Below, in pieces: positions 1 through 64,000 of a stretch of DNA of 64,000 nt. Below the pieces are notes generated by a model, which saw only the letters and a list, made by a program, of their open reading frames with translations, did not search any database and was not told the DNA's origin. This DNA is from Albimonas pacifica (lineage in GTDB: Bacteria > Pseudomonadota > Alphaproteobacteria > Rhodobacterales > Rhodobacteraceae). Positions within the stretch are counted from its first letter, which is position 1. Every line of letters begins with the position of its first letter. The DNA lies in the NCBI RefSeq assembly GCF_900113695.1, contig NZ_FOQH01000005.1, positions 124,001 to 188,000 on the forward strand, read 5' to 3'. Position numbers and translations under genes: made by a program.

Positions 1-333
1 CTCGGTCAGGGTCTTGGGCAGGCGGCGGGCGGCGCCGGGGCCCGAGAGGCGGGCGGCGGGATCGTCCTCGCGCCAGCCCTCCGACAGGGCGAAGCGGTAG
101 AATTGCCGGGCGGCCGACAACCGGCGCGCCCGCGTCGCCTGGCCGAGGCCGCGGGCTTCGAGATCCGACAGCCACGCCTCCAGCGTCCCGCGGTCCGCCT
201 GCGCCCAGTCGGCCCCGGCGAATTCCGCGAGGTCCTGGAGGTCGCGCGCATAGGCGGCGAGCGTGTTGGCGGCGGCGCCGCGCTCGGCCTGCAGCGCCTC
301 GAGGAAGGCGCGCAGGGGATCGCGCGGGACCAT
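1..333 (-). CDS. xerD: Tyrosine recombinase XerD, N-terminal part (runs off the window)
   Basis: The reading frame covers 111 codons from an ATG at 333 and continues past base 1. The visible part matches the N-terminal SAM-like core-binding domain of Xer recombinases: residues such as FLEALQAERGAAANTLAAY and the block LSAARQFYRFALSEGW. The catalytic Arg/His/Tyr domain would lie outside the window. XerD acts with XerC at dif sites to resolve chromosome dimers. The start lies one base after the stop of the 44-residue gene upstream, so the two are probably co-transcribed. XerC or a phage-type integrase cannot be fully excluded from this fragment, but a chromosomal site next to aroK-aroB favours XerD. 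Confidence 0.8.
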   Translation of the reverse strand, partial: MVPRDPLRAFLEALQAERGAAANTLAAYARDLQDLAEFAGADWAQADRGTLEAWLSDLEARGLGQATRARRLSAARQFYRFALSEGWREDDPAARLSGPGAARRLPKTLTE

Positions 334-334
334 C

Positions 335-469
335 TCAGCCGTTGGGCGGAGGGGCGGGGCGGGAGATCTCGCGCACCGGGGCGGGCAGCTCCGCGAAGGC
401 GGCGTAGACGGCGAAGCCCGCCGCCGCCAGCAGCACGAGATAGAGAAGGTATCTGAAGACCACCGACAT
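335..469 (-). CDS. Small single-pass membrane protein, 44 residues
   Basis: The open frame begins MSVVFRYLLYLVLLAAAG and holds one hydrophobic segment (about residues 4-26) followed by a short Pro-rich polar tail ending RPAPPPNG. It is too short for most gene callers. Its stop is one base before the recombinase start, so it looks like the first gene of that unit. Small membrane proteins in this place beside xerD and aroK are, from memory, seen in related Rhodobacterales. Its function is unknown and no motif suggests one. Confidence 0.6.
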   Translation of the reverse strand: MSVVFRYLLYLVLLAAAGFAVYAAFAELPAPVREISRPAPPPNG

Positions 470-729
470 GCCTGCTCCGCCGGGCGCCCGGCGGCGCCGA
501 TGTTTGCGTTCGATTCGACCGTGCGGCGGGCGCTCCGGCGGGTCTGCGCCCGCCTGGAAGGGTCCGGAGCGCCGCTCCAGCCCCGCCGCATCGGCCCGCC
601 GGCCCTTTGCGCCGCGCGACGCGCTGGCGTAAAGAGGCCCGGCTTCGCCTCGGCGCGCACTCTACAGGGCGCGCGGGGGGCCCGCAACGCGCCCGACCTC
701 GCAGGGTCGTGCGCAGGATCCGCGAGACC

Positions 730-1437
730 ATGACCACGTCCGACGCCGACCCCAGGCCGACCGCGGCCGCAGCCCCCGAGCCCGACGCGCCCGAGAGCGG
801 CGCGGCGGCGGCGGATTTCGCCGCCGCCGTGGATGCGGCGGCCGCGGCGGCGGCCGGGGAGCCGGCGGGCGAGCTGCCGGCGCGCGGTCCTCTGCGCCTC
901 GCGCGGCCGGTGGTGCTGATCGGGCTGATGGGGGCGGGCAAGACGTCGGTCGGGCGCAGGCTTGCGGCGCATCTCGGCGCGGGCTTCGTGGACAGCGACG
1001 AGGAGGTCGAGCGCGCCGCCCGCATGACCATCCCCGAGATCTTCGCCCAGTACGGCGAGCCCGAGTTCCGCGACGGCGAGCGGCGCGTGATCTCGCGCCT
1101 GCTGGAGCGCGGCCCCCAGATCATCGCCACCGGCGGCGGGGCCTGGATGAACGCCCTGACCCGCGAGGCGATCCGCGAACGCGGCGCGACGGTGTGCTGG
1201 CTGCGCGCCGAGCTCGACACCCTGCTGGGCCGGGTGATGAAGAAGGGCGGCGCCGCGCGCCCTCTGCTGGCGGTGGGCGACCCGCGCCGGACGCTGGGCG
1301 ACCTGATGGCCGCGCGCTACCCGGTCTATGCCGAGGCGGACGTGACGGTGGACAGCCACGCCGGCGAGCGGCATGAGGCGGTCGTGGCCCGGATCCTCGA
1401 CGCGCTCGCCGCGCGGGGCGACGCGGGCCCGGCCTGA
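730..1437 (+). CDS. aroK: Shikimate kinase
   Basis: Shikimate kinase phosphorylates shikimate with ATP, the fifth step of the chorismate pathway, in the cytoplasm. The Walker A loop GLMGAGKTSVGRRL lies near residue 62, followed by the shikimate-binding DSDEEVE block, FRDGERR and the ATGGGAW motif. The protein of 235 residues is longer than the usual 170-180 because of an Ala-rich, probably disordered N-terminal extension of about 50 residues. The ATG at 730 is the start closest to the domain with reasonable context; an upstream frame start at 607 would add a basic stretch unlike the family. aroB follows 29 bases later, so the two form one operon. Confidence 0.93.
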   Translation: MTTSDADPRPTAAAAPEPDAPESGAAAADFAAAVDAAAAAAAGEPAGELPARGPLRLARPVVLIGLMGAGKTSVGRRLAAHLGAGFVDSDEEVERAARMTIPEIFAQYGEPEFRDGERRVISRLLERGPQIIATGGGAWMNALTREAIRERGATVCWLRAELDTLLGRVMKKGGAARPLLAVGDPRRTLGDLMAARYPVYAEADVTVDSHAGERHEAVVARILDALAARGDAGPA

Positions 1438-1466
1438 ACGATTTCCTGGACGAAGGGGCAGGGACC

Positions 1467-2591
1467 ATGCGGGAGACCGTGGACGTCGCGCTGGGCGCGC
1501 GGGCTTATTCGATCGAGATCGGCCCCGGCCTGATCGCGCGCGGCGGCGAGTTCATCGCCCCCCTGCTGCCGCGCCCCCGGGTCGCGGTCGTCACCGACGA
1601 GACCGTCGCCGCCCGCTGGCTGGAGCCGCTGCGCGAGGGGCTCGCCGCCTCGGGCGTCGCGATGGAGGCGCTGGCCCTGCCGCCGGGCGAGGCCACCAAG
1701 AACTGGTCCGACCTCGGCCGTACGGTCGAGTGGCTGCTCGCGCAGAAGGTCGAGCGGGCGGACCTGGTGGTGGCGCTGGGTGGGGGCGTGATCGGCGACC
1801 TCGCGGGCTTCGCGGCCGCGATCCTGCGCCGGGGCGTGGGCTTCGTGCAGGTCCCGACCACGCTGCTCGCCCAGGTCGACAGCGCGGTCGGCGGCAAGAC
1901 CGGGGTGAACTCTCCGCATGGCAAAAACCTGATCGGCGCCTTCCACCAGCCCCGCCTGGTGCTCGCCGACACCGACGCGCTGGAGACGCTGCCCGCGCGC
2001 GAACTGCTCTCGGGCTACGCCGAGGTGGTGAAATACGGCCTGCTGGGCGACGCGGCCTTCTTCGAGTGGCTGGAGGGCCAGGGCGGCGCCGCGCTCGCCT
2101 CCGGCGACGTGGCCGCCCGGATCCGCGCCGTGCGCCGGTCCTGCGAGATGAAGGCCGAGATCGTGGCCCGCGACGAGACCGAGACGGGGGACCGCGCGCT
2201 CCTGAACCTCGGCCACACCTTCGGCCACGCGCTGGAGGCGGCGACGGGCTATTCGTCGCGGCTGCTGCATGGCGAGGGCGTCTCGATCGGCTGCCAGCTC
2301 GCCTTCGAGCTCTCGGCGCGGCTGGGCCTCTGCTCGCAGGAGACGCCGGGCCGGGTGGCGGCGCATTTCGAGGCGATGGGGATGCGCGCCAGCCTCGCCG
2401 ACATCCCCGGCGAGCTGCCCGATTCGGCGGGCCTGATCGCGCTGATGGCGCAGGACAAGAAGGTGAAGGCCGGGGTCCCGACGTTCATCCTCGCGCGCGG
2501 CATCGGCGAGGCTTTCGTGACCCGCGACGTTCCGGTCGAAGCGCTGAGCGATACGCTCGACGCGGCTCTGGCCACGCGCAGATCGGGTTGA
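1467..2591 (+). CDS. aroB: 3-Dehydroquinate synthase
   Basis: AroB converts DAHP to 3-dehydroquinate, the second step of the shikimate pathway, using NAD and a divalent metal. The 374-residue protein has the family's usual length. Visible motifs include the NAD-binding GGGVIGDLAGFAAA, the PTTLLAQVDSAVGGKTGVN active-site block, and the metal-binding histidines in LNLGHTFGHALE and LLHGEGVSIG. The ATG at 1467 follows GGGCAGGGACC. It is coupled to aroK directly upstream, the common arrangement in proteobacteria. Confidence 0.96.
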   Translation: MRETVDVALGARAYSIEIGPGLIARGGEFIAPLLPRPRVAVVTDETVAARWLEPLREGLAASGVAMEALALPPGEATKNWSDLGRTVEWLLAQKVERADLVVALGGGVIGDLAGFAAAILRRGVGFVQVPTTLLAQVDSAVGGKTGVNSPHGKNLIGAFHQPRLVLADTDALETLPARELLSGYAEVVKYGLLGDAAFFEWLEGQGGAALASGDVAARIRAVRRSCEMKAEIVARDETETGDRALLNLGHTFGHALEAATGYSSRLLHGEGVSIGCQLAFELSARLGLCSQETPGRVAAHFEAMGMRASLADIPGELPDSAGLIALMAQDKKVKAGVPTFILARGIGEAFVTRDVPVEALSDTLDAALATRRSG

Positions 2592-2687
2592 CGTGTCGGG
2601 AAAGCCGCAACGGAGAGTTTTCCGAAAAACGTTTTCAGTAAAGTGAATTTTGTCTTGATTGTGACACCCGCCCTCCATATGTAGGCG

Positions 2688-2710
2688 ACGTGACTTTCTG
2701 AACGTCACGT
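2688..2710. promoter_or_regulatory. Inverted repeat upstream of the first VPLPA-CTERM gene
   Basis: ACGTGAC at 2688-2694 is matched by GTCACGT at 2704-2710 across a nine-base spacer. It sits in a locally AT-richer stretch (2630-2700), 50 bases before the start at 2761, as expected for a transcription-factor site. The cognate regulator is not known. Confidence 0.4.
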
Positions 2711-2760
2711 GAATGTCGGCCATGGGGATGGACCGGCATTCGGGGTCAAAAGGATAGACG

Positions 2761-3435
2761 ATGTACGTCTCGTTGCGTTCGCTCGCGCGGTTTGCGCGTG
2801 GGCTTTCGTTTGCGTCCGTGATGGGGATCGCGTGCGCAATCGGTCTGGGCGGCGGCCAGGCGGCCGCCGCTACGGCGGCCACGCTGCCCTGCACTTCCAC
2901 CAACATGGCCGGCGACGCCTCGGGGTTCAGCCTGGACTGCCAGGTCCTGGACGCCGAGAACGACAAGGCCGACGTGCTGAACGGGCAGGGCGCCTTCTCG
3001 CTCGGCGACTGGGTCTTCGCCTCCAAGCTCGACATCGACGAAGGCAAGTACGAGGGCGCCGGCTTCTCGATCGACGGCGGGGCCGAGGGCGGCTCGTTCA
3101 GCCTCGACGACGGGTTCTGGGACCAGTGGTCGAGCGCGGTGATCCTGTTCAAGTCCGCCAACAAGAACGCGCTCAAGAAGGGCGACGTCGACTCGGCGGG
3201 CAACGTGGTGATGTTCCTGATCCAGCCGGGCGTGGTCTTCGGCGAGTTCGCCCGCTCGCTGGGCAAGCACGGGATCAGCCACATCAGCCTCTACGCCTCG
3301 AACACCAACCTGTTCGACGGCGGCGGCTCGGCCGAGGAGCCGCTGCCCACGCCGCTGCCCGCCTCCGCGCTGATGCTGGTCTCGGCCCTCGCCGGCGCCG
3401 GCACGCTGGGGATGCGCGGCCGCCGCAAGGGCTGA
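2761..3435 (+). CDS. VPLPA-CTERM exosortase-sorted secreted protein
   Basis: The 224-residue protein has an N-terminal signal segment (SFASVMGIACAIGLGGGQAAA, about 18-40) and a classic C-terminal sorting tail. The tail is a PTPLPASA motif, a hydrophobic helix (LMLVSALAGAGTLG), and a basic end MRGRRKG. In Rhodobacterales such tails are recognised by a dedicated exosortase that cleaves and anchors the protein during export. The middle of the protein has no domain I recognise; it is rich in Asp, Gly and Ser, with two Cys near residues 44 and 60. The ATG at 2761 follows AAAGGA. A second VPLPA-CTERM gene lies downstream in the same orientation. The exosortase itself is not in the window. Confidence 0.75.
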   Translation: MYVSLRSLARFARGLSFASVMGIACAIGLGGGQAAAATAATLPCTSTNMAGDASGFSLDCQVLDAENDKADVLNGQGAFSLGDWVFASKLDIDEGKYEGAGFSIDGGAEGGSFSLDDGFWDQWSSAVILFKSANKNALKKGDVDSAGNVVMFLIQPGVVFGEFARSLGKHGISHISLYASNTNLFDGGGSAEEPLPTPLPASALMLVSALAGAGTLGMRGRRKG

Positions 3436-3449
3436 GCGCCCGCGCGCGC

Positions 3450-3485
3450 CCCTGGACGGACCCGCCGCGTCGTTTCCGTCCAGGG
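3450..3485 (+). terminator. Stem-loop after the first VPLPA-CTERM gene
   Basis: An 11-bp perfect stem (CCCTGGACGGA at 3450-3460, TCCGTCCAGGG at 3475-3485) encloses a 14-base loop, 15 bases after the stop codon. There is no T-run behind it, so it may be a weak terminator or an mRNA 3' end. Confidence 0.45.
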
Positions 3486-3599
3486 CGCATTACTTAACGG
3501 AACCCGTCCGGCGTTTCCGTTGCATCATGAAATTCCTCGATTTACGTTTGGTCCGATGACGGCGGATGGGGATCCGCCGACCAGAGTCGGGGTCAGTTC

Positions 3600-4415
3600 A
3601 TGTTTCATAGTCGCGTGCTCGCGATCGTCGCCGTCGCGTGCGTATTCGTGTCCGGGAAGGCCGAAGCCGTCACCACGCCGGTCAGCAGCTTTCCGCTCTT
3701 CGTCGACTCCGCCGTCGACGAATACGTGTTCGCCGACGGGGCGGTTCTGGCGCCGTTGAGCGCAGGCGGCACGAACGCCGGTTACACGCCCTCCGATTTC
3801 GGCAACCTCGGCTTCCGCGAGAAGCAGTTCGACGACGAGGCCGACCGCGCGGAATGGAGCGGCTCGGAGGCGATCGCCCTCTCCTCGATCGGCTACAAGG
3901 GCGAGGGGTTCCAGATCGGCTACGACATGAACCAGCCCGGCAGCGCGACGCGGATCGCGATCTCGCGCATCCAGGTGCTGATCGACGGGGTGATGATCTG
4001 GGATCTGGACCCGCTGGTCGCGGCCATCGCGGCCACCACCTCGGCCGACGACAACATCGTCTTCAACCCCGCGGCCGCAGAGTGCGCGACCTGCCAGATC
4101 ACGCAGAAGCCGCTGGGGCAGGGCGTGGACGCGGTGCTCAAGATCCCCGTCGGCCTGGTGGTGCAGGCGGGCGCGGCGCAGAACGCGGTGTTCACGGGCG
4201 CCAGCGTGATGACCTTCCGCTGGAAGCAGGACTTCGAGACCAAGAGCGACGGCGGCGGCGAGCAGTGGTCGCTGCTGGCCGACGGCGTCGGCACGCGGCT
4301 CGCCCCCGACGAGGTTCTGACCTACACGCCGATCCCGCTGCCCGCGGCCGCGGCGATGCTGCCTGCGGGCCTCGCGGCCTTCGGCCTCGCGCGCGGGCGG
4401 CGGCGGCGGGCCTGA
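3600..4415 (+). CDS. VPLPA-CTERM exosortase-sorted secreted protein
   Basis: A 271-residue protein with a signal peptide (VLAIVAVACVFVSGKAEA) and a C-terminal IPLPAAAAML motif, hydrophobic helix and GRRRRA end. This is the same sorting architecture as the gene upstream, although the middle parts are not obviously similar. The body (residues about 25-235) is of unknown fold; a CATCQITQ cysteine pair sits in its second half. The ATG at 3600 is preceded by a short stretch, TCGGGGTCA, that also occurs before the upstream gene. Both are presumably surface or matrix-associated proteins handled by the same exosortase. Confidence 0.72.
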   Translation: MFHSRVLAIVAVACVFVSGKAEAVTTPVSSFPLFVDSAVDEYVFADGAVLAPLSAGGTNAGYTPSDFGNLGFREKQFDDEADRAEWSGSEAIALSSIGYKGEGFQIGYDMNQPGSATRIAISRIQVLIDGVMIWDLDPLVAAIAATTSADDNIVFNPAAAECATCQITQKPLGQGVDAVLKIPVGLVVQAGAAQNAVFTGASVMTFRWKQDFETKSDGGGEQWSLLADGVGTRLAPDEVLTYTPIPLPAAAAMLPAGLAAFGLARGRRRRA

Positions 4416-4428
4416 GGGGAGGGGGGCC

Positions 4429-5382
4429 TCAGGCCGAGCAGGAGGCCCCGCCCAGCACGCAGAACTTGGCGCAATGGGGGTGGTTGAGCTTCACCGGGGC
4501 CGAGGCCTCGGCCAGGCTTTCGCCCAGGTCGAAGGCCGGATCGTAGGGCAGCAGCGTGCAGGCCGCGACCGAGGCGCGGGCGGCCCCGCGGCGGCGCACC
4601 ACCATGCGCGAGGAGGCGCACATCACCTCCTCGGGGCGCTTGCCGAGGATGCCCCAGCAGGCGGTGGTGATCTCGGGCACGTCGGCGCGGGCGTCCATCT
4701 CGGGGAACAGCACGCAGGCGGCAGGGTCGGCGGCGTCGACGGGCAGGCGCTCGGCGGCGAAGAGGGCGGCGAAGCGGGCGCGCAGGGCGGGCTCCTCCTC
4801 GTCCCACAGGCGTCCCGCCACGGCGATCCGCGCGCCCGCGTCGCGCAGCCAGCGCAGCCCCTCGAGCGAGGACGCGAAGGCCCCGGCGCCGCGCTCGGCG
4901 TCATGGGGCCCGGGCTCGGGGTGGTCGAGCGAGACGCGGAAGGTCAGGCGCGCGCCATGGGCCGCGATCAGCGCCCGCAGCGCCGCCTGCACCGCGGGGC
5001 GCATCATCGGGCGCATGGCGTTGGTCAGCACCAGCACGTCGTGGCCGCGCGAGAGCGCCGCCCCGATCATCGCCGGCGCCTCGGGGTTGAGGAACGGCTC
5101 GCCCCCGGTGAAGCCCACCTCCTCCAGCGGCCAGCCGAGGTCCGCGGCCTCGTCCAGGAACCGCTCCACCTCGGCGGTGGTGATGTAGACGAGGCGGTCG
5201 TTGCTGGGCGAGCTCTCGATGTAGCAGGCCTTGCAGGCGATGTTGCACAGGGTGCCGGTGTTGAACCACAGCGTCCGCGGCCGGCTCAGCGCCACCGAGG
5301 CCCGCGGCTCTCCTGTCGCGGTGACGTCGGGATCGGCGAACTTGCGCGGGCCGGCGGGGGCCAGGGGCGCTTGCGAGGTCAT
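4429..5382 (-). CDS. Radical SAM enzyme with extra C-terminal cysteines
   Basis: The CNIACKACY motif (CxxxCxxC, about residues 47-54) binds the 4Fe-4S cluster that cleaves S-adenosylmethionine; the GFTGGEPFLNP block follows, as in this superfamily. The last 30 residues contain further cysteines (HCAKFCVLGGASC), suggesting an auxiliary cluster of SPASM type. Length is 317 residues. Its substrate is unknown. The neighbours (VPLPA-CTERM proteins on one side, convergent and 13 bases away; rpe divergent on the other) do not settle it. A peptide or cofactor maturase is possible, but I cannot support a specific reaction. Confidence 0.75.
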   Translation of the reverse strand: MTSQAPLAPAGPRKFADPDVTATGEPRASVALSRPRTLWFNTGTLCNIACKACYIESSPSNDRLVYITTAEVERFLDEAADLGWPLEEVGFTGGEPFLNPEAPAMIGAALSRGHDVLVLTNAMRPMMRPAVQAALRALIAAHGARLTFRVSLDHPEPGPHDAERGAGAFASSLEGLRWLRDAGARIAVAGRLWDEEEPALRARFAALFAAERLPVDAADPAACVLFPEMDARADVPEITTACWGILGKRPEEVMCASSRMVVRRRGAARASVAACTLLPYDPAFDLGESLAEASAPVKLNHPHCAKFCVLGGASCSA

Positions 5383-5586
5383 GGCGGCTCCGGTCGGGCG
5401 GGACTGCGCGAGTCAGCGCAGGCGGGGGCGGCGCGGTCAAGCCGGGGGGCGCGGCGGATCACGCAGACGTAAATTCGGGAGAGGGCGCGGCGACTCGGCC
5501 GCTGGACGACGCCCCGGCCGCGCGGTAAGCGGAGCGCGCCCCCCGCCAGTGACGCCGACGCGAACGCGCGCAGCCGGAGCCCTTCC

Positions 5587-6306
5587 ATGACCGCCGACAG
5601 CCCGACTTCCCCCGAGGCGCAGGAGCGCCCCATCAAGATCGCGCCCTCGATCCTCGCCGCCGACTTCGCCAACTTCGGGGCCGAGTGCCGGGCCGCTGAG
5701 GCCGCGGGCGCCGACTGGATCCATGTGGACGTGATGGACGGCCATTTCGTGCCCAACATCACCTTCGGCCCCGAGACGGTGCGCGCCCTGCGCCCGCACG
5801 TGACGGGGATCATGGACGTCCACCTGATGATCGCGCCGGTCGACCCCTACCTGCGCGCCTTCGCCGAGGCGGGCGCCGACGTGATCACCGCCCATGCCGA
5901 GGCGGGGCCGCACCTCGACCGCACGCTGCAGGCGATCCGCGAGCTGGGCTGCCGCGCGGGCGTGGCGCTGAACCCCGCGACCCCGGCCGAGGCGATCGAA
6001 TACGTGCTCGACCGCATCGACCTGGTGTGCGTGATGACCGTGAACCCCGGCTTCGGCGGGCAGAAGTTCATCGGCTCCCAGATCCCCAAGATCCGCCGCC
6101 TGCGGGAGATGCTGGGCGACCGGCAGGTGCATATCGAGATCGACGGCGGCGTCACGCCCGAGACCGCGCCGCTGGTGGCCGCGGCGGGGGCGGACGTGCT
6201 GGTCGCGGGCTCGGCGGTGTTCAAGGGCGGCTCGGCCGCGAACCCCAAGGCCTACTGCGACAACATCTCGGCGATCCGCCGCGCGGCCGAGGCGGCGCGC
6301 GCCTGA
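5587..6306 (+). CDS. rpe: Ribulose-phosphate 3-epimerase
   Basis: Interconverts ribulose-5-phosphate and xylulose-5-phosphate in the pentose phosphate and Calvin cycles. The 239-residue TIM barrel carries the metal/active-site blocks [34 protein letters not shown] and IDGGV, and the phosphate-binding AGSAVFKG. An N-terminal extension of about 14 residues precedes the usual [10 protein letters not shown] start. It stands alone, divergent from the radical SAM gene. Confidence 0.95.
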
Positions 6307-6428
6307 TCCCCAGCGGGCCGTCCACGCCCCGCGGGGCGTGGACGCCCTGCCTGCCGGTCGTTAGGCTCCGCCGCGAAAGGCCGCGTGAAGCGGTCCGCGA
6401 CGACGCCCCAAGGGCCGGGAGGACCCCC

Positions 6429-7034
6429 ATGAGAATCTGCTACGCCCCGAACACGCGGGCGGTCAGGATCGTCTGGCTGCTCAACGAGCTCGGCCTCGAC
6501 TACGAGCTGGAGCGCTACAGGCTGGGCGATCCCGCAATGCGGGGGCCGGAACTGGCGAAGAGCCATCCGCTGGGCCGGGTGCCGGTGCTCCACGACGGGG
6601 AAGTCAGCCTCTACGAATCCGGGGCGATCGTGCAGTACATCCTGGCCCGCCACGCGCCGGGCAAGCTGGCGCCCTCGGTCGAGTCCGAGGATTTCCCCCG
6701 CTATCTCCAGTGGTTCCATTACGCGGAGGGCATGATCATGCCTCCCGTCAACACGCTGGTGGTCGAGACGATCCTGCTGCCCGAGGCGAAGCGCAACGCC
6801 GCCAACGCGATCCGCGCCGAGAAGCTGCTGGCCCGGATGCTCGACGCCGTCGAGCAGGGGCTGGAGGGGCGGGAATACCTCGCCGGCGAGTTCTCGGCGG
6901 CCGACATCATGTGCGGTCACGCCTGCATCGTCGGCTCGTCGCGGCTGACGGACCGGGCCGGGCGGCCGAACCTCTCGGCCTATGTCGAGCGGCTGAAGGC
7001 GCGCCCCGCGCTCGCCGCCGCCTGGGACGCGTGA
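6429..7034 (+). CDS. Glutathione S-transferase family protein
   Basis: A 201-residue cytosolic GST with an N-terminal thioredoxin-like domain (residues 1-78; PNTRAVRIVWLLNELG, then the glutathione-binding VPVL and YESGAI motifs) and an all-helical C-terminal domain with the N-capping FSAADIMCG. The substrate is unknown. The ATG at 6429 follows GGGAGGACCCCC. The next gene, an SDR, begins 13 bases after its stop, so the pair is probably one operon. Confidence 0.85.
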   Translation: MRICYAPNTRAVRIVWLLNELGLDYELERYRLGDPAMRGPELAKSHPLGRVPVLHDGEVSLYESGAIVQYILARHAPGKLAPSVESEDFPRYLQWFHYAEGMIMPPVNTLVVETILLPEAKRNAANAIRAEKLLARMLDAVEQGLEGREYLAGEFSAADIMCGHACIVGSSRLTDRAGRPNLSAYVERLKARPALAAAWDA

Positions 7035-7047
7035 GGGAGGACGACGC

Positions 7048-7785
7048 ATGAGGAACCCGATCGACTTCTCCGGCAAGACCGTCCTCGTGGTGGGCGGCTC
7101 CAGCGGGATCGGCAACGGCGTGGCCCATGGTTTCTGCGAGGCGGGGGCCGAGGTCCACGTCTGGGGCACCCGCCCCTCAGCCGAGGACTATGCGGGCGTC
7201 GAGGGCTCGGACCTGACGGGCCTGCGCTACCAGGGCGTGGACGCCGCGGATTTCGAGGCGGTGGCGGCGGTGACGCCGGCCTTCGAGCGGCTCGACGTGC
7301 TGGTCGCCTGCCAGGGCACCGTGCTCTACAAGCGCGGCGAGTTCGAGATGGCGGGCTTCGCGCGGGTGGTCGACGTAAACCTGAACTCGCAGATGGCCTG
7401 CGCGGTGAAGTTCCGCCCGATGCTGGCCGCGGCGAAGGGCTCGCTGATTCTCGTCAGCTCGATCGTCGCCTACCATGCCGCGAAGGGAAACCCGGCCTAC
7501 GCCGCCTCGAAGGCCGGGGTGGTGGGGCTCACCCGCACCCTCGGCCAGGCCTGGGCGCCGGAGGGGATTCGCGTCAACGGCATCGCGCCGGGCCTGGTGG
7601 ACACGAAGCTGACCAAGGTCACGACCGAGCATCCGGAGCGAAAAGCGGGCGCGCTGGCGGGCATTCCGGCCGGCCGGTTGGGAGAACCGGCCGATATGGC
7701 CGGCGCGGCGCTGTTCCTCGCCTCCCCCCTGGCGAGCTATGTATACGGACAAACTCTGACCGTGGACGGGGGTATGATATTGTAA
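7048..7785 (+). CDS. Short-chain dehydrogenase/reductase
   Basis: A classical SDR of 245 residues: NAD(P)-binding GGSSGIGNG near residues 16-24, catalytic Ser in LVSSIVAYH, the YAASK Tyr-Lys pair, and the IAPGLVDT block. It should catalyse an NAD(P)-dependent alcohol/ketone conversion in the cytoplasm; the substrate cannot be read from the sequence. It is likely co-transcribed with the GST upstream (13-base gap). The stop at 7785 is followed by a lower-GC stretch holding a separate promoter. Confidence 0.85.
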   Translation: MRNPIDFSGKTVLVVGGSSGIGNGVAHGFCEAGAEVHVWGTRPSAEDYAGVEGSDLTGLRYQGVDAADFEAVAAVTPAFERLDVLVACQGTVLYKRGEFEMAGFARVVDVNLNSQMACAVKFRPMLAAAKGSLILVSSIVAYHAAKGNPAYAASKAGVVGLTRTLGQAWAPEGIRVNGIAPGLVDTKLTKVTTEHPERKAGALAGIPAGRLGEPADMAGAALFLASPLASYVYGQTLTVDGGMIL

Positions 7786-7823
7786 TGAAATACGTTTGTG
7801 CACCTATATGGGCCACTTACGGG

Positions 7824-7851
7824 TTGACGGGCCCTCTCGATGCGCTAAGTT
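7824..7851 (+). promoter_or_regulatory. Candidate sigma-70 promoter for the small RNA
   Basis: TTGACG (7824-7829) and TAAGTT (7846-7851) are spaced by 16 bases. No plausible coding start lies behind them; a terminator-capped stretch of about 170 bases does. Confidence 0.45.
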
Positions 7852-7856
7852 CATTC

Positions 7857-8030
7857 CCGCATCAGTTGCGTGAGCGTTGACCCCAGCTCAGCGTAGTGTG
7901 CCAATAGGCGTCTGGCCTCTCCCCAAGGCTGCCGCTGCAATCAGAGCGTTGATCCGCGCACGGGAAATTTACGCCCTCCTGCGGATTTCTGGACTTGAAA
8001 AAGGCCACGCGTTGCGCGTGGCCTTTTCTT
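7857..8030 (+). ncRNA. Candidate small RNA, about 170 nt, unclassified
   Basis: The segment lies between a promoter-like sequence and a canonical rho-independent terminator, contains no credible open frame with a ribosome site, and is less GC-biased than the flanks. It can form local helices: CAGCG with CGCTG around a region that itself pairs GCC-AATA-GGC and GCCT with AGGC. It contains pyrimidine stretches CCTCTCCCC and CCCTCCT, which resemble the anti-Shine-Dalgarno loops of trans-acting alphaproteobacterial sRNAs. A direct repeat GAGCGTTGA occurs twice. I could not match it to 6S RNA, SRP RNA or tmRNA. A long 3' UTR of the SDR gene is the alternative. Confidence 0.45.
7999..8030 (+). terminator. 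Rho-independent terminator
   Basis: A perfect 12-bp stem (AAAAGGCCACGC at 7999-8010, GCGTGGCCTTTT at 8016-8027) with a five-base loop is followed by CTTTTT. It is the clearest intrinsic terminator in the window. Confidence 0.85.
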
Positions 8031-8415
8031 TTTGGGCGGAGCCGCGCCGGGGGCAGGTCGGTTCCGCGGACGCAGCCGCCGCCCGAACCGGCCTCCCCCG
8101 GATGCAGGCGTCGGCCTCGCCCCGTCGCTTCGGAAGGTCGGTCGGCCCGCAGGCGAGCGCCGCCGTCTCCGCGCGCGGGCGGTGGCCTCGTTCTGGACCA
8201 CCCACGCCCTGCGGCCTCCCGCGGGGCGGGGGGAACAGGTTCCGGCGGCCCCGGACGCCGCCCGGCGATCCGGCCGGCGCCGCCCGCTGGGCGCGCCGCC
8301 CGTCGCGCGGGAGGCCTGCGCGGACGCGTGGCTCGGCCGCATGGACAGCCTGCACCGTTGGCCCTAGCGTCCCGCGCGCGTCCGGCTTCGGCGCGGAATC
8401 GAGCGGTCCCCCCCC
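8031..8415. other. Non-coding gap, nothing recognised
   Basis: 385 bases of GC-rich sequence between the terminator and trkH. No gene, repeat or clear promoter is visible; a TAG at 8365-8367 closes the trkH frame upstream. Confidence 0.5.
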
Positions 8416-9825
8416 TTGCAGCTCGTCCTGTTCACCAACGGCATCCTCTTCGCCGCCATGGGCCTGCTGATGCTCGCCCCCGCGGCCGTGGACGGGCGCC
8501 CGGACGGTCCCTTCGTCGAGGCCGCCTTCCTCAGCGTCGTGCTCGGCGCCCTGGTCGCCGCCGCGACGCGCGGCGGTCGCGCGGGCTTCCGCGCCCACCA
8601 TGCCTTCGTGATGACCACCACCGCCTGGATCACCGCCGCCGCCGCCGGCGCGGCCCCGATGATCGTGGGCGGGCTGAGCGTGACCGACGCCTATTTCGAG
8701 GCGATGTCGGGCCTGACGACCACCGGTTCGACCGTGATCTCGGGGCTGGACGGGCAGCCCAGGGGGCTGCTCGCCTGGCGCGCCATGCTGCAGTGGATCG
8801 GCGGCGTGGGCATCATCGTGATGGGCATCGCGGTGCTGCCGATGCTGCGGGTCGGGGGCATGCAGCTCTACCGCGCCGAGTCCTCGGACAAGGCGGAGAA
8901 GGAATTCGCCTCCGCCGGCCGCTTCGCCACCGGCACCGCCATGGTCTACGTGCTGCTGACGCTGGCCTGCATGGTGGCCTACGAGCTCTGCGGCATGAAC
9001 GACTTCGAGGCGCTGATGCACGCGATGACCACGGTCTCGACCGGGGGCTTCTCGACCCACGACGCCTCGCTGGGGCACTACAACGACACGCCCGCGATCC
9101 AGTGGGTGGCGGTGGTGTTCATGCTCTCGGGCAGCCTGCCGTTCATCTGGTACCTGCGCGGCTGGACGCGGCGGGTGTTCGGCTCCGAGCAGGTGCGCGT
9201 CTACCTGCTGTCGCTGGGCGTGATCATCCTCGCTGTCGCCGCCTGGCTGGCGGCGGAGCGGGCGGAGCCGCCGCTCGACGCGCTGCGCCTCGCGGCCTTC
9301 AACGTGGTCAGCCTGGTGACCACCACCGGCTTCGCCAACACCGACTACATGCTGTGGGGCCCCGCGCCGGTGGCGGTCTTCCTGATCATCACCTGCTTCG
9401 GCGGCTGCACCGGCTCGACCTCGGGCGGGCTGAAGTCGATGCGGATCATCATCGCCACCAAGGCGCTGTTCGCCGCGGTCCGGCGCGTGCACAGCCCCAA
9501 CTCGATCCAGAAGGTCCGCTTCGAGGGCCGCCCCGTGGACGACGCGGCGCTGAGCTCGGTGATGGCCTTCTGCATGTTCTTCCTGCTGACCTTCTTCACC
9601 CTGGCCATGGCGCTGGGGCTGATGGGGCTCGACATGGCGACCGCGGTCAGCGGAGCGGCCACCGCGCTCGCCAACGTGGGGCCGGGGATCGGGGACGTGA
9701 TCGGGCCCGCGGGCTCCTTCGCCTCGCTCCCCGACGCGGCCAAGTGGCTGCTCTCGGCGGGGATGCTGCTGGGGCGGCTGGAGGTGATGACGGTGCTCGT
9801 GCTGCTGCAGGCGCACCGCTCCTGA
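8416..9825 (+). CDS. trkH: TrkH-family potassium uptake channel subunit
   Basis: An integral membrane protein of 469 residues, as usual for TrkH, which passes K+ (or Na+) together with the cytoplasmic TrkA regulator. The four pore-loop repeats are visible: MSGLTTTGSTV, MTTVSTGGFSTHD, VTTTGFANTDY and the later ATALANVGPG block, separated by membrane helices. The start is uncertain. TTG at 8416 gives the family-like N-terminus LQLVLFTNGILF, no ATG lies upstream in the frame before a stop at 8365, and the first ATG is at 8458. trkA is not in the window. The gene stands alone before a convergent permease. Confidence 0.88.
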   Translation: MQLVLFTNGILFAAMGLLMLAPAAVDGRPDGPFVEAAFLSVVLGALVAAATRGGRAGFRAHHAFVMTTTAWITAAAAGAAPMIVGGLSVTDAYFEAMSGLTTTGSTVISGLDGQPRGLLAWRAMLQWIGGVGIIVMGIAVLPMLRVGGMQLYRAESSDKAEKEFASAGRFATGTAMVYVLLTLACMVAYELCGMNDFEALMHAMTTVSTGGFSTHDASLGHYNDTPAIQWVAVVFMLSGSLPFIWYLRGWTRRVFGSEQVRVYLLSLGVIILAVAAWLAAERAEPPLDALRLAAFNVVSLVTTTGFANTDYMLWGPAPVAVFLIITCFGGCTGSTSGGLKSMRIIIATKALFAAVRRVHSPNSIQKVRFEGRPVDDAALSSVMAFCMFFLLTFFTLAMALGLMGLDMATAVSGAATALANVGPGIGDVIGPAGSFASLPDAAKWLLSAGMLLGRLEVMTVLVLLQAHRS

Positions 9826-9839
9826 GGGCGGACGCGAAA

Positions 9840-9861
9840 GGGGCCGCCCAGGGGCGGCCCC
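9840..9861. terminator. Hairpin between convergent trkH and permease genes
   Basis: A 9-bp perfect stem (GGGGCCGCC / GGCGGCCCC) with a four-base loop. On the minus strand it is followed by TTTC, so it suits the permease transcript; it may also serve trkH. Confidence 0.55.
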
Positions 9862-9889
9862 GGCCATGCGCAGGGGTCTGGCTTCGGGG

Positions 9890-10924
9890 TCAGACCACGA
9901 AGGAGAATGCCATGCCCGCGACGATCGCCCCGCCGAGCCCCAGCGCCACGTAGGCCGCGAAGATCGGCAGGCGGACCAGCGACCACACCGCCGCCATCGC
10001 CGGGATGCAGGAGACGGCGCCCGCGGTCAGGAAGGCCATCGCCGCGCCCGGGCTCATGCCCTGGGCGACCAGGGCCGCGACCAGCGGCGGGGCGGCGTAG
10101 CCGTTGAGATAGGCGGGCATGCCCACCAGCGCGCCGACCACGATCGGCAGCGGGCCCTCGCCGCCGGCCAGCGCGCCCACCGTTTCGGCCGGCACGAACT
10201 GGATCATCAGCCCCTCGAGCAGGTAGGCGAGCGCCATCCACTTCACCAGGAAGAGCGCGTTCGAGGCGGCCTCGGTCCGGAAGGTGGCGCGGCGTTTCTC
10301 GACCTCCCAGAACCGCCACACCGGCTTGCCCTTGAACGGCGAGCCGCAGCCGCAGCCGCCCGAGGGCGCGGTGGGCTTGAGCGGGTTCGCGAAGAGCCCC
10401 GCGCGCATCGCCCCCGCGGTCAGCAGGCCGCCGCCGAGGCCGACCCCCACCGCCGCGGCCGCCTTGCCGATGGCGAAGGGCCAGCCGAGCGCGCCGGCGG
10501 TGATCATGAAGCTCGCCGGGTCCATCAGCGGCGAGGAGAGCCAGAAGGCCATCACCGCCGAGACCGGCGCCCCCAGCGCCAGCAGCCCCGCGATGAAGGG
10601 GATCACCTGGCACGAGCAGAACGGGGCCAGCCCGCCCACGATCGCCGCGAGCACGATCATCCGGATCTCGCGGCCCTGGAAGGCGCGGGCGACGATCGCC
10701 TCGGCCCCCGTCGCCTTCAGCCAGGCGACGAGGCCCACGGCCACCGCGATGAAGGGCAGGGTGGACAGGAACGAGCCGACGGCGACGTCGAAGACCGCCG
10801 GCGCCTGCGCCGGGACCAGCAGGGCGGTGGCGAGCGCGATGGCGGCGATCAGCAGCCAGACGCGGTCGATCCCGCGCAGGCGCGTCCGGAAGGCGTCTGC
10901 GGTGCGAAGGGCGAGCTCGGTCAT
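9890..10924 (-). CDS. ArsP-like permease (DUF318 family)
   Basis: A 344-residue membrane protein with about eight hydrophobic helices. Two conserved blocks mark the family: FCSCQVIPFIAGLLALGAP with its SSPLMDP partner, and the later GMPAYLNGYAAPPL repeat. Between them lies a cytoplasmic loop with a cysteine cluster, GGCGCGS, suited to binding a thiophilic metal or metalloid. Family members such as ArsP export organoarsenicals; the actual substrate here is not known. The ATG at 10924 overlaps the stop of the arsR-like gene (ATGA), so the two are translationally coupled and probably induced by the same ligand. Confidence 0.75.
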   Translation of the reverse strand: MTELALRTADAFRTRLRGIDRVWLLIAAIALATALLVPAQAPAVFDVAVGSFLSTLPFIAVAVGLVAWLKATGAEAIVARAFQGREIRMIVLAAIVGGLAPFCSCQVIPFIAGLLALGAPVSAVMAFWLSSPLMDPASFMITAGALGWPFAIGKAAAAVGVGLGGGLLTAGAMRAGLFANPLKPTAPSGGCGCGSPFKGKPVWRFWEVEKRRATFRTEAASNALFLVKWMALAYLLEGLMIQFVPAETVGALAGGEGPLPIVVGALVGMPAYLNGYAAPPLVAALVAQGMSPGAAMAFLTAGAVSCIPAMAAVWSLVRLPIFAAYVALGLGGAIVAGMAFSFVV

Positions 10925-11316
10925 CTCTCGGCTCCGTCGGTGGGGCTCAGGCAGCCCGGGTGGGAATGGGCGGAGGGGCCGCCCGCGTCGGCGCAGCACT
11001 CGCGCTGCAGAAAGCCGACGAGGGCGGAAATGTTGGCGAAGCTCGCCCGGCAGATCAGCGAGCGGCCCTGCCGCTTCTGGCTCAGCAGGCCCGCGGCGGC
11101 GAGGAAGCGCAGGTGATGCGAGAGCGTCGAGGCGGCGATACCCAGACGCTCCTGCAGGGCGCCGACGGGAAGGCCGTCGGGGCCGGCGCGCACCAGGGTG
11201 CGGATCACCTCCAGCCGGGGCTCCGAGCCCAGGGCGGCGAACGCCTGGGCGGCGGCCTCGGGCGCGGGTGCCTCGGGCTCGGGGAGGGCGAGGGGGGAGT
11301 CGGGCGTCGTTCTCAT
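10921..11316 (-). CDS. ArsR/SmtB-family metalloregulator
   Basis: A 131-residue winged-helix repressor. The DNA-binding helix-turn-helix is IAASTLSHHLRFLAAAGLL (about residues 58-76). Near the C-terminus a vicinal pair in QRECCAD and a HSHPGC tail could bind arsenic, antimony or another soft metal. ArsR proteins leave DNA when loaded. Immediately upstream (11320-11345) the sequence ATCGAAATGA resembles half of the TTCGAAAT-type ArsR operators, in keeping with autoregulation of this repressor-permease unit. The start at 11316 excludes an Arg-rich upstream frame that belongs to the repeat element. Confidence 0.85.
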   Translation of the reverse strand: MRTTPDSPLALPEPEAPAPEAAAQAFAALGSEPRLEVIRTLVRAGPDGLPVGALQERLGIAASTLSHHLRFLAAAGLLSQKRQGRSLICRASFANISALVGFLQRECCADAGGPSAHSHPGCLSPTDGAER

Positions 11317-11401
11317 GATTCCAGAAACATCGAAATGACGGCCGCGGTCAACTCCCTTTTCGAAGGCTCTGGGGGGGGCGGAGCCGGGGCAGGCGGAGAG
11401 C

Positions 11402-11690
11402 AGGCGCCCTGCGGGCGGGCTTGACCGGGGGGCGCTGGGGGCGAGGTCGCCGGGGAGCGGCTGGCGGGGGAGCCTCCGGCGGGCTCCGGACTCACCCAAG
11501 AACAAGACGCCCGCGCCTGTCCTCCGAAGCCGTCCATCGCTTGGGCTGCCTGAGCGACTCGCCCCCCGGGGTCAAGGACGAGCCGGCTTCGCCGGTCGCT
11601 GCGCGATCCTTGACCCCGGGGGGCGAGTCGCTCTGATCGGCGCCCGCGATGGACGGCTCCGGAGAACAGGCGCTCCCCGGGGGCGCGTGG
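11402..11690 (+). repeat. Palindromic intergenic repeat element, copy A
   Basis: First of three related elements (see 16220 and 28862). It starts with AGGCGCCCTGCGGGCGGGC, continues through CCTCCGGCGGGCTC and ACTCACC, and then forms a nested palindrome. Outer arms 11513-11540 and 11646-11673 (28 bp, two mismatches) flank inner arms 11552-11578 and 11607-11633 (27 bp, perfect). At the centre is a small hairpin CCGGC-TTC-GCCGG (11583-11595). It lies between the 5' end of the arsR gene and the 3' end of the ABC membrane gene, both on the minus strand. It has no open frame of its own and no flanking transposase. Confidence 0.9.
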
Positions 11691-11747
11691 GGCAGGGGCG
11701 AGATGGGCGGGCGTGGCACGCCTCCGGGGGAGGCGGCGACGAGGGGG

Positions 11748-12716
11748 TCAGCCGGCGCCGTTGACGCGGCCGCCGGCCATCCAGCCGGCCACCAGGTCGT
11801 GCTGCACGCGGGCCTGCTGCCACTGGCGGTAGAAGGTCAGGAGCTGGCGCAGCGGGGCCGAGAGACGCTGGAAGGCCGAGACGAAGGCCACCACCACGCC
11901 CACCGTGGTCTCGCCCTGGGTCACCAGCCAGCCGCCATAGCCGAGCGCGGCCAGGGGGCCGAGCTGGTTGAGCAGGTTCAGGATGCCCTTCATCCCGTAT
12001 TTCACCAGGTAGATCGCCAGCCGGTTGCCGTAGATCCGCGGCAGCAGGCGGCCGACCCGGGCCTGGGCGGCGCGGGTCTCTCCCGAGCGCGCGCCCAGCG
12101 TGCGCAGCAGGCGGAAGCGCATGTTCATCAGCCGGTTCAGCCGGCCCTGCAGCAGCGGCGCCGCCAGCGCCTGGGGGGCGAGCAGCGCGGCCGAGACCAG
12201 CGCCAGCTCGGGCTGGGTCCAGGTCATGTAGGCGAAGACGCCCACCAGCATCGCGAAATTCGCGCAGGCGTCGGAGACGCCGGTGCCCACGAAGCCGCCC
12301 AGCCGGTCGATCTCGGAGCCGAGCACCACCGCCGAGACGCCGTGGCCCTCGTCGTCCTCGTCCTTGGCGGCGGCGCGCACCCGCATCTTCAGCGAATGGC
12401 GGCGCGTGTGGACGATGGCGCTCTCGGAGATCCAGCCCTGGTACATGCGCAGGGCGAGCTTCAGCACCTGCTGGGTCACCGCGACGCCGGCGTAGATCAT
12501 CGCCAGCGTCCACAGGAGGCCCACGTCGCCCGGGGTGATCGCGTCGTCGATCAGCCGGCGCTGCAGCTCCACCGGCACCAGGTCCAGCAGCGCCACCAGC
12601 ACCGCCGTCACGCACAGGCCGAGCTGGTGCACGCCGCTCATGCGCACCACGTAGCCCCAGAGGCTGGAGGCGGGGCTGTCGTCGCCGCTGCGCCCCATCC
12701 GGCGCATCCGCGGCAT
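11748..12716 (-). CDS. ABC exporter transmembrane domain protein lacking an ATPase domain
   Basis: About 322 residues corresponding to the six-helix membrane half of an ABC exporter (LGLCVTAVLVALLDLVPVEL to LRQLLTFYRQWQQARV). The sequence stops before any Walker A, signature or Walker B motif, and no ATPase gene is adjacent. It could pair with an ATPase made elsewhere or have another role. The start is uncertain: ATGs at 12716, 12707 and 12698 are all possible and upstream codons are Arg-rich. It follows gloB on the same strand by about 100 bases. A stand-alone membrane half is unusual for exporters. Confidence 0.7.
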   Translation of the reverse strand: MPRMRRMGRSGDDSPASSLWGYVVRMSGVHQLGLCVTAVLVALLDLVPVELQRRLIDDAITPGDVGLLWTLAMIYAGVAVTQQVLKLALRMYQGWISESAIVHTRRHSLKMRVRAAAKDEDDEGHGVSAVVLGSEIDRLGGFVGTGVSDACANFAMLVGVFAYMTWTQPELALVSAALLAPQALAAPLLQGRLNRLMNMRFRLLRTLGARSGETRAAQARVGRLLPRIYGNRLAIYLVKYGMKGILNLLNQLGPLAALGYGGWLVTQGETTVGVVVAFVSAFQRLSAPLRQLLTFYRQWQQARVQHDLVAGWMAGGRVNGAG

Positions 12717-12817
12717 CCGCGGTCGACGGGGGCGCAGGCCCGCGGCCTCCCGCTCGGCCCGCCGCGCGGCGCGGCGGCCGCGGCGGCCGCCCGCCGCGCC
12801 GAGGCGCTCCCGCCCGC

Positions 12818-13585
12818 TCAGAAGCTGTCCTTCCGCTTGCGGACCTCGGCGAAGACGGCGCCGTCCTCGGCGCCCTCCATGCCGAGGTTGGCCTTCACCG
12901 ACGCCTCGCCGGCCCGCAGGAACGGGTTGGTGGCGAACTCCTCGGCGAGCGTGACGGGGACGATGGGCTCGCCCGCCGCGTCGGCCGCCGCGATCGCCTC
13001 GATGCGCGCCTTGAGGGCGGCGTTCTCCGGCTCGATCGACAGCGCGAAGCGGCCGTTGGCGGCGCCGTAGTTGTGGCCCGAGTAGACCTGGGTCTGCGGA
13101 TCCAGCGCCATCAGCTTCTTCAGGCTCTCCCACATCTGGGCGTAGGTCCCCTCGAACACCCGCCCGCAGCCGAGCGCCATCAGGCTGTCGGCGGTGAAGG
13201 CGACCTTCGCGCCCTCGAAGCAGAAGGCGATGTGGCCGATCGTGTGGCCGGAGACGTCGAGGATCGTCGCGCGCTCGGCGCCGACCTGCACGCTCTCGCC
13301 CTCCGACACGGCGACGTCGAGCGCCGGCAGGCGCTTGGCGTCGGCGCCGTGGCCCACGACCCTGGCGCCGTAGGCGGCGACCAGGTCGGGGATGCCCTGG
13401 ATGTGATCGTCGTGATGGTGGGTCACCAGGATCAGGTCCAGCCGGCCGCCGGCGGCGTCGATCGCGGCCTTCAGCGGCGCGGCCTCAGGGGCGTCGACCA
13501 CGGCCCACACGTCCTCGCTGGTCTCGTGGATCAGGTAGCCGTAGTTGTCCTGCAGGCAGGGGATGACCTGGATTTCGAGCGGCAT
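12818..13585 (-). CDS. gloB: Hydroxyacylglutathione hydrolase (glyoxalase II)
   Basis: Hydrolyses S-lactoylglutathione to lactate and glutathione, the second step of methylglyoxal detoxification. The metallo-beta-lactamase signature THHHDDH lies near residues 54-60; further metal ligands are in VSGHTIGHIAF, FTADSL and the SGHNYG block, and the C-terminal helical domain has the family form. 255 residues is the normal length. The ATG at 13585 opens MPLEIQVIPCLQDNYGYL, a typical N-terminus. It diverges from the methyltransferase gene at 13663, a frequent pairing in alphaproteobacteria. Confidence 0.94.
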   Translation of the reverse strand: MPLEIQVIPCLQDNYGYLIHETSEDVWAVVDAPEAAPLKAAIDAAGGRLDLILVTHHHDDHIQGIPDLVAAYGARVVGHGADAKRLPALDVAVSEGESVQVGAERATILDVSGHTIGHIAFCFEGAKVAFTADSLMALGCGRVFEGTYAQMWESLKKLMALDPQTQVYSGHNYGAANGRFALSIEPENAALKARIEAIAAADAAGEPIVPVTLAEEFATNPFLRAGEASVKANLGMEGAEDGAVFAEVRKRKDSF

Positions 13586-13662
13586 CTGCGGTCTCCGTCT
13601 CTTGCAATTCCGGCGTCGCGGCGCACCCTGCACTTAGGGCGAGGGCGGAAAAAGGGCGCGCG

Positions 13663-14562
13663 ATGCACCTCGATGTGATCGATCTGAGGCGGTTCTACTA
13701 CCGCACCCCCCTCGGGCGCGCCACCCAGCGCAGCCTGCAGGAGGCGATCCGCGCGCTGTGGCCGGACGTCTCGGGGGAGACGGTGGCGGGCTTCGGCTTC
13801 GCCGCCCCCCTGCTGCGCCCCTTCCTGGGCGAGGCCGCCCGGGTGATCTGCCTGATGCCCGCGCCCCAGGGCGTCTGCCGCTGGCCGCCCGAGGGGCCCA
13901 ACGCCGCCGTGCTGACCGACGAGACCCACTGGCCCCTGACCGCGGGCCAGGTGGACCGGCTGATCGTGGCCCACGCGCTGGAGACATCGGAGCGGCCGGG
14001 CGCCCTGCTCGAGGAGATGCACCGGGTCCTCGCGCCCGAGGGCAAGGCCATCGTCATCGCCCCGAACCGAACCGGCATGTGGGCGCGCTCGGACGCCACG
14101 CCCTTCGGCCACGGGCGGCCCTATTCGGCGAGCCAGCTCGAGGCGGCCCTGCGCGGCCACGACTTCGCGCCCGAGCGCACGCAGGCCGCGCTCTACGGGC
14201 CGCCCTCGCACCGGCGCTACTGGCTCAAGACCCACCGGCTGTGGGAGGGGGTGGGCCGGCGCTTCGACGCCCAGCGCCTGGGCGGCGCGGTTCTGGTCGA
14301 GGCGACGCGGCGCGTCTACGCCATGCCCCGCTCGGGCCTGAAGGAGAAGTCGCTCTCGCCCCTGGAGGTGCTGGAGGGGCTCGCCAAGCCCGGCGGCGTG
14401 CGCCCCGCCGCCGGCGGCGGCGCGCGGCCCGCGGGACGCGCGCAGGGCGGCGAGCGGCCGGCGCTGCGCGCGCTGATCGGCGGGCGCGGCGCTCAGAACA
14501 GCAGGCCGATGCCCCAGGACGCGCCGCTCCACCCGCCCGAGCCGACGCCGACCGAAAGATAG
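13663..14562 (+). CDS. Class I SAM-dependent methyltransferase
   Basis: A 299-residue protein with a methyltransferase type-11-like core: VDRLIVAHALETSERPGALLEEMHRVLAPEG fits motifs of this group in which the AdoMet-binding first motif (GFGFAAPLL) is degenerate. The substrate is unknown. It diverges from gloB with a 77-base gap, and in related organisms these two sit together. The last 70 bases overlap the convergent lipoprotein gene; the extra Ala/Arg/Pro-rich C-terminal tail (about 50 residues) is unlike the core and may be poorly conserved. Confidence 0.7.
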   Translation: MHLDVIDLRRFYYRTPLGRATQRSLQEAIRALWPDVSGETVAGFGFAAPLLRPFLGEAARVICLMPAPQGVCRWPPEGPNAAVLTDETHWPLTAGQVDRLIVAHALETSERPGALLEEMHRVLAPEGKAIVIAPNRTGMWARSDATPFGHGRPYSASQLEAALRGHDFAPERTQAALYGPPSHRRYWLKTHRLWEGVGRRFDAQRLGGAVLVEATRRVYAMPRSGLKEKSLSPLEVLEGLAKPGGVRPAAGGGARPAGRAQGGERPALRALIGGRGAQNSRPMPQDAPLHPPEPTPTER

Positions 14563-15047
14563 GGGCGCACCCGCACGCCGGATCGGTCGCGACGCTCGTC
14601 GAGCTCCTCCTCCTCGGGCAGCGCCTCGGCCGGCTGCTGGAGGCCGGCGGCGTAGGCCGCCTGGAACGGCCCGGCGAGCGGGTCGGGGCAGTCGAGCGTG
14701 GGGGAGACGCGGCGCCGGCCCAGCCTGGCGCCGTTCTCGGGCGAGCAGTAGGCCCCCCGCCCCTCGTCGTGGCCGGCCATGTAGGCGTCCTGCGCCCCGT
14801 CCGGATCGACCAGCCGCGGGCACCCCGAGAGCCGGGCGAGGCCGGAGGCCGGCGAGCGGCCGGCCATCGCGTCCTCGACCCCCTGGGCGTTCCAGTCGAC
14901 CGAGGCGCAGTCGCCCCCGGTTCCCGAGAGCGCGGCCTGGCGCCCCTCGGGCGCGGAGCTGCATCCCGCGAGCGCCAGCGCGAGGCCGGCGGCGAGGGGA
15001 AGCGCGGAGGAAAGCGCGGGGCGGAAGCGGCGAATCGCGGTCATCAT
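14493..15047 (-). CDS. DUF2799-type lipoprotein
   Basis: A lipoprotein signal with lipobox LALAGC (Cys at about residue 29) opens the 184-residue product. The following domain has the DUF2799 layout: DCASVDWNAQG, then GCPR, then DAYMAGHDEGRGAYCSPENG. The function of the family is unknown; it is expected at the periplasmic face of the inner or outer membrane. The start ATG at 15047 is placed by AAGGAGACC just upstream; a second ATG follows at once. Its 3' end overlaps the convergent methyltransferase gene by 70 bases. Confidence 0.75.
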   Translation of the reverse strand: MMTAIRRFRPALSSALPLAAGLALALAGCSSAPEGRQAALSGTGGDCASVDWNAQGVEDAMAGRSPASGLARLSGCPRLVDPDGAQDAYMAGHDEGRGAYCSPENGARLGRRRVSPTLDCPDPLAGPFQAAYAAGLQQPAEALPEEEELDERRDRSGVRVRPYLSVGVGSGGWSGASWGIGLLF

Positions 15048-15292
15048 GGTCTCCTTATGCACGCGAATGCGGCCGGGGGGCGCCGCGTTCCGTATGTGCT
15101 TGCACGCGGGGGGCCGGGTTTGCCGTCGGGCGCGACGGCGTTCCACGGGCCGCGGCGCGGGGCCCGCGTCGAAGCGGGCGCCCGGCGGGGCGGGGCGGCG
15201 GCTTGTTTCGCGCGCGCTCCCTCGCCAAGGTGTCGCCCGACACGGCCGGGACCGACCGGCCGGCAGATCGTTTGCGAGGAGGAGACCCCGAA

Positions 15293-16099
15293 ATGACCGA
15301 TCGCCTGGTGATCGTGACCCAGCCCGAGGACGGCGTGGTGGAGGCCGTGCTGAACCGTCCCGACAAGCTCAACGCCATCACGCCCGAGCTGATGCGCGCC
15401 ATCGCCGACGCCCAGGCCGAGATCGCGGCCATGGAGGGCGTGAGCTGCGTGGTGCTGCGCGGCGAGGGGCGGGCGTTCTGCGCGGGCCTCGACAAGTCGG
15501 GCTTCGAGCGCATGAAGTCGACGGGCGCGGGCTCGCTGGGCATGGACATCATGGACCGCACCCACGGGCCCGCCAACGTGGCGCAGAACGCCTGCTGGGG
15601 CTGGCGGATGCTGAACGTGCCGGTGGTCTGCGCCCTGCAGGGTTTCGCATTGGGCGGCGGTTTCCAGATCTGTCTCGGCGCCGACATCCGCATCGCGGCG
15701 CCGGGGACCCGGTTCTCGATCATGGAGATGAAGTGGGGCCTGGTCCCGGACATGGGCGGCATGGCCGCGATGCGCCACCTCGCCCGCGGCGACGTGATCC
15801 GCAAGCTGACCTACACCGCCGAGGTGTTCGAGGCGGACGCCGCCTTCGACTACGGCTTCGTGACCGAGATCGCCGAGGATCCGCTGGCCCGCGCCCGGGA
15901 ACTGGCGCGCGAGATCGCCGGCAAGAGCCCCTCGGCCCTGCGCTCGGCCAAGGAGCTGCTGAACATCGCCGACGAGGAAGGCGGCGCGCTGGAGCCGCTG
16001 CTGGCCGAGTCGCGCCTGCAGAAGGCGCTGATCGGCAAGCCCCACCAGCTGGAGGCCATCGCGGCCGGCATGGAAGGCCGCCCGGCGAAGTTCGCCTGA
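15293..16099 (+). CDS. Crotonase-family enoyl-CoA hydratase/isomerase
   Basis: 268 residues with the crotonase fold: NRPDKLNAITPELM at the N-terminus, the first oxyanion-hole block FCAGLDKSGF, and the second, LQGFALGGGFQICLGADIRIA. Members act on acyl-CoA thioesters (hydration, isomerisation, hydrolysis); the exact reaction is not clear. The residue after the second block, where true hydratases carry Glu, lies in a KWGLVPDMGG segment. The ATG at 15293 follows GAGGAGGAGACCCCGAA, a strong ribosome site. Transcribed alone; repeat element B begins 120 bases after its stop. Confidence 0.85.
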   Translation: MTDRLVIVTQPEDGVVEAVLNRPDKLNAITPELMRAIADAQAEIAAMEGVSCVVLRGEGRAFCAGLDKSGFERMKSTGAGSLGMDIMDRTHGPANVAQNACWGWRMLNVPVVCALQGFALGGGFQICLGADIRIAAPGTRFSIMEMKWGLVPDMGGMAAMRHLARGDVIRKLTYTAEVFEADAAFDYGFVTEIAEDPLARARELAREIAGKSPSALRSAKELLNIADEEGGALEPLLAESRLQKALIGKPHQLEAIAAGMEGRPAKFA

Positions 16100-16219
16100 A
16101 GGCGTCGGGTTTTTCGAAAGAGGGGGCGCGTCTTCTGGCGCGCCCCTCGCCGTTTCGGCGGGGCGCTCGAGGTGCGTCGAGCCTCGCCGAGCCAGCGCGC
16201 AGGCGGGCGAGCGGTCTAC

Positions 16220-16510
16220 AGGCGCCCTGCGGGCGGGCTCGGCTGCGTCGCGACTCTGGCGGGCGTTGCGAGAGATCGGGGAGGCGCGGAGCCTCCGGCG
16301 GGCTCCCGACTCACCAAAGAACAGAAGCGCCCGCGCCTGTCCTCCGGAGCCGTCTCTCGCTGATGGATGCCTGAGCGACTCGCCCGCCCCGGTCAAGGAC
16401 AAGCCGCGCAAGCGCGGTCGCTGCGCGATCCTTGACCGGGGCGGGCGAGTCGCTCTTTCCGGCATCCGCGAGAGACGGCTCCGGAGAACAGGCGCTCCCG
16501 GGGGCACGTG
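16220..16510 (+). repeat. Palindromic intergenic repeat element, copy B
   Basis: Same orientation and layout as copy A. The leading AGGCGCCCTGCGGGCGGGC starts at 16220. Outer arms are 16333-16360 and 16468-16495 (28 bp), inner arms 16373-16399 and 16429-16455 (27 bp, perfect), with the central hairpin CCGCGC-AA-GCGCGG. Compared with copy A, bases inside both pairs of arms have changed (for example GTCTCTCGC where A has GTCCATCGC). The opposite arms carry the matching complementary changes. It lies between the crotonase gene and recA. Confidence 0.9.
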
Positions 16511-16757
16511 GGGCAGGCGTGGGGCCGCCGGCGCGCCGTGTCCGGGCGCGGGGGGGCAGGGCGAGTTCGCCGGGCTGGCAGGGGGTTAGGGGCCGGGCGA
16601 GAGGCGCGGGCAGGGCGGGGCGGCGGATCGTTTGCTGGACGGTGCGGCGACCGGGAGCGGCGAGCGGGGCTTGCGACGGCGCCGGATCGCGGGGCTGGGC
16701 AACGCTTTCTTAACCCTGGCCGCCCAGTCTCTGCGTCGTTGGTCGAATTACGTCTAT

Positions 16758-16772
16758 GTTCGCGTAAAGTTC
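16758..16772 (+). promoter_or_regulatory. SOS box (LexA operator) of recA
   Basis: GTTC-GCGTAAA-GTTC is an exact GTTC-N7-GTTC direct repeat, the LexA-binding sequence known from alphaproteobacteria. It sits 103 bases before the recA start, so LexA should repress recA until DNA damage. Confidence 0.85.
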
Positions 16773-16875
16773 TCGGTTAAGATCGGGGCAAAAGCAGAAC
16801 ATGGGCGCAGGTCGGCCCCCGCAACGCGGCGTCGCAGTCGACGGGACCCTGCGCGCGAGGCATATGGAGACAGGC

Positions 16876-17943
16876 ATGGCTCAGACCATCTTCGACCTGA
16901 ACGGCAGGACCGGCATGGACAAGCAGAAAGCCCTCGAATCCGCGCTCGCCCAGATCGAGCGGAACTTCGGCAAGGGCTCCATCATGAAGCTTGGCGAACG
17001 CCAGGTGATGGACATCGAAGCGGTGTCGACGGGCTCGATCGGGCTCGACATCGCGCTGGGCATCGGCGGCCTTCCCAAGGGCCGCATCATCGAGATCTAC
17101 GGGCCGGAAAGCTCGGGCAAGACCACGCTCGCGCTGCACGTCATCGCGGAAGAGCAGCGCAACGGCGGCATCTGCGCCTTCGTCGACGCCGAGCACGCCC
17201 TCGACCCCACCTACGCCCGCAAGCTGGGCGTGGACGTGGACGAGATGCTGATCTCCCAGCCCGACGCCGGCGAGCAGGCGCTGGAGATCACCGACACGCT
17301 GGTGCGCTCGGGCGCGGTGTCGGTGGTGGTCGTCGACTCGGTCGCGGCGCTGACCCCGCGCTCGGAGCTCGAGGGCGACATGGGGGACAGCTCGGTCGGC
17401 GTGCAGGCGCGGCTGATGAGCCAGGCGATGCGCAAGCTGACCGGCTCGATCTCCCGCTCGAAGTGCATGGTGATCTTCATCAACCAGATCCGCATGAAGA
17501 TCGGCGTGATGTTCGGCTCGCCGGAGACCACGACGGGCGGCAACGCGCTGAAGTTCTACTCCTCCGTGCGGCTCGACATCCGCCGCATCGGCGCGATCAA
17601 GGACCGCGACGAGGTGGTGGGCAACACCACCCGCGTGAAGGTGGTGAAGAACAAGGTCGCGCCGCCGTTCAAGCAGGTCGAGTTCGACATCATGTACGGC
17701 GAGGGCATCTCCAAGACCGGCGAGCTGATCGACCTCGGCGTCAAGGCGGGGGTGGTCGAGAAGTCCGGCTCCTGGTTCAGCTACGGCGACCAGCGGATCG
17801 GGCAGGGGCGCGAGAACGCCAAGACCTTCCTGCGCGAGAACCCCGACGTGGCCCATGAGATCGAGGACAAGATCCGCGCGGCCCACGGCCTCGACTTCGG
17901 CGCCTCCCCCGACGAGGGCGGCGAAGAGGTGATGGAAGACTGA
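16876..17943 (+). CDS. recA: Recombinase A
   Basis: RecA forms filaments on single-stranded DNA, drives strand exchange and activates LexA self-cleavage. The 355-residue product shows Walker [10 protein letters not shown] (about 69-77), the [11 protein letters not shown] and [15 protein letters not shown] blocks, and the [14 protein letters not shown] loop-2 region, ending in the usual acidic tail. The ATG at 16876 follows GGAGACAGGC; an upstream ATG at 16801 would add an unlike extension. It has its own SOS box and terminator and appears monocistronic. Confidence 0.98.
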
Positions 17944-17968
17944 TTGCGGCCCCATCGCCGGAGCGAAG

Positions 17969-17996
17969 CGGGCGCCCCCTCGGGGGCGCCCGTTTT
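17969..17996 (+). terminator. recA terminator
   Basis: A 10-bp perfect stem (CGGGCGCCCC / GGGGCGCCCG) with a four-base loop is followed directly by TTTT. It begins 25 bases after the recA stop codon. Confidence 0.8.
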
Positions 17997-18049
17997 CGTT
18001 CGCGGGGGCGGTGCGGCGAGGCGGGCGGTTGCATCGCGGTGAAACTATA

Positions 18050-18065
18050 TTAGAACGATTCCAGA
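18050..18065 (+). promoter_or_regulatory. Irr-type iron control element before mbfA
   Basis: TTAGAACGATTCCAGA resembles the ICE motif (TTTAGAA..TTCTAAA) bound by the Irr regulator in alphaproteobacteria. It overlaps an AT-rich promoter-like stretch 21 bases before the mbfA start, a position where Irr represses under low iron. Confidence 0.6.
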
Positions 18066-18085
18066 TTCAGACCCGCGAGTGCGCC

Positions 18086-19063
18086 ATGTTCCGCTTCCTC
18101 TCCGCCCGCAAGACCTTCGCCGAGCTCGACGACCGCGAGATCCTGGCGCTGGCGATCTCCTCCGAGGAGGACGACGCGCGCATCTACGCCGACTTCGCCG
18201 CCCGCCTGCGAGGCGAGTTCCCCGCCACCGCCGCGATCTTCGACGGCATGGCGCAGGAGGAGGACGGCCACCGTCGCCGGCTGATCGACCTCTTCGAGTC
18301 GCGCTTCTCCGGCCCGATCCCCCTGATCCGCCGCGAGCACGTGGCGGGCTGGTACGCCCGCCGGCCCGTCTGGCTGACCGAGACCCTCGATATCGCGACC
18401 CTGCGCGGCGAGGCCGCGCGGATGGAGCGGGCGGCGGCGGAGTTCTACGACCGCGCCGCAGCCCGCGCGACCGATCCCGCGCAGCGGCGCCTGCTGGGGG
18501 ACCTCGCGCTCGCCGAACGCGGCCACGAACGCGCGGCGGAGGGGCTGGAGGCAGCCCGCCTCGACGACGACGCCGAGGCGGCGGAGGCCGAGGCCGACCA
18601 TCGCCGCTTCGTGCTGACCTGGGTGCAGCCGGGGTTGGCGGGGCTGATGGACGGCTCGGTTTCGACGCTGGCGCCGATCTTCGCGACGGCCTTCGCCACC
18701 GGCGACACGATGACGACCTTTCGGGTGGGGCTGGCGGCTTCGGTCGGGGCCGGGATCTCGATGGGCTTCACCGAGGCGGCGTCGGACGACGGCGTGATCT
18801 CGGGCCGCGGCTCGCCGGTGAAGCGGGGGCTGGCGGCGGGCATCATGACCACGGTCGGGGGCCTGGGGCACGCGATGCCCTACCTGATCCCGGATTTCAT
18901 GACGGCGACCGTCATCGCCCTGGCGCTGGTCTTCGCCGAGCTCTGGGCGATCGCCTGGATCCAGAAGCGGTGGATGAGCACGCCCTTCCTGCGGGCGGTC
19001 CTCCAGGTGGTGGTGGGCGGCGCGCTGGTGCTGGCGGCCGGCATCCTGATCGGAGAGGTCTGA
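18086..19063 (+). CDS. mbfA: Membrane-bound ferritin / iron exporter MbfA
   Basis: A 325-residue two-domain protein. Residues about 1-165 form a rubrerythrin-like ferritin domain with repeated Glu/His metal ligands (SSEEDDARIYADFA, QEEDGHRRRL, LALAERGHERAA). Residues 170-325 form a VIT1-like membrane domain with several helices (QPGLAGLMDGSVSTLAPIF, GISMGFTEAASDD). MbfA dimers export iron, protecting against iron and peroxide stress. The Irr-like motif upstream fits the known control of mbfA in Bradyrhizobium and Agrobacterium. The ATG at 18086 is the first that leaves room for that element. Confidence 0.92.
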   Translation: MFRFLSARKTFAELDDREILALAISSEEDDARIYADFAARLRGEFPATAAIFDGMAQEEDGHRRRLIDLFESRFSGPIPLIRREHVAGWYARRPVWLTETLDIATLRGEAARMERAAAEFYDRAAARATDPAQRRLLGDLALAERGHERAAEGLEAARLDDDAEAAEAEADHRRFVLTWVQPGLAGLMDGSVSTLAPIFATAFATGDTMTTFRVGLAASVGAGISMGFTEAASDDGVISGRGSPVKRGLAAGIMTTVGGLGHAMPYLIPDFMTATVIALALVFAELWAIAWIQKRWMSTPFLRAVLQVVVGGALVLAAGILIGEV

Positions 19064-19414
19064 CCCGCTGCAGACGCGCCCGTGGCCGTCCCGCAGCGGG
19101 CGGATCGGCCCTGCCGGGGGACGCCGACGTCCGCCGCAGGCCAGGCGCCCGGTCGTGCTGCAGCCTGCCCGCCGGCCCGCGCGAGCGCCGGCGAGGCCCG
19201 CCTCATGCCCCGCCGGTCTGGCTTGCGCCCGGCCTCGCGCCAGGGGCGCCCTTGGCAGGCCGCGAGCATCGCCCATCGGCCTGGCGCGGACCGCTCGCGA
19301 GGGGCGGCGGGCCCCCGGCGCCGACGCCCGCCCTGCGCCACGGGCGGGAGCGGGCGGCAGGCGAGACCGGCGTCGCGGCGCCTCGGGCCCGCGCGGGAGG
19401 CGCCGGGGAGCAGG
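19064..19414. other. Non-coding gap, nothing recognised
   Basis: 351 GC-rich bases between convergent mbfA and the FkbM gene. I see no gene, T-tracted terminator or repeat. Confidence 0.5.
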
Positions 19415-20293
19415 TCAGCCGGCCGCCAGCGACAGGGGCGCCCGGCCGTGGAGCTCGAGCTCCGGCCGCTCGGTGGGGAAGACGAACAGGCCCTCGCCCC
19501 GGACCTCGATGTCGGAGTCGCGGAAATCCTCCTGCGAGAGCAGGCCGCGCAGGGTGGCGGAGCGGCCGGGCAGGAAGTCGTGCGGCTCGATCAGGATGGC
19601 GGGCCGGTGGGCCCAGAAGGCGGCGTCGGGGGCGAGCGCCTCGGCCTCCGCGCCCTCGATGTCCATCTTCAGAAGCACCAGCTCGGCGTCCGGACGCTCG
19701 GCCAGCAGGGCGTCGATGGTCACCGCCTCCGTCGAGACGTCGGCGAGGCGCGAGTCCGCTATGGCCGGGCGGTAGGAGAAGGCGCCCTCCCGCGCGTCCA
19801 GATCCTCGGGGACCAGGCGGCCGGCGGAGCTCCACAGCGCCGCGTCGCGGAAGCGCACGTTGCGCAGGCCCGTGCAGTTGCGCCGCGCCATGGCGAGGTT
19901 GCCGCGGTGCGGCTCCACGCACAGAACGTCGGCCTGGGGCCAGCGGCGCGCCGCCTCCTGAGAGAACAGGCCGATGTTGCCGCCGGCGTCGACGATCAGC
20001 GGCCGACGGCCGGCCGACTGGGCGCGCGCGCAGCGGCGGTCGATCGCCTCCGCCCGGTCGGGGGAGAGCTCGTATTCCCGCTGCACCACGATCTTGCGGT
20101 AGACGCGCAGGTCCGAGGTGCGCGCGCGCAGCCGGACCGTGCGGCCGCCCCCCGCCGGCGCCCGGATCCGCCGTCCCGGCGGCCCGAGGAAGCAGAACCC
20201 GACGTGCCAGAGCGCGAGGGGCAGGCCCGCCGGTCCCCGCCACCGCATGTAGTCGGCGAGCCATCCCAGCCCTGCCGCGAACGACCTGAACAT
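19415..20293 (-). CDS. FkbM-family methyltransferase
   Basis: A 292-residue cytosolic methyltransferase. The AdoMet-binding motif LIVDAGGNIGLFSQEAA lies near residue 100, VLCVEPHRGN follows, and the family block LLKMDIEGAEAEALAPDA is clear. FkbM enzymes methylate hydroxyls of sugars and polyketides, so a role in surface glycan modification is possible but not shown. The ATG at 20293 is chosen because GAGGAGAGG lies just before it; one further upstream at 20326 lacks such a site. No glycan genes are adjacent. Confidence 0.8.
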   Translation of the reverse strand: MFRSFAAGLGWLADYMRWRGPAGLPLALWHVGFCFLGPPGRRIRAPAGGGRTVRLRARTSDLRVYRKIVVQREYELSPDRAEAIDRRCARAQSAGRRPLIVDAGGNIGLFSQEAARRWPQADVLCVEPHRGNLAMARRNCTGLRNVRFRDAALWSSAGRLVPEDLDAREGAFSYRPAIADSRLADVSTEAVTIDALLAERPDAELVLLKMDIEGAEAEALAPDAAFWAHRPAILIEPHDFLPGRSATLRGLLSQEDFRDSDIEVRGEGLFVFPTERPELELHGRAPLSLAAG

Positions 20294-20424
20294 CGGCCTC
20301 TCCTCGCCGTCGCTTCGGTTCGCCAAGGGACCACGACGACGGTAAAGATCGGCTTAACCGCACGCCGCCGGGCAGGCGGCGGCGGTGCGGGGCGCACCGG
20401 ACGGGGGATCGTCCGCGCGAAGGC

Positions 20425-20820
20425 TCAGGCGGTGAAGCCGTAGCCGTCGGGGTCGGCGACGGGCTTCCCGTCCAGCGCCTTGAGCAGGCCGGTCACGAAG
20501 CGGGCCACCGCCCACACGGCCCAGATCGCCATCACCAGCCAGCCCACGAGCACCAGCGTCAGGACCGCGCCCAGCACGATCGCGCCGAGCCCGACCCAGA
20601 AGGACCGGATCTGGAAGGCCATGTGGCTGGCCTCGGCCGGGGCGGCCTCGTCGCGCTTGGCGTAGGCGATCACCACGCCGGCCAGCGCGCAGAGCGGCAC
20701 GGCGAAGCCCACCAGATAGAGCACGTAGACCAGCTTCACCGCATCCCAGCTGCGCAGGCCGGAGGGTTTCTCGGCGGGCTCCCCGTAGGGAGCGGGATCC
20801 TGGGTCATCGGGTCGGACAT
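20425..20820 (-). CDS. DUF4870-like membrane protein
   Basis: 131 residues with three hydrophobic segments (VKLVYVLYLVGFAVPLCALAG, FWVGLGAIVLGAVLTLVLVGW, VMAIWAVWAVARFV) after a Pro-rich cytoplasmic N-terminus. This resembles the small DUF4870/Tic20-like membrane proteins; the function is unknown. It lies downstream of icd on the same strand, separated by two hairpins, so it is likely transcribed separately. Confidence 0.65.
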   Translation of the reverse strand: MSDPMTQDPAPYGEPAEKPSGLRSWDAVKLVYVLYLVGFAVPLCALAGVVIAYAKRDEAAPAEASHMAFQIRSFWVGLGAIVLGAVLTLVLVGWLVMAIWAVWAVARFVTGLLKALDGKPVADPDGYGFTA

Positions 20821-20916
20821 CGGGAGGCTCCTGCTGCGACGCGTGAGACCGGAAAGCTAGGCGGGGATTGCGGCCGGGCGGTGACAGGCGGGCGGCGGGG
20901 GTGGGGAGATGCGCGA

Positions 20917-20984
20917 ACGGCCCGCGGATCGCTCCGCGGGCCGTCCCGGTCGTTCAGGGCCGGGGCCTGAGGGATCAGGCCCCG
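20917..20984 (-). terminator. Tandem hairpins downstream of icd
   Basis: Two perfect stems lie back to back: 20961-20970 with 20975-20984 (10 bp, loop GGGA), and 20917-20928 with 20933-20944 (12 bp, four-base loop). They directly follow the icd stop codon in the direction of transcription. No long T-run follows either, so termination may need Rho or they may protect the mRNA end. Confidence 0.6.
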
Positions 20985-20989
20985 AAGGC

Positions 20990-22201
20990 TCAGGCCAGCG
21001 CCTTGTTGAGGTTCTCGTCGACCTTCTCGAGGAAGCCCATGGTGGTCAGCCACTTCTGGTCGGGGCCGACCAGCAGGGCGAGATCCTTGGTCATGAACCC
21101 GCTCTCGACCGTGTCGACGACGCACTTCTCCAGCGCGGTCGCGAAGGTCATCAGCGCGTCGTTGCCGTCGAGCGTGGCGCGGTGCTTCAGGCCGCCGGTC
21201 CAGGCGAAGATCGAGGCGATGGAGTTGGTCGAGGTCTCCTTGCCCGCCTGGTGCTGACGGTAGTGACGGGTGACGGTGCCGTGGGCGGCCTCGGCCTCGA
21301 CGATCTTCCCGTCGGGCGTCATCAGCTGCGAGGTCATCAGGCCCAGCGAGCCGAAGCCCTGGGCCACGGTGTCGGACTGCACGTCGCCGTCGTAGTTCTT
21401 GCACGCCCAGACGTAGCCGCCGGACCACTTCATGGCGCAGGCCACCATGTCGTCGATCAGGCGATGCTCGTAGGTGATGCCGGCCTTCTTGAACTTGTCG
21501 GCGAACTCGGCGTCGAAGACCTCCTGGAACAGGTCCTTGAAGCGGCCGTCATAGGCCTTGAGGATCGTGTTCTTGGTCGACAGATACACCGGCCAGCCGC
21601 GGGCGAGGCCGTAGTTCATCGAGGCGCGGGCGAAGTCGCGGATCGAGTCGTCGAGGTTGTACATCGCCATCGTCACGCCCGAGCCGGGGGCCTGGAAGAC
21701 CTCGTGCTCGATCGTCTCGCCGTCCTCGCCGACGAACTTGATCGTCAGCTTGCCCTTGCCGGGGAAGCGGAAGTCGGTGGCGCGGTACTGGTCGCCGAAG
21801 GCGTGACGGCCGACCACGATCGGCTGGGTCCAGCCGGGGACGAGGCGCGGCACGTTCTTGCAGATGATCGGCTCGCGGAAGATCACGCCGCCCAGGATGT
21901 TGCGGATCGTCCCGTTGGGCGAGCGCCACATCTTCTTGAGGCCGAACTCCTCGACGCGCTGCTCGTCGGGGGTGATCGTGGCGCATTTCACGCCGACGCC
22001 GACCTCCTTGATCTTCTCGGCGGCGTCGATGGTGATCTGGTCGTCGGTGCGGTCCCGCTCCTCGATGCCGAGGTCGTAGTAGAGCAGGTCGACGTCGAGA
22101 TAGGGCAGGATCAGCTTCTTCTTGATGAAGTCCCAGATGATCCGGGTCATCTCGTCGCCGTCGAGCTCCACGACGGGATTTTCGACCTTGATCTTGCTCA
22201 T
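20990..22201 (-). CDS. icd: Isocitrate dehydrogenase (NADP-dependent)
   Basis: Oxidative decarboxylation of isocitrate to 2-oxoglutarate in the TCA cycle. The 403-residue sequence belongs to the homodimeric, eukaryote-like NADP type found in alphaproteobacteria: [18 protein letters not shown] at the N-terminus, substrate-binding [12 protein letters not shown], the metal-binding [13 protein letters not shown] and [10 protein letters not shown] blocks, and the NADP-specifying [12 protein letters not shown]. The ATG at 22201 opens [12 protein letters not shown], as in relatives; upstream in-frame ATGs give unlike residues. Monocistronic. Confidence 0.97.
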
Positions 22202-22512
22202 GCGGCTCTCCATTGGCCTCGGGCCGGTCGGTATGCGGGGCCGCGGCGCAGACGTCAGGCGCGCCGGCCGCGGGGGTCGAACGGTATGCAGCGGGATACA
22301 AAGGCCCCGCGCGGATGGCAAGCGCTCGCGTCGGGCGGGAGCGCGGCGGCGTCGCGACCTGACGCCGCGACGGGCGCGACGCTAGCACCTCGTCGCGGGG
22401 CGGGGCGAGGGGGACGGGCGCCGCGGCCCGAGATTCTTCGCCGGTTTCGCCGGGTTGCAGGCGCGCGGAGGGGGCCCTAGGACGAGGGCGCACGCGAAGA
22501 GGGGGAGAGGCG
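22202..22512. other. Divergent promoter region of icd and a methyltransferase gene
   Basis: 311 bases upstream of both genes. It presumably holds both promoters, but I cannot point to a convincing -35/-10 pair or operator. Confidence 0.4.
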
Positions 22513-23340
22513 ATGGCCGGCCGCGCGTTCAGGCGACTGCGCATGGGGCTCGAGACCGTGACCGGCCTGCGCCGGCAGGGGTTCTTCGTGCCCTACCGCT
22601 ACGCGCAGTCGGTGCGCCCGCCCGAGGGCTATCCGGCGATGGAGCGGCTGCTCGACGCCGCCCGCCCGGGGCTGGAGGCGACGTTGGCCGGGATCGACGC
22701 GCTGGCCGGGGCGCTGGCCGCGCTCGGCGGGCCGGCCCCGCAGCCGCGGTGGCGGCAGGACTGGTTCCCCCGGCTCGACGGCGCCGCGGCCTACGCGCTG
22801 GCGCGAAGCGGGCCGCCGCGGCGGATCGTGGAGGTGGGCTCGGGCCACTCCACCCGGTTCCTCGCGCGGGCGCTGGCGGATGCGGGGGCGCGGGCCGAGC
22901 AGGTCTGCATCGACCCCGCGCCCCGCGCCGCGCTGCTGGACCTGGCCGTGAGCTGGCGCCGGGAGCTGCTGTCGGCCGCTCACATGCCCCTCTTCGAGGC
23001 GCTGGAGGCCGGGGACATGGCGGTCTTCGACAGCTCCCACCTGCTGATGCCGGGCACGGACGTGGACCTGATCCTGTCGGAGATCCTGCCGCGGCTGGCG
23101 CCGGGGGTGCGGGTGCATGTCCACGACGTGTTCCTGCCCGACGGCTACCCGGCGGACTGGGAGTGGCGGGGCTATTCCGAGCAGAACGGCCTCGCGCCCT
23201 GGCTGCTGTCGGGCGCCTTCCGCCCGATCCACGCGAGCCGCTACGCGCTGACCCGGATGGGCGCGGCGGAGCGGCCGGGGATCCGCGACCTGCCCTGGAG
23301 CGGCGCGCCCGAAAGCAGCCTGTGGATGGTGCGCGCCTGA
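22513..23340 (+). CDS. Class I SAM-dependent methyltransferase
   Basis: A 275-residue protein with AdoMet motif I RIVEVGSGHSTRFLARAL (about residues 104-121), then VCIDPAPRAALLDL, DMAVFDSSHLL and VRVHVHDVFLPDGYP. This layout is that of methyltransferase family 24 proteins, often linked to glycan or small-molecule O-methylation. The acceptor is unknown. The ATG at 22513 follows GGGGGAGAGGCG. It is transcribed alone, divergent from icd. Confidence 0.78.
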   Translation: MAGRAFRRLRMGLETVTGLRRQGFFVPYRYAQSVRPPEGYPAMERLLDAARPGLEATLAGIDALAGALAALGGPAPQPRWRQDWFPRLDGAAAYALARSGPPRRIVEVGSGHSTRFLARALADAGARAEQVCIDPAPRAALLDLAVSWRRELLSAAHMPLFEALEAGDMAVFDSSHLLMPGTDVDLILSEILPRLAPGVRVHVHDVFLPDGYPADWEWRGYSEQNGLAPWLLSGAFRPIHASRYALTRMGAAERPGIRDLPWSGAPESSLWMVRA

Positions 23341-23479
23341 GCGTCGCCGCCAGGCGCGCGCCCCGGGGCCGGGCGGGAGCCTGCATCCGCGGCCGGCGCG
23401 ACGGGGCGGGCCGCGAGAGGCCCCGGGTCAGGCCCCGCGCGCGCCCCCGGGGCCGCCGGGGCGCAAGGGACCGCGGGTC

Positions 23480-23824
23480 TCATTTCGGGGGCAGGGCGGC
23501 GGTGAAGGCGGCGGCGAGGGCGACGAGGCGCGGCAGCGTCCCGGGATCCGCCGCGGCCTGGGGGGAGAGCTTGACGAAACCGCGCATCGGGCGGCCGCGC
23601 AGGATCATCGGCGCGACGCCGGGCAGGGCGAGCGCCTCGGCCTCGCCCTCCGGCCCGACCCGCAGCAGGGCGCCCCCGCCCATCCCCGCGCCCGAGGCGC
23701 CGCCCAGCATGTGGCCGCGCAGCAGGAAGCACAGCCCGCCGAACATCTTCCGCTCGACCGTCTCGGCGGCGAGCGGCCCCAGCGCCGTCCGGATGCGCTG
23801 CGCCACCGCCTCGTCCCAGGCCAT
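23480..23824 (-). CDS. TfoX N-terminal-domain protein
   Basis: 114 residues matching the TfoX/Sxy N-terminal domain: VERKMFGGLCFLLRGHMLGG followed by LRVGPEGEAEAL and MRGFVKLSP. Full-length Sxy is a competence regulator in gammaproteobacteria, but stand-alone N-terminal proteins are widespread in alphaproteobacteria without a proven role. The ATG at 23824 gives the domain's usual start. Divergent from the HD-domain gene at 23898. Confidence 0.75.
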   Translation of the reverse strand: MAWDEAVAQRIRTALGPLAAETVERKMFGGLCFLLRGHMLGGASGAGMGGGALLRVGPEGEAEALALPGVAPMILRGRPMRGFVKLSPQAAADPGTLPRLVALAAAFTAALPPK

Positions 23825-23897
23825 GCGTCTCTCCCGACCCTCGCCTCGTCGGGGCATCCTGGCGCATAAACCGGGGCCGACGATACAGGAGACAGCC

Positions 23898-24482
23898 ATG
23901 CCGATGGACGCGACCGACGCCCGCCTCGCCTTCCTCTCCGAGGCCGCCCGCCTGCGCGAGGTGGAACGCGCGAGCCGCACGGGTTCGGGACGTCGCGAGA
24001 ATTCGGCCGAGCATTCCTGGCACCTCGCCCTCTACGCCATGGCGCTGGGGGAGGAGGAGGCGCCGGACGGCGTGAACGTCGACCGCGCGATCCGGATGCT
24101 GCTGATCCACGACCTGGTGGAGATCGACGTGGGCGACGTGCCGCTGCACGGCGCGCGTCCCGAGAACCACGACGCCGCCGAGGACGCCGCCGCCGAGCGC
24201 ATCTTCGGCCTGCTGCCGGGCGCGCAGGGCGAGGCGCTGCTGGCCCTGTGGCGGGAGTTCGAGGCGGCGCGGACCCCCGACGCCCGCTTCGCCAAGGCGC
24301 TGGACCGGCTGCAGCCGGTGCTCCTGAACCTCGAGACCGGGGGCGGCACCTGGCCGGACTTCAACGTGGGCGAGGCGGAGGTGCTGGCCCGCTGCGGGCC
24401 GCCGATCGAGACCGGCGCCCCGGCCCTCTGGCCCCGCGTGCGGGACCGGGTGAAGGCGCATTTCACGGCCCTGGTCGGCTGA
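23898..24482 (+). CDS. HD-domain phosphohydrolase, YfbR/HDDC2-like
   Basis: A 194-residue HD-domain protein: the first metal histidine in ENSAEHSWHLALYAM, the HD pair in LLIHDLVEIDVGDVPLHG, and the later Asp in KALDRLQPVLLN. This pattern fits the YfbR-like group, which includes 5'-deoxynucleotidases acting on dNMPs. The substrate is inferred from the family only. The ATG at 23898 follows AGGAGACAGCC. Confidence 0.8.
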   Translation: MPMDATDARLAFLSEAARLREVERASRTGSGRRENSAEHSWHLALYAMALGEEEAPDGVNVDRAIRMLLIHDLVEIDVGDVPLHGARPENHDAAEDAAAERIFGLLPGAQGEALLALWREFEAARTPDARFAKALDRLQPVLLNLETGGGTWPDFNVGEAEVLARCGPPIETGAPALWPRVRDRVKAHFTALVG

Positions 24483-24585
24483 CGCGGCGGCCGGCGCCCT
24501 TGCCCTTGGCGGCGCGGACAGGCAAAGGGCCCCTCCGGCGGCCCCGGGCCGCCCGCGCTTGGGCCAAGTGGAGAGGACCCCGACG

Positions 24586-25362
24586 ATGAGCGGAACCGAC
24601 GCCTCGCGGCAGGCGGTGACCGAGACCGAGCAGCCCGTCTTCGTGCTGGTGCGCCCGCAGCTGGGCGAGAACATCGGCGCGGCCTGCCGGGCGATGTGGA
24701 ACTTCGGCCTCGACCAGCTTCGCCTGGCGGCGCCGCGCGACGGCTGGCCCAACCCCAAGGCGGTGGCGATGGCCTCGGGCGCGGGCCACGTGCTCGACCG
24801 GGCCACGGTGCACGCGGACCAGGCGGCCGCCATCGGCGACCTGGAATACGTCTACGCCACCACCGCCCGCCCCCGCGAGCTGACCAAGACCGTCTTCACC
24901 CCCGCCGCCGCCATGCAGGACGCCCTGCAGCGCATTCGCGCGGGTCAGAAGGTGGGCGTCCTGTTCGGGCCGGAGCGCACCGGCCTCGAAACCGCGGACG
25001 TGGCGCGGGCGCAGGCCATCATCTCGGTCCCCGCCAACCCCGTTTTCGCCTCATTGAACCTGGCGCAATGCGTGCTGCTGACCGCCTACGAGTGGCGCCG
25101 GCAGGCCACGGAAACCCCTGCTGCGGTGATGGATCCGGGGAAACTGGGCCTCGCGGACCGCGAGTCGGTGGACCGCGTGCTGCAACGCCTGGAAGACGAG
25201 CTCGAGGGGGCGAATTTCTTTTTTCCGTCGGAAAAAGGCCCGACGATGCGCCTCAACATCCGCAATCTTTTCTCCCGAGCGCCGCTGACCGACCAGGACG
25301 TCCGAACGCTCCACGGGATCATCCGCACGCTGGCCGAAGGGCCCAAGCGCAGGCGGAGATGA
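24586..25362 (+). CDS. trmJ: tRNA (cytidine/uridine-2'-O-)-methyltransferase TrmJ
   Basis: A SPOUT-class enzyme of 258 residues that 2'-O-methylates nucleotide 32 of tRNAs. The N-terminal FVLVRPQLGENIGAACRAM block, the VGVLFGPERTGLE motif 2 and the PANPVFASLNLAQCVLL motif 3 that forms the AdoMet knot are all present, followed by the TrmJ-type C-terminal helical extension. The ATG at 24586 follows GAGAGGACCCCGACG; a TTG further upstream is less likely. Confidence 0.9.
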   Translation: MSGTDASRQAVTETEQPVFVLVRPQLGENIGAACRAMWNFGLDQLRLAAPRDGWPNPKAVAMASGAGHVLDRATVHADQAAAIGDLEYVYATTARPRELTKTVFTPAAAMQDALQRIRAGQKVGVLFGPERTGLETADVARAQAIISVPANPVFASLNLAQCVLLTAYEWRRQATETPAAVMDPGKLGLADRESVDRVLQRLEDELEGANFFFPSEKGPTMRLNIRNLFSRAPLTDQDVRTLHGIIRTLAEGPKRRRR

Positions 25363-25424
25363 GACCGGGGACGCGGGAGGGCAGGGGACGGCGGCCAGGG
25401 AAGCCAAACGGGAAGGAGACCGAC

Positions 25425-25901
25425 ATGACCCCGACCCCCGCCACCCGCGCCAGCGCCCGGGCCCTGTCCGCCGGGACCGACGACCGCCGCACGATGCGCC
25501 GCATGGGCCTCGCGCTCGCCGCGCTGACTGCGCTGGGCGTGGCCTTCGCGGCCCAGCCCGTGCTCGCCGATCCGCCGGGCGGCGTGCCGCCGGGGCTCGC
25601 CAAGAAGGGCGTGTCCAAGAAGGAGTGGAAGCAGTTCAAGAACGGCGGGGACGCGCGCGACTACGACCGCGACCGCGACGTGGTCGTGATCCGCGAGCGC
25701 GACCGCGTGGTCTACGAGCCGGGCTACCGCCTGCCGCGCGACCGCGAGTACGTGATCATCCGCGACTACGACCGCTACGGCCTGCGCCGGCCGCCCTCGG
25801 GCTACGACTACTACCTCGTCGACGACCGGGTGATGCGCGTGTCGCGCGACACGCTGCAGATCGCCGCCGTCATCGGGCTGGCCAGCGCCCTGCTGAACTG
25901 A
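25425..25901 (+). CDS. RcnB-like periplasmic protein
   Basis: 158 residues with a signal peptide (MGLALAALTALGVAFAAQPVLA, cleaved after ADP or nearby) and a short mature domain. The C-terminal GYDYYLVDDRVMRVSRDTLQIAAVIGL has the form of the RcnB family, which in E. coli affects nickel/cobalt export. The middle is strongly charged with Asp/Arg repeats (DYDRDRDVVVIRERDRV). A metal role is inferred from the family only. The ribosome site GGAAGGAGACCGAC before the ATG is strong. Confidence 0.7.
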   Translation: MTPTPATRASARALSAGTDDRRTMRRMGLALAALTALGVAFAAQPVLADPPGGVPPGLAKKGVSKKEWKQFKNGGDARDYDRDRDVVVIRERDRVVYEPGYRLPRDREYVIIRDYDRYGLRRPPSGYDYYLVDDRVMRVSRDTLQIAAVIGLASALLN

Positions 25902-25991
25902 TCGCGGGCGCGGGGGGCGGAAAACCGCCGCCCCCCGCCCGCCGCGGCCTGCCGTCCTCTTGCGGCGGGGCGCCGTTCCGGGCCAATTGCG

Positions 25992-26023
25992 CGCGCCGGC
26001 CGGGCATTCCCCCGGCCGGCGCG
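25992..26023. terminator. GC-rich hairpin before ctaA
   Basis: A perfect 13-bp stem (CGCGCCGGCCGGG / CCCGGCCGGCGCG) with a six-base loop, 90 bases after the rcnB-like gene. It lacks a T-run, so it is a probable rather than proven terminator. Confidence 0.5.
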
Positions 26024-26101
26024 GCGCGCGAGCGGGCCACCCTGTCGCAGGGGACGACGCCCGGCGGGCCGTGATGATCCGGTTCCGACAGGGGGACGCC
26101 C

Positions 26102-27262
26102 ATGTCCAGGCCCCGCTCGATCTTCGAGGACGTTTCCGGCCAGCCGGCCGCCGCCCAGCCCGCGACGCCCAAGGCCGCGCCGGGCGAGGCCGAGCGCCGT
26201 CGCCGCGCCAACCGTCGCCACATCGCCATCTGGCTGCAGATCCTCGCCGCCCTCGTCGCCGTCATGGTGCTGGTCGGCGGCCTCACCCGCCTGACCGAGT
26301 CGGGCCTCTCGATCACCGAATGGAAGCCCGTCACCGGCGCGATCCCGCCGATGAGCGAAGCCGCCTGGCAGGCGGAGTTCGAGAAGTACCAGACCATCCA
26401 CCAGTTCCAGGCGATCAACCGCGACATGGACCTCGCGGGGTTCAAGACGATCTACTGGTGGGAATGGGGCCACCGGCAGCTCGGCCGCCTGGTGGGCCTG
26501 GTGTGGGCCGCGGGCTTCGTGTGGTTCCTCGCGCGGCGCAAGATCCCCTCGGGCTGGACCTGGCGGCTGGTGCTGCCGGGCGCGCTGGGGGGCGTGCAGG
26601 GCGCGATCGGGTGGTGGATGGTCGCCTCGGGGCTGGAGGGGCAGATGGTCTCCGTCGCCTCCTACCGGCTGGCGACGCACCTGGGTCTCGCCTTCGCGAT
26701 CCTGGGGATCCTGGCGCATTACTCGTGGGAGATCTCGCGCTCGGGCGCCGAGCTCCTGCAGGCACGCCGGCGGCGGATGTCCGCGCCGATGACCTTCGGC
26801 AGCGTCCTGTGCCTCGCGGTCTTCGTCCAGATCCTGCTGGGCGCGCTGGTGGCGGGCATCGACGCGGGGCGCGGCTACATCGACTGGCCGCTGATGGGGG
26901 GCGAGTTCCTGCCCTCGGAGTCCTTCGACTACGAGCCGCTGTGGACCAATTTCTTCGAGAACCCGGCGCTGGTGCAGTTCATCCACCGCATGTGGGGCTA
27001 CGGCCTGCTGCTTCTCGGCGCGGTCTACTGGTGGCGGATGCGCGGCGCGGCGCACGCGGGGCTGAAGCGGCGCGCGGACTGGGTGCTGGCGATGATGTTC
27101 GGCCAGGTGGTGCTGGGCGTGGTCACGGTGATCCATGCCGCGCCGCTGTCCTGGTCGATCCTGCACCAGGCCGGCGCGCTGGCGCTGTGGATGCTGGCCC
27201 TGCGCGCCCGCTTCGAGGCCGGCTGGCCCGCCGAGGAGAAGATCGCCCGCGGCCGCGTCTGA
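26102..27262 (+). CDS. ctaA: Heme A synthase
   Basis: CtaA oxidises the C8 methyl of heme O to a formyl group, making heme A for aa3-type cytochrome oxidase. The 386-residue product has eight predicted membrane helices in two similar halves; the first opens with GGLTRLTESGLSITEWKPV and WWEWGHRQLGR, the second with FIHRMWGYGLLL, supplying the conserved heme-ligating histidines together with RLATHLGLA and ILHQAGAL. Length and lack of the extracellular Cys pair fit the type-2 form of alphaproteobacteria. It implies a heme-A oxidase elsewhere in the genome. Confidence 0.95.
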   Translation: MSRPRSIFEDVSGQPAAAQPATPKAAPGEAERRRRANRRHIAIWLQILAALVAVMVLVGGLTRLTESGLSITEWKPVTGAIPPMSEAAWQAEFEKYQTIHQFQAINRDMDLAGFKTIYWWEWGHRQLGRLVGLVWAAGFVWFLARRKIPSGWTWRLVLPGALGGVQGAIGWWMVASGLEGQMVSVASYRLATHLGLAFAILGILAHYSWEISRSGAELLQARRRRMSAPMTFGSVLCLAVFVQILLGALVAGIDAGRGYIDWPLMGGEFLPSESFDYEPLWTNFFENPALVQFIHRMWGYGLLLLGAVYWWRMRGAAHAGLKRRADWVLAMMFGQVVLGVVTVIHAAPLSWSILHQAGALALWMLALRARFEAGWPAEEKIARGRV

Positions 27263-27464
27263 GCGGCCGGGGCCCCGCGCGGGCGCGCGCGCCGGGCGGT
27301 CCGGCGGGCGCCTCGCGAAGGTGTGAACGGGCAGGGCCTCCGAAGGCCCCGAGTTGCGCCGTCGGAAACGCATCCGTCGTGCCGTCGTCGCGATTCTCCT
27401 GCTAGCGTGCGCGCAAGGCGCTCGGAGTCAGGAGCGCCGGGCCCAACTCGGAGGACCCCAGGCA

Positions 27465-27938
27465 ATGCCCAGGAAATCTCGTCTCATCGCGTCCACGCTC
27501 GTCGCGGCGATCGCCGCCGCCGGCTTCGGCTTCGCCCAGGCCGCGGACGTCGAACCCAGGATCGACGACCCCATCTCCCTGCGGCAGAACATGATGAAGG
27601 ACGCGGGCGCCGCCGTCGGCATCATGGGCGCCATCGCCAAGGGCGAGGCCGAGTTCGAGCCCCGCGCGGTCAAGGCCGCCCTGCTGACGCTGAACGCGGT
27701 CGCCCTGGGCTTCCCCTCGCAGTTCCCCGAGGGCGCGATCTCCGAGGCCTCCGAGGCCGCCCCGGCGATCTGGGAGGATCGCGCCGGCTTCGAGGCCGCC
27801 GCCGCCAAGTTCATCGCCGACAGCCAGCAGGCCAAGACGATGCCGGCGACCAACGCCGACGAGATGAAGGCCGCGATGGGGGTCGTCGCCTCCAACTGCC
27901 GCGCCTGCCACGAGAAATACCGCGTCCAGAAGAACTGA
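27465..27938 (+). CDS. Class II cytochrome c (cytochrome c'-like)
   Basis: A periplasmic protein of 157 residues: signal peptide up to about residue 25 (STLVAAIAAAGFGFAQAA), a four-helix-bundle body, and the heme site NCRACHEKYRVQKN at the extreme C-terminus, as in cytochromes c' and c556. It probably binds NO or takes part in electron transfer. The ATG at 27465 gives a normal Sec signal; an upstream start at 27354 would add a second, unneeded signal. Five bases separate it from the di-heme cytochrome downstream, so both are one operon. Confidence 0.85.
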   Translation: MPRKSRLIASTLVAAIAAAGFGFAQAADVEPRIDDPISLRQNMMKDAGAAVGIMGAIAKGEAEFEPRAVKAALLTLNAVALGFPSQFPEGAISEASEAAPAIWEDRAGFEAAAAKFIADSQQAKTMPATNADEMKAAMGVVASNCRACHEKYRVQKN

Positions 27939-27942
27939 AGCG

Positions 27943-28854
27943 ATGTCTTCCGCACGCTGGCTGATCCCCGTCGCGGCCCTGGCCGCGGCGGGCGCGGGCG
28001 CCGCCTGGCTGCTCGCCGCCCCCGATCCGATCGACCCCGCCGAGGTCGCCGGCTGGAGCCCCTCGCCCGAGGCCGCGGCCCGGGGCGAGCGGCTGTTCCA
28101 CCTCGGCTCCTGCGTCTCCTGCCACGCGGCCCCTGGGGCGGAGGGCGAGGCGCGCCTGGCGCTCGCCGGCGGCCGCGCCTTCCCCACGGCCTTCGGAACC
28201 TTCCACGCCCCCAACATCTCCCAGGACCCCGAGGCCGGCATCGGCGCCTGGACGCCCGAGCAGTTCGCCTCGGCCTTCCTGCGGGGGGTGGGGCCGTCGG
28301 GCGAGCATCTCTACCCGGCCTTCCCCTGGCCATCCTACGGGCGGATGGAGGTCGCGGACGCGCTGGACCTCCTGGCCTATCTCAAGACCCTTCCGGCCGA
28401 TCCCACGCCCTCGCAGCCCCATGACCTGGGCTTCCCCTACTCGATCCGCGCGGCGATCGGGGGGTGGAAGCTGCTCTATTTCCGGCCGGAGCCGGTGATC
28501 GCCGGCCTCTCGGGCCAGGCGGAGGCGGGGCGGCGGCTGGTCGAGGGCATCGGCCATTGCGGCGAGTGCCACACGCCCCGCGGTCCGCTGGGCGGGCCGG
28601 AGTTCGAGCGTTGGCTCGCGGGCGGGCCCAACCCCGACGGCGAGGGCACGATCCCCAACATCACGCCCTCGTCCTCCGGGATCGGAAGCTGGTCGGTCAC
28701 CGACATCGCCTACTATCTCGAGAGCGGCTTCACCCCGGACTTCGACAGCGCCGGCGGCGGGATGACCGCGGTGATCGAGGAGACCGCGAAGCTGCCGCCC
28801 GAGGATCGCGAGGCGATCGCGGCCTATCTCAAGGCCGTGCCGGCGGTGGAATAG
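27943..28854 (+). CDS. Di-heme cytochrome c
   Basis: 303 residues: an N-terminal membrane anchor or signal (WLIPVAALAAAGAGAAWLLAA), then two class I cytochrome domains with heme sites SCVSCHAAPG (about residue 57) and HCGECHTPRG (about 204). The sixth-ligand Met lies in segments such as GGMTAVIEET. It resembles cytochrome subunits of membrane dehydrogenases, but no dehydrogenase subunit is adjacent; with the cytochrome c' it probably forms a small electron-transfer pair. Repeat element C begins seven bases after its stop. Confidence 0.82.
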   Translation: MSSARWLIPVAALAAAGAGAAWLLAAPDPIDPAEVAGWSPSPEAAARGERLFHLGSCVSCHAAPGAEGEARLALAGGRAFPTAFGTFHAPNISQDPEAGIGAWTPEQFASAFLRGVGPSGEHLYPAFPWPSYGRMEVADALDLLAYLKTLPADPTPSQPHDLGFPYSIRAAIGGWKLLYFRPEPVIAGLSGQAEAGRRLVEGIGHCGECHTPRGPLGGPEFERWLAGGPNPDGEGTIPNITPSSSGIGSWSVTDIAYYLESGFTPDFDSAGGGMTAVIEETAKLPPEDREAIAAYLKAVPAVE

Positions 28855-28861
28855 GGGGCGG

Positions 28862-29135
28862 AGGCGCCCTGCGGGCGGGCCTGGGCCCGGGGCCGGCGGG
28901 GCGCCTTCCGCCGGGGCGGGGGCGCCTCCGGCGGGCTCCTGACTCACCAAGGAACAGGGCCGCGCCTGTTTCCCGAAGCCGTCCGTCGCGTCCGATGCCT
29001 GAGCGACTCGCCCCCGGGCGTCAAGGACGAGCCCGCGCAAGCGCGGGTCGCTTCGCGATCCTTGACCCCCGGGGGCGAGTCGCTCTGATCGGCATCCGCG
29101 ACGGACGGCTCCGGGGAACAGGCGCTCCGCGGGGG
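28862..29135 (+). repeat. Palindromic intergenic repeat element, copy C
   Basis: Third copy, same orientation. AGGCGCCCTGCGGGCGGGC starts at 28862. Outer arms are 28962-28989 and 29098-29125 (28 bp, two mismatches), inner arms 29001-29027 and 29059-29085 (27 bp, one mismatch), and the central hairpin is CCCGCGC-AA-GCGCGGG. It fills the gap between the convergent di-heme cytochrome and kdsA genes and may terminate both. Arm sequences again differ from copies A and B while remaining self-complementary. Confidence 0.9.
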
Positions 29136-29167
29136 AAGCCTGTCGGGGCGCCTGGCGGCGGGCCGGG

Positions 29168-30013
29168 TCAGAGCTCGATCGGGTTGTCCTTGGCGAGGCG
29201 GTCGAAGGCGGCGAGGGTCTCGACCAGCTTCGGCATCTCGCGCAGCGGGATCATGTTGGGACCGTCGGAGGGGGCCTCGTCGGGGCTCTCGTGGGTCTCG
29301 ATGAAGACGCCGGCGATGCCGAGGCTGACGGCGGCGCGGGCGAGGACGGGCGCGAACTCCCGCTGGCCGCCCGAGGAGCCGCCGAGGCCGCCGGGCTGCT
29401 GCACCGCGTGGGTCGCGTCCATGATCACCGGGTAGCCGGTCTTCGCCATCGTCGGCAGGGCGCGCATGTCGGCCACCAGCGCGTTGTAGCCGAAGGAGAC
29501 CCCGCGCTCGGTCAGCAGGATCGCGTCGTTGCCGGTGGACGAGACCTTGGAGGCCACGTTGGCCATGTCCCAGGGCGCGAGGAACTGGCCCTTCTTCACG
29601 TTCACCACCTTGCCCGTGGCGCCGGCGGCGAGCAGCAGGTCGGTCTGCCGGCACAGGAAGGCGGGGATCTGCAGGATGTCGACGCCCGCCTCGGCCGCCA
29701 TCGCGCACTGCTCGGGCGCGTGAACGTCGGTCAGCACCGGCAGGCCGGTGCGCGAGCGGATCTCGGAGAGCATCTCCAGCCCTTCCTCCATCCCCGGGCC
29801 GCGGCGGCCGGAGAGGGAGGTGCGGTTGGCCTTGTCGTAGCTGGCCTTGAACACATAGCCGACGCCGGCGGCGCGGCAGGCCTCGGACATCGCGCCGGCG
29901 ATGTCGAGCGCATGCTCGAGCCCCTCCAGCTGGCAGGGGCCGGCGATCACGGTGAGGGGCAGGGCGTTGGAGATCGCGAGATCGCCCACGCGCACGGTCT
30001 TGGCTTGGGTCAT
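29168..30013 (-). CDS. kdsA: 3-Deoxy-8-phosphooctulonate synthase (KDO-8-P synthase)
   Basis: Condenses phosphoenolpyruvate with arabinose-5-phosphate to KDO-8-P, needed for lipopolysaccharide inner core. The 281-residue TIM barrel shows VIAGPCQLEGLEHALDIA, the KASYDKANRTS block, GLPVLTDVH, the QIPAFLCRQTDLL motif, VNVKKGQFLAPWDM, and the C-terminal GVFIETHESPDEAPSDGPNM. It confirms a Gram-negative host. No other KDO gene is adjacent. Confidence 0.96.
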   Translation of the reverse strand: MTQAKTVRVGDLAISNALPLTVIAGPCQLEGLEHALDIAGAMSEACRAAGVGYVFKASYDKANRTSLSGRRGPGMEEGLEMLSEIRSRTGLPVLTDVHAPEQCAMAAEAGVDILQIPAFLCRQTDLLLAAGATGKVVNVKKGQFLAPWDMANVASKVSSTGNDAILLTERGVSFGYNALVADMRALPTMAKTGYPVIMDATHAVQQPGGLGGSSGGQREFAPVLARAAVSLGIAGVFIETHESPDEAPSDGPNMIPLREMPKLVETLAAFDRLAKDNPIEL

Positions 30014-30128
30014 GTGCGCGTCCTAGCCCGGCGGCGCGGGGCCGTCCAGCGCCTTTGCGGCCGGCCTGCGCCCGCCGGCGCCGCGGCGGCGCGCGACAGG
30101 GCCCGCGCGCCGTGGCAGGCTGACGGGC

Positions 30129-30938
30129 ATGGATGCGCCCCTGCACGACCCCCATGGCCCGCCCGCGGCGGGGCTGGTCGCGGCGCCGGCCCCCCCGGCC
30201 GGCGCGCGGCGGATGGTCGGCTTCTCGCTGGCAGGGCCGCTGCCGGGGACGGAGCTTGCGCCCGCCTGCGCCTTCGTCCCCCTGATCCTGGTGCTGGAGG
30301 GCGGGTTCGAGCTGCGCGACGCCGCCCGCTCGCGCCCGCTCCTGCGCAGCTTCACGGCGGGGCTGCACGACCGGCCTGTGGGGATCGCCTATCCCGGCGC
30401 CGCGGTCTGCCTGCAGGTGGACCTCGCCCCGCTCGCCGCGCGGCGGCTGCTGGGGCCGCGGCTGGCGGAGGCGGCGGGGGAGACGGTGGACCTGCGCGAG
30501 ATCGCGCCGGCGCTGGCCGCGGAGCTCGAGGACCGAGCGGCGGGCGCGCCGACCTGGGCCGCGCGGTTCGAGGCGGTCTCAGGCGTGCTCGCACGGGCGA
30601 CGGCGGGGGCGCAGGGCCCCTCGCCCCTCGCCGCCCGGGCGCTGGCCGAGATCGACCGCGCGCCCTGGCGACCGGTGGCGGAGCTGGCGGAGCGGCTGGG
30701 CGTCTCGCGCCAGGGGCTCTCGGACGCGCTGAGGCGCGAGGTGGGGATGGGGCCGAAGCGGCTGGCCCGGCTCGCGCGGTTCGAGGGGGCGCTGGCGCGG
30801 CTGCGCGGCGCGCAGGCGGCGCCGCTGGCGGACCTCGCGGCCGAGATGGGCTATGCCGACCAGGCGCACATGGCCCGCGAGATGCGGGCCCTGGGCGGGG
30901 CCACGGCGCGGGCGCTGGCGGCGCGGCGGCCGGACTGA
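30129..30938 (+). CDS. AraC-family transcriptional regulator
   Basis: 269 residues; the N-terminal 160 form a divergent ligand-binding domain, and the C-terminal part has the AraC double helix-turn-helix: VAELAERLGVSRQGLSDALRREVG and LADLAAEMGYADQAHMAREMRAL. The effector is unknown. The gene ends 82 bases before a VOC-family gene on the same strand, which could be a target or simply a neighbour. Confidence 0.8.
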   Translation: MDAPLHDPHGPPAAGLVAAPAPPAGARRMVGFSLAGPLPGTELAPACAFVPLILVLEGGFELRDAARSRPLLRSFTAGLHDRPVGIAYPGAAVCLQVDLAPLAARRLLGPRLAEAAGETVDLREIAPALAAELEDRAAGAPTWAARFEAVSGVLARATAGAQGPSPLAARALAEIDRAPWRPVAELAERLGVSRQGLSDALRREVGMGPKRLARLARFEGALARLRGAQAAPLADLAAEMGYADQAHMAREMRALGGATARALAARRPD

Positions 30939-31020
30939 GCGGACGGCGACATTTCTTCAAGACCGCGCGGCCGGGACGCCGGCATACCGGGTCCGCAGAC
31001 GCCGAGCGCAGGAGGACCCG

Positions 31021-31443
31021 ATGACCGGCAGCCACGTGATTCCCACCCTGTCCTACCGGGACGCCCCCGCGATGATCGACTGGCTGTGCGAGGTGCTGGG
31101 CTTCGCCCGCCACGCCGTCTTTCCCGACGACCGCGGCGGGATCGCCCATGCCGAGCTGACGCTGGGCGCGGGCATGGTGATGCTGGGCTCGCTCCGCGAG
31201 GGCGGCTTCGGCGACCTGCAGGGGCCGCCCGGGGACGGGCGCGCGGGGGGCAGCCCCTACCTCGTGCTGCCCGACGACGCGGCGGTGGAGGCCGCCCATG
31301 CCCGCGCCCTGGCGGCGGGGGCGGAGATCGTGATGCCGCTCGAGGTGAAGGACTACGGCGGGCTGGCCGTCTCGATCCGCGACCCCGAGGGCGGGCTGTG
31401 GAACCTGGGCGCCTACGACCCCTGGACCGCCGCCGCGGGCTGA
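31021..31443 (+). CDS. VOC-superfamily (glyoxalase/bleomycin-resistance-like) protein
   Basis: 140 residues with two beta-alpha-beta-beta-beta repeats: IPTLSYRDAPAMIDWLCEVLGF opens the first and ends with HAELTLGAGMVMLG; the second closes with VSIRDPEGGLWNLGAYDPW. Such proteins bind small ligands or metals; the reaction is unknown. The ATG at 31021 follows GCAGGAGGACCCG. It converges on nhaA with a strong hairpin between them. Confidence 0.8.
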   Translation: MTGSHVIPTLSYRDAPAMIDWLCEVLGFARHAVFPDDRGGIAHAELTLGAGMVMLGSLREGGFGDLQGPPGDGRAGGSPYLVLPDDAAVEAAHARALAAGAEIVMPLEVKDYGGLAVSIRDPEGGLWNLGAYDPWTAAAG

Positions 31444-31513
31444 GGACCAGAGCGCGGAGGCGGCGGGCCGCCCGCGGAGTCCCGGGGCCCGACCCGGGCA
31501 GACCCCGGAAACG

Positions 31514-31545
31514 AGACCGCCCCGGGCGTCGGCCCGGGGCGGTCT
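31514..31545. terminator. Bidirectional terminator between VOC gene and nhaA
   Basis: A perfect 14-bp stem (AGACCGCCCCGGGC / GCCCGGGGCGGTCT) with a four-base loop lies between two convergent genes. On the minus strand it is followed by CGTTTCC. Confidence 0.65.
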
Positions 31546-31582
31546 GCGGTTCGGGGCCCGGCCGCGCGGGCCCGGCGGAGGC

Positions 31583-32845
31583 TCAGCCGTGGACCTTCTT
31601 CACCCGGGTCACGATGCCGGCGACGATCGAGATCGCCGCGGCGAAGAAGCTGAACAGCGCGCCCATCTTGGCCGCGTCCTGCACCGGGCCGGCCGGGAAG
31701 GCGACCGAAGCCACGAAGAGCGCCACCGTGAAGCCGATCGCCGCCACGCAGCCGACCACGAAGAGGTCGATCATCCGCATCCCCTCGGGCAGGCCCAGGC
31801 GCATCGGCTTGGCGGCAAGCCAGCCCATGAAGGCGATGCCCAGCGGCTTGCCGATCAGCAGGCCCGCCAGCACCAGGAAGGTGGGCGCCGAGATCGCCGA
31901 GAACTCGACCCCCGCGTTGGCGAGGCCGAAGAAGAACAGGATCACCTCGACCGGGAGCTTGAGGCCATGCTCGATCTCGTTGAGCAGGTCGTGCAGGTGC
32001 TCCTCCGCCTCGGCGAAGAAGCCGAAGCTGACGTCGGCGTGCGGGATGGTCATCACCATCGGCAGCAGGCCGAGCGCCGGGTGGATGCCCGATTCCTGGA
32101 AGCCGTACCAGCAGATGCAGCCGCCGATCAGGTAGGGCCAGAAGCCGAGCTTCGCACGCACCCAGGTGGAGTTCGGCCGGTCCTGCTTGCCGCGGTCCAG
32201 CCGGCGCGGCAGCCAGTTGGCGAGCAGGTAGGTGCCCGCGGCGGCGGCGAGCGAGAGCAGCAGCCACTGGGGCGCGAGCTCGGCCGAGGGGTAGAAGATC
32301 GCGAGGATGATCAGCCCGGCCGCGTCGTCGGCGATGGCCAGCAGCAGCAGGAAGCGCACCGCCGGGTGGCCGGCGCCGAAGACCATGCGGCCCACGAGGT
32401 AGGAAAACGCGATGTCGGTCGCCGTCGGGATCGCCCAGCCGCGGGAGACCGCGTCGTAGGTCTCCGAGCCCATCACCATGGCGAGGCCGAGGTAGACCGC
32501 GATCGGGCCCAGCATGCCGCCGGCGGTCGCGACCAGCGGGGTCATCGCCTTCTTGCCGCGCAGCGAGCCGTTCTCGAGCGCCACGGCCTCCCAGACCTCC
32601 TTGCCGGCGATGGCGAAGAACAGCGCCATCAGCACGTCGTTGATGAGGTAGTGCAGCGTCAGCGTGCGGTGGGCGTGCCCCTCGGCGTCGACGTGCAGGT
32701 GGCCGATGAAGAAGTCGTCGATCAGCGGGAACTCGACGAAGTGGTGGTAGGTGTCTGGGGATAGGTTGGCCCAGCCGAGCGCGACCAGCGCGCCGGCGAT
32801 CAGGAGCAGCGAATACTCCGACACGAAGGACCACAGTTTGTACAT
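31583..32845 (-). CDS. nhaA: Na+/H+ antiporter NhaA
   Basis: An integral membrane antiporter of 420 residues exchanging Na+ or Li+ for protons. The ion-binding aspartates are in LLLAIADDAAGLIILAIFY; TATDIAFSYLVG, with the preceding IPTATD, matches the discontinuous helix IV of the family, and the C-terminal GLLIGKPLGIAFMGWLA is also typical. The start at 32845 is preferred because GGGAG lies eight bases upstream; an ATG at 32863 would add six residues. Monocistronic. Confidence 0.94.
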   Translation of the reverse strand: MYKLWSFVSEYSLLLIAGALVALGWANLSPDTYHHFVEFPLIDDFFIGHLHVDAEGHAHRTLTLHYLINDVLMALFFAIAGKEVWEAVALENGSLRGKKAMTPLVATAGGMLGPIAVYLGLAMVMGSETYDAVSRGWAIPTATDIAFSYLVGRMVFGAGHPAVRFLLLLAIADDAAGLIILAIFYPSAELAPQWLLLSLAAAAGTYLLANWLPRRLDRGKQDRPNSTWVRAKLGFWPYLIGGCICWYGFQESGIHPALGLLPMVMTIPHADVSFGFFAEAEEHLHDLLNEIEHGLKLPVEVILFFFGLANAGVEFSAISAPTFLVLAGLLIGKPLGIAFMGWLAAKPMRLGLPEGMRMIDLFVVGCVAAIGFTVALFVASVAFPAGPVQDAAKMGALFSFFAAAISIVAGIVTRVKKVHG

Positions 32846-32973
32846 GCCCCGGCTCCCACCCATTGCCTTGCGCCCACCGGCGGGCGGGGGGCCGGCCGGG
32901 GGCGAGTCGGACTTGGTTAGGCGATCAGGCCGGAGGCGGCAATGCGCGATGGCGCGTTCCGACGCCGCGGGCG

Positions 32974-33180
32974 CGCCCGTGGCGGCCGGAGGAGCGCCGC
33001 GTCGGGCCTCGCGCCCCCGGGAGGCGTCGGGCCCGCGGCGCGGCGGCTGGCGTCGGCGCCTGCGGCGGCCTGGGGCTGGGCGCAGCGCTTGGGCCGACGG
33101 GCGCGCCTGCGGCGCGCGGGGAAGCGCCGCGTCGGGCGTCGCGCCCCGGGGATCGGTCCGGCGCGCGGCGCGGCGGCGGA
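32974..33180. repeat. Imperfect direct repeat in the gap upstream of nhaA
   Basis: Two GC-rich units of about 75-80 bases, near 32974-33050 and 33101-33180, share the runs AGCGCCGCGTCGGGC, TCGCGCCCC and GCGGCGCGGCGG in the same order. They lie in the 363-base non-coding gap 32846-33208 between nhaA and the DUF167 gene. No coding potential or known element is apparent. Confidence 0.5.
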
Positions 33181-33208
33181 CGGGGGAAGGCGGGGCCGGC
33201 GGAGGGGC

Positions 33209-33532
33209 TCAGCGGGGCAGGGCGGCTTCCAGGCGGGCGGCCAGGGTCTCTGCGTCGCCCGCGAGGCGCAGGCGCTTGCTGCGGGCGGTCGCGCCGGCCT
33301 CCAGCGTCACCGCCGAGCGGGGCAGGCCGGCGGCGCGGGCCACCAGCCGCAGCACCGCGGCGTTGGCCTTGCCGCCCTCGGCCGGGACCGATACGCGCAC
33401 GGCGAGCGCGGTCCGCCCCTCGGCGTCGGTCGAGACGCCCTCGATCCGGTCGCGCCCGCCCCGCGGCGTGGCGCGGACGGCGAGCAGCAGTCCGCCGCCC
33501 TCGGCCGGGCGCCAGGGGCGGGGCGCGCTCAC
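33209..33532 (-). CDS. DUF167 (YggU-like) family protein
   Basis: 107 residues with the YggU fold pattern: VRATPRGGRDRIEGV, LAVRVSVPAEGGKANAAVLRLVARA, and VTLEAGATARSKRLRLAG. The function is unknown. A GTG at 33532 is the only suitable start; it lies eight bases after the yggT stop. The yggT-DUF167 pairing is widespread, which supports both calls. Confidence 0.82.
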   Translation of the reverse strand: MSAPRPWRPAEGGGLLLAVRATPRGGRDRIEGVSTDAEGRTALAVRVSVPAEGGKANAAVLRLVARAAGLPRSAVTLEAGATARSKRLRLAGDAETLAARLEAALPR

Positions 33533-33540
33533 CGGCGGTC

Positions 33541-33834
33541 TCAGTAGTAGGCCGGGCCCGTGAGGTTGTTGGAGATCAGCACCTGCAGCGCGATGATGCC
33601 GAACAGCAGCACCAGCGGCGCGAGGTCCAGCCCGCCCATCGGCGGCAGGATCGAGCGGATCGGCCGGTAGAGCGGCTCGGTCAGGCGGTTGAGCGTCGAC
33701 CAGACCGTGTAGACGAAGCGCTGGCGCAGGTTGATGACGTCGAAGTTGATCAGCCAGCTCATCACCGCGTGGATGATCACGACCCACCACACGAAGTTCA
33801 GGATCATCAGGAGAATGGTGGCGATCGAGTGCAT
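33541..33834 (-). CDS. YggT-family membrane protein
   Basis: 97 residues, the family's normal size, with two membrane segments (IATILLMILNFVWWVVIIHA and LAPLVLLFGIIALQVLI) and the conserved LTEPLYRPIRSILPPMGGLDLAP between them. YggT proteins may act in cell-envelope or osmotic processes and are often near division genes; no precise role is known. The ATG at 33834 is chosen by length; another at 33849 would add five residues. Confidence 0.85.
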   Translation of the reverse strand: MHSIATILLMILNFVWWVVIIHAVMSWLINFDVINLRQRFVYTVWSTLNRLTEPLYRPIRSILPPMGGLDLAPLVLLFGIIALQVLISNNLTGPAYY

Positions 33835-34184
33835 CGGGCGGTCATCCATGCGGCAGGGCGGAAGCGTTCGGGCACAGGTAGCCGCGGCGCCTCGCCGGAT
33901 CAACCGTCGCAACGCCCTGCGGGCGCGCGAGTCGCGCTGAATCGCGCGCATTCGCCCCCGCGCCGCCCGAACCGGGCCCCGGATGCGCCCGAAGGCCGCG
34001 CCCCCGCGGCCCCCCGCCCGGCCTCCTCCGCCCTGCGCGCACGGGCCTGGCGAGGGCTATCCGCCCCCGCGCCCGCCCGCCTCAGGCGCGGCGCCGGCGC
34101 TGCGCGCCGGGTCCGACGGCCTCGCCGGGCGCGGCTGTCGCGACGGCGCCTCGCGCTCGGCCGAAGAACTCCGCACGGGGCCGC
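33835..34184. other. Non-coding gap, nothing recognised before the tRNA promoter
   Basis: 350 GC-rich bases between yggT and the tRNA promoter. I see no gene or repeat; it should include the yggT promoter near its left end. Confidence 0.5.
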
Positions 34185-34213
34185 TTGACAGCCCCCGGGG
34201 GCCTGTCTAGGAA
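34185..34213 (+). promoter_or_regulatory. Promoter of tRNA-Ala
   Basis: A consensus -35 TTGACA (34185-34190) and TAGGAA (34208-34213) are separated by exactly 17 bases. The tRNA begins 11 bases further on. Confidence 0.75.
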
Positions 34214-34223
34214 GCGCGCCAAC

Positions 34224-34299
<76 letters not shown>

Positions 34300-34368
34300 A
34301 ATCCCCGCGCATGTCGAGGCCGTCCTTCGGGGCGGCCTCGCGGCGTTCGGGGGGCAGGCGGGCGCGAG

Positions 34369-35055
34369 GACGCGGTTGCGCGGCGTGCCGATGCGCTCGA
34401 CCTCCAGCGTCGCCACGTCGCCCGGCTCCAGGAAGCGCAGGTGCTCGAGGCCGCAGCCGTTTCCGACGGCGCCCGAGCCGATGAACTCGCCCGGGCGCAG
34501 GGTCTCGGAGGCGGAGACGTGGGCGATCACGTCCTCGAACGTCCACAGCATCTCGCCAGAGGGGCCGCGGCCCCATTCCTCGCCGTCGACCCGCGCGATC
34601 ATGGTCAGGTCTTAGAGGTCGGGGATCTCGTCGGGCGTCACCGGGCAGGGGCCCATGGCGTCGGCGTCGCCGAAGTCCTTGCCCTTGGCCGGGCCGAGCT
34701 GGCCGCCCATCTCGGCCGCCTGGGCGTCGCGCGCGGAGACGTCGTTGACGATCGTGTAGCCGTAGATCGCCTCGCGGGCGCGCTAGCACGGGACGTCCTT
34801 GCAGGTCCGGGCGATGCAGACGCCGAACTCCAGCTCGAAATCCATCAGCTTCGAATACCGCGGCCAGACCACGTCCATGTCCGTGCCGCAGGCGGAGAAG
34901 CGGTTGCGCTTGTGGCAGATCGGCTGCGCGTAGAACGTCTGCGGGATCGAGAGGACGCCGGTGCGTTCCTCGAGGGCGAGGGGCGCATCGTCGACCTCGC
35001 CGCCGCCGGGGGCGAGCTCGGTGACGAACTTCCTGGGGATCTCCCTGTCGGGGGC
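34369..35055 (-). pseudogene. Decayed fumarylacetoacetate-hydrolase-family gene
   Basis: One frame still encodes recognisable FAH-family sequence in order: MDFELEFGVCIAR, AIYGYTIVNDVSARDAQ, GKDFGDADAMGPCPVTPDE, DLTMIARVDGEEWGRG and [14 protein letters not shown]. Two in-frame stops interrupt it: TAG at 34783-34785 and TAA at 34612-34614, where a Tyr codon would fit (DL-stop-DLTM). The 3' end lacks its own stop and runs on into the tRNA. The N-terminus beyond about 35055 is not recognisable. The intact enzyme would have cleaved or decarboxylated a 2-oxo or acylpyruvate compound. Lateral base use is not different from the neighbours, so decay is probably recent. Confidence 0.85.
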
Positions 35056-35188
35056 GCCTGGCGGCCCGCTTGCCGGGCGCAGCTTCGCGTCGGGGCGGGC
35101 AGGCGCGCAAGCCTGCCGACCGGTCGTCGCGAAGGCTGCGGGCAGGGCCGGAGCGCGCTAGAACGGGCCGGAGCGACGCAGGGAGGCG

Positions 35189-36199
35189 ATGATGGCGAAG
35201 CGGGGCTGCAGCCGCGGGCTGCACGACATCGGGAACGGCTGCTGGGCCTGGCAGCAGCCGGACGGGGGCTGGGGCTGGTCGAACGCGGGCCTGGTGACCG
35301 ACGGCGAGGCGAGCCTGCTGGTCGACACGCTCTTCGACCTGAAGCTGACCGGCGAGATGCTGGCCGCGATGCGCGCCGCCGTCCCGCAGGCGGAGAAGAT
35401 CGGCGCCCTGGTCAACACCCACGCCAACGGCGACCACACCTACGGCAACCAGCTCGTCGAGGGCGCGCGGATCGTGGCGAGCCAGGGCACGGCGGAGGAA
35501 TTCGCCCACGTGCCCCCGGCGATGTTCCTCGCGCTGATGTCGGACCCCGCGATGCTGGGCGAGGCGGGCGACTTCGTGCGGGAGTGCTTCGCCCCCTTCG
35601 ACTTCGTCGGCATCACCCTGACCCCGCCCACCGAGACCTTTTCGGGCGAGACCGCGCTGCGGGTCGGCGACCGCGAGGTGCGGCTGATCGAGGTGGGGCC
35701 CGCCCACACCAAGGGCGACACGCTGGTGCATCTGCCCGGGGAGAAGGTCGTCTACACCGGCGACATCCTGTTCAACGAGGGCACGCCGATCGCCTGGGCG
35801 GGGCCGCTGTCGAACTGGATCGCGGCCTGCGACCGGATCCTGGCGATGGACGTCGAGGTGGTCGTCCCGGGCCACGGGCCGGTCACCGACAAGGACGGGG
35901 TGCGGGCGATGCGCGACTACCTCGTGTTCGTGACGGAGGAGGCGCGGCGGCGCTTCGATGCGGGGCTCGATTTCCTCGCCGCCGCCCATGACATCGAGCT
36001 GGGCCGCTTCGCGGGCCTGGGCGATCCCGAACGGCTCGTGGTCAATGTGCAGACCCTCTACGACGATTTCGCGGGCGGCGAGCGGCCGGTGCGCGAGGCG
36101 ATTCCCTACTTCGCCCACATGAAGGCCCTGCGGGAGAAATGGGGGCTGGGCCCCGTCCACGGCCACCTGCACGGCCCGGACTGCGGCTGCGGAGGGTGA
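35189..36199 (+). CDS. Metallo-beta-lactamase-fold hydrolase
   Basis: 336 residues with the MBL metal sites: NTHANGDHTYGN (a HxxxDH variant with Asn), VGPAHTKGDTLVHLPG, YTGDILF and VPGHGPVTD. The C-terminus carries a His/Cys-rich end, HGHLHGPDCGCGG. The substrate is unknown; relatives include lactonases and SoxH-like proteins. ATGs at 35189 and 35192 are adjacent; the second has the better distance from AGGGAGG. The gene lies between the decayed FAH gene and the gntR-led operon and may belong to the same catabolic neighbourhood. Confidence 0.82.
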   Translation: MMAKRGCSRGLHDIGNGCWAWQQPDGGWGWSNAGLVTDGEASLLVDTLFDLKLTGEMLAAMRAAVPQAEKIGALVNTHANGDHTYGNQLVEGARIVASQGTAEEFAHVPPAMFLALMSDPAMLGEAGDFVRECFAPFDFVGITLTPPTETFSGETALRVGDREVRLIEVGPAHTKGDTLVHLPGEKVVYTGDILFNEGTPIAWAGPLSNWIAACDRILAMDVEVVVPGHGPVTDKDGVRAMRDYLVFVTEEARRRFDAGLDFLAAAHDIELGRFAGLGDPERLVVNVQTLYDDFAGGERPVREAIPYFAHMKALREKWGLGPVHGHLHGPDCGCGG

Positions 36200-36225
36200 A
36201 GCGGGCGAAAGCGCCCACGCGGAGA

Positions 36226-36259
36226 TTGACTCCGCGCGCGCCCTGAATAGTGTCCGACA
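36226..36259 (+). promoter_or_regulatory. Promoter with overlapping GntR/FCD-type operator
   Basis: TTGACT (36226-36231) is followed after 16 bases by TAGTGT (36248-36253). The -10 region overlaps TGTCCGACA (36251-36259), a TGTC-N-GACA palindrome of the type bound by FCD regulators. A wider repeat AGTGTC...GACACT extends to about 36270. Binding here would block the polymerase and control the operon that begins with the regulator. Confidence 0.6.
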
Positions 36260-36324
36260 AACCGACACTGAACGCCGGACGGCCAACGTCCGGCCGCCGC
36301 CATGACGGCAGGGGAGCGACGCGC

Positions 36325-37119
36325 ATGGGGCTCAGGCCCAGGCCCATCCAGGTCTCGAAGGCCTATGAGCAGGTCTCGGCCCAGCTCGAGTCCCAGATCC
36401 TCGAGGGCCGCCTGCTGCCGGGCGAGCAGCTTCCGGGCGAGGTGGAGCTGGCCGCGCTCTTCGGGGTGAACCGATCCACCGTGCGCGAGGGCATCCGGCG
36501 GCTGGAGTCCGAGGGGCTGGTGCGCCGCGCCTCGCCCCGCAAGCTGGTGGTCTCGACGCCCAAGGCCCGCGAGCTCGCCTCGCGCAACACCCGCGCGCTC
36601 AGGATGCTGGAGGTGACCTTCGACCAGCTCTGGCGGGTGGCGGTGGAGATCGAGCCGCTTGCCGCCGAGCTCGCCGCGCGCAACGCCACCGACGCCGACG
36701 TGGCCAAGCTGCGCGCCAACCAGGCGCGCATGGCCAAGGCGACCGAGGCGCGCGACGACCGGGCGGTGGTGCGTCTCGACCTCGAATATCACTCGATCAT
36801 CTCCGAGGCGACGAAGAACCCGGCGCTGGCGCTGGCGCAGGAGCCGATCGGGATCCTGCTCTATTCCGGCCTCGAGGCGCTGCTGCCGCATCTGCCCCAG
36901 GCGCCGGCCCGCCAGCTGGAGGCGCACGGGCGGGTGATCGACGCGGTGGCGATGGGCGACCCCGACGTGGCGCGCGACTGGACCCTGCGCCACGCGGTCG
37001 ACTTCCGCCGCGGCTACATCATGGCCGGCCTGCCGATGGACGCGCCCATCGCGCCGCTGGTGCCCGCGGCCGGGGCCAAGGCCGCCAGAGAGATCACGAC
37101 GCCGCCGCGCGACGCCTGA
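36325..37119 (+). CDS. GntR-family (FadR/FCD) transcriptional regulator
   Basis: 264 residues: an N-terminal winged helix (YEQVSAQLESQILEGRLLPGEQLPGEVELAALFGVNRSTVREGIRRLESEGLV, about 14-67) and a C-terminal all-helical FCD domain with metal-ligand-like residues in DLEYHSIISEATKN and ALLPH. Such regulators respond to organic acids or acyl-CoA. It is the first gene of a unit continuing 33 bases later with an acyl-CoA dehydrogenase, so it probably controls that pathway and itself through the operator upstream. The ATG at 36325 has GGGGAG in front. Confidence 0.88.
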   Translation: MGLRPRPIQVSKAYEQVSAQLESQILEGRLLPGEQLPGEVELAALFGVNRSTVREGIRRLESEGLVRRASPRKLVVSTPKARELASRNTRALRMLEVTFDQLWRVAVEIEPLAAELAARNATDADVAKLRANQARMAKATEARDDRAVVRLDLEYHSIISEATKNPALALAQEPIGILLYSGLEALLPHLPQAPARQLEAHGRVIDAVAMGDPDVARDWTLRHAVDFRRGYIMAGLPMDAPIAPLVPAAGAKAAREITTPPRDA

Positions 37120-37152
37120 CGCGCGCGGCCCGACACGCAAGGGGGACGACCC

Positions 37153-38406
37153 ATGGACTTCGAGTATTCCGCAAAGACCCAGAGCCTGATGGCGAAGCTG
37201 GAGGACTTCATGCAGTCCTACGTGCTGCCCGCCAACCAGGAGTTCCATGAGACCTTCCACAGCACCGGCAAGTATCCCATCGAACTGCTGGACCGCCTGA
37301 AGGCCAAGGCCTTCGAGGCGGGCCTGTGGAACATGTTCATGCCGGGTCTGAAGGACGACGAGCCGGGCACGCGTCTGACCAACCTCGAATACGCGCCGCT
37401 GGCCGAGATCATGGGGCGGGTGCCCTGGGCCTCGGAGGTCTTCAACTGCTCGGCCCCCGACACCGGCAACATGGAGATCCTGCACCAGTTCGGCACGCCC
37501 GAGCAGAAGGAGCGTTGGCTGAAGCCGCTGATGATGGGCGAGATCCGCTCGATCGTCGGTCTGACGGAGCCGGACACGGCCTCCTCGGACCTCACCAACC
37601 TCTCGACCACGATCATCCGCGACGGCGATCACTACGTCATCAACGGGCGCAAGTGGTTCTCGACCGGGGCGATGCATCCCAACGCGAAGCTGGCGATCGT
37701 GTTCGGCGTCTCGGATCCGTCTCCTGACGCGGACCGGCACAAGAAGCACAGCTTCATCCTGGTGCCGATGGACACGCCCGGCGTGAAGATCGTGCGCGAC
37801 GTGCCGATCATGCACCACCACGCGCCCGAGGGGCATTCGGAGGTGCTTTACGAAAACGTGCGCGTGCCGGTGGAGAACATCCTCGCCTCGGAGGGCGACG
37901 GCTTCATGCTGGCGCAGGCGCGGCTCGGGCCGGGGCGCATCCACCACTGCATGCGCACCATCGGCCAGTGCGAGCTGGCGCTGGAGCTGATGTGCGAGCG
38001 GGCGCTGGAGCGCAAGACCTTCGGCCGCGCGCTGGCGGACCGCGCCAACATCCAGGACTGGATCGCCGAGGCCCGCTTCGACATCGACCAGGCCCGCCTG
38101 CTGATGCTGCGCGCCGCCTGGAAGATGGACCGCGAAGGCGCCAAGGCCGCGCGCGTCGACGTCTCGGCGATCAAGGTGGTGGCCGCGCGCCTGCAGACCG
38201 GGATCACCGATCGCGCCATGCAGGTCTTCGGCGCCGCCGGCATCACGCCCGACACGCCGCTGAGCTACCTGTGGACCTGGGGCCGGGCGCTTCGCTTCAT
38301 CGACGGCCCCGACGAGGTGCACCTGATGGTCATCGCCCGCGACGAGCTGGGCAAGGCCAAGGGCCGCGTCGGCGCCAACACGCACCATTACGTGCGCCCG
38401 CACTGA
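37153..38406 (+). CDS. Acyl-CoA dehydrogenase (ACAD10/11-like)
   Basis: A 417-residue FAD enzyme that introduces a 2,3-double bond into an acyl-CoA. FAD-binding segments SIVGLTEPDTASSD and WFSTGAMHP are present, as are RKTFGRALADRANIQ and the C-terminal RFIDGPDEVHLMVIARDEL typical of the ACAD10/11 branch, where Asp replaces the usual catalytic Glu. Chain or ring specificity cannot be read. With the downstream CoA ligase it would form activation plus first oxidation of an imported carboxylate. Confidence 0.88.
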   Translation: MDFEYSAKTQSLMAKLEDFMQSYVLPANQEFHETFHSTGKYPIELLDRLKAKAFEAGLWNMFMPGLKDDEPGTRLTNLEYAPLAEIMGRVPWASEVFNCSAPDTGNMEILHQFGTPEQKERWLKPLMMGEIRSIVGLTEPDTASSDLTNLSTTIIRDGDHYVINGRKWFSTGAMHPNAKLAIVFGVSDPSPDADRHKKHSFILVPMDTPGVKIVRDVPIMHHHAPEGHSEVLYENVRVPVENILASEGDGFMLAQARLGPGRIHHCMRTIGQCELALELMCERALERKTFGRALADRANIQDWIAEARFDIDQARLLMLRAAWKMDREGAKAARVDVSAIKVVAARLQTGITDRAMQVFGAAGITPDTPLSYLWTWGRALRFIDGPDEVHLMVIARDELGKAKGRVGANTHHYVRPH

Positions 38407-38480
38407 CGCGGGCGGCGACGCGTGCGCCCGCGCAGACGCGGGCGCCGACCAAACAAGGGCCGCGACCCGGGGAGGACGCC

Positions 38481-40085
38481 ATGGCCGCAGCGATAGACCC
38501 CGCGACGAGACGGGAGCTGCATTACGGAAGCCGGGTGGTCGACTGTTTCGTCGACCGCCCCTCCGACATCCACGCCATGCTCGAGGCCGCGGTCGCCGCG
38601 CGCCCCGGGGCCGAGGCGCTGGTCTGCGGAGAACTGCGCTTCACCTGGGCGCAGCTCGACGAGGAGGTGCGCCGCCTCGCCGCCGCCCTGCATGGCGAGG
38701 GCGTGGTCCCCGGCGACCGGGTGGCCCTGCTGCTGGGCAACGACGCGCCCTTCGTGGTGCTGACCTACGCGGTCGCCCGGCTCGGCGCGATCCTGGTGCC
38801 GCTGTCGCTGCGCGACCAGACCCCCGGCCTGCGCCACGCGCTGGTGCAGTCGGGCGCGAAGATCCTGATCTGCGAGCCGGAGGCGGCCGAGGTCGTGCCG
38901 CCGGCCTGCGAGACCCCCGCGCTGGTGCGCCGCTTCGCGCTCGGCAAGGTGGAGGGGTTCTGCAACTACCACCGCCTGCTGGGCGCCGATCCCGAGGCCG
39001 CGCCCCCGCCCGCGAAGGTCGACGAGGAGGCGGTGGCCACCATCCTCTACACCTCCGGCACCACGGGCGTGCCGAAGGGGGCGATGCTGACGCACCTGGG
39101 CATCGTCCACTCGGCCACCGCCTTCGCGAGCTTCATGGACAGCCGCCCCGGCGACCGCGAGGGCGTGATCGCGCCGCTGAGCCACGTCACCGGCCTGGTG
39201 GGCGGCGTGCACAAGGCGGTGCGCGCGCAGGCGACGCTGCTGGTGATGCGGGAATTCAAGGCCTCGGCCTTCCTCAGGCTCGCGGCGGAGGAGAAGCTGA
39301 CCCACTGCGCCATGGTGCCGGCGATGTACAACCTTTGCCTCGTGCAGGACGATCCGGCGAACCACGACCTCTCGGCCTGGCGCTGGGGCGGCTACGGCGG
39401 CGCGCCGATGCCCGCGCCGACCATCGAGCGGCTGGCGCAGAAGCTCCCGAACCTCAAGCTGATGAACTGCTACGGCGCGACGGAGACCACGTCGCCCGTC
39501 ACCATGATCCCCCCCGAATTCACCGCGAGCCACCGTCTCAGCGTCGGCAAGTCGAGCTATGGCGCAGTGAGCGTGGTCATGGATGAGGACGGGCGCGAAT
39601 GCCCGCCCGGCGTGCACGGGGAGCTCTGGCACTCCGGACCGATGGTCGTGCCGGGCTACTGGGAGAACCCGGAGGCCACGGCGAAGGAGTTCGCGGGCGG
39701 GTTCTGGAAGTCGGGCGACATCGGCTCGATCGACGCGGACGGCTTCGTCTACGTCCACGACCGCAAGAAGGACATGGTCAACCGCGGCGGCTACAAGATC
39801 TTCACCGCCCAGGTGGAGAGCGTGCTCGCCGCCTTCCCCGGCGTGACCGAGAGCGCGGTGGTCGCCAAGCCCTGTCCGGTGCTGGGCGAGCGGGTGCACG
39901 CCGTGGTGGTCTCGCCCGAGCCGCTGGACGAGGCCGCGCTCGCCGCCCACTGCCGGCGCGAACTGGCCGACTACCAGGCGCCCGAGAGCTTCACGATCAC
40001 GCCCGAGCCGCTGCCGCGCAACCACAACGGCAAGATCATGAAGCGCGACATCCGGGAGAAGCTGAACTTCGTCGAGCGCGCCTGA
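38481..40085 (+). CDS. Acyl-CoA synthetase (class I adenylate-forming)
   Basis: 534 residues with the AMP-binding P-loop ILYTSGTTGVPKGAMLTH (about 189-206), NCYGATETTSPVTM, the hinge WKSGDIGSIDADGFVYVHDRKKD and the catalytic C-terminal Lys in NHNGKIMKRDI. It activates a carboxylic acid to its CoA thioester through an acyl-AMP. The acid is probably what the TRAP system downstream imports. Start ATG at 38481 after GGGGAGGACGCC. It resembles short/medium-chain or aryl-CoA ligases, not a specific one. Confidence 0.88.
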   Translation: MAAAIDPATRRELHYGSRVVDCFVDRPSDIHAMLEAAVAARPGAEALVCGELRFTWAQLDEEVRRLAAALHGEGVVPGDRVALLLGNDAPFVVLTYAVARLGAILVPLSLRDQTPGLRHALVQSGAKILICEPEAAEVVPPACETPALVRRFALGKVEGFCNYHRLLGADPEAAPPPAKVDEEAVATILYTSGTTGVPKGAMLTHLGIVHSATAFASFMDSRPGDREGVIAPLSHVTGLVGGVHKAVRAQATLLVMREFKASAFLRLAAEEKLTHCAMVPAMYNLCLVQDDPANHDLSAWRWGGYGGAPMPAPTIERLAQKLPNLKLMNCYGATETTSPVTMIPPEFTASHRLSVGKSSYGAVSVVMDEDGRECPPGVHGELWHSGPMVVPGYWENPEATAKEFAGGFWKSGDIGSIDADGFVYVHDRKKDMVNRGGYKIFTAQVESVLAAFPGVTESAVVAKPCPVLGERVHAVVVSPEPLDEAALAAHCRRELADYQAPESFTITPEPLPRNHNGKIMKRDIREKLNFVERA

Positions 40086-40140
40086 GCGCGCCCCGGCCCT
40101 GACCGCGGCGCGCCGGAAGGGCGCGTCGCACACAAGACCC

Positions 40141-40164
40141 GGCGCGGCCGCCCGAGGCCGCGCC
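40141..40164 (+). other. Stem-loop between CoA ligase and dctP genes
   Basis: A 9-bp perfect stem GGCGCGGCC / GGCCGCGCC with a six-base loop in the 150-base gap. It may partially terminate or set an mRNA end so that the binding-protein gene is expressed separately. Confidence 0.45.
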
Positions 40165-40235
40165 CAAGACCGAAAACGAGCAGTCGTTCGCACCGGACCC
40201 GCGAAAACGCGGGCCGCACCATGGGAGGAAACCCG

Positions 40236-41321
40236 ATGAAGACCCTTGTGAAAGGCGCCCTCGCCGGCGCCGCCGCGCTGGCCGTGACCTCGGCCCCGGC
40301 GGTCGCCCAGAACCTGATGATCTCGGCCTCGCTGCCGCAGGTCCACATGTGGGTGGGCCAGAGCCTCGACCCGTTCGCGGACAAGCTCGAGGAGCGCACC
40401 GACCTCACCTTCACCCGCTTCTACGCGGGCGAGCTGGTGGGCGTGGGCCGCGGGCTCGACGCGCTGCAGGGGGGGACGGTCGACATCGTCTCGCCGCTGC
40501 TCGCCCCCTACATCCCCGGCGCCTTCCCGCTGACCGACATCTCGCAGCTGCCGGTCTACGGCACCGACAGCGCCCAGATCACCCGGGCCTTCCAGAAGCT
40601 GATGGACTCGGACGTCGAGCTGAAGGACGGCAAGACCTTCTACGAATACGAGATCGAGCCCAAGGGCATCGTCGCCTGGGGCCTGGGCGCCTCCGGCCCC
40701 TATGCGATCAACACGGTCTCGAAGGAGATCACCTCGCCCGCCGACTTCCAGGGCCTGCCGCTGCGCGCGGGCGCGGCGCTGCAGACCATGACGCTCGAGA
40801 ACCTCGGCGTGAACCCGGTCACCATGCCGGCGGCGCAGGCCTACGAGGCGCTGAGCCGCAAGACCATCGAGGGCATCCTGCTGTCGGTCGCCGACTGGAA
40901 GTCCTACTCGATGACCGAGCTGCTGAAATACTCGATCGAGGGCGTGGCGCTGGGCCATTGGGAGAGCTACGCGGCGATCTCCAAGTCCGCCTGGGACGGG
41001 CTGAGCGAAGAGCAGCAGAAGGCGATGGACGAGGTCGCCCGCGAGGTGGCGCTGGAGAACGCCGAGTTCATCCAGAAGCAGTACCTCGAGGTCCGCGCCG
41101 CCGCCGAGGCCGCCGGCACCACCTTCGTGCAGGCCTCCGACCTGCCGCAGGAGCTTCAGGACCACATCGCCGAGGCTTCGGTCGCGACCTGGAAGCAGTG
41201 GATCGAGACGATGGAGGCCGACGGCCATCCCGCCCGCAAGGCCGCCCAGCTCTGGGCCGAGCTGGTGCAGGAGGAGGGCGGCGAGCTGCCGCCGGGCGTC
41301 GCCGAGTACCTCGCCGACTGA
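40236..41321 (+). CDS. TRAP transporter substrate-binding protein (DctP family)
   Basis: A periplasmic protein of 361 residues: Sec signal (MKTLVKGALAGAAALAVTSA, cleavage after AVAQ near residue 27), then the DctP fold with GVGRGLDALQGGTVDI, the substrate-contact segment SPADFQGLPLRAG holding the conserved Arg, and NPVTMPAAQAYEALSRKTIEG. Such proteins bind organic anions. The start at 40236 is preferred because GGGAGGAAACCCG lies directly upstream; an in-frame ATG at 40221 would include that ribosome site. Confidence 0.92.
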   Translation: MKTLVKGALAGAAALAVTSAPAVAQNLMISASLPQVHMWVGQSLDPFADKLEERTDLTFTRFYAGELVGVGRGLDALQGGTVDIVSPLLAPYIPGAFPLTDISQLPVYGTDSAQITRAFQKLMDSDVELKDGKTFYEYEIEPKGIVAWGLGASGPYAINTVSKEITSPADFQGLPLRAGAALQTMTLENLGVNPVTMPAAQAYEALSRKTIEGILLSVADWKSYSMTELLKYSIEGVALGHWESYAAISKSAWDGLSEEQQKAMDEVAREVALENAEFIQKQYLEVRAAAEAAGTTFVQASDLPQELQDHIAEASVATWKQWIETMEADGHPARKAAQLWAELVQEEGGELPPGVAEYLAD

Positions 41322-41358
41322 TCCCCTCCGCGCCCCGCAGGGCGCGGACGCCGGTCCC

Positions 41359-41417
41359 GGCCGCGCCCGCGGGCGCGGCCGTCGCGCGGATCGCCGTCGC
41401 CCCCGCGGGGGCGACGG
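41359..41417 (+). other. Two perfect palindromes between dctP and dctM genes
   Basis: 41359-41380 (22 bp) and 41394-41417 (24 bp) are exact self-complementary sequences, 14 bases apart, beginning 38 bases after the dctP stop. As mRNA they would fold into two very stable hairpins. This suits partial termination or protection of the upstream message, giving more binding protein than membrane subunits. Confidence 0.6.
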
Positions 41418-41477
41418 TCTTCGCCGGAGGCGCGACGCGCGCCTCCCGCCGCACTTCTTCATGTCGCGGGGAATTCG

Positions 41478-42779
41478 ATGACCTCTCATGAGGCCCTGAT
41501 CTTCGTCTCCGCATGGTTCGCCGTGTTCCTGATCCTGGGACAGAGCGTGGCGATCGTGCTGATGGGCGCCGGCATCGCGGGCATGTTCGCGATGATGGGC
41601 ACGCGCCTGTTCGACGGGCTGCTGGCCGCCGACATCGTGGGCGCCGCCTCGTCCTATTCGCTCTCGATCATTTCGCTCTACCTGCTGATGGCGCAGTTCC
41701 TGCTGCGGGGCAGGGTGGTCGAGGACCTGTTCCGCGTGGGCTATCGCCTGGCCGGCAAGCGCCGCTTTCCGCTTGGCGCGGCGACCATCGTCTCGGGCGG
41801 GATGCTGGGGGCGGTGTCGGGCTCGGGCGCGGCGACCTCCGCGGCGCTGGCGGTGATGGCCGGGCCGCAGCTGCAGCAGGTGGGCTACACCAAGCGCTTC
41901 GCGGTGTCGCTGGCCGCGGTCTCGGGCTCGCTCGCCGCGATCATCCCGCCGTCGCTGATCATGATTTTCTACGGCTCGCTGACGCTGGTGCCGGTGGGGC
42001 ACCTGTTCATCGGCTCGATGATCCCCGGCCTGCTGTGCATCCTGTGCTACATCGGCTGCCTGTGGGTCTTCGGCGAGACCAAGCCCGGCGCGGCCCCGGC
42101 CGAGAGCGAGGCGGACGCCGAGCTTCCGACCTCGGCCGTCGCCGCCTTCATCTTCGTCGTCGTGCTGATGTTCGTGATCTTCGGCGGCATCTACGGCGGC
42201 GTCTTCACCGCCGGCGAGGCGGGGGGCCTGGGCGCCTTCACCGCGCTGGTGGGCATGGCGGCCCTGCGCCGGATCGGGCTGCGGGACATCTTCGACAGCC
42301 TGGTGGACTCGGTGAAGGTCACCTCGATGCTGATGATCATCGTCATCGGCGCGCAGGCCTTCGGCCGCTTCCTGTCGCTGTCGCGCGCGCCCCGCGAGCT
42401 GCTGGCGGCGGTCGAGCCGCTGCTCGCCCAGCCCACGGTGCTGGTGGCGCTGATGCTGCTGGCCTTCTTCATCGGCGGCCTGCTGCTGGAGTCGGCCGCG
42501 GTGATGGTGCTGCTGATCCCGATCATCCTGCCGGTGCTGGAGGCCGCCCAGGTCGACCTGCTGTGGTTCGGGGTGATGGCCTGCTTCATGATCTCGCTGG
42601 GGCTGCTGACGCCGCCGGTGGGGCTGGCGACCTATGCGGCCTGCGCGGCGGTGAGGCACCCGGTGGGGCCGATCTTCCGCACCACGGGCCTGTTCGCGCT
42701 GGTGGCGGCGGTGGTGGTGTCGCTGATCATGGTCGAGTTCCCGGGGGTCGTCACCTGGCTCCCCTCCCAGATCCAGTGA
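41478..42779 (+). CDS. TRAP transporter large permease (DctM family)
   Basis: A 433-residue membrane protein with about 12 helices. Family motifs include GGMLGAVSGSGAATSAALAVM, the AAIIPPSLIMIFYG block, FTAGEAGGLGAFTALVGM and GLLTPPVGLATYAACA. It forms the Na+-driven channel of the TRAP importer. Unusually it precedes the small subunit gene; the common order is P-Q-M. The start follows TCGCGGGGAATTCG, a weak ribosome site. Confidence 0.93.
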   Translation: MTSHEALIFVSAWFAVFLILGQSVAIVLMGAGIAGMFAMMGTRLFDGLLAADIVGAASSYSLSIISLYLLMAQFLLRGRVVEDLFRVGYRLAGKRRFPLGAATIVSGGMLGAVSGSGAATSAALAVMAGPQLQQVGYTKRFAVSLAAVSGSLAAIIPPSLIMIFYGSLTLVPVGHLFIGSMIPGLLCILCYIGCLWVFGETKPGAAPAESEADAELPTSAVAAFIFVVVLMFVIFGGIYGGVFTAGEAGGLGAFTALVGMAALRRIGLRDIFDSLVDSVKVTSMLMIIVIGAQAFGRFLSLSRAPRELLAAVEPLLAQPTVLVALMLLAFFIGGLLLESAAVMVLLIPIILPVLEAAQVDLLWFGVMACFMISLGLLTPPVGLATYAACAAVRHPVGPIFRTTGLFALVAAVVVSLIMVEFPGVVTWLPSQIQ

Positions 42780-42786
42780 GGTCGAG

Positions 42787-44287
<1,501 letters not shown>

Positions 44288-44294
44288 ACGAGAC

Positions 44295-44331
44295 CCCTCC
44301 CGCGCCGGCCCCGCAGGGCGGCGCGGGAGGG
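44295..44331 (+). terminator. Stem-loop at the end of the TRAP/acyl-CoA operon
   Basis: A perfect 13-bp stem (CCCTCCCGCGCCG / CGGCGCGGGAGGG) with an 11-base loop starts eight bases after the stop codon. It lacks a T-run. Confidence 0.55.
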
Positions 44332-44490
44332 TCCGCGGCCACGAAGGTCGACGTCCGGGGCCGGCGTCGGGCGGCCCCGGGTCGAGCCCGGGTCGAACTC
44401 GGGGCGCGCCCGGAGCGCGAGCGCGCGCGCGGGCACGGCCGGAGAAGGCCGACGTTCGGGGGACGCGGGACGGGGCCTGCGCCCGACGGC

Positions 44491-44952
44491 TCAGTTGCTG
44501 AACAGGCGGCCGAGAAACCCCTTCTTCTTCTCGGGCTCGGTCGGGACCTCGGCGGCGGCGGTCTTCATCGTGGTCGCGACGATGCCGTAGGTCTCGGTCC
44601 AGGCGTCGGCGACCTCGGGGGTCCAGTCCTCGCCCAGGCCCTTCTCGAGCGTGTAGAGCAGGGCCGCGCCGACGGTGTCGTAATGCGCGTCCTTGACGCC
44701 GTAGGCCACATGCCGGCGGCCCAGGTCCTGGACGGCGGGCACGATGGTCTCGACCTTGTGGAGGTTGTTCACCGCCGTCGCCAGCATCTGCATCAGCTTC
44801 TTCTTCTGGTCGCCCATCTGCTCGGGGAACAGCGAGCGGACCTCGGGGGCGATCTCGAACAGGCGGGCGTAGAAGATGTCGGCGGCCGTGTCGGCGATCG
44901 GGGCCACCTTCTTGAAGCTGGTCTGCACCAGCGCGACCTTTTCGGGGGTCAT
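44491..44952 (-). CDS. Single-domain globin
   Basis: 153 residues with a flavohemoglobin-type globin fold: TPEKVALVQTSFKKVAPIAD, FYARLFEIAPEVRSLFP, and the proximal His in LGRRHVAYGVKDAHYDTVG. There is no reductase domain, only a Lys-rich tail GFLGRLFSN. Such globins bind O2 or NO; with multiheme cytochromes upstream a role in NO protection or oxygen sensing is plausible. It is the last gene of a minus-strand set (165-base gap) and could be transcribed separately. Confidence 0.85.
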   Translation of the reverse strand: MTPEKVALVQTSFKKVAPIADTAADIFYARLFEIAPEVRSLFPEQMGDQKKKLMQMLATAVNNLHKVETIVPAVQDLGRRHVAYGVKDAHYDTVGAALLYTLEKGLGEDWTPEVADAWTETYGIVATTMKTAAAEVPTEPEKKKGFLGRLFSN

Positions 44953-45117
44953 CTCGGGGTCTCCTGTCGGCCCGGGGCTGCGACGCCCGGGCGGGTGCGG
45001 GGATCTCGGCCCCGGCGGCGCGCGTGCCGCCGGGGCCGATGGGGTCCCGCCCGCGGGCGCGGGGGCCGGGGCGGGCGTCTGTCGGGCCCCGGCGCGGGCG
45101 CGCCGGGGCGGGGGGCC

Positions 45118-45684
45118 TCAGCCGTCGATGGGGATGCGGATCACCACGCCGCCCATCACGTCGCCCAGCTCGAAGTCGGTGCGGGGGCTGTCCTTGTGCT
45201 CGTTGTGGCAGCTCACGCAGGCCTCGGCGACGCCGGTGTCGGCGTAGACGGCGGTGAAATAGGTCTGGCCGCCCAGCTCCTCCTCGCCGTACCAGTTCTC
45301 GCCGACGTTCTCGGCCACGTATTCCAGCCCCTCCTTCTCGGCGTCGGTCTTGGGGGCGTTCTGCTTGTTCACCGGCCAGAGCGAGAGCAGGGAGTAGGTG
45401 AACTCCTCGGTCTGGTCGGCGACCATCTCGGCCCCGAAACGGAACATCTGGGCGGGGAGCGGCAGGGCCTTGTCGTCCTCGAAATGCTCCGAGGCCTTGA
45501 TCACGCCCTCCTTGTTGGCCAGGCGGTTCACCACCATGCGGGTGTAGACCGTGCGGTCCGAGTTCATCACCGCATGCAGCATGTCGGCGACCCTCTGCGG
45601 CGGGATGCCGTCGGCGGCCATGGCCGGGACGGCGATGCCGGCCGCGACCACCGCGGCGGCGAGTTTGATTTTATGCGCGGGCAT
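45118..45684 (-). CDS. Mono-heme DUF3365-like (Tll0287-type) periplasmic protein
   Basis: 188 residues: signal peptide (KLAAAVVAAGIAVPAMAA), then a domain with RMVVNRLANKEGV, FRFGAEMVAD and a single c-type heme site ACVSCHNEHKDSP near residue 160. DUF3365 domains have a PAS-like fold and carry heme for sensing or electron transfer. Fifty bases separate it from the 11-heme cytochrome upstream, placing it in the same operon. A thiol/redox sensing role is possible; nothing in the sequence proves it. Confidence 0.75.
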   Translation of the reverse strand: MPAHKIKLAAAVVAAGIAVPAMAADGIPPQRVADMLHAVMNSDRTVYTRMVVNRLANKEGVIKASEHFEDDKALPLPAQMFRFGAEMVADQTEEFTYSLLSLWPVNKQNAPKTDAEKEGLEYVAENVGENWYGEEELGGQTYFTAVYADTGVAEACVSCHNEHKDSPRTDFELGDVMGGVVIRIPIDG

Positions 45685-45734
45685 TTCTAAACCCCTCGTT
45701 GCAGCTTCGGTTGCACCTCGACGGCGGGGGAGCG

Positions 45735-47243
45735 TCATTGGCGTGCCGCCTCCCCCGTCGTCACGCGCCGCGCCGCCCAGTCGATGCCGGGGATGTGGGC
45801 GGCGGGACGTCCCTTGAAATTGGTCGCCACCAGCGCCGGGTCCGCGAGCGCGTCGATCGCGAAGCCCAGGCCGTGGCAGTCCATGCAGACCGGGCGGATC
45901 ATCTTCTCGTTCGGCCGCAGGTAGGCGTTCTGGTTGTGGGTGGTGAAGACGCGGCCCGAGGCCGGGTCCTCGACCTTCGGCATGTGGCAGTCCGCGCAGC
46001 CGACGCCGGAGCCGGGCGGCCCCTCGCCCGCGATCTCGGCCAGATAGAGCTCGTGGTGGCGGGAGCCGAAGTAGGCTTTCGTGTGCTCGTCGTCGTGGCA
46101 GCCCGCGCAGGTCTCGACCCGCGCCGGCGCACGCTCGGGCGCGTGGGGGTCGTGGCAGGAGGCGCAGGAGAGGACCGCGTGCGCGGCCTCGGCCTTCATC
46201 GGCAGGCGGGCGGCGGCGACCGACATCCGCGGGGCGGGGGCCGGATCCTCGAGCCAGGCGCGGATGGCGGCGGGCAGGTCCTCCTCCAGCCCTGCGAGGC
46301 CGATCGACTTCAGCCGCTTCTCCAGCTTGCGGGGCCTGGCGATCCCCTTGTGGAAGGCCATGCCGTGGCGGCCCTCGGTCCAGGTCTGGGCCTGGTTGCG
46401 GTGGCACTTGGCGCAGGTCTTGAGGTCGAAGGCGTCGGACCACTCGGCGGCGAGCGTCGCCTGGTCCTCCGCCTTGGGCGCGTGACAGGCCGCGCAGTTC
46501 ACGCCCGTCTCGGCATGGGCCGAGGCCGCCCAGGCGGCGAGTTCGGCCTGCGGGAAGCGGGCGAGGACCTCGGCCGGGGCCTCGGCCTGCGCGAGGGTCA
46601 GGGGCTCGCCCACGGGCTTGGCGAAGCGGGCGTCGGGGGCGCGCAGGGCGGCGGCGTTCGCCTGCACGGGGTGGGACAGGAGCCACGGATCGTCCGCGTG
46701 CTTGACCAGGAAATCCTCGTAGAGGGCGCGGTTGTCGTGGAAGTTGTGGCAGCCGGCCGAGGCGCAGGTCTCGAAGCCCAGGCCTGCGTGGCTCTCCCGT
46801 TCCGCGCGCACGTTCTGCTCGCCGTCGGCGTGGCAGGCGACGCAGTAGTCCATGGCCAGCGTCACCGCGCCGGGGCGGGTGATCTCGGGCTCATGCTCGA
46901 TATGGCAGGTGGTGCAGGCGCGGGCGTCGAGCTTGACCCAGTAGTCGGCCATGCGCGGGTCGCGGAACTTCTTGCGCGGGTGGCTGTCGTCGGAGAGCTT
47001 CAGCTCGTCGTCGTGGCAATTGCGGCAGCTTTCGTTGAGCGCGTCGAGCGCGTCCTCGGTCGCGGACAGCGGCTCGGCCCCGTGGCAGCTCTCGCAGGCG
47101 GTCTCGAACTGGTGGTGCACGCCGGTGGTCTCGCCCAGCAGGATCGGGGTGCGGTCGCCGCCGATGAAGACCGCGGCGCCGACGGCGGCGGCGCCGGCGA
47201 GGGTCAGGGCGGTCCACAGCAGCCAGAGGAGGGGGGTGCGCAT
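45735..47243 (-). CDS. Undeca-heme cytochrome c
   Basis: 502 residues. An N-terminal hydrophobic segment (LLWLLWTALTLAGAAAVGAAV) exports or anchors it in the inner membrane. Eleven heme-binding sites follow, ten CXXCH starting at Cys 50, 73, 110, 134, 250, 277, 360, 379, 416 and 453, and one CXXXXCH (CASAGCH, Cys 160). Many extra histidines could be distal ligands. It is not NapC, NrfA or a standard HAO by visible motifs. The flavoprotein gene ends nine bases before it, so the two proteins probably exchange electrons, with this one on the periplasmic side. Confidence 0.85.
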   Translation of the reverse strand: MRTPLLWLLWTALTLAGAAAVGAAVFIGGDRTPILLGETTGVHHQFETACESCHGAEPLSATEDALDALNESCRNCHDDELKLSDDSHPRKKFRDPRMADYWVKLDARACTTCHIEHEPEITRPGAVTLAMDYCVACHADGEQNVRAERESHAGLGFETCASAGCHNFHDNRALYEDFLVKHADDPWLLSHPVQANAAALRAPDARFAKPVGEPLTLAQAEAPAEVLARFPQAELAAWAASAHAETGVNCAACHAPKAEDQATLAAEWSDAFDLKTCAKCHRNQAQTWTEGRHGMAFHKGIARPRKLEKRLKSIGLAGLEEDLPAAIRAWLEDPAPAPRMSVAAARLPMKAEAAHAVLSCASCHDPHAPERAPARVETCAGCHDDEHTKAYFGSRHHELYLAEIAGEGPPGSGVGCADCHMPKVEDPASGRVFTTHNQNAYLRPNEKMIRPVCMDCHGLGFAIDALADPALVATNFKGRPAAHIPGIDWAARRVTTGEAARQ

Positions 47244-47252
47244 GCCGGGCCC

Positions 47253-49268
47253 TCAGTAGGCGTAGACGCCGAGGACATGCGCCCCCAGCAGGAGGGGCAG
47301 GGGCCACAGGGCGAGGATGTGCAGCCAGACGGGGATCTTGCGGGGCGGGGCGGCGGCGGAGCCCACCCCCGCGTCGCGCAGCTTGTGGTCGGCGCCGGTG
47401 GCGAGGCCGGCGATCCCGCCCAGCAGCAGCGCCGCCACGTAGACCGTCATCAGCGCCGAGGAGAGGTTCAGGCCGAAGCGGAAGCCGGTGTGCAGGAAGA
47501 GGCCGAGCGCCGCCGCGACCCCGAGGCCGAGATGCACGAGCCGCCAGGCGTCGTAGCCGCCCAGCCGGCGCGCGACCCGCAGCCGCTTGCGCAGCCCCAG
47601 CAGCATCAGCGCCGCGGTGACGGCGAGCAGCCCGTAGCCGGTCCACTGCTTGACGATGTTGTCGAACCACAGCGTCTCCAGCCCGCCGCGGGCCTCGAAG
47701 GCGTCGGGGATCGGCACGCGCGGGGCGAGCGCGGTGACCAGCGCCAGCAGCGCCGCGGCGATGGAGACGGCCGAGAGGATCCTCCACCAGCGCTGGGCGG
47801 TGGCGGAGGCGGCTCCGCCGGCCAGGATCTCCTCCAGCAGCGGCTGGCAGGTTCCGCAGACGGTGCAGGCGCCGGTCTCGAAGCGGAGCGCGTCGAGGCT
47901 GGCGGCGCCGTTCGCCATCGCCTCGCCGAGGCGGCCGCGGGTGACGCCGGTGCAGTTGCAGACCGTCGCGGCCTCCGGCCAGTCGGCGGCGGAAGCGGGG
48001 GCGGCGGCGGGCCAGAGGGTTCCCTCGCGCCGGAAGCGTGGGGCGAAGAGCGGCGGCGCAGGGCTGCGGGCGGTCACCGCCTGCTGCACGCGGTTGAGCT
48101 CCGCCCAGGGGCCGATGGCGATGGCGCCGGCGAGGCGGCCGCGCTCCACGAAGACCCTCCGGTAGAGGCCCTGGCTGGCGTCGCGCCAGGCGAAGGCGCG
48201 CACGCCGGGACGCTCCTCCAGCGCCTCGACCTCGCCGATGGAGAAGACTTCAACGCCCACCACCTTCAGGCGGGTGGCGGGGGCGGCGCGGGCGAAGGCG
48301 GCGGGCTCGCCGCAGAGGGTCTTCGCGGCGGTCTCGGCCTGGTCGAGGCAGGGGCCCACCAGCCCCTCGACCCGGTCGTCGAACTCGGCGCATTCGCCGG
48401 CGGCGTAGACGTGCGGGTGGGAGGTGCGCATGGCGGCGTCGACCAGGATGCCGCGGTGGACGGCGAGGCCCATGGATTGCGCCAGCGTCGTCTCGGCCCG
48501 CACGCCGGCGCAGACCACCAGCGTGTCGGCGGGCAGCGTCTCGCCGGTCGAGAGGCGCAGGCCGGTCACGGCGCCGGCGGGGGCGAGGACCTCCTCGACC
48601 CGCACGCCGGTCAGGCAGGTCACGCCCAGCGCGTAGAGGCGGGCGGAGAGGAGGGCGGCGGCCTCGGCGTCGAGCTGGCGGGGCATCAGGCGCATCTCGT
48701 GCTCGATCACGCAGACGCGCGCGCCCTGGGCGGCCATGGCGCGCGCGGCCTCGAGGCCGAGCAGCCCGCCGCCGATCACCGCCACCTGGCGGGCCGTGAG
48801 GCTGCGCGCCTTCAGGGCGGCGGCGTCGTCGGCGTCGCGGAAGGTGAAGACGTTGCGCGCCCCGATCCCGGGGATCGAGGGCAAGAAGGCCCGCGAGCCG
48901 GTGCAGATCACCAGGTCGCGGAACGGGAACAGGCGCCCCGAGGCGGTCTCGACCAGGCGCGCGTCGAGATCGACGGCGACCGCGCGCTGGCCGGCGTAGT
49001 GATGGGCGAGCCCGTCGCCCACCGGATCGCGCGGCTGGGCGACCTGGCCGAACTGCACCTCGCCCGCCAGCAGGGGGGTGAGCTTGACGCGGTTGTAGGG
49101 CGCCCAGCTCTCGGCGTTGAGCAGGGCGACCGAGCGGCCACGCCGCGACAGCTCCCGCGCGACGCGGAAGCCGGTGGGACCGCCGCCGACGACCACGGCG
49201 TCGACGCGGGCCGCGAGCGCGGCCGGCAGGTGGGCTTCGAAATCGGGATCGAGGGTCGATCCATCCAT
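47253..49268 (-). CDS. FAD/NAD(P) oxidoreductase fused to a BFD-type [2Fe-2S] and a membrane domain
   Basis: 671 residues in three parts. Residues 22-400 resemble NirB/rubredoxin-reductase flavoproteins, with FAD-binding VVVGGGPTGF (26-35), NAD(P)-binding VAVIGGGLLGLEAA (162-175) and AAGECAEF (289-296). Residues 436-474 form a BFD-like [2Fe-2S] site (Cys 437, 439, 468, 471, 474). Residues 498-671 contain five membrane helices with His at about 579, 593, 650 and 664, suited to b-type heme. The start at 49268 follows AGGGAGC; a GTG at 49295 is the alternative. It would pass electrons between cytoplasmic NAD(P)H and the 11-heme cytochrome encoded next. Confidence 0.85.
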   Translation of the reverse strand: MDGSTLDPDFEAHLPAALAARVDAVVVGGGPTGFRVARELSRRGRSVALLNAESWAPYNRVKLTPLLAGEVQFGQVAQPRDPVGDGLAHHYAGQRAVAVDLDARLVETASGRLFPFRDLVICTGSRAFLPSIPGIGARNVFTFRDADDAAALKARSLTARQVAVIGGGLLGLEAARAMAAQGARVCVIEHEMRLMPRQLDAEAAALLSARLYALGVTCLTGVRVEEVLAPAGAVTGLRLSTGETLPADTLVVCAGVRAETTLAQSMGLAVHRGILVDAAMRTSHPHVYAAGECAEFDDRVEGLVGPCLDQAETAAKTLCGEPAAFARAAPATRLKVVGVEVFSIGEVEALEERPGVRAFAWRDASQGLYRRVFVERGRLAGAIAIGPWAELNRVQQAVTARSPAPPLFAPRFRREGTLWPAAAPASAADWPEAATVCNCTGVTRGRLGEAMANGAASLDALRFETGACTVCGTCQPLLEEILAGGAASATAQRWWRILSAVSIAAALLALVTALAPRVPIPDAFEARGGLETLWFDNIVKQWTGYGLLAVTAALMLLGLRKRLRVARRLGGYDAWRLVHLGLGVAAALGLFLHTGFRFGLNLSSALMTVYVAALLLGGIAGLATGADHKLRDAGVGSAAAPPRKIPVWLHILALWPLPLLLGAHVLGVYAY

Positions 49269-49351
49269 GTGGCGCAGCTCCCTGGCTGGGCGCACGGAGG
49301 ATCCGGACGCCTGGCGCGGTTGAGAAGCTGGCCCGCCGTTGGACCGCTGGG

Positions 49352-49369
49352 GTCGTCATCGGTGACGAC
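49352..49369. promoter_or_regulatory. Perfect palindromic operator upstream of the flavo-multiheme operon
   Basis: GTCGTCA-TCGG-TGACGAC: seven-base arms, four-base spacer, 84 bases before the flavoprotein start. No FNR/NnrR-type TTGAT-N4-ATCAA site was found in the same gap. The regulator is unknown; LysR encoded upstream is transcribed toward it but is more likely to serve the divergent importer operon. Confidence 0.5.
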
Positions 49370-49503
49370 TTGAACCAATTCGTGCCCGAATCGCGCCGCT
49401 TCGGCAAGCGGGAACGTTCAGATGGGAGGCAGGCAGGGGCGGAAAACTGCGCGTCGTTTCGGCATCGGGTGGGTCGTGGTCGAGAACGCGGCAACCATTT
49501 CCG

Positions 49504-50412
49504 TCATTCGCTGTCGAAACGCTCCTCGAACACCGTCGTCATCTGCTGGGCGAAGCGGGAGGCCGCCACCGGCAGCGCCCGCCCGCGGAGCTGGCCCAGC
49601 GCCACCACGCCGGGGGGCACGTCGCGACGGTCGAGCTCGCGCACCACCGCGTCGGGCCATTCGGAGGCGTGCGGCAGGCCGACGGGGATCTGGAAGGTCA
49701 GGATGTTCTCGGCCACCGCGTGCATGCGCAGGAACTCGAAGCTGTCGGACTCCACCGACGCCTCCAGCGCGAAGCCCTTGGCCCGGCAGGCGAGGTCGAG
49801 AAGGTGGCGCACGCCGTATTCCGCCTCGGGCAGGGCGAGCGGGTATTGCACGCAGTCGCGCAGGCGCAGCTCCGGCGTCGCGGCGAGCGGGTGTCCCGGG
49901 GCCATGATCGCGTGCACCGGCTGGCGCACGCGGGCGAGCGTCTGGAACTCGGCGATGCGCACCGGCTCGAAGATCAGGGCGAGGTCGGCCTCGTGGCTGG
50001 CCAGCGCCTGCTCGGCCTGGGCGCGGTCGCGGCGCTGGACCGAGAAGGTCACGCCGGGGTGGTCGCGCCGGTAGCGGGCGATCATCTCGGGCAGGAAGAA
50101 GGGCAGGAAGGCCTGGGAGCAGGCGATGGCGACATGGCCGCGACGCACGCCGGAGAGGTCGGCGATCTGGCTCTTCACCCGCTCGAGGTCCGAGATCTGG
50201 CTGCGGATGTGGTGGATCAGCAGCTCCCCCGCGGGCGAGAGGCGCACGCCGCGCGGAAGGCGCTCGAAGATTGGCACGCCCAGCTCCTCCTCCATCGCCA
50301 GGATCCGGCGGTTGAGGGCGGTGGAGGTGATGTTGAGCGTCTCCGCCGCGCGGCGGATCGAGCCGGTGCGCGCGACCGCGTCGATGTATTGCAGGGGCAG
50401 CAGGTGGCGCAT
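49504..50412 (-). CDS. LysR-family transcriptional regulator
   Basis: 302 residues: winged helix (YIDAVARTGSIRRAAETLNITSTALNRRI, about 8-36) and a periplasmic-binding-like effector domain (VAIACSQAFLPFFLPEMIARYR onwards). It is transcribed away from the BMP importer operon with a 265-base gap that holds a T-N11-A palindrome. This is the standard geometry for a LysR activator of a divergent operon, so it probably responds to an imported nitrogen compound or to nitrogen status. The ATG at 50412 is the family-like start. Confidence 0.88.
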   Translation of the reverse strand: MRHLLPLQYIDAVARTGSIRRAAETLNITSTALNRRILAMEEELGVPIFERLPRGVRLSPAGELLIHHIRSQISDLERVKSQIADLSGVRRGHVAIACSQAFLPFFLPEMIARYRRDHPGVTFSVQRRDRAQAEQALASHEADLALIFEPVRIAEFQTLARVRQPVHAIMAPGHPLAATPELRLRDCVQYPLALPEAEYGVRHLLDLACRAKGFALEASVESDSFEFLRMHAVAENILTFQIPVGLPHASEWPDAVVRELDRRDVPPGVVALGQLRGRALPVAASRFAQQMTTVFEERFDSE

Positions 50413-50499
50413 CGCCTCTCCCTCTCGCAGCCGCGCGGCGGGCGTCCGGCCTGTCCTGCGCGACGTCAAGGCGGCTGGCGCCGCCCCGCGCGCCGCTTG

Positions 50500-50518
50500 C
50501 GCTGCACTCCGTGCAGCG
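50500..50518. promoter_or_regulatory. LysR-type binding site in the divergent promoter region
   Basis: CGCTGCAC-TCC-GTGCAGCG is an inverted repeat with eight-base arms and contains TGCACTCCGTGCA, a T-N11-A box. It lies between the lysR and BMP-protein starts. Confidence 0.6.
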
Positions 50519-50677
50519 GTGCGGTGCGAAACTAGCAGATTACATCCGCGCAGGCTTGTCCTGATATGCCCCAGAGGGCGGTCCGGGCCCGCCGTCGGGA
50601 GCTGCGCCACGCGGCTCGACGCAGGCCCGGGGGGGACCCCGCCCCACGACATTCCATGGCGAGCCCGGGAGCCGATC

Positions 50678-51799
50678 ATGACCGAATTCCACCGCACCTC
50701 GCGCCGCGGTTTCCTGAAATCCTCCGCCGCCCTCGCCGGCGTCGCCGCGATGGGCGGCTTCGCCACCCGCGCGAAGGCGGCCGACCTGACCATCGGCTTC
50801 ATCTACGTCGGGCCCAAGGACGACTACGGCTACAACCAGGCCCATGCCGAGGGCGCCGCCGCGGTGAAGGCGATGGCGGGCGTGACGGTCGTCGAGGAGG
50901 AGAACGTGCCCGAGTCCGTCGAGGTCCAGAAGTCGATGGAATCGATGATCAACTTCGACGGGGCCAGCCTGCTGTTCCCGACCTCCTTCGGCTATTTCGA
51001 CCCGCACATCCTGGAGATGGCGCAGAAGTATCCCGACCTGCGCTTCGAGCACTGCGGCGGCATGTGGTCGGCCGACAAGCACCCGATGAACGTGGGTTCC
51101 TACTTCGGCTACATCGGGCTGGGCCAGTACCTCAACGGCATCGCCGCGGGGCACGCGACCAAGACCAAGAAGATCGGCTTCGTGGCCGCCAAGCCCATCC
51201 CGCAGGTGCTCAACAACGTCAACTCGTTCCTGCTCGGCGCCCGGGCGGTGGACCCCGAGATCACCTGCCAGGTGATCTTCACCGGCGAGTGGTCGCTGGC
51301 CGTCAAGGAAGCCGAGGCGGTCAACGCGCTGACCGACCAGGGCGCCGACGTCATCACCTGCCACGTCGACGGCCCCAAGGTGGTGATGGAGACCGCCGCC
51401 GGCCGCGGCGCGTTCGTGTGCGGCTACCACGCCGACCAGTCCGCGTTGGCCCCCGAGAAATACCTCACCGGCGCCGAGTGGAACTGGGCCAAGGTCTACA
51501 CCGACATGGTCTCGACCGTGCAGTCGGGCGGCACCATCGACAACTTCGTACGCGGGGGGCTCGCCGAGGGCTTCATCAAGATGTCGCCCCTGGGCCCCGC
51601 CGTCTCCGACGAGGCGCGCGCCCAGTTCGAGGCCACCAGGGCCGAGATCCTCAAGGGCGGCTTCTCGGTCTTCAAGGGGCCGATGAAGTCGAACACGGGC
51701 GACGTGATCGTCGGCGCGGGCTCGGCCTTCGTCGAGACGGACGTCGAGCTGGAGAGCATGGACTACCTGGTCGAGGGCGTCGTCGGTTCCACCTCCTGA
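50678..51799 (+). CDS. BMP-family ABC transporter substrate-binding protein
   Basis: 373 residues with a twin-arginine signal (SRRGFLKSSAALAGVAAMGG, cleaved near residue 36) and a BMP (basic membrane protein) type I binding fold: IGFIYVGPKDDYGYNQAHAEG, NFDGASLLFPTSFGYFDP, TCHVDGPKVVME and VCGYHADQS. BMP proteins often bind nucleosides; here the linked hydrolases suggest a urea-type amide such as biuret. Tat export implies folding before secretion. First gene of the operon. Confidence 0.9.
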   Translation: MTEFHRTSRRGFLKSSAALAGVAAMGGFATRAKAADLTIGFIYVGPKDDYGYNQAHAEGAAAVKAMAGVTVVEEENVPESVEVQKSMESMINFDGASLLFPTSFGYFDPHILEMAQKYPDLRFEHCGGMWSADKHPMNVGSYFGYIGLGQYLNGIAAGHATKTKKIGFVAAKPIPQVLNNVNSFLLGARAVDPEITCQVIFTGEWSLAVKEAEAVNALTDQGADVITCHVDGPKVVMETAAGRGAFVCGYHADQSALAPEKYLTGAEWNWAKVYTDMVSTVQSGGTIDNFVRGGLAEGFIKMSPLGPAVSDEARAQFEATRAEILKGGFSVFKGPMKSNTGDVIVGAGSAFVETDVELESMDYLVEGVVGSTS

Positions 51800-51824
51800 T
51801 CGCTCTCGCAAAGGGACCGTCGCG

Positions 51825-52964
51825 ATGTCGGACCAGGCTGCATCCCCCATGTCGTCCGCGGCCCAGTCCGTTGCGCAGGTCGCGGCGGTCCCGGCCGCCT
51901 CCGGCTCCCTCGCCCGCTGGGCGAGGCGGCTGGAGGCGGTTGCGCTCCCCGTGGGCGCGCTGATCGTGGGACTGGCCGCCTTCGGCCTGTTCCTGCTGGC
52001 GCTGGGCAAGAGCCCGGCGGATTTCTACGCGCTGGTCTACAAGGCCGGCTTCGGCACCTGGTTCAGCTGGCAGAACACGCTGAGCCGCGCCGCGCCGCTG
52101 CTGCTGGCGGCGCTGTGCGTCGCGCTGCCCGCGCGGCTGGGGCTGATGATCATCGGGGGCGAGGGCGCCATTGTTCTCGGCGGCGTGGCCGCCGGGGGCC
52201 TGGGCGCCGCGATGCCCTGGATGCCGGCGATCATCGGCGTGCCGCTGATGGCGATCTTCGCGATGCTGGTCGGCGGCGCCTGGATCGGCGCGGTCGGCGC
52301 GCTGCGCCAGAAGCGCGGGGTGAACGAGACCATCTCCTCGCTGCTGATGGCCTACATCGCCATCGCCCTGATGAACCACCTGGTCGAGGGCCCCCTGCGC
52401 GATCCCGCCAGCCTCAACAAGCCCTCCACCGCGCCGCTGGCCGAGGGCCTGCGCATCGGCGACCTTCCCGGCATGGACGTGCACTGGGGGTTCGCGCTGG
52501 GCGTGATCTGCTGCGTCGTCGCCTGGGTGCTGATCGAGAAGACCACCTGGGGCTTCGCCGCCCGGCTCGTCGGCGGCAACGTGCGCGCGGCGCAGATCCA
52601 GGGGCTGCCGGTGGGCCGCCTGCTGATCGGCTTCACGGCGCTGGGCGGGGCGTTCGCGGGGCTCGCCGGGATGATCGAGGTCTCGGCGGTGCAGGGCTCG
52701 GCCAACGGCTCGCTGGCGGCGGGCTATGGGTATGCAGGGATCCTGGTCGCCTTCCTCGCCCGGCACAACGGGCTGGCGATCATCCCCGTGGCGATCCTGA
52801 TCGGGGGGATGGAGGCGTCCTCGGGCCTCGTGCAGCGGCGCATGGACCTGCCGGACGCCACGGTGCTGGTGCTGGAGGGCTTCGTCTTCGTCGCCATCCT
52901 GCTGAGCGAAACCGTCTACGGCCGCTTCAAGATCTTCGCCCCCGAACGCTGGAGCTCCAGATGA
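51825..52964 (+). CDS. ABC transporter permease (BMP/nucleoside type), subunit 1
   Basis: 379 residues with eight to ten membrane helices and the family EAA-like region RLVGGNVRAAQIQGLPVGRLLIG. FSWQNTLSRAAPLLLAALCVALPARLGLMIIGGEGAI is typical of the first permease of purine/nucleoside importers. It overlaps the next permease gene by four bases (ATGA), so the two are co-translated. The N-terminal 30 residues are Ala/Ser-rich and cytoplasmic. Confidence 0.88.
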   Translation: MSDQAASPMSSAAQSVAQVAAVPAASGSLARWARRLEAVALPVGALIVGLAAFGLFLLALGKSPADFYALVYKAGFGTWFSWQNTLSRAAPLLLAALCVALPARLGLMIIGGEGAIVLGGVAAGGLGAAMPWMPAIIGVPLMAIFAMLVGGAWIGAVGALRQKRGVNETISSLLMAYIAIALMNHLVEGPLRDPASLNKPSTAPLAEGLRIGDLPGMDVHWGFALGVICCVVAWVLIEKTTWGFAARLVGGNVRAAQIQGLPVGRLLIGFTALGGAFAGLAGMIEVSAVQGSANGSLAAGYGYAGILVAFLARHNGLAIIPVAILIGGMEASSGLVQRRMDLPDATVLVLEGFVFVAILLSETVYGRFKIFAPERWSSR

Positions 52965-53887
52965 ACGAGACCGATATCGGCTACTGGGGCGTTCCGCTGG
53001 CCATCCTCGGCGGCGCCATCCGGGTCTCGACCCCGTTCCTGTTCGTGAGCCTGGGCGAGTGCCTGACCGAGCGCTCGGGCCGCATCAACCTCGGCCTGGA
53101 GGGCACGCTCGTCTTTGGCGCCATGGCGGGCTACGCCATCGCCTACGAGACGGGAAACCCCTGGGCGGGCGTGCTGGCGGCGGCGCTGGCGGGGGCGCTG
53201 TTCGGGCTGGTGCACGGGCTGATGTGCTCGCTGCCGCGGGTCAACGACATCGCCATCGGCATCGCGCTGATGCTGCTGGGCATGGGCCTGGCCTTCTTTT
53301 TCGGCAAGCCCTACATCCAGCCCGTCGCCCCGGACCTGCCGGCGATCGAGCTGGGGTCCTGGTCGAGCTACCCGCAGGTGCAGGCCGCGCTGCGCGTCAA
53401 CGTGCTGTTCGTGATCGGGGCGGCGCTGGCGGTCGTGCTGTGGTGGGTGTTCCGGGCCACCAAGGTGGGGCTGATCGTGCGGGTGGTGGGGGATTCCACC
53501 GACGCCGCCCGCGCCATGGGGCTCAGGCCCAACCGGATCCGCATCGCCTCGACCGCCGTGGGCGGCGCCTCGGCGGGCGTGGCGGGGGCGTATCTGTCGC
53601 TCTACTACCCCGGGTCGTGGAACGAGGGGATCTCGTCCGGGCAGGGGCTGATGGCGGTGGCGTTGGTGATCTTCGCCCGCTGGAACCCGATCCAGTGCTT
53701 CGGCGCGGCTCTTCTGTTCGGCGGCGCGGGCGCGCTGGGGCCGGCTCTGCAATCGGTCGGGATCACCTCGGGCTACTACCTGTTCTACGCAGCCCCCTAC
53801 GTGCTGACGCTGGGCATGCTGATCGCCACCTCCTCGACCGCGCGGGCCATGACCGGCGCGCCGGGCGAGCTGTCGATCACCAAGTGA
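52961..53887 (+). CDS. ABC transporter permease (BMP/nucleoside type), subunit 2
   Basis: 308 residues, about nine helices. GECLTERSGRINLGLEGTL and VVGDSTDAARAMGLRPNRIRIAST are hallmarks of the second permease of this importer class. The ATPase gene does not follow immediately: a minus-strand sod gene and two hydrolase genes lie between. Confidence 0.9.
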   Translation: MNETDIGYWGVPLAILGGAIRVSTPFLFVSLGECLTERSGRINLGLEGTLVFGAMAGYAIAYETGNPWAGVLAAALAGALFGLVHGLMCSLPRVNDIAIGIALMLLGMGLAFFFGKPYIQPVAPDLPAIELGSWSSYPQVQAALRVNVLFVIGAALAVVLWWVFRATKVGLIVRVVGDSTDAARAMGLRPNRIRIASTAVGGASAGVAGAYLSLYYPGSWNEGISSGQGLMAVALVIFARWNPIQCFGAALLFGGAGALGPALQSVGITSGYYLFYAAPYVLTLGMLIATSSTARAMTGAPGELSITK

Positions 53888-53922
53888 GGGGCGAGAGGAT
53901 GTCCCCCCGCCCCTGCATCGGC

Positions 53923-54525
53923 TTACAGGGCCTCGATGACCCCGCAGGCGATCCGCTCGCCCGCGGCGCCGGCCGGGTCGGTCTGGTAGTCGTCGGGGCC
54001 CATGTGGATCACCAGGGCCGCCCCGTCGGCGTCCAGCAGCGGCAGGCGGGCGCGGCCGCCGAACAGCGACTGGGCGGAGTCGCCGATGGCCTCGGCCGGG
54101 CTCTCGCCGTCGGAGTCGGGAAGCTTGGCCAGCGGGGCCAGCGTCGAGATCATCGCCTGACCGCTTTCGGGCACGTGGATGTTGGGCAGGTCTCCGGCAT
54201 GGGGGCCCGCCTCGTTGAGGAAGCCGTGGGGCGCGGCGTCGACGCCCAGATGCCCGCCGGCCGCCGAGAAGTCGGGGCCGCAGGCGCCGGTCTCGTGGAT
54301 GTGGAAGGCGTGCGTGCCTTCGGGCGCCTCGGTCAGCTCCAGCTCGATCAGCACGCCGGCGGGGGTGTTGTAGAGCGAGGCGACGCCGACCGGGTTCCCC
54401 TCGGGGCTCAGCAGCTTGGCGGTGGCGTCCTGGGCGCGCGCGGCGTCGGCGACGAGCGTCGCGCCCATGGCGGCGGCGACGGCGAGCGAGGCGGTCAGGG
54501 TCACGGGCAGGGCGCGTCGGGTCAT
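53923..54525 (-). CDS. sodC: Superoxide dismutase [Cu-Zn]
   Basis: 200 residues with a Sec signal (LPVTLTASLAVAAAMGATLVA) and the periplasmic CuZn-SOD fold. Metal ligands are in HAFHIHETGACG, GGHLGVD, NEAGPHAGDLPNIHV and VIHMGPDDY; the conserved Cys pair is in GACG and RIACGVIEAL. It removes periplasmic superoxide. It lies on the opposite strand inside the nitrogen operon, 36 bases after the second permease gene and 144 bases before the formamidase gene. The downstream half of the operon may therefore need its own promoter, or the transcript reads antisense through sodC. Confidence 0.9.
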   Translation of the reverse strand: MTRRALPVTLTASLAVAAAMGATLVADAARAQDATAKLLSPEGNPVGVASLYNTPAGVLIELELTEAPEGTHAFHIHETGACGPDFSAAGGHLGVDAAPHGFLNEAGPHAGDLPNIHVPESGQAMISTLAPLAKLPDSDGESPAEAIGDSAQSLFGGRARLPLLDADGAALVIHMGPDDYQTDPAGAAGERIACGVIEAL

Positions 54526-54668
54526 GGGCGTCTCCGGGTTCGGCTTGCCGGCGGGCGGGAGCGCCGCGCCGGCGGTGTCGTTGCATTGGATATGGGTCGC
54601 GCGTCGCGGCGAGGCCATGGCGGGCGCATGGCGACCGCGAGACGATCGATCACAGGAAAGGAAGCGCG

Positions 54669-55685
54669 ATGAACGGCCTGGGCGGACTGAACCCCTCCCC
54701 GAACGGCGTCGTGATCGGACTGGTGCAGCTGCAGCTGCCGGTGGTGGTCACGCCCGACGACCTGGCGCGCCAGACCGCGCGCATCGTCGAGATGGTGGGC
54801 AAGGCGCGGCGGAACCTGGCGGGCATGGACCTGGTGGTGTTCCCCGAATACGCGCTGCATGGCCTGTCGATGGACGTCAACCCGGCGATCATGTGCTCGG
54901 TCGACGGGCCGGAGGTGGCGGCGTTCCGGCAGGCCTGCATCGAGAACCGCATCTGGGGCTGCTTCTCGATCATGGAGCTGAACCCGGGCGGGATGCCCTG
55001 GAACACCGGCCTGATCATCGACGACCAGGGCGAGATCCAGCTCTACTACCGCAAGATGCACCCCTGGGTTCCGGTGGAGCCGTGGGAGCCGGGCGACCAG
55101 GGCATCCCCGTCATCACCGGCCCCAAGGGCTGCAAGCTGGCGCTGATCATCTGCCATGACGGCATGTTCCCCGAGATGGCGCGCGAGTGCGCCTACAAGG
55201 GCGCCGAGATCATGCTGCGCACCGCCGGCTACACCGCTCCGATCCGCGACAGCTGGCGGTTCACCAACCAGGCCAACGCCTTCCAGAACCTGATGGTGAC
55301 GGCGAACGTGTGCATGTGCGGCTCGGACGGGACCTTCGACTCGATGGGCGAGGGGATGATCTGCAACTTCGACGGCTCGGTGATCGCGCACGGGACCTCC
55401 GGCCGCCCGGACGAGATCATCACCGCCGAGGTCCGCCCCGACCTGGTGCGGGAGGCCCGGGAAGGCTGGGGGGTGGAGAACAACATCTACCAGCTGTTCC
55501 ACCGCGGCTACGTGGCGGTGAAGGGGGGCGCGCAGGACTGCCCCTACACGTTCATGCAGGACATGGTCGCGGGCACGGCCCGGCTGCCCTGGGAGGACGC
55601 GGTGAAGGTCACCGACGGGACCTCCTGCGGCTTCCCGGAGCCGACGCGGACCTACAGCCCCGACGCGAAGGAGGCCGCGGAATGA
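54669..55685 (+). CDS. amiF: Formamidase, nitrilase superfamily
   Basis: 338 residues. The Glu-Lys-Cys triad is visible in [18 protein letters not shown] and [15 protein letters not shown]. Further blocks ([54 protein letters not shown]) follow Helicobacter AmiF closely, which favours formamidase (formamide to formate and ammonia) over the longer-chain amidase AmiE. The next gene starts inside its stop codon, so they are coupled. Cytoplasmic. Confidence 0.88.
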
Positions 55686-56401
55686 ACGCGATGGATGGAA
55701 CGCTAGAGACCGCCGGCCCGCTCGCGGCCGACCCCTATCCCTGGCCGTACAACGGCGACCTGCGCCCCGAGAACACGGCGCTGATCGTCATCGACATGCA
55801 GACCGACTTCTGCGGCGTCGGCGGCTACGTGGACAAGATGGGCTACGACCTGTCCAACACCCGCGCGCCCATCGAGCCGATCAAGTCGGTGCTGGCCGCC
55901 ATGCGCGCCTGGGGCGGGCTGGTGATCCACACGCGGGAGGGGCACCGCCCCGACCTCGGCGATCTGCCGCCGAACAAGCGCTGGCGCTCGCGCCGCATCG
56001 GCGCCGGCATCGGCGACGAGGGCCCCTGCGGGCGCATCCTCACCCGCGGCGAGCCGGGGTGGGAGATCATCGAGGAGCTGGCCCCCATCGAGGGCGAGCC
56101 GATCATCGACAAGCCCGGCAAGGGCTCCTTCTACGCCACCGACCTGGAGCTGCTGCTGCGCACGAAGGGCATCCAGAACTTCGTCCTCACCGGCATCACC
56201 ACGGACGTGTGCGTGCACACCACCATGCGCGACGCCAACGACCGCGGCTTCGAGTGCCTGTTGCTCGAGGACTGCTGCGGGGCGACCGACATGGGCAACC
56301 ACCACGCCGCGATCAAGATGATCAAGATGCAGGGCGGCGTGTTCGGGGCGGTGTCGAACTCGAAAGACTTCACGGCCTGCCTGAAGGCGGTGGGCAAATG
56401 A
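55682..56401 (+). CDS. biuH: Biuret hydrolase (isochorismatase-like cysteine hydrolase)
   Basis: 239 residues. The N-terminal [19 protein letters not shown] and [20 protein letters not shown], then [14 protein letters not shown], match what I recall of Rhizobium biuret amidohydrolase. The Asp-Lys-Cys triad falls at D38 (IDMQ), K144 (DKPGKG) and C177 (TTDVCVHTT), which is a constant two residues from the published BiuH positions 36, 142 and 175. It would convert biuret to allophanate and ammonia; AtzF encoded downstream takes the product. Start and stop overlap both neighbours by four bases. Confidence 0.85.
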
Positions 56402-57924
56402 CCGTCCTCTCCCCCGAGATGAAGGCGCTGGGCGTCGAGACGGTCGGCATGACCAAGCGCTTCGGCGGCTTCACGGCGCTGAGCGACGTCTCGATCAAGG
56501 TCGCGCCGGGCTCGTTCCACGCCCTGCTGGGGGAGAACGGGGCGGGCAAGTCGACGCTCGTGAAATGCATCATGGGCTTCTACACGCCGACCGAGGGCTC
56601 GGTCGTCGTGGGCGCGCGCGAGGTCGACATCCCCGACCCCCGCACCGCCCACGCCATGGGGCTGGGCATGGTCTACCAGCATTTCACATTGGTTCCCTCG
56701 CTGACGGCGGCGGAGAACCTGGTGATTTCGCGCGAGGACGCGCCGAAAATCATCGACTGGCGCCGCGAGCGGCGGGACCTCGAGCAGTTCATGGACACCA
56801 TGCCGTTCAAGGCGCCGCTGAACGTGCCGGTGATGCGCCTCTCCGCCGGCGAGCGGCAGAAGCTGGAGATCCTCAAGCAGCTCTACCTCGGGCGGCGGTT
56901 CCTGATCCTGGACGAGCCGACCTCGGTGCTCACGCCGTCCGAGGCCGACGAGGTGCTGGGGGTCGTGCGGGGGCTGACGGAGGCGGGCGAGATCTCGGTC
57001 CTGATGATCTCCCACAAGTTCCGCGAAGTGACGGCCTTCGCGGACGAGGTCTCGGTGCTGCGCCGGGGCGTGAAGACCGGCGGCGGGCTGGTGAAGGACC
57101 TGACCCACGCCGACATGGCGGAGATGATGGTGGGCGCCGAGACGCTGGCCAAGCCCGCCGCGCGGACCGGCGCGCCGGGAGAGGTCGTGCTGCGGGTCGA
57201 GGGGGTGCGGGCCACCGACGCCTCGGGCCTGCGCCAGATCGAGGTGGACGGGTTCGAGGTTCGCGCGGGCGAGATCGTGGGCATCGCCGGCGTCTCGGGC
57301 AACGGCCAGTCGGAGTTCATGGAGATCCTGACCCAGCAGCGCCCCTGCGAGGCGGGCCAGATCAAGGTCCACGGCGTCCCCTACCACGCCACGCGCGAGG
57401 AGCAGCGCCGCCTGAAGGTGCGCTACCTGCCGGAAGAACCCCTGAAGAACGCCTGCGCGCCGAAGATGAGCGTGGCCGAGAACATCTCCTTCCGCTCCTT
57501 CGACGTGAACGGGAAGGGCACGCGCAGGTGGCTCGACGGCGCCGGCATGACCCGGCTGGGGGCCGACCTGGTGAAGGCCTTCAAGGTCAAGACCGCCAGC
57601 CTCGACAGCCCCATCGAGAGCCTCTCGGGCGGCAACGTCCAGCGCGCGGTCCTGAGCCGGGAGCTGTCGGGGGAGGTGGACCTGCTGATCATCTCCAACC
57701 CCTGTTTCGGCCTCGACTTCACCGCGGTGGCCGAGATCCGCCAGCGGATCATGGCCGCGCGCAACGGCGGCGCGGCGGTGCTGCTGATGTCGGAGGACCT
57801 CGACGAGATCCTGGAGCTCTCGGACCGCATCCTGGTGATGTCGGAGGGCCGCTTCGGCTACGAGGTCGCCGCCGAGCACGCGGACGTGGCCGAGATCGGC
57901 CGGCACATGGCGGGGCACGACTGA
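56398..57924 (+). CDS. ABC transporter ATP-binding protein, double NBD (BMP/nucleoside type)
   Basis: 508 residues with two ATPase domains, as in nucleoside and sugar importers. The first is complete: [16 protein letters not shown] and ILDEPTS. The second has a degenerate Walker A ([10 protein letters not shown], lacking GKS/T) but keeps LSGGNVQ, a known asymmetry of this class. It completes the importer whose binding protein and permeases are encoded at 50678-53887. It overlaps biuH by four bases and the next hydrolase by one. Confidence 0.9.
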
Positions 57925-58589
57925 TGGCGATCCTGGACGCGGAGCCGTTCCCGATCGAGCTGGACCTCTCCGCGCTGGGCCTGGTGGTGATCGACATGCA
58001 GCGCGACTTCGTCGAGCCCGGCGGCTTCGGCGCGAGCCTGGGCAACGACGTCGAACTGCTGCGCGCCATCGTCCCCGCCACCGCCCGCCTGATCGACGGG
58101 TTCCGCAAGGCGGGCCTGCCGGTGATCCACACCCGCGAATGCCACCGCCCGGACCTCTCGGACCTGCCGCCCGCGAAACGCGACCGAGGCAACCCGTCCC
58201 TGCGCATCGGCGATCCCGGCCCCATGGGCCGCATCCTGATCGCCGGCGAACCGGGCGCCGACATCATCCCCGAGCTCTATCCCGTGGAGGGCGAGACCGT
58301 GATCGACAAGCCGGGCAAGGGCGCCTTCCATGCCACATCCTTCGGGGACGTCCTGAAGGAGAAGGGCCTGCGCCAGCTGGTCTTCGCCGGCGTCACCACC
58401 GAGGTCTGCGTGCAGACCACCATGCGCGAGGCGAACGACCGGGGCTACGAGTGCATCCTCGCCACCGACGCCACCGAGTCCTACTTCCCCGCCTTCAAGC
58501 AGGCCGCCATCGAGATGATCCGCGCGCAGGGCGCGATCGTGGGATGGACGGCGACGACGGCGCAGGTGCGGGAGGCGCTGGGTGTCTGA
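57924..58589 (+). CDS. Second isochorismatase-like cysteine hydrolase (possible triuret hydrolase)
   Basis: 221 residues, related to the BiuH-like protein. Asp in [15 protein letters not shown], Lys in [11 protein letters not shown] and Cys in [20 protein letters not shown] make the catalytic triad. It lacks the N-terminal PYPWPYNG segment and has [18 protein letters not shown] in place of the BiuH residues there. Gene pairs of a triuret hydrolase and biuret hydrolase have been described in Herbaspirillum, so conversion of triuret to biuret is a reasonable hypothesis. Another ureide or carbamoyl substrate is equally possible. TGATG overlap with the ATPase gene. Confidence 0.75.
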
Positions 58590-58971
58590 TCTCGCCGCCT
58601 CCGCCTCGGCCCCCGTCGTCGACGTCCCCGCGGTGTTGCGCGGCCTTCTCCCCCCGGCGCTGGAAGGGGGCTGGTCGACGCTGCCCTTCGAGTTCTTCCG
58701 CGAGGGGGTGGAGATCCACCGGCTGGCGGAGGGGCCCGCCGCGGTGGCGCTGCTGCGCTACGCGCCCGGCGCCTCGGTGCCGCGGCACCGGCATACCGGG
58801 CTCGAGACCATCGTGGTGCTGGAAGGCAGCCAGTCCGACGACAACGGCGTGGCCCGGGCGGGCGACGTCGTCTTCAATCCCGAAGGCACCGTGCACAGCG
58901 TATGGTCCGAGGACGGCTGCGTGGTCCTGATCCACTGGACCCGGCCCGTGGAGTTCGTGGAGCCGGCCTGA
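58582..58971 (+). CDS. Small cupin-domain protein (ChrR-like)
   Basis: 129 residues. The cupin metal motif is in [18 protein letters not shown] and the second motif in [14 protein letters not shown]. The pattern [27 protein letters not shown] resembles the C-terminal cupin of ChrR anti-sigma factors, but the zinc-binding anti-sigma domain is missing. In the operon it may sense or isomerise an intermediate. The GTG start at 58582 lies inside the end of the previous gene (eight-base overlap). Confidence 0.75.
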
Positions 58972-59009
58972 GCGCCGCGCCCAGGCAGACAAGAAAGCGA
59001 GGCGATCCC

Positions 59010-60815
59010 ATGAAGGACCTGCCCTTCCATATCTCGGCCCTGCACGCGGCCTACGCCCGCGGCGCCTCGCCCGTCGAGGTGATCGAGGAGGCCTTCCGGC
59101 GCATCGAGGAGGCCGGCGATCCCGGCATCTTCCTGCACCTGGTGGACCCCGAGACCGCGAAGGCCGCCGCCGCGGCGCTGCCGCCGTTCGATCCCGTCGC
59201 CATGCCGCTGTGGGGCGTGCCCTTCGCGGCCAAGGACAACATCGACGCCGCCGGCTGCCCCACCACCTGCGCCTGTCCCGCCTCGGTCTACGAGCCGGAG
59301 GCGGACGCCTTCGTGGTGGCCGCGCTGAAGGCCGCGGGCGCGATCCTGGTGGGCAAGACCAACCTCGACCAGTTCGCGACCGGGCTGGTGGGCGTGCGCT
59401 CGCCCTATCCGATCCCGAAGAACGCGGTCGATCCCGCGATCGTGCCGGGAGGCTCGTCCTCGGGCTCCGCCGTGGCGGTGGCGCGCGGCCTGGTGAGCTT
59501 CTCGCTGGGCACCGACACGGCCGGCTCGGGCCGGGTGCCGGCGGCGCTGAACAACATCGTGGGGCTGAAGCCCTCGCTGGGGGCGCTGTCGGCCACGGGG
59601 ATGGTTCCCGCGTGCCGGACGCTCGACACGATCTCGATCTTCGCGCTGACGGTGGGGGACGCCTGGGCCGCGTTCCGGGCGGCGGCGGTCTTCGATCCCT
59701 CGGACGCCTACGCGCGGCCGGCCGTGGCCCCGGCGCTGGCGGCGACGCCGCCGTCGTTCAAGGTGGGCGTGCCCTCCGCCGCCACCCGGGAGTTTTTCGG
59801 GGACGCGGTGCAGGAGGCGGCCTTCGACGCCTCGCTCGCCGAGCTGAAGGCGCTGGGGGGCGAGATCGTCGAGCTGGATTTCCAGCCCTTCCACGACATC
59901 GCGAAACTGCTCTACGAAGGCCCCTGGGTCGGCGAGCGCTGGGCCGCGACCGAGGCGATCATCCGCGACCGGCCCGAGGAGATGCACCCCGTCACCCGGG
60001 CGATCATCGGCAAGGCGGAGGCGTTCTCGGCCGCCGACGCCTTCAAGGGCCAGTATGCGCTGCAGGCGCTGAAGCGCATCGCGCAGCCGATGGTCGACGC
60101 GGTGGACCTGATGGCCGTCCCGACCATCCCCACCTTCTACTCGGTGGCGGATCTGGAGGCGGACCCGGTGGCGCCGAATTCCAACCTCGGGACCTACACC
60201 AACTTCGTGAACCTGATGGATCTGTGCGGGCTGGCGGTTCCGCTGGCGCCGCGCGCGGACGGTCGGCCGGGCTCGGTCACGCTGCTGGCGAAGGCCGGGC
60301 GGGACGCAGCGCTCGCGGCGCTGGGCGAGACGCTGCATGCCCGGGCCGGCGTGCGGCTGGGGGCGACGGGCTGGATGGCGCCGCGGGGGGCCGAGCGGGC
60401 GCCCGCCGCGCTGCCCGACGAGATCCCGCTGGCGGCCGTGGGCGCGCACATGTCGGGTCTGCCGCTGAACCACGAGCTGACCCGGCTGGGGGCGCGGTTC
60501 CTGCAGGCGACCACGACCTCGGCGGACTACCGCCTCTATGCGCTGCCGGGCGGGCGGCCGAAGCGGCCGGGGATGGTGCGGGCGAAGGACGGGGCGGCGA
60601 TCGCGGTCGAGGTCTGGGCCGTGCCCATGGCGCAGTTCGGCGCGTTCATCGCGGGCGTGCCGGCGCCGCTGGGCATCGGGACGGTGACGCTCGCCGACGG
60701 CTCGGCCGTGAAGGGCTTCCTGTGCGAGGCGGCGGGGCTGGAAGGGGCCGAGGACGTCACCGCCCATGGCGGCTGGCGCGCCTACCTGGATGCGGGGACC
60801 TCGGACGCCGCCTGA
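59010..60815 (+). CDS. atzF: Allophanate hydrolase (AtzF/DUR1-like)
   Basis: 601 residues. The amidase-signature domain (1 to about 440) has the Lys in PLWGVPFAAKDNIDAAG, the Ser residues in PGGSSSGSAVAVARG, and GTDTAGSGRVPAALNN. A C-terminal domain of about 150 residues (AVGAHMSGLPLNHELTRLGARF onwards) is characteristic of AtzF and urea amidolyase. It cleaves allophanate, finally giving two ammonia and two CO2. The N-terminus is usual. It ends the operon; a hairpin follows. No urea carboxylase is adjacent, so allophanate should come from biuret. Confidence 0.92.
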   Translation: MKDLPFHISALHAAYARGASPVEVIEEAFRRIEEAGDPGIFLHLVDPETAKAAAAALPPFDPVAMPLWGVPFAAKDNIDAAGCPTTCACPASVYEPEADAFVVAALKAAGAILVGKTNLDQFATGLVGVRSPYPIPKNAVDPAIVPGGSSSGSAVAVARGLVSFSLGTDTAGSGRVPAALNNIVGLKPSLGALSATGMVPACRTLDTISIFALTVGDAWAAFRAAAVFDPSDAYARPAVAPALAATPPSFKVGVPSAATREFFGDAVQEAAFDASLAELKALGGEIVELDFQPFHDIAKLLYEGPWVGERWAATEAIIRDRPEEMHPVTRAIIGKAEAFSAADAFKGQYALQALKRIAQPMVDAVDLMAVPTIPTFYSVADLEADPVAPNSNLGTYTNFVNLMDLCGLAVPLAPRADGRPGSVTLLAKAGRDAALAALGETLHARAGVRLGATGWMAPRGAERAPAALPDEIPLAAVGAHMSGLPLNHELTRLGARFLQATTTSADYRLYALPGGRPKRPGMVRAKDGAAIAVEVWAVPMAQFGAFIAGVPAPLGIGTVTLADGSAVKGFLCEAAGLEGAEDVTAHGGWRAYLDAGTSDAA

Positions 60816-60845
60816 GGGCGGCCCCGGGGGCTCCGGCGGGGGGAG

Positions 60846-60876
60846 AGGGCGGGCGGCCGCGGGCCGTCCGCCCTTT
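60846..60876. terminator. Terminator after atzF
   Basis: A 13-bp stem with one G-U pair (AGGGCGGGCGGCC with GGCCGTCCGCCCT), three-base loop, then TT. It separates convergent atzF and the FtsX-like permease genes. Confidence 0.6.
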
Positions 60877-60887
60877 GCGTCGCGGGC

Positions 60888-62210
60888 TCAGCCGGCGCGC
60901 AGGTCCTCGACCGGCGCGCGCCGGTAGGCGGCGAGCGCGGGGGCCAGCGCCAGGACCGAGGCGGCGGAGAAGGCGCAGGCGGCGAGCTGGATCTCGGGCC
61001 AGCCCAGCGAGGCGCGGATCGCCATGTCCATGCGCGCCGAGACCGCCGCCGAGACGAGCCCGGCCGAGGCCCAGCCCAGGGCGAGCCCCGCGAGGCACCC
61101 CGCCCCCAGCAGGCAGGCGGCGTAGAGCCAGACCACCCCCAGCACGAAGCGCCGCGGCGCCCCCATCGCGCGCAAGAGCGCGAAGCGGCGGGCGAAGAGG
61201 CGGGCGAGCGCCACCAGCCCCGCCAGCACCCCCGCCGCGGCCAGCGCCTGGGTGAGGACCGCCATCAGCGACATCGCCTCGCGCACGTCGCCCAGCACCG
61301 CGTGCAGGCGCGCGAGCGTGGCGCCGGGGAAGAAGGCCATCGCCCCCTCGCGGTCGTGGCGGGCGCGGATCGCGTAGGCGTCGGCCAGCCGCTCTCCCGA
61401 GAGGACGAAGGCGGGGGCGCCGGGGAAATAGTCCGGGTCGAAGGGCGGGCCGAGGCGCTCCCCCTCCTGCGGGGCGTGGCCGGAGGCGAGGCCGTGCAGC
61501 GCCCACAGCGTCTCGATGGGAACCAGGATCGCGCGGTCCCAGGGGCCGCCGGTCTCGGGCAGGCGGCCGACGACGGTCAGACCCGCGCCGGTGTGGGCCT
61601 CGGGCTCGGCGGCGTCGCCGTGGCCATGGGCGGGGACGATGGTCTCGCCGAGGGTCACGGCGGCGTGGGCGCCGGCGAGGGCCTCGGACGCGGAGCGCCA
61701 GGGGCGGCCCTCGGTCGGGGGGCCGGCGAGGCGGTCGAGAAACGCCGTCGTCGTGCCGACCACGGGGGCGCCGTCGTGGCTGTCGCCGAAGGCGACGGGG
61801 GCGGCGAGGGAGACGCGGGGATCCGCCTGGATCGCGCGCAGGGCGTCGGCGCCGAGCAGGGGCAGGGCGGCGGCGGGCTGGAGGTAGACGGTCGCGAGCA
61901 GGACGCGGACCTCGTCCCCCGGCGCCGCCACGATCACGTCGAACGGGTCGGCGGCGCGGGCGGCGGCCTGGCGCAGGGCGCGCTCCTGGCTCAGCAGCGC
62001 GCCGCCGAGGCCGACGGAGAGCGCCATCAGCCCCACGAACAAGAGGTTCGTCCAGCGGAAGCGCAGCAGCAGCGCGCGCGCCAGCGGCCAGGGGGCCTGC
62101 CCGCGCAGGGCCAGCGCCGCGAGGACGACCGCCGGCAGCAGCAGGGCCAGGGTGAGGGCGAGGTCCTGGGCGGGGTCGGACAGCGCGCGCCAGAGGTCGT
62201 CGGGGGTCAT
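60888..62210 (-). CDS. FtsX/LolC-like ABC transporter permease
   Basis: 440 residues: an N-terminal pair of helices (LTLALLLPAVVLAALAL, LLFVGLMALSVGLGGALL), a large extracytoplasmic domain (about 80-310), and three C-terminal helices ending AYRRAPVEDLRAG, the standard FtsX layout. The domain has His-rich HGHGDAAEPEAH that could bind metal. It overlaps the ATPase gene by four bases. Such permeases move lipoproteins or act as mechanotransmitters rather than import solutes. Confidence 0.82.
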   Translation of the reverse strand: MTPDDLWRALSDPAQDLALTLALLLPAVVLAALALRGQAPWPLARALLLRFRWTNLLFVGLMALSVGLGGALLSQERALRQAAARAADPFDVIVAAPGDEVRVLLATVYLQPAAALPLLGADALRAIQADPRVSLAAPVAFGDSHDGAPVVGTTTAFLDRLAGPPTEGRPWRSASEALAGAHAAVTLGETIVPAHGHGDAAEPEAHTGAGLTVVGRLPETGGPWDRAILVPIETLWALHGLASGHAPQEGERLGPPFDPDYFPGAPAFVLSGERLADAYAIRARHDREGAMAFFPGATLARLHAVLGDVREAMSLMAVLTQALAAAGVLAGLVALARLFARRFALLRAMGAPRRFVLGVVWLYAACLLGAGCLAGLALGWASAGLVSAAVSARMDMAIRASLGWPEIQLAACAFSAASVLALAPALAAYRRAPVEDLRAG

Positions 62211-62905
62211 TGGCGCACCCGCCCGTCGACCACCTGGATCACCCGGTCCATGGCGGCCATCATCGCGGGGTCGTGGGAGACGGCGATCACCGTGCGCCCG
62301 CGGGCGCGGGCGGCGGCGAGGAGGTCTGCGACGAGCCGGTCGGCGGTCTCGCGGTCGAGGCTGGCGGTGGGCTCGTCGGCCAGGATCGCCGCGGGGTCGC
62401 GCGCCAGCGCCCGGGCCGCGGCGACGCGCTGGCGCTCGCCCCCCGAGAGCGGCCCGACGGATCCCGACTGGGGGACGCCGAAGCGGACCAGAAGCTCGGC
62501 CGCGCGGGCGCGGATGGCGCCGCGCTCGGCCCGAGGGGCCCAGGCGGCGGAGACGGCGGCGTTGTCGAGGGGCGAGAGCTCCTCCAGCAGCAGGACGTCC
62601 TGGAAGATCAGGCCCAGGGCGCGGCGGCGGAAGGCGTCGCGGGCGGCCTCGGGCAGGGCGGCGAGATCCGTGCCGCCCCAGCGCACGGCGCCGGCGGCGA
62701 CGGGGACAAGGCCGCAGATCGCATGCAGGAGCGTGGATTTGCCGGCGCCCGAGGGGCCCTGGACCCCCAGCGTCGCGCCGGCGGAAACCTGAAGACGGTC
62801 GACGGCGAGGATCGTGCGGCCGTCGGGGGCGTGCACCTCCAGCCCCTCGACCAGGAGGTCGCCGAGGGCGGGATCGGAGGCCGGCAAGGGGCGGGCGTGC
62901 CTCAT
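62207..62905 (-). CDS. LolD-like ABC transporter ATPase
   Basis: 232 residues with Walker A GPSGAGKST, Q-loop GLIFQDVLLLEELSPLDNA, signature LSGGERQRVAAARAL, Walker B AILADEPTASLD and the H-loop VISHDPAMM form AVSHDPAM. This is the MacB/LolD group. It works with the FtsX-like permease downstream; the three genes overlap by four bases each and form an operon with the Tat protein upstream. The start at 62905 excludes an Arg-rich upstream frame. Confidence 0.88.
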   Translation of the reverse strand: MRHARPLPASDPALGDLLVEGLEVHAPDGRTILAVDRLQVSAGATLGVQGPSGAGKSTLLHAICGLVPVAAGAVRWGGTDLAALPEAARDAFRRRALGLIFQDVLLLEELSPLDNAAVSAAWAPRAERGAIRARAAELLVRFGVPQSGSVGPLSGGERQRVAAARALARDPAAILADEPTASLDRETADRLVADLLAAARARGRTVIAVSHDPAMMAAMDRVIQVVDGRVRQ

Positions 62906-63369
62906 GCCCGCTCGACCTCGGCGTCCTCGAGGCGCACGCGGCTCACGAAGCCGGTCTCGGGGTCGGTCCGCGCGCCCAGCGACAGGCGGCCCTCGACGGC
63001 GATGCGGATGTTGAAGGGGATCACGTCGACCACCCGGCGGGTCAGGACGGCGAGGATGTCGTCGGGCCACTCGGCCTCGGACTCGCAGAAGGGGCAGACG
63101 GCCAGCGGGCGGTTGGTGAGCACGAAGAACCGGCTCTCGGCCTTCAGGGGCGGGGCCATGAAGCCCTCGATGGTCGTCCGCTCGCCCTCCAGCGACAGCG
63201 CGAGGGCGGAGAAGGAGAGGTCCTTCTCGTAGAGCTCGCGCAGGCGGATCGGCTGCTCGGCGGCCGAGGCGGCGGCGGCAGGCGCGCGCAGCAGAAGGGG
63301 CGCGGCGGCGAGCCCCCGCAGCAGGTCGCGGCGGGCGGGCGCGGGGCGGGAGGGGCGGGGCGGGGTCAT
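62902..63369 (-). CDS. Tat-exported DUF3299-like protein
   Basis: 155 residues with a Tat signal (ARRDLLRGLAAAPLLLRAPA), then a compact domain: IEGFMAPPLKAESRFFVLTNRPLAVCPFCESEAEWPDD has the look of DUF3299, with a CPFC motif that could hold zinc or be redox-active. Operons of DUF3299 protein, LolD-like ATPase and FtsX-like permease are found in proteobacteria, sometimes under zinc control (zrg genes of Vibrio). A role in metal-linked lipoprotein handling is only a guess. Confidence 0.65.
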   Translation of the reverse strand: MTPPRPSRPAPARRDLLRGLAAAPLLLRAPAAAASAAEQPIRLRELYEKDLSFSALALSLEGERTTIEGFMAPPLKAESRFFVLTNRPLAVCPFCESEAEWPDDILAVLTRRVVDVIPFNIRIAVEGRLSLGARTDPETGFVSRVRLEDAEVERA

Positions 63370-63471
63370 GGCGGTCTCCCGGGCGCCGCGGCGGAGCCCC
63401 GGTCGGCGCGGGGGCGTCGCGTCTGGTGGCGGATCCGGACGCGCAGACGCGGGCCGCGGTCCGGAACGGAG

Positions 63472-63500
63472 GCGGGGGCCCGCGCGCGGCGGGCCCCCGC
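63472..63500 (-). terminator. Hairpin downstream of the alkaline phosphatase gene
   Basis: A perfect 10-bp stem GCGGGGGCCC / GGGCCCCCGC with a nine-base loop lies 17 bases after the phosphatase stop codon. There is no T-run. Confidence 0.45.
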
Positions 63501-63516
63501 GAAGCCTAGCGCAGGA

Positions 63517-64000
63517 TCACTCGGCCGTCGCGGCCGCGTGCATCACGTGGAAGATCACGTTCTGCTCGATGGTGCCGCCCAGCAGATGCGCCCAGGGGCC
63601 CTTGGCCCAGGCCACCACGTCCTCGCCCGAGTGGGTCTCGGAGGACTTGGGGATCAGCGCCTGCTGCAGGAAGTCGGGGTCGGTCGCCTGCGCCTGGGTC
63701 AGCGCCTCGCGCTCGCCCGAGTAGCTGCCGTCCTCCTGCTTCTTGAGCACCGAGCCGGGGCCGTTGAGGTAGCCCACCACCGGGTAGGGCTTGCCGTCGT
63801 CGGCGGCGACCAGCTCGTCCGAGTGCTTCACCCCTTCGTTGGCGACGTCGTGGCAGAGGCCCGTGATCGGCGTGCCGCGGCCGCAGTAGCCGTTGAAGGC
63901 GATGGCGTGCTCATGGTCGGCGGTGACGATGATCAGCGTGTCGGCGTCGTCGGTCAGTTCGTCGGCCAGCGCCACGGCCTGCGCGAAGGCGACGCCGTCG
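63517..64000 (-). CDS. phoA: Alkaline phosphatase, C-terminal part (runs off the window)
   Basis: About 161 C-terminal residues are visible, in a frame open to base 64000. TLIIVTADHEHAIAFNG carries the metal-binding Asp-His pair, and SSETHSGEDVVAWAKGPWAHLLGGTIEQNVIFHVM has the conserved THSGEDV histidine and the family's C-terminal block. The enzyme releases phosphate from organic esters in the periplasm. The N-terminal part with the active-site Ser lies beyond the window. An in-frame GTG at 63975 is internal, not the start. Confidence 0.9.
   Translation of the reverse strand, partial: DGVAFAQAVALADELTDDADTLIIVTADHEHAIAFNGYCGRGTPITGLCHDVANEGVKHSDELVAADDGKPYPVVGYLNGPGSVLKKQEDGSYSGEREALTQAQATDPDFLQQALIPKSSETHSGEDVVAWAKGPWAHLLGGTIEQNVIFHVMHAAATAE

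Follow-up and report, generated by a model that had tools for sequence, protein, structure and literature searches.

Albimonas pacifica carries a real, abundant and dynamic family of long intergenic palindromes, which we interpret, tentatively and at slightly less than an even chance, as a high-copy, non-autonomous, mosaic palindromic repeat of gene 3' flanks whose arms would be kept matched by arm-to-arm copying of DNA. We observed a high copy number, a shared layout, covariation of the arms, linkage led by pairing, equality of two copies of a short motif (X), sites that lack the hairpin, likeness by species and conservation of GANTC. Three copies, here termed A, B and C, lie in the window, the whole 64-kb stretch of DNA that was analysed.

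11402..11511, + strand: copy A leader, with small hairpins, CTCACC and the X motif (ACTCACCCAAGAACA at 11490-11504)
11512..11673, + strand: copy A hairpin core, 162 nt (covariance model, 165.5 bits; GANTC at 11556 and 11625)
11674..11715, + strand: copy A trailer, a weakly conserved G-rich tail with an approximate, not sharply defined end
16220..16331, + strand: copy B leader (X motif at 16309-16323)
16332..16495, + strand: copy B hairpin core, 164 nt (covariance model; GANTC at 16377 and 16447)
16496..16540, + strand: copy B trailer, end approximate
28862..28960, + strand: copy C leader (X motif at 28942-28956)
28961..29125, + strand: copy C hairpin core, 165 nt (covariance model; GANTC at 29005 and 29077)
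29126..29167, + strand: copy C trailer, running to the stop codon of a convergent gene

The initial annotation had the three elements begin at 11402, 16220 and 28862, and these are indeed the positions at which their type-1 leaders start. It also described a common layout and orientation with 28-bp outer and 27-bp inner arms, in agreement with our finding that all three copies lie on the + strand with their parts in one order, an outer helix of 28 positions and an inner helix of 27 positions, joined by a further 3-bp helix. Its single central hairpin gives way to two small hairpins in a three-way junction. Copy A folds far better than its own shuffled versions (z -7.73; 0 of 100 shuffles as good). 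The right arm matches each of the left outer-arm changes that had been singled out (CA, TC and CG); the claim of an exact complementary change in every copy stands for most pairs but was overstated, as mismatches occur in A, in C and throughout the family. Columns 16/152 form A.C in copies A and C, according to the alignment and structure, and the inner arm of copy C contains one C.C mismatch. Pfam matches place copy A between an HTH regulator gene and an ABC transporter gene, copy B between an enoyl-CoA hydratase-family gene and recA, and copy C between a cytochrome c gene and a DAHP-synthetase-family gene, which we take for kdsA.

The unit spans ~300-330 bp and consists, in order, of a leader, CTCACC, the X motif (RRAACA), the hairpin and a trailer. 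The leader (~100-120 nt) harbors small hairpins and, by patterns allowing up to two mismatches, belongs to type 1 in 128 of the 145 copies of the source genome described below, to type 2 in 8 and to neither in 9. CTCACC is found in 145/145 copies when C/T and A/G are allowed at two places, with T in 138 and A in 143. The core, typically 164 nt long (161-165 nt in the 32 copies listed), folds as a 28-position outer stem followed by asymmetric loops, the 3-bp helix, the 27-bp inner stem and the two-hairpin tip; at its base, the left side is the complement of X and the right side is X again. The trailer is G-rich and extends for ~40 nt or more. At one place (C31:486925), the element's 3' end lies in a short tandem duplication, and a further small palindrome, TTGACAGCTGTCAA or that sequence with one base changed, occurs within 220 nt 3' of 6/145 cores, such as C36:248998 (L193) and C26:57965 (L005).

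The initial annotation had expected many copies genome-wide and had proposed a covariance search, which might have returned these three copies alone. A covariance model trained on 32 copies of the 164-nt core detected at least 145 distinct places in the 6.02-Mb source genome (G000), comprising 143 full copies, one cut copy and one near a contig end. This number is a lower bound, as it derives from the best 150 candidates, five of which were the opposite strand of a listed place, and motif sites exist elsewhere (for instance C24:443, C28:522 and C31:407910). In the congener G062, the search yielded at least 150 matches, possibly including opposite-strand duplicates, and we read at least 73 distinct copies. 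A second congener, G061, returned one weak match, and no family of a like kind was seen in the 400 kb of it that we sampled, where just two larger clusters, of other repeats, were found.

Among 149 genomes of the family, G000 included, stricter filters left G020 (six matches at five places) and G018 (one match) as the only genomes other than G000 with full-length relatives, and tip-only matches came from G001, G037 and G100; the tip pattern was found in six others of 390 genomes, once or twice each. Scanning 80 KdsA loci (identity 59-78%, mostly Rhodobacteraceae plus other alphaproteobacteria) with the covariance model gave 13 weak matches up to E 5, the best at 0.035. One of these weak matches, L112:6483-6553 of Leisingera aquaemixtae (23.5 bits, E 0.077), has a similar tip and lies ~1.7 kb past the kdsA match. 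In several other genera (L085, L087, L088, L090, L092 and others), the tip hairpin adjoins a separate hairpin with a CACC..GAACA-like motif in the opposite orientation, which by eye looks like the same modules rearranged. Plasmid and phage collections contained no match to the element. Literature searched by title and start of abstract, with subscription journals mostly outside its scope, held no description of the family, which is weak evidence of absence.

The two arms of the palindrome vary together. In the 32-copy alignment, 96.9% of paired cells were matched, versus 90.9% after shuffling and 37-43% with a slid partner, and all measures except the number of pair types beat every shuffle. 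The full set was aligned by adding copies to this alignment while keeping its columns, and pair counts leave out two damaged copies (C41:169335 and C35:296). The inner-arm pattern fits 139 of 143 G000 copies, the other 4 departing from it, and these 139 copies carry 57 left-arm alleles; their arms match perfectly in 97 and with one mismatch in 35, as compared with perfect matches in 279 of 4932 random pairings (5.7%). When the matched inner alleles of both genomes are considered, 43 of 53 are one pair away from another, and 26 of the 46 single-pair steps are C/G flips, for which no wobble intermediate exists. With single-pair differences predominating among matched alleles, stepwise change followed by correction explains the pattern as well as block replacement, which need not be invoked. 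In one of nine orthologous pairs (G000 92143 and G062 103813), both arms differ in the inner block, with an unchanged tip between them, as judged by eye.

Linkage between parts of the element follows pairing more than distance in both G000 and G062. In G000, Cramer's V above shuffle amounts to 0.71 between the left and right outer arms and 0.52 between the left and right inner arms, with the linked paired positions ~55-145 nt apart, but does not exceed 0.07 between the tip and either set of arms, although the tip sits between them. The corresponding values for G062 are 0.76, 0.49 and at most 0.08. Because the tip is nearly unlinked to the arms, their matching is not a by-product of whole-element exchange, and gene conversion of entire elements is ruled out as its sole cause. 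Linkage between neighbors remains in G000, the outer left arm being linked to the adjoining left loop at 0.43 and to columns 16-18 at 0.30. The view that the fold and not the sequence is preserved therefore applies to the inner arm and to part of the outer arm. Elsewhere in the outer arm, at columns 10 and 16-18, the right side shows little or no variation and resembles the leader; because the left arm varies there, pairing holds in only 71 of 143 copies at column 18, in 70 at column 10 and in 117 at column 16.

A second equality links the leader to the hairpin. The two bases preceding AACA are the same in the leader and in the right arm of 143/143 G000 copies (126 AG, 14 GG and 3 GA, hence 17 without the common AG), whereas 2000 shuffles reached equality in at most 122 copies. 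In G062, 70 of 71 copies obey the rule, 2 of the 73 having failed to fit the pattern. We also identified hairpin-free joints, in which CTCACC and one X lead directly into trailer-like sequence with the hairpin missing, at no fewer than two sites in G000 and six in G062; the joint pattern allows no mismatch, making these eight sites a lower bound, and a backwards control gave 0. All six G062 sites resemble a G000 full-copy site on both flanks; the G000 DNA used was chosen around copies, so that any counterpart would be full, yet all six were found. At the four that could be aligned, 163-165 nt are missing. For the two G000 sites, the G062 DNA compared offered no clear equivalent. We read the hairpin-free sites as precise loss by slippage between the X repeats, although they could alternatively be pre-insertion sites, with insertion into X. 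At some of the G062 sites the leader is of another type than in the matching G000 copy, which leaves simple in-place loss unproven.

Comparison of stretches syntenic between G000 and G062 revealed nine shared places, four G000 copies, copy B included, that are absent from G062, and one G062 copy absent from G000. At one further place, G000 retains a remnant without the inner hairpin and G062 is full. Shared places often differ in arms or leader type. The nearest relative lies in the same species for 203 of 216 copies (shuffled mean 118, maximum 142), and orthologous copies are not each other's nearest relative; we conclude that copies have been homogenised or replaced. The palindrome nuclease SbcD did not score above the TIGR00619 cut-off in G000, G061 or G062 and did so in G178 and G001, so that, by this test, G000 and G062 hold many long palindromes without the usual palindrome nuclease. 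Absence of SbcD was rejected as the cause of the abundance: G061 also lacks it yet is almost copy-free, so there is no correlation.

According to gene calls from a simple purpose-made gene finder, none of the 145 cores extends more than 60 nt into a predicted gene. The initial annotation had put the three elements at the 3' side of genes, and the family confirms this placement: 133/145 copies border at least one gene 3' end, the other 12 being divergent. The former comprise 55 convergent and 45 and 33 tandem copies in the two orientations; tandem copies face either way (p 0.21). The 371 spacers of a 400-kb stretch, which includes 17 copies, divide into 60 convergent, 250 tandem and 61 divergent, indicating that copies are enriched in convergent over divergent spacers (Fisher p 1e-5).

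GANTC occurs in both arms of 129/143 G000 cores and 71/73 G062 cores and is absent from 9/143 G000 cores, while its density in the 400-kb stretch is 0.96 per kb versus the 2.38 that base composition predicts. GACTC appears in the leader of 107/145 copies. In other genera, GANTC flanks the tip on both sides in 7/11 loci, compared with 97/22000 random positions, and its N has changed in several of these loci. The motif YGAKTCG, given as the extended GcrA motif in PMC7987155, is present in 134/143 cores as compared with 0.28 per kb in the 400-kb stretch. GcrA was found in 9/9 genomes searched, including the copy-poor G061. The GANTC sites tie the palindrome family to the alphaproteobacterial CcrM/GcrA cell-cycle system.

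These features place the family beside the CcrM-associated intergenic repeats CIR1-CIR4 (Chen and Shapiro 2003), which we know by description and not by sequence from a review (PMC2229807), as a variant of alphaproteobacterial intergenic palindromic repeats. As that review portrays them, CIR repeats are likewise alphaproteobacterial and intergenic, with long inverted repeats and a conserved GANTC, but they measure ~110 bp as against ~300-330 bp here, join two arms through a linker where our elements form one long nested hairpin with a leader, and carry GANTC at the loop and not inside the stems. The 145 copies, the X repeats and the hairpin-free sites set the present family apart from that description. 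By eye, the two-hairpin arrangement of G447, G258 and G310 comes closer to the CIR layout. The GTAG- and CGTC-tagged REP/BIME families, extragenic palindromes with REP units of 20-40 bp, are according to PMC3733652 also many-copied and located mostly between tandem and convergent genes, and the CGTC families are alphaproteobacterial and have no dedicated transposase there, as is the case here; our family differs by its 164-nt two-stage hairpin with a structured leader and by the lack of a RAYT-type gene in ten genomes. ERIC/IRU, Correia, RUP and RPE are small interspersed palindromes as well; the terminal inverted repeats, and for several the target duplications, given for them in a table of PMC2229807 are not shown for the present family. 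Maintenance of hairpins by template switching, reported by Monttinen and Loytynoja (PMC8794818), resembles our case in the matched changes of both stem arms; that study concerns RNA genes and ancestral reconstruction, and here the object is a dispersed repeat and the evidence is linkage by pairing among the copies of one genome. Paired arm changes with unchanged sequence between them are seen here in one orthologous pair and in the linkage, from which we infer the copying events.

In the mechanism that we favor, the palindrome would extrude at replication and template switching would copy a change in one arm into the other, such that complementarity could persist with no need to select each pair individually. 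Precise removal of the hairpin would come from slippage between the X repeats, and gene conversion between copies may shuffle leader, stems and tip. The siting behind stop codons would reflect tolerance there and harm in promoters and genes, and GANTC would make the units sites for CcrM and possibly GcrA, as proposed for CIR repeats. Several observations weigh against arm copying as the sole account. Matched arms could also result from selection for a fold in RNA or DNA, columns 10 and 16-18 are often mismatched and uncorrected, linkage is not by pairing alone (left loop, columns 16-18), and copying accounts neither for the equality of X and the right-arm X while the left arm varies nor for a strand bias of the mismatches, to which we now turn.

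With the constant G72-T89 pair left out, C.A-type mismatched cells outnumber G.T-type ones by 163 to 9 in G000 and by 112 to 4 in G062, the bottom strand thus being G.T. Counted by pair position, the ratio is 23 to 8 in G000 (p 0.011), 12 to 4 in G062 (p 0.077) and 35 to 12 when pooled (p 0.001), with copies that are related and not independent; types seen in at least two copies are C.A in 17 cases versus 1, and singletons in 16 versus 10 (Fisher p 0.016). These counts are suggestive, not proof, that the strand bias is real. It could betray a functional RNA made from the bottom strand, in which a top-strand C.A would be a harmless G.U and selection would keep the fold of the transcript. C.A bridging of TA and CG pairs at columns 12, 13 and 52 and the near-invariance of CTCACC speak for such an RNA, which we nevertheless consider unlikely. 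Of the changed cells, 514 of 622 in G000 and 196 of 250 in G062 are flips or other double transversions, for which a wobble step does not exist, and it would be hard to see how selection could act on individual pairs in such a stable stem. No Rfam family reached its cut-off on the elements: at curated cut-offs the window contained only a tRNA, elsewhere, and every match of a relaxed search at copy A fell below cut-off, none being specific. The bias is moreover similar in all four gene contexts (60 pairs), and in tandem copies, whose two orientations are both common, it stands at 19:3 where the neighboring gene would transcribe the top strand and 30:1 where it would transcribe the bottom strand. 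It is therefore tied to the element's own strand, and selection in place on RNA from a neighboring transcript is ruled out.

The same strand-tied bias, together with the X - complement of X - X layout (which visual inspection also found, with different X sequences, in G018 and G020), the precise hairpin-free sites and the presence and absence of copies between species, would suit movement as a folded bottom strand, inserted and excised between X copies by a putative enzyme with the complement of X as guide. We regard this possibility as improbable, given that direct-repeat slippage yields precise loss without an enzyme and that we saw no gain. The mobile element envisaged by the initial annotation is plausible from the species differences and hairpin-free sites, but neither a target duplication nor a helper was found: no duplication appeared at the outer borders, where alignments with element-free sites are too diverged to place the outer ends, and the Y1 transposase (RAYT, IS200; PF01797) was absent from 10 genomes, a control search detecting PF01797 in 5/14. 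There is a slim chance that the family represents a new class of hairpin mobile DNA, in which the left-arm complement of X on the folded bottom strand would pair with a target X, each passage would renew the complementarity of the arms and an enzyme distinct from the known HUH transposases would act. A bidirectional terminator or 3'-end stability element would explain the predominance of gene 3' ends and the convergent enrichment, and terminators were among the roles first proposed, but our data do not support this as the main role and we judge it quite improbable. By eye, the trailers of the 145 copies mostly begin TCCC or TTTG and are G-rich, with no U tract after the hairpin and a longest initial T run of four, and several copies are closely preceded by terminator-like hairpins; in addition, the four G000 sites that are copy-free in G062 and the single weak match in G061 do not suit such a role. 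Chromosome sites for CcrM/GcrA or a nucleoid protein, with an incidental fold, would account for GANTC in both arms, the YGAKTCG enrichment and the presence of GcrA, and seem very improbable, since ~60 matched pairs and the X repeats are not needed for binding, 9/143 cores have no GANTC, and G061 possesses GcrA and almost no copies.

Arm-to-arm copying of a mosaic repeat thus remains our preferred, tentative reading. One species supplies at least 145 natural replicates of a single long palindrome and a second species at least 73 more, and the linkage by pairing, with almost none to the tip, can be read as a record of how the arms are kept in match, which has usually been studied by reconstructing the ancestors of RNA genes. 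Hairpin-free sites opposite full ones allow hairpin loss or gain to be dated. Of most value are the linkage that follows pairing and the X - hairpin - X arrangement, hairpin-free sites included. With its arms largely matched, its other parts reshuffled and a few sites free of the hairpin, the family constitutes a natural test of how cells keep palindromes matched.
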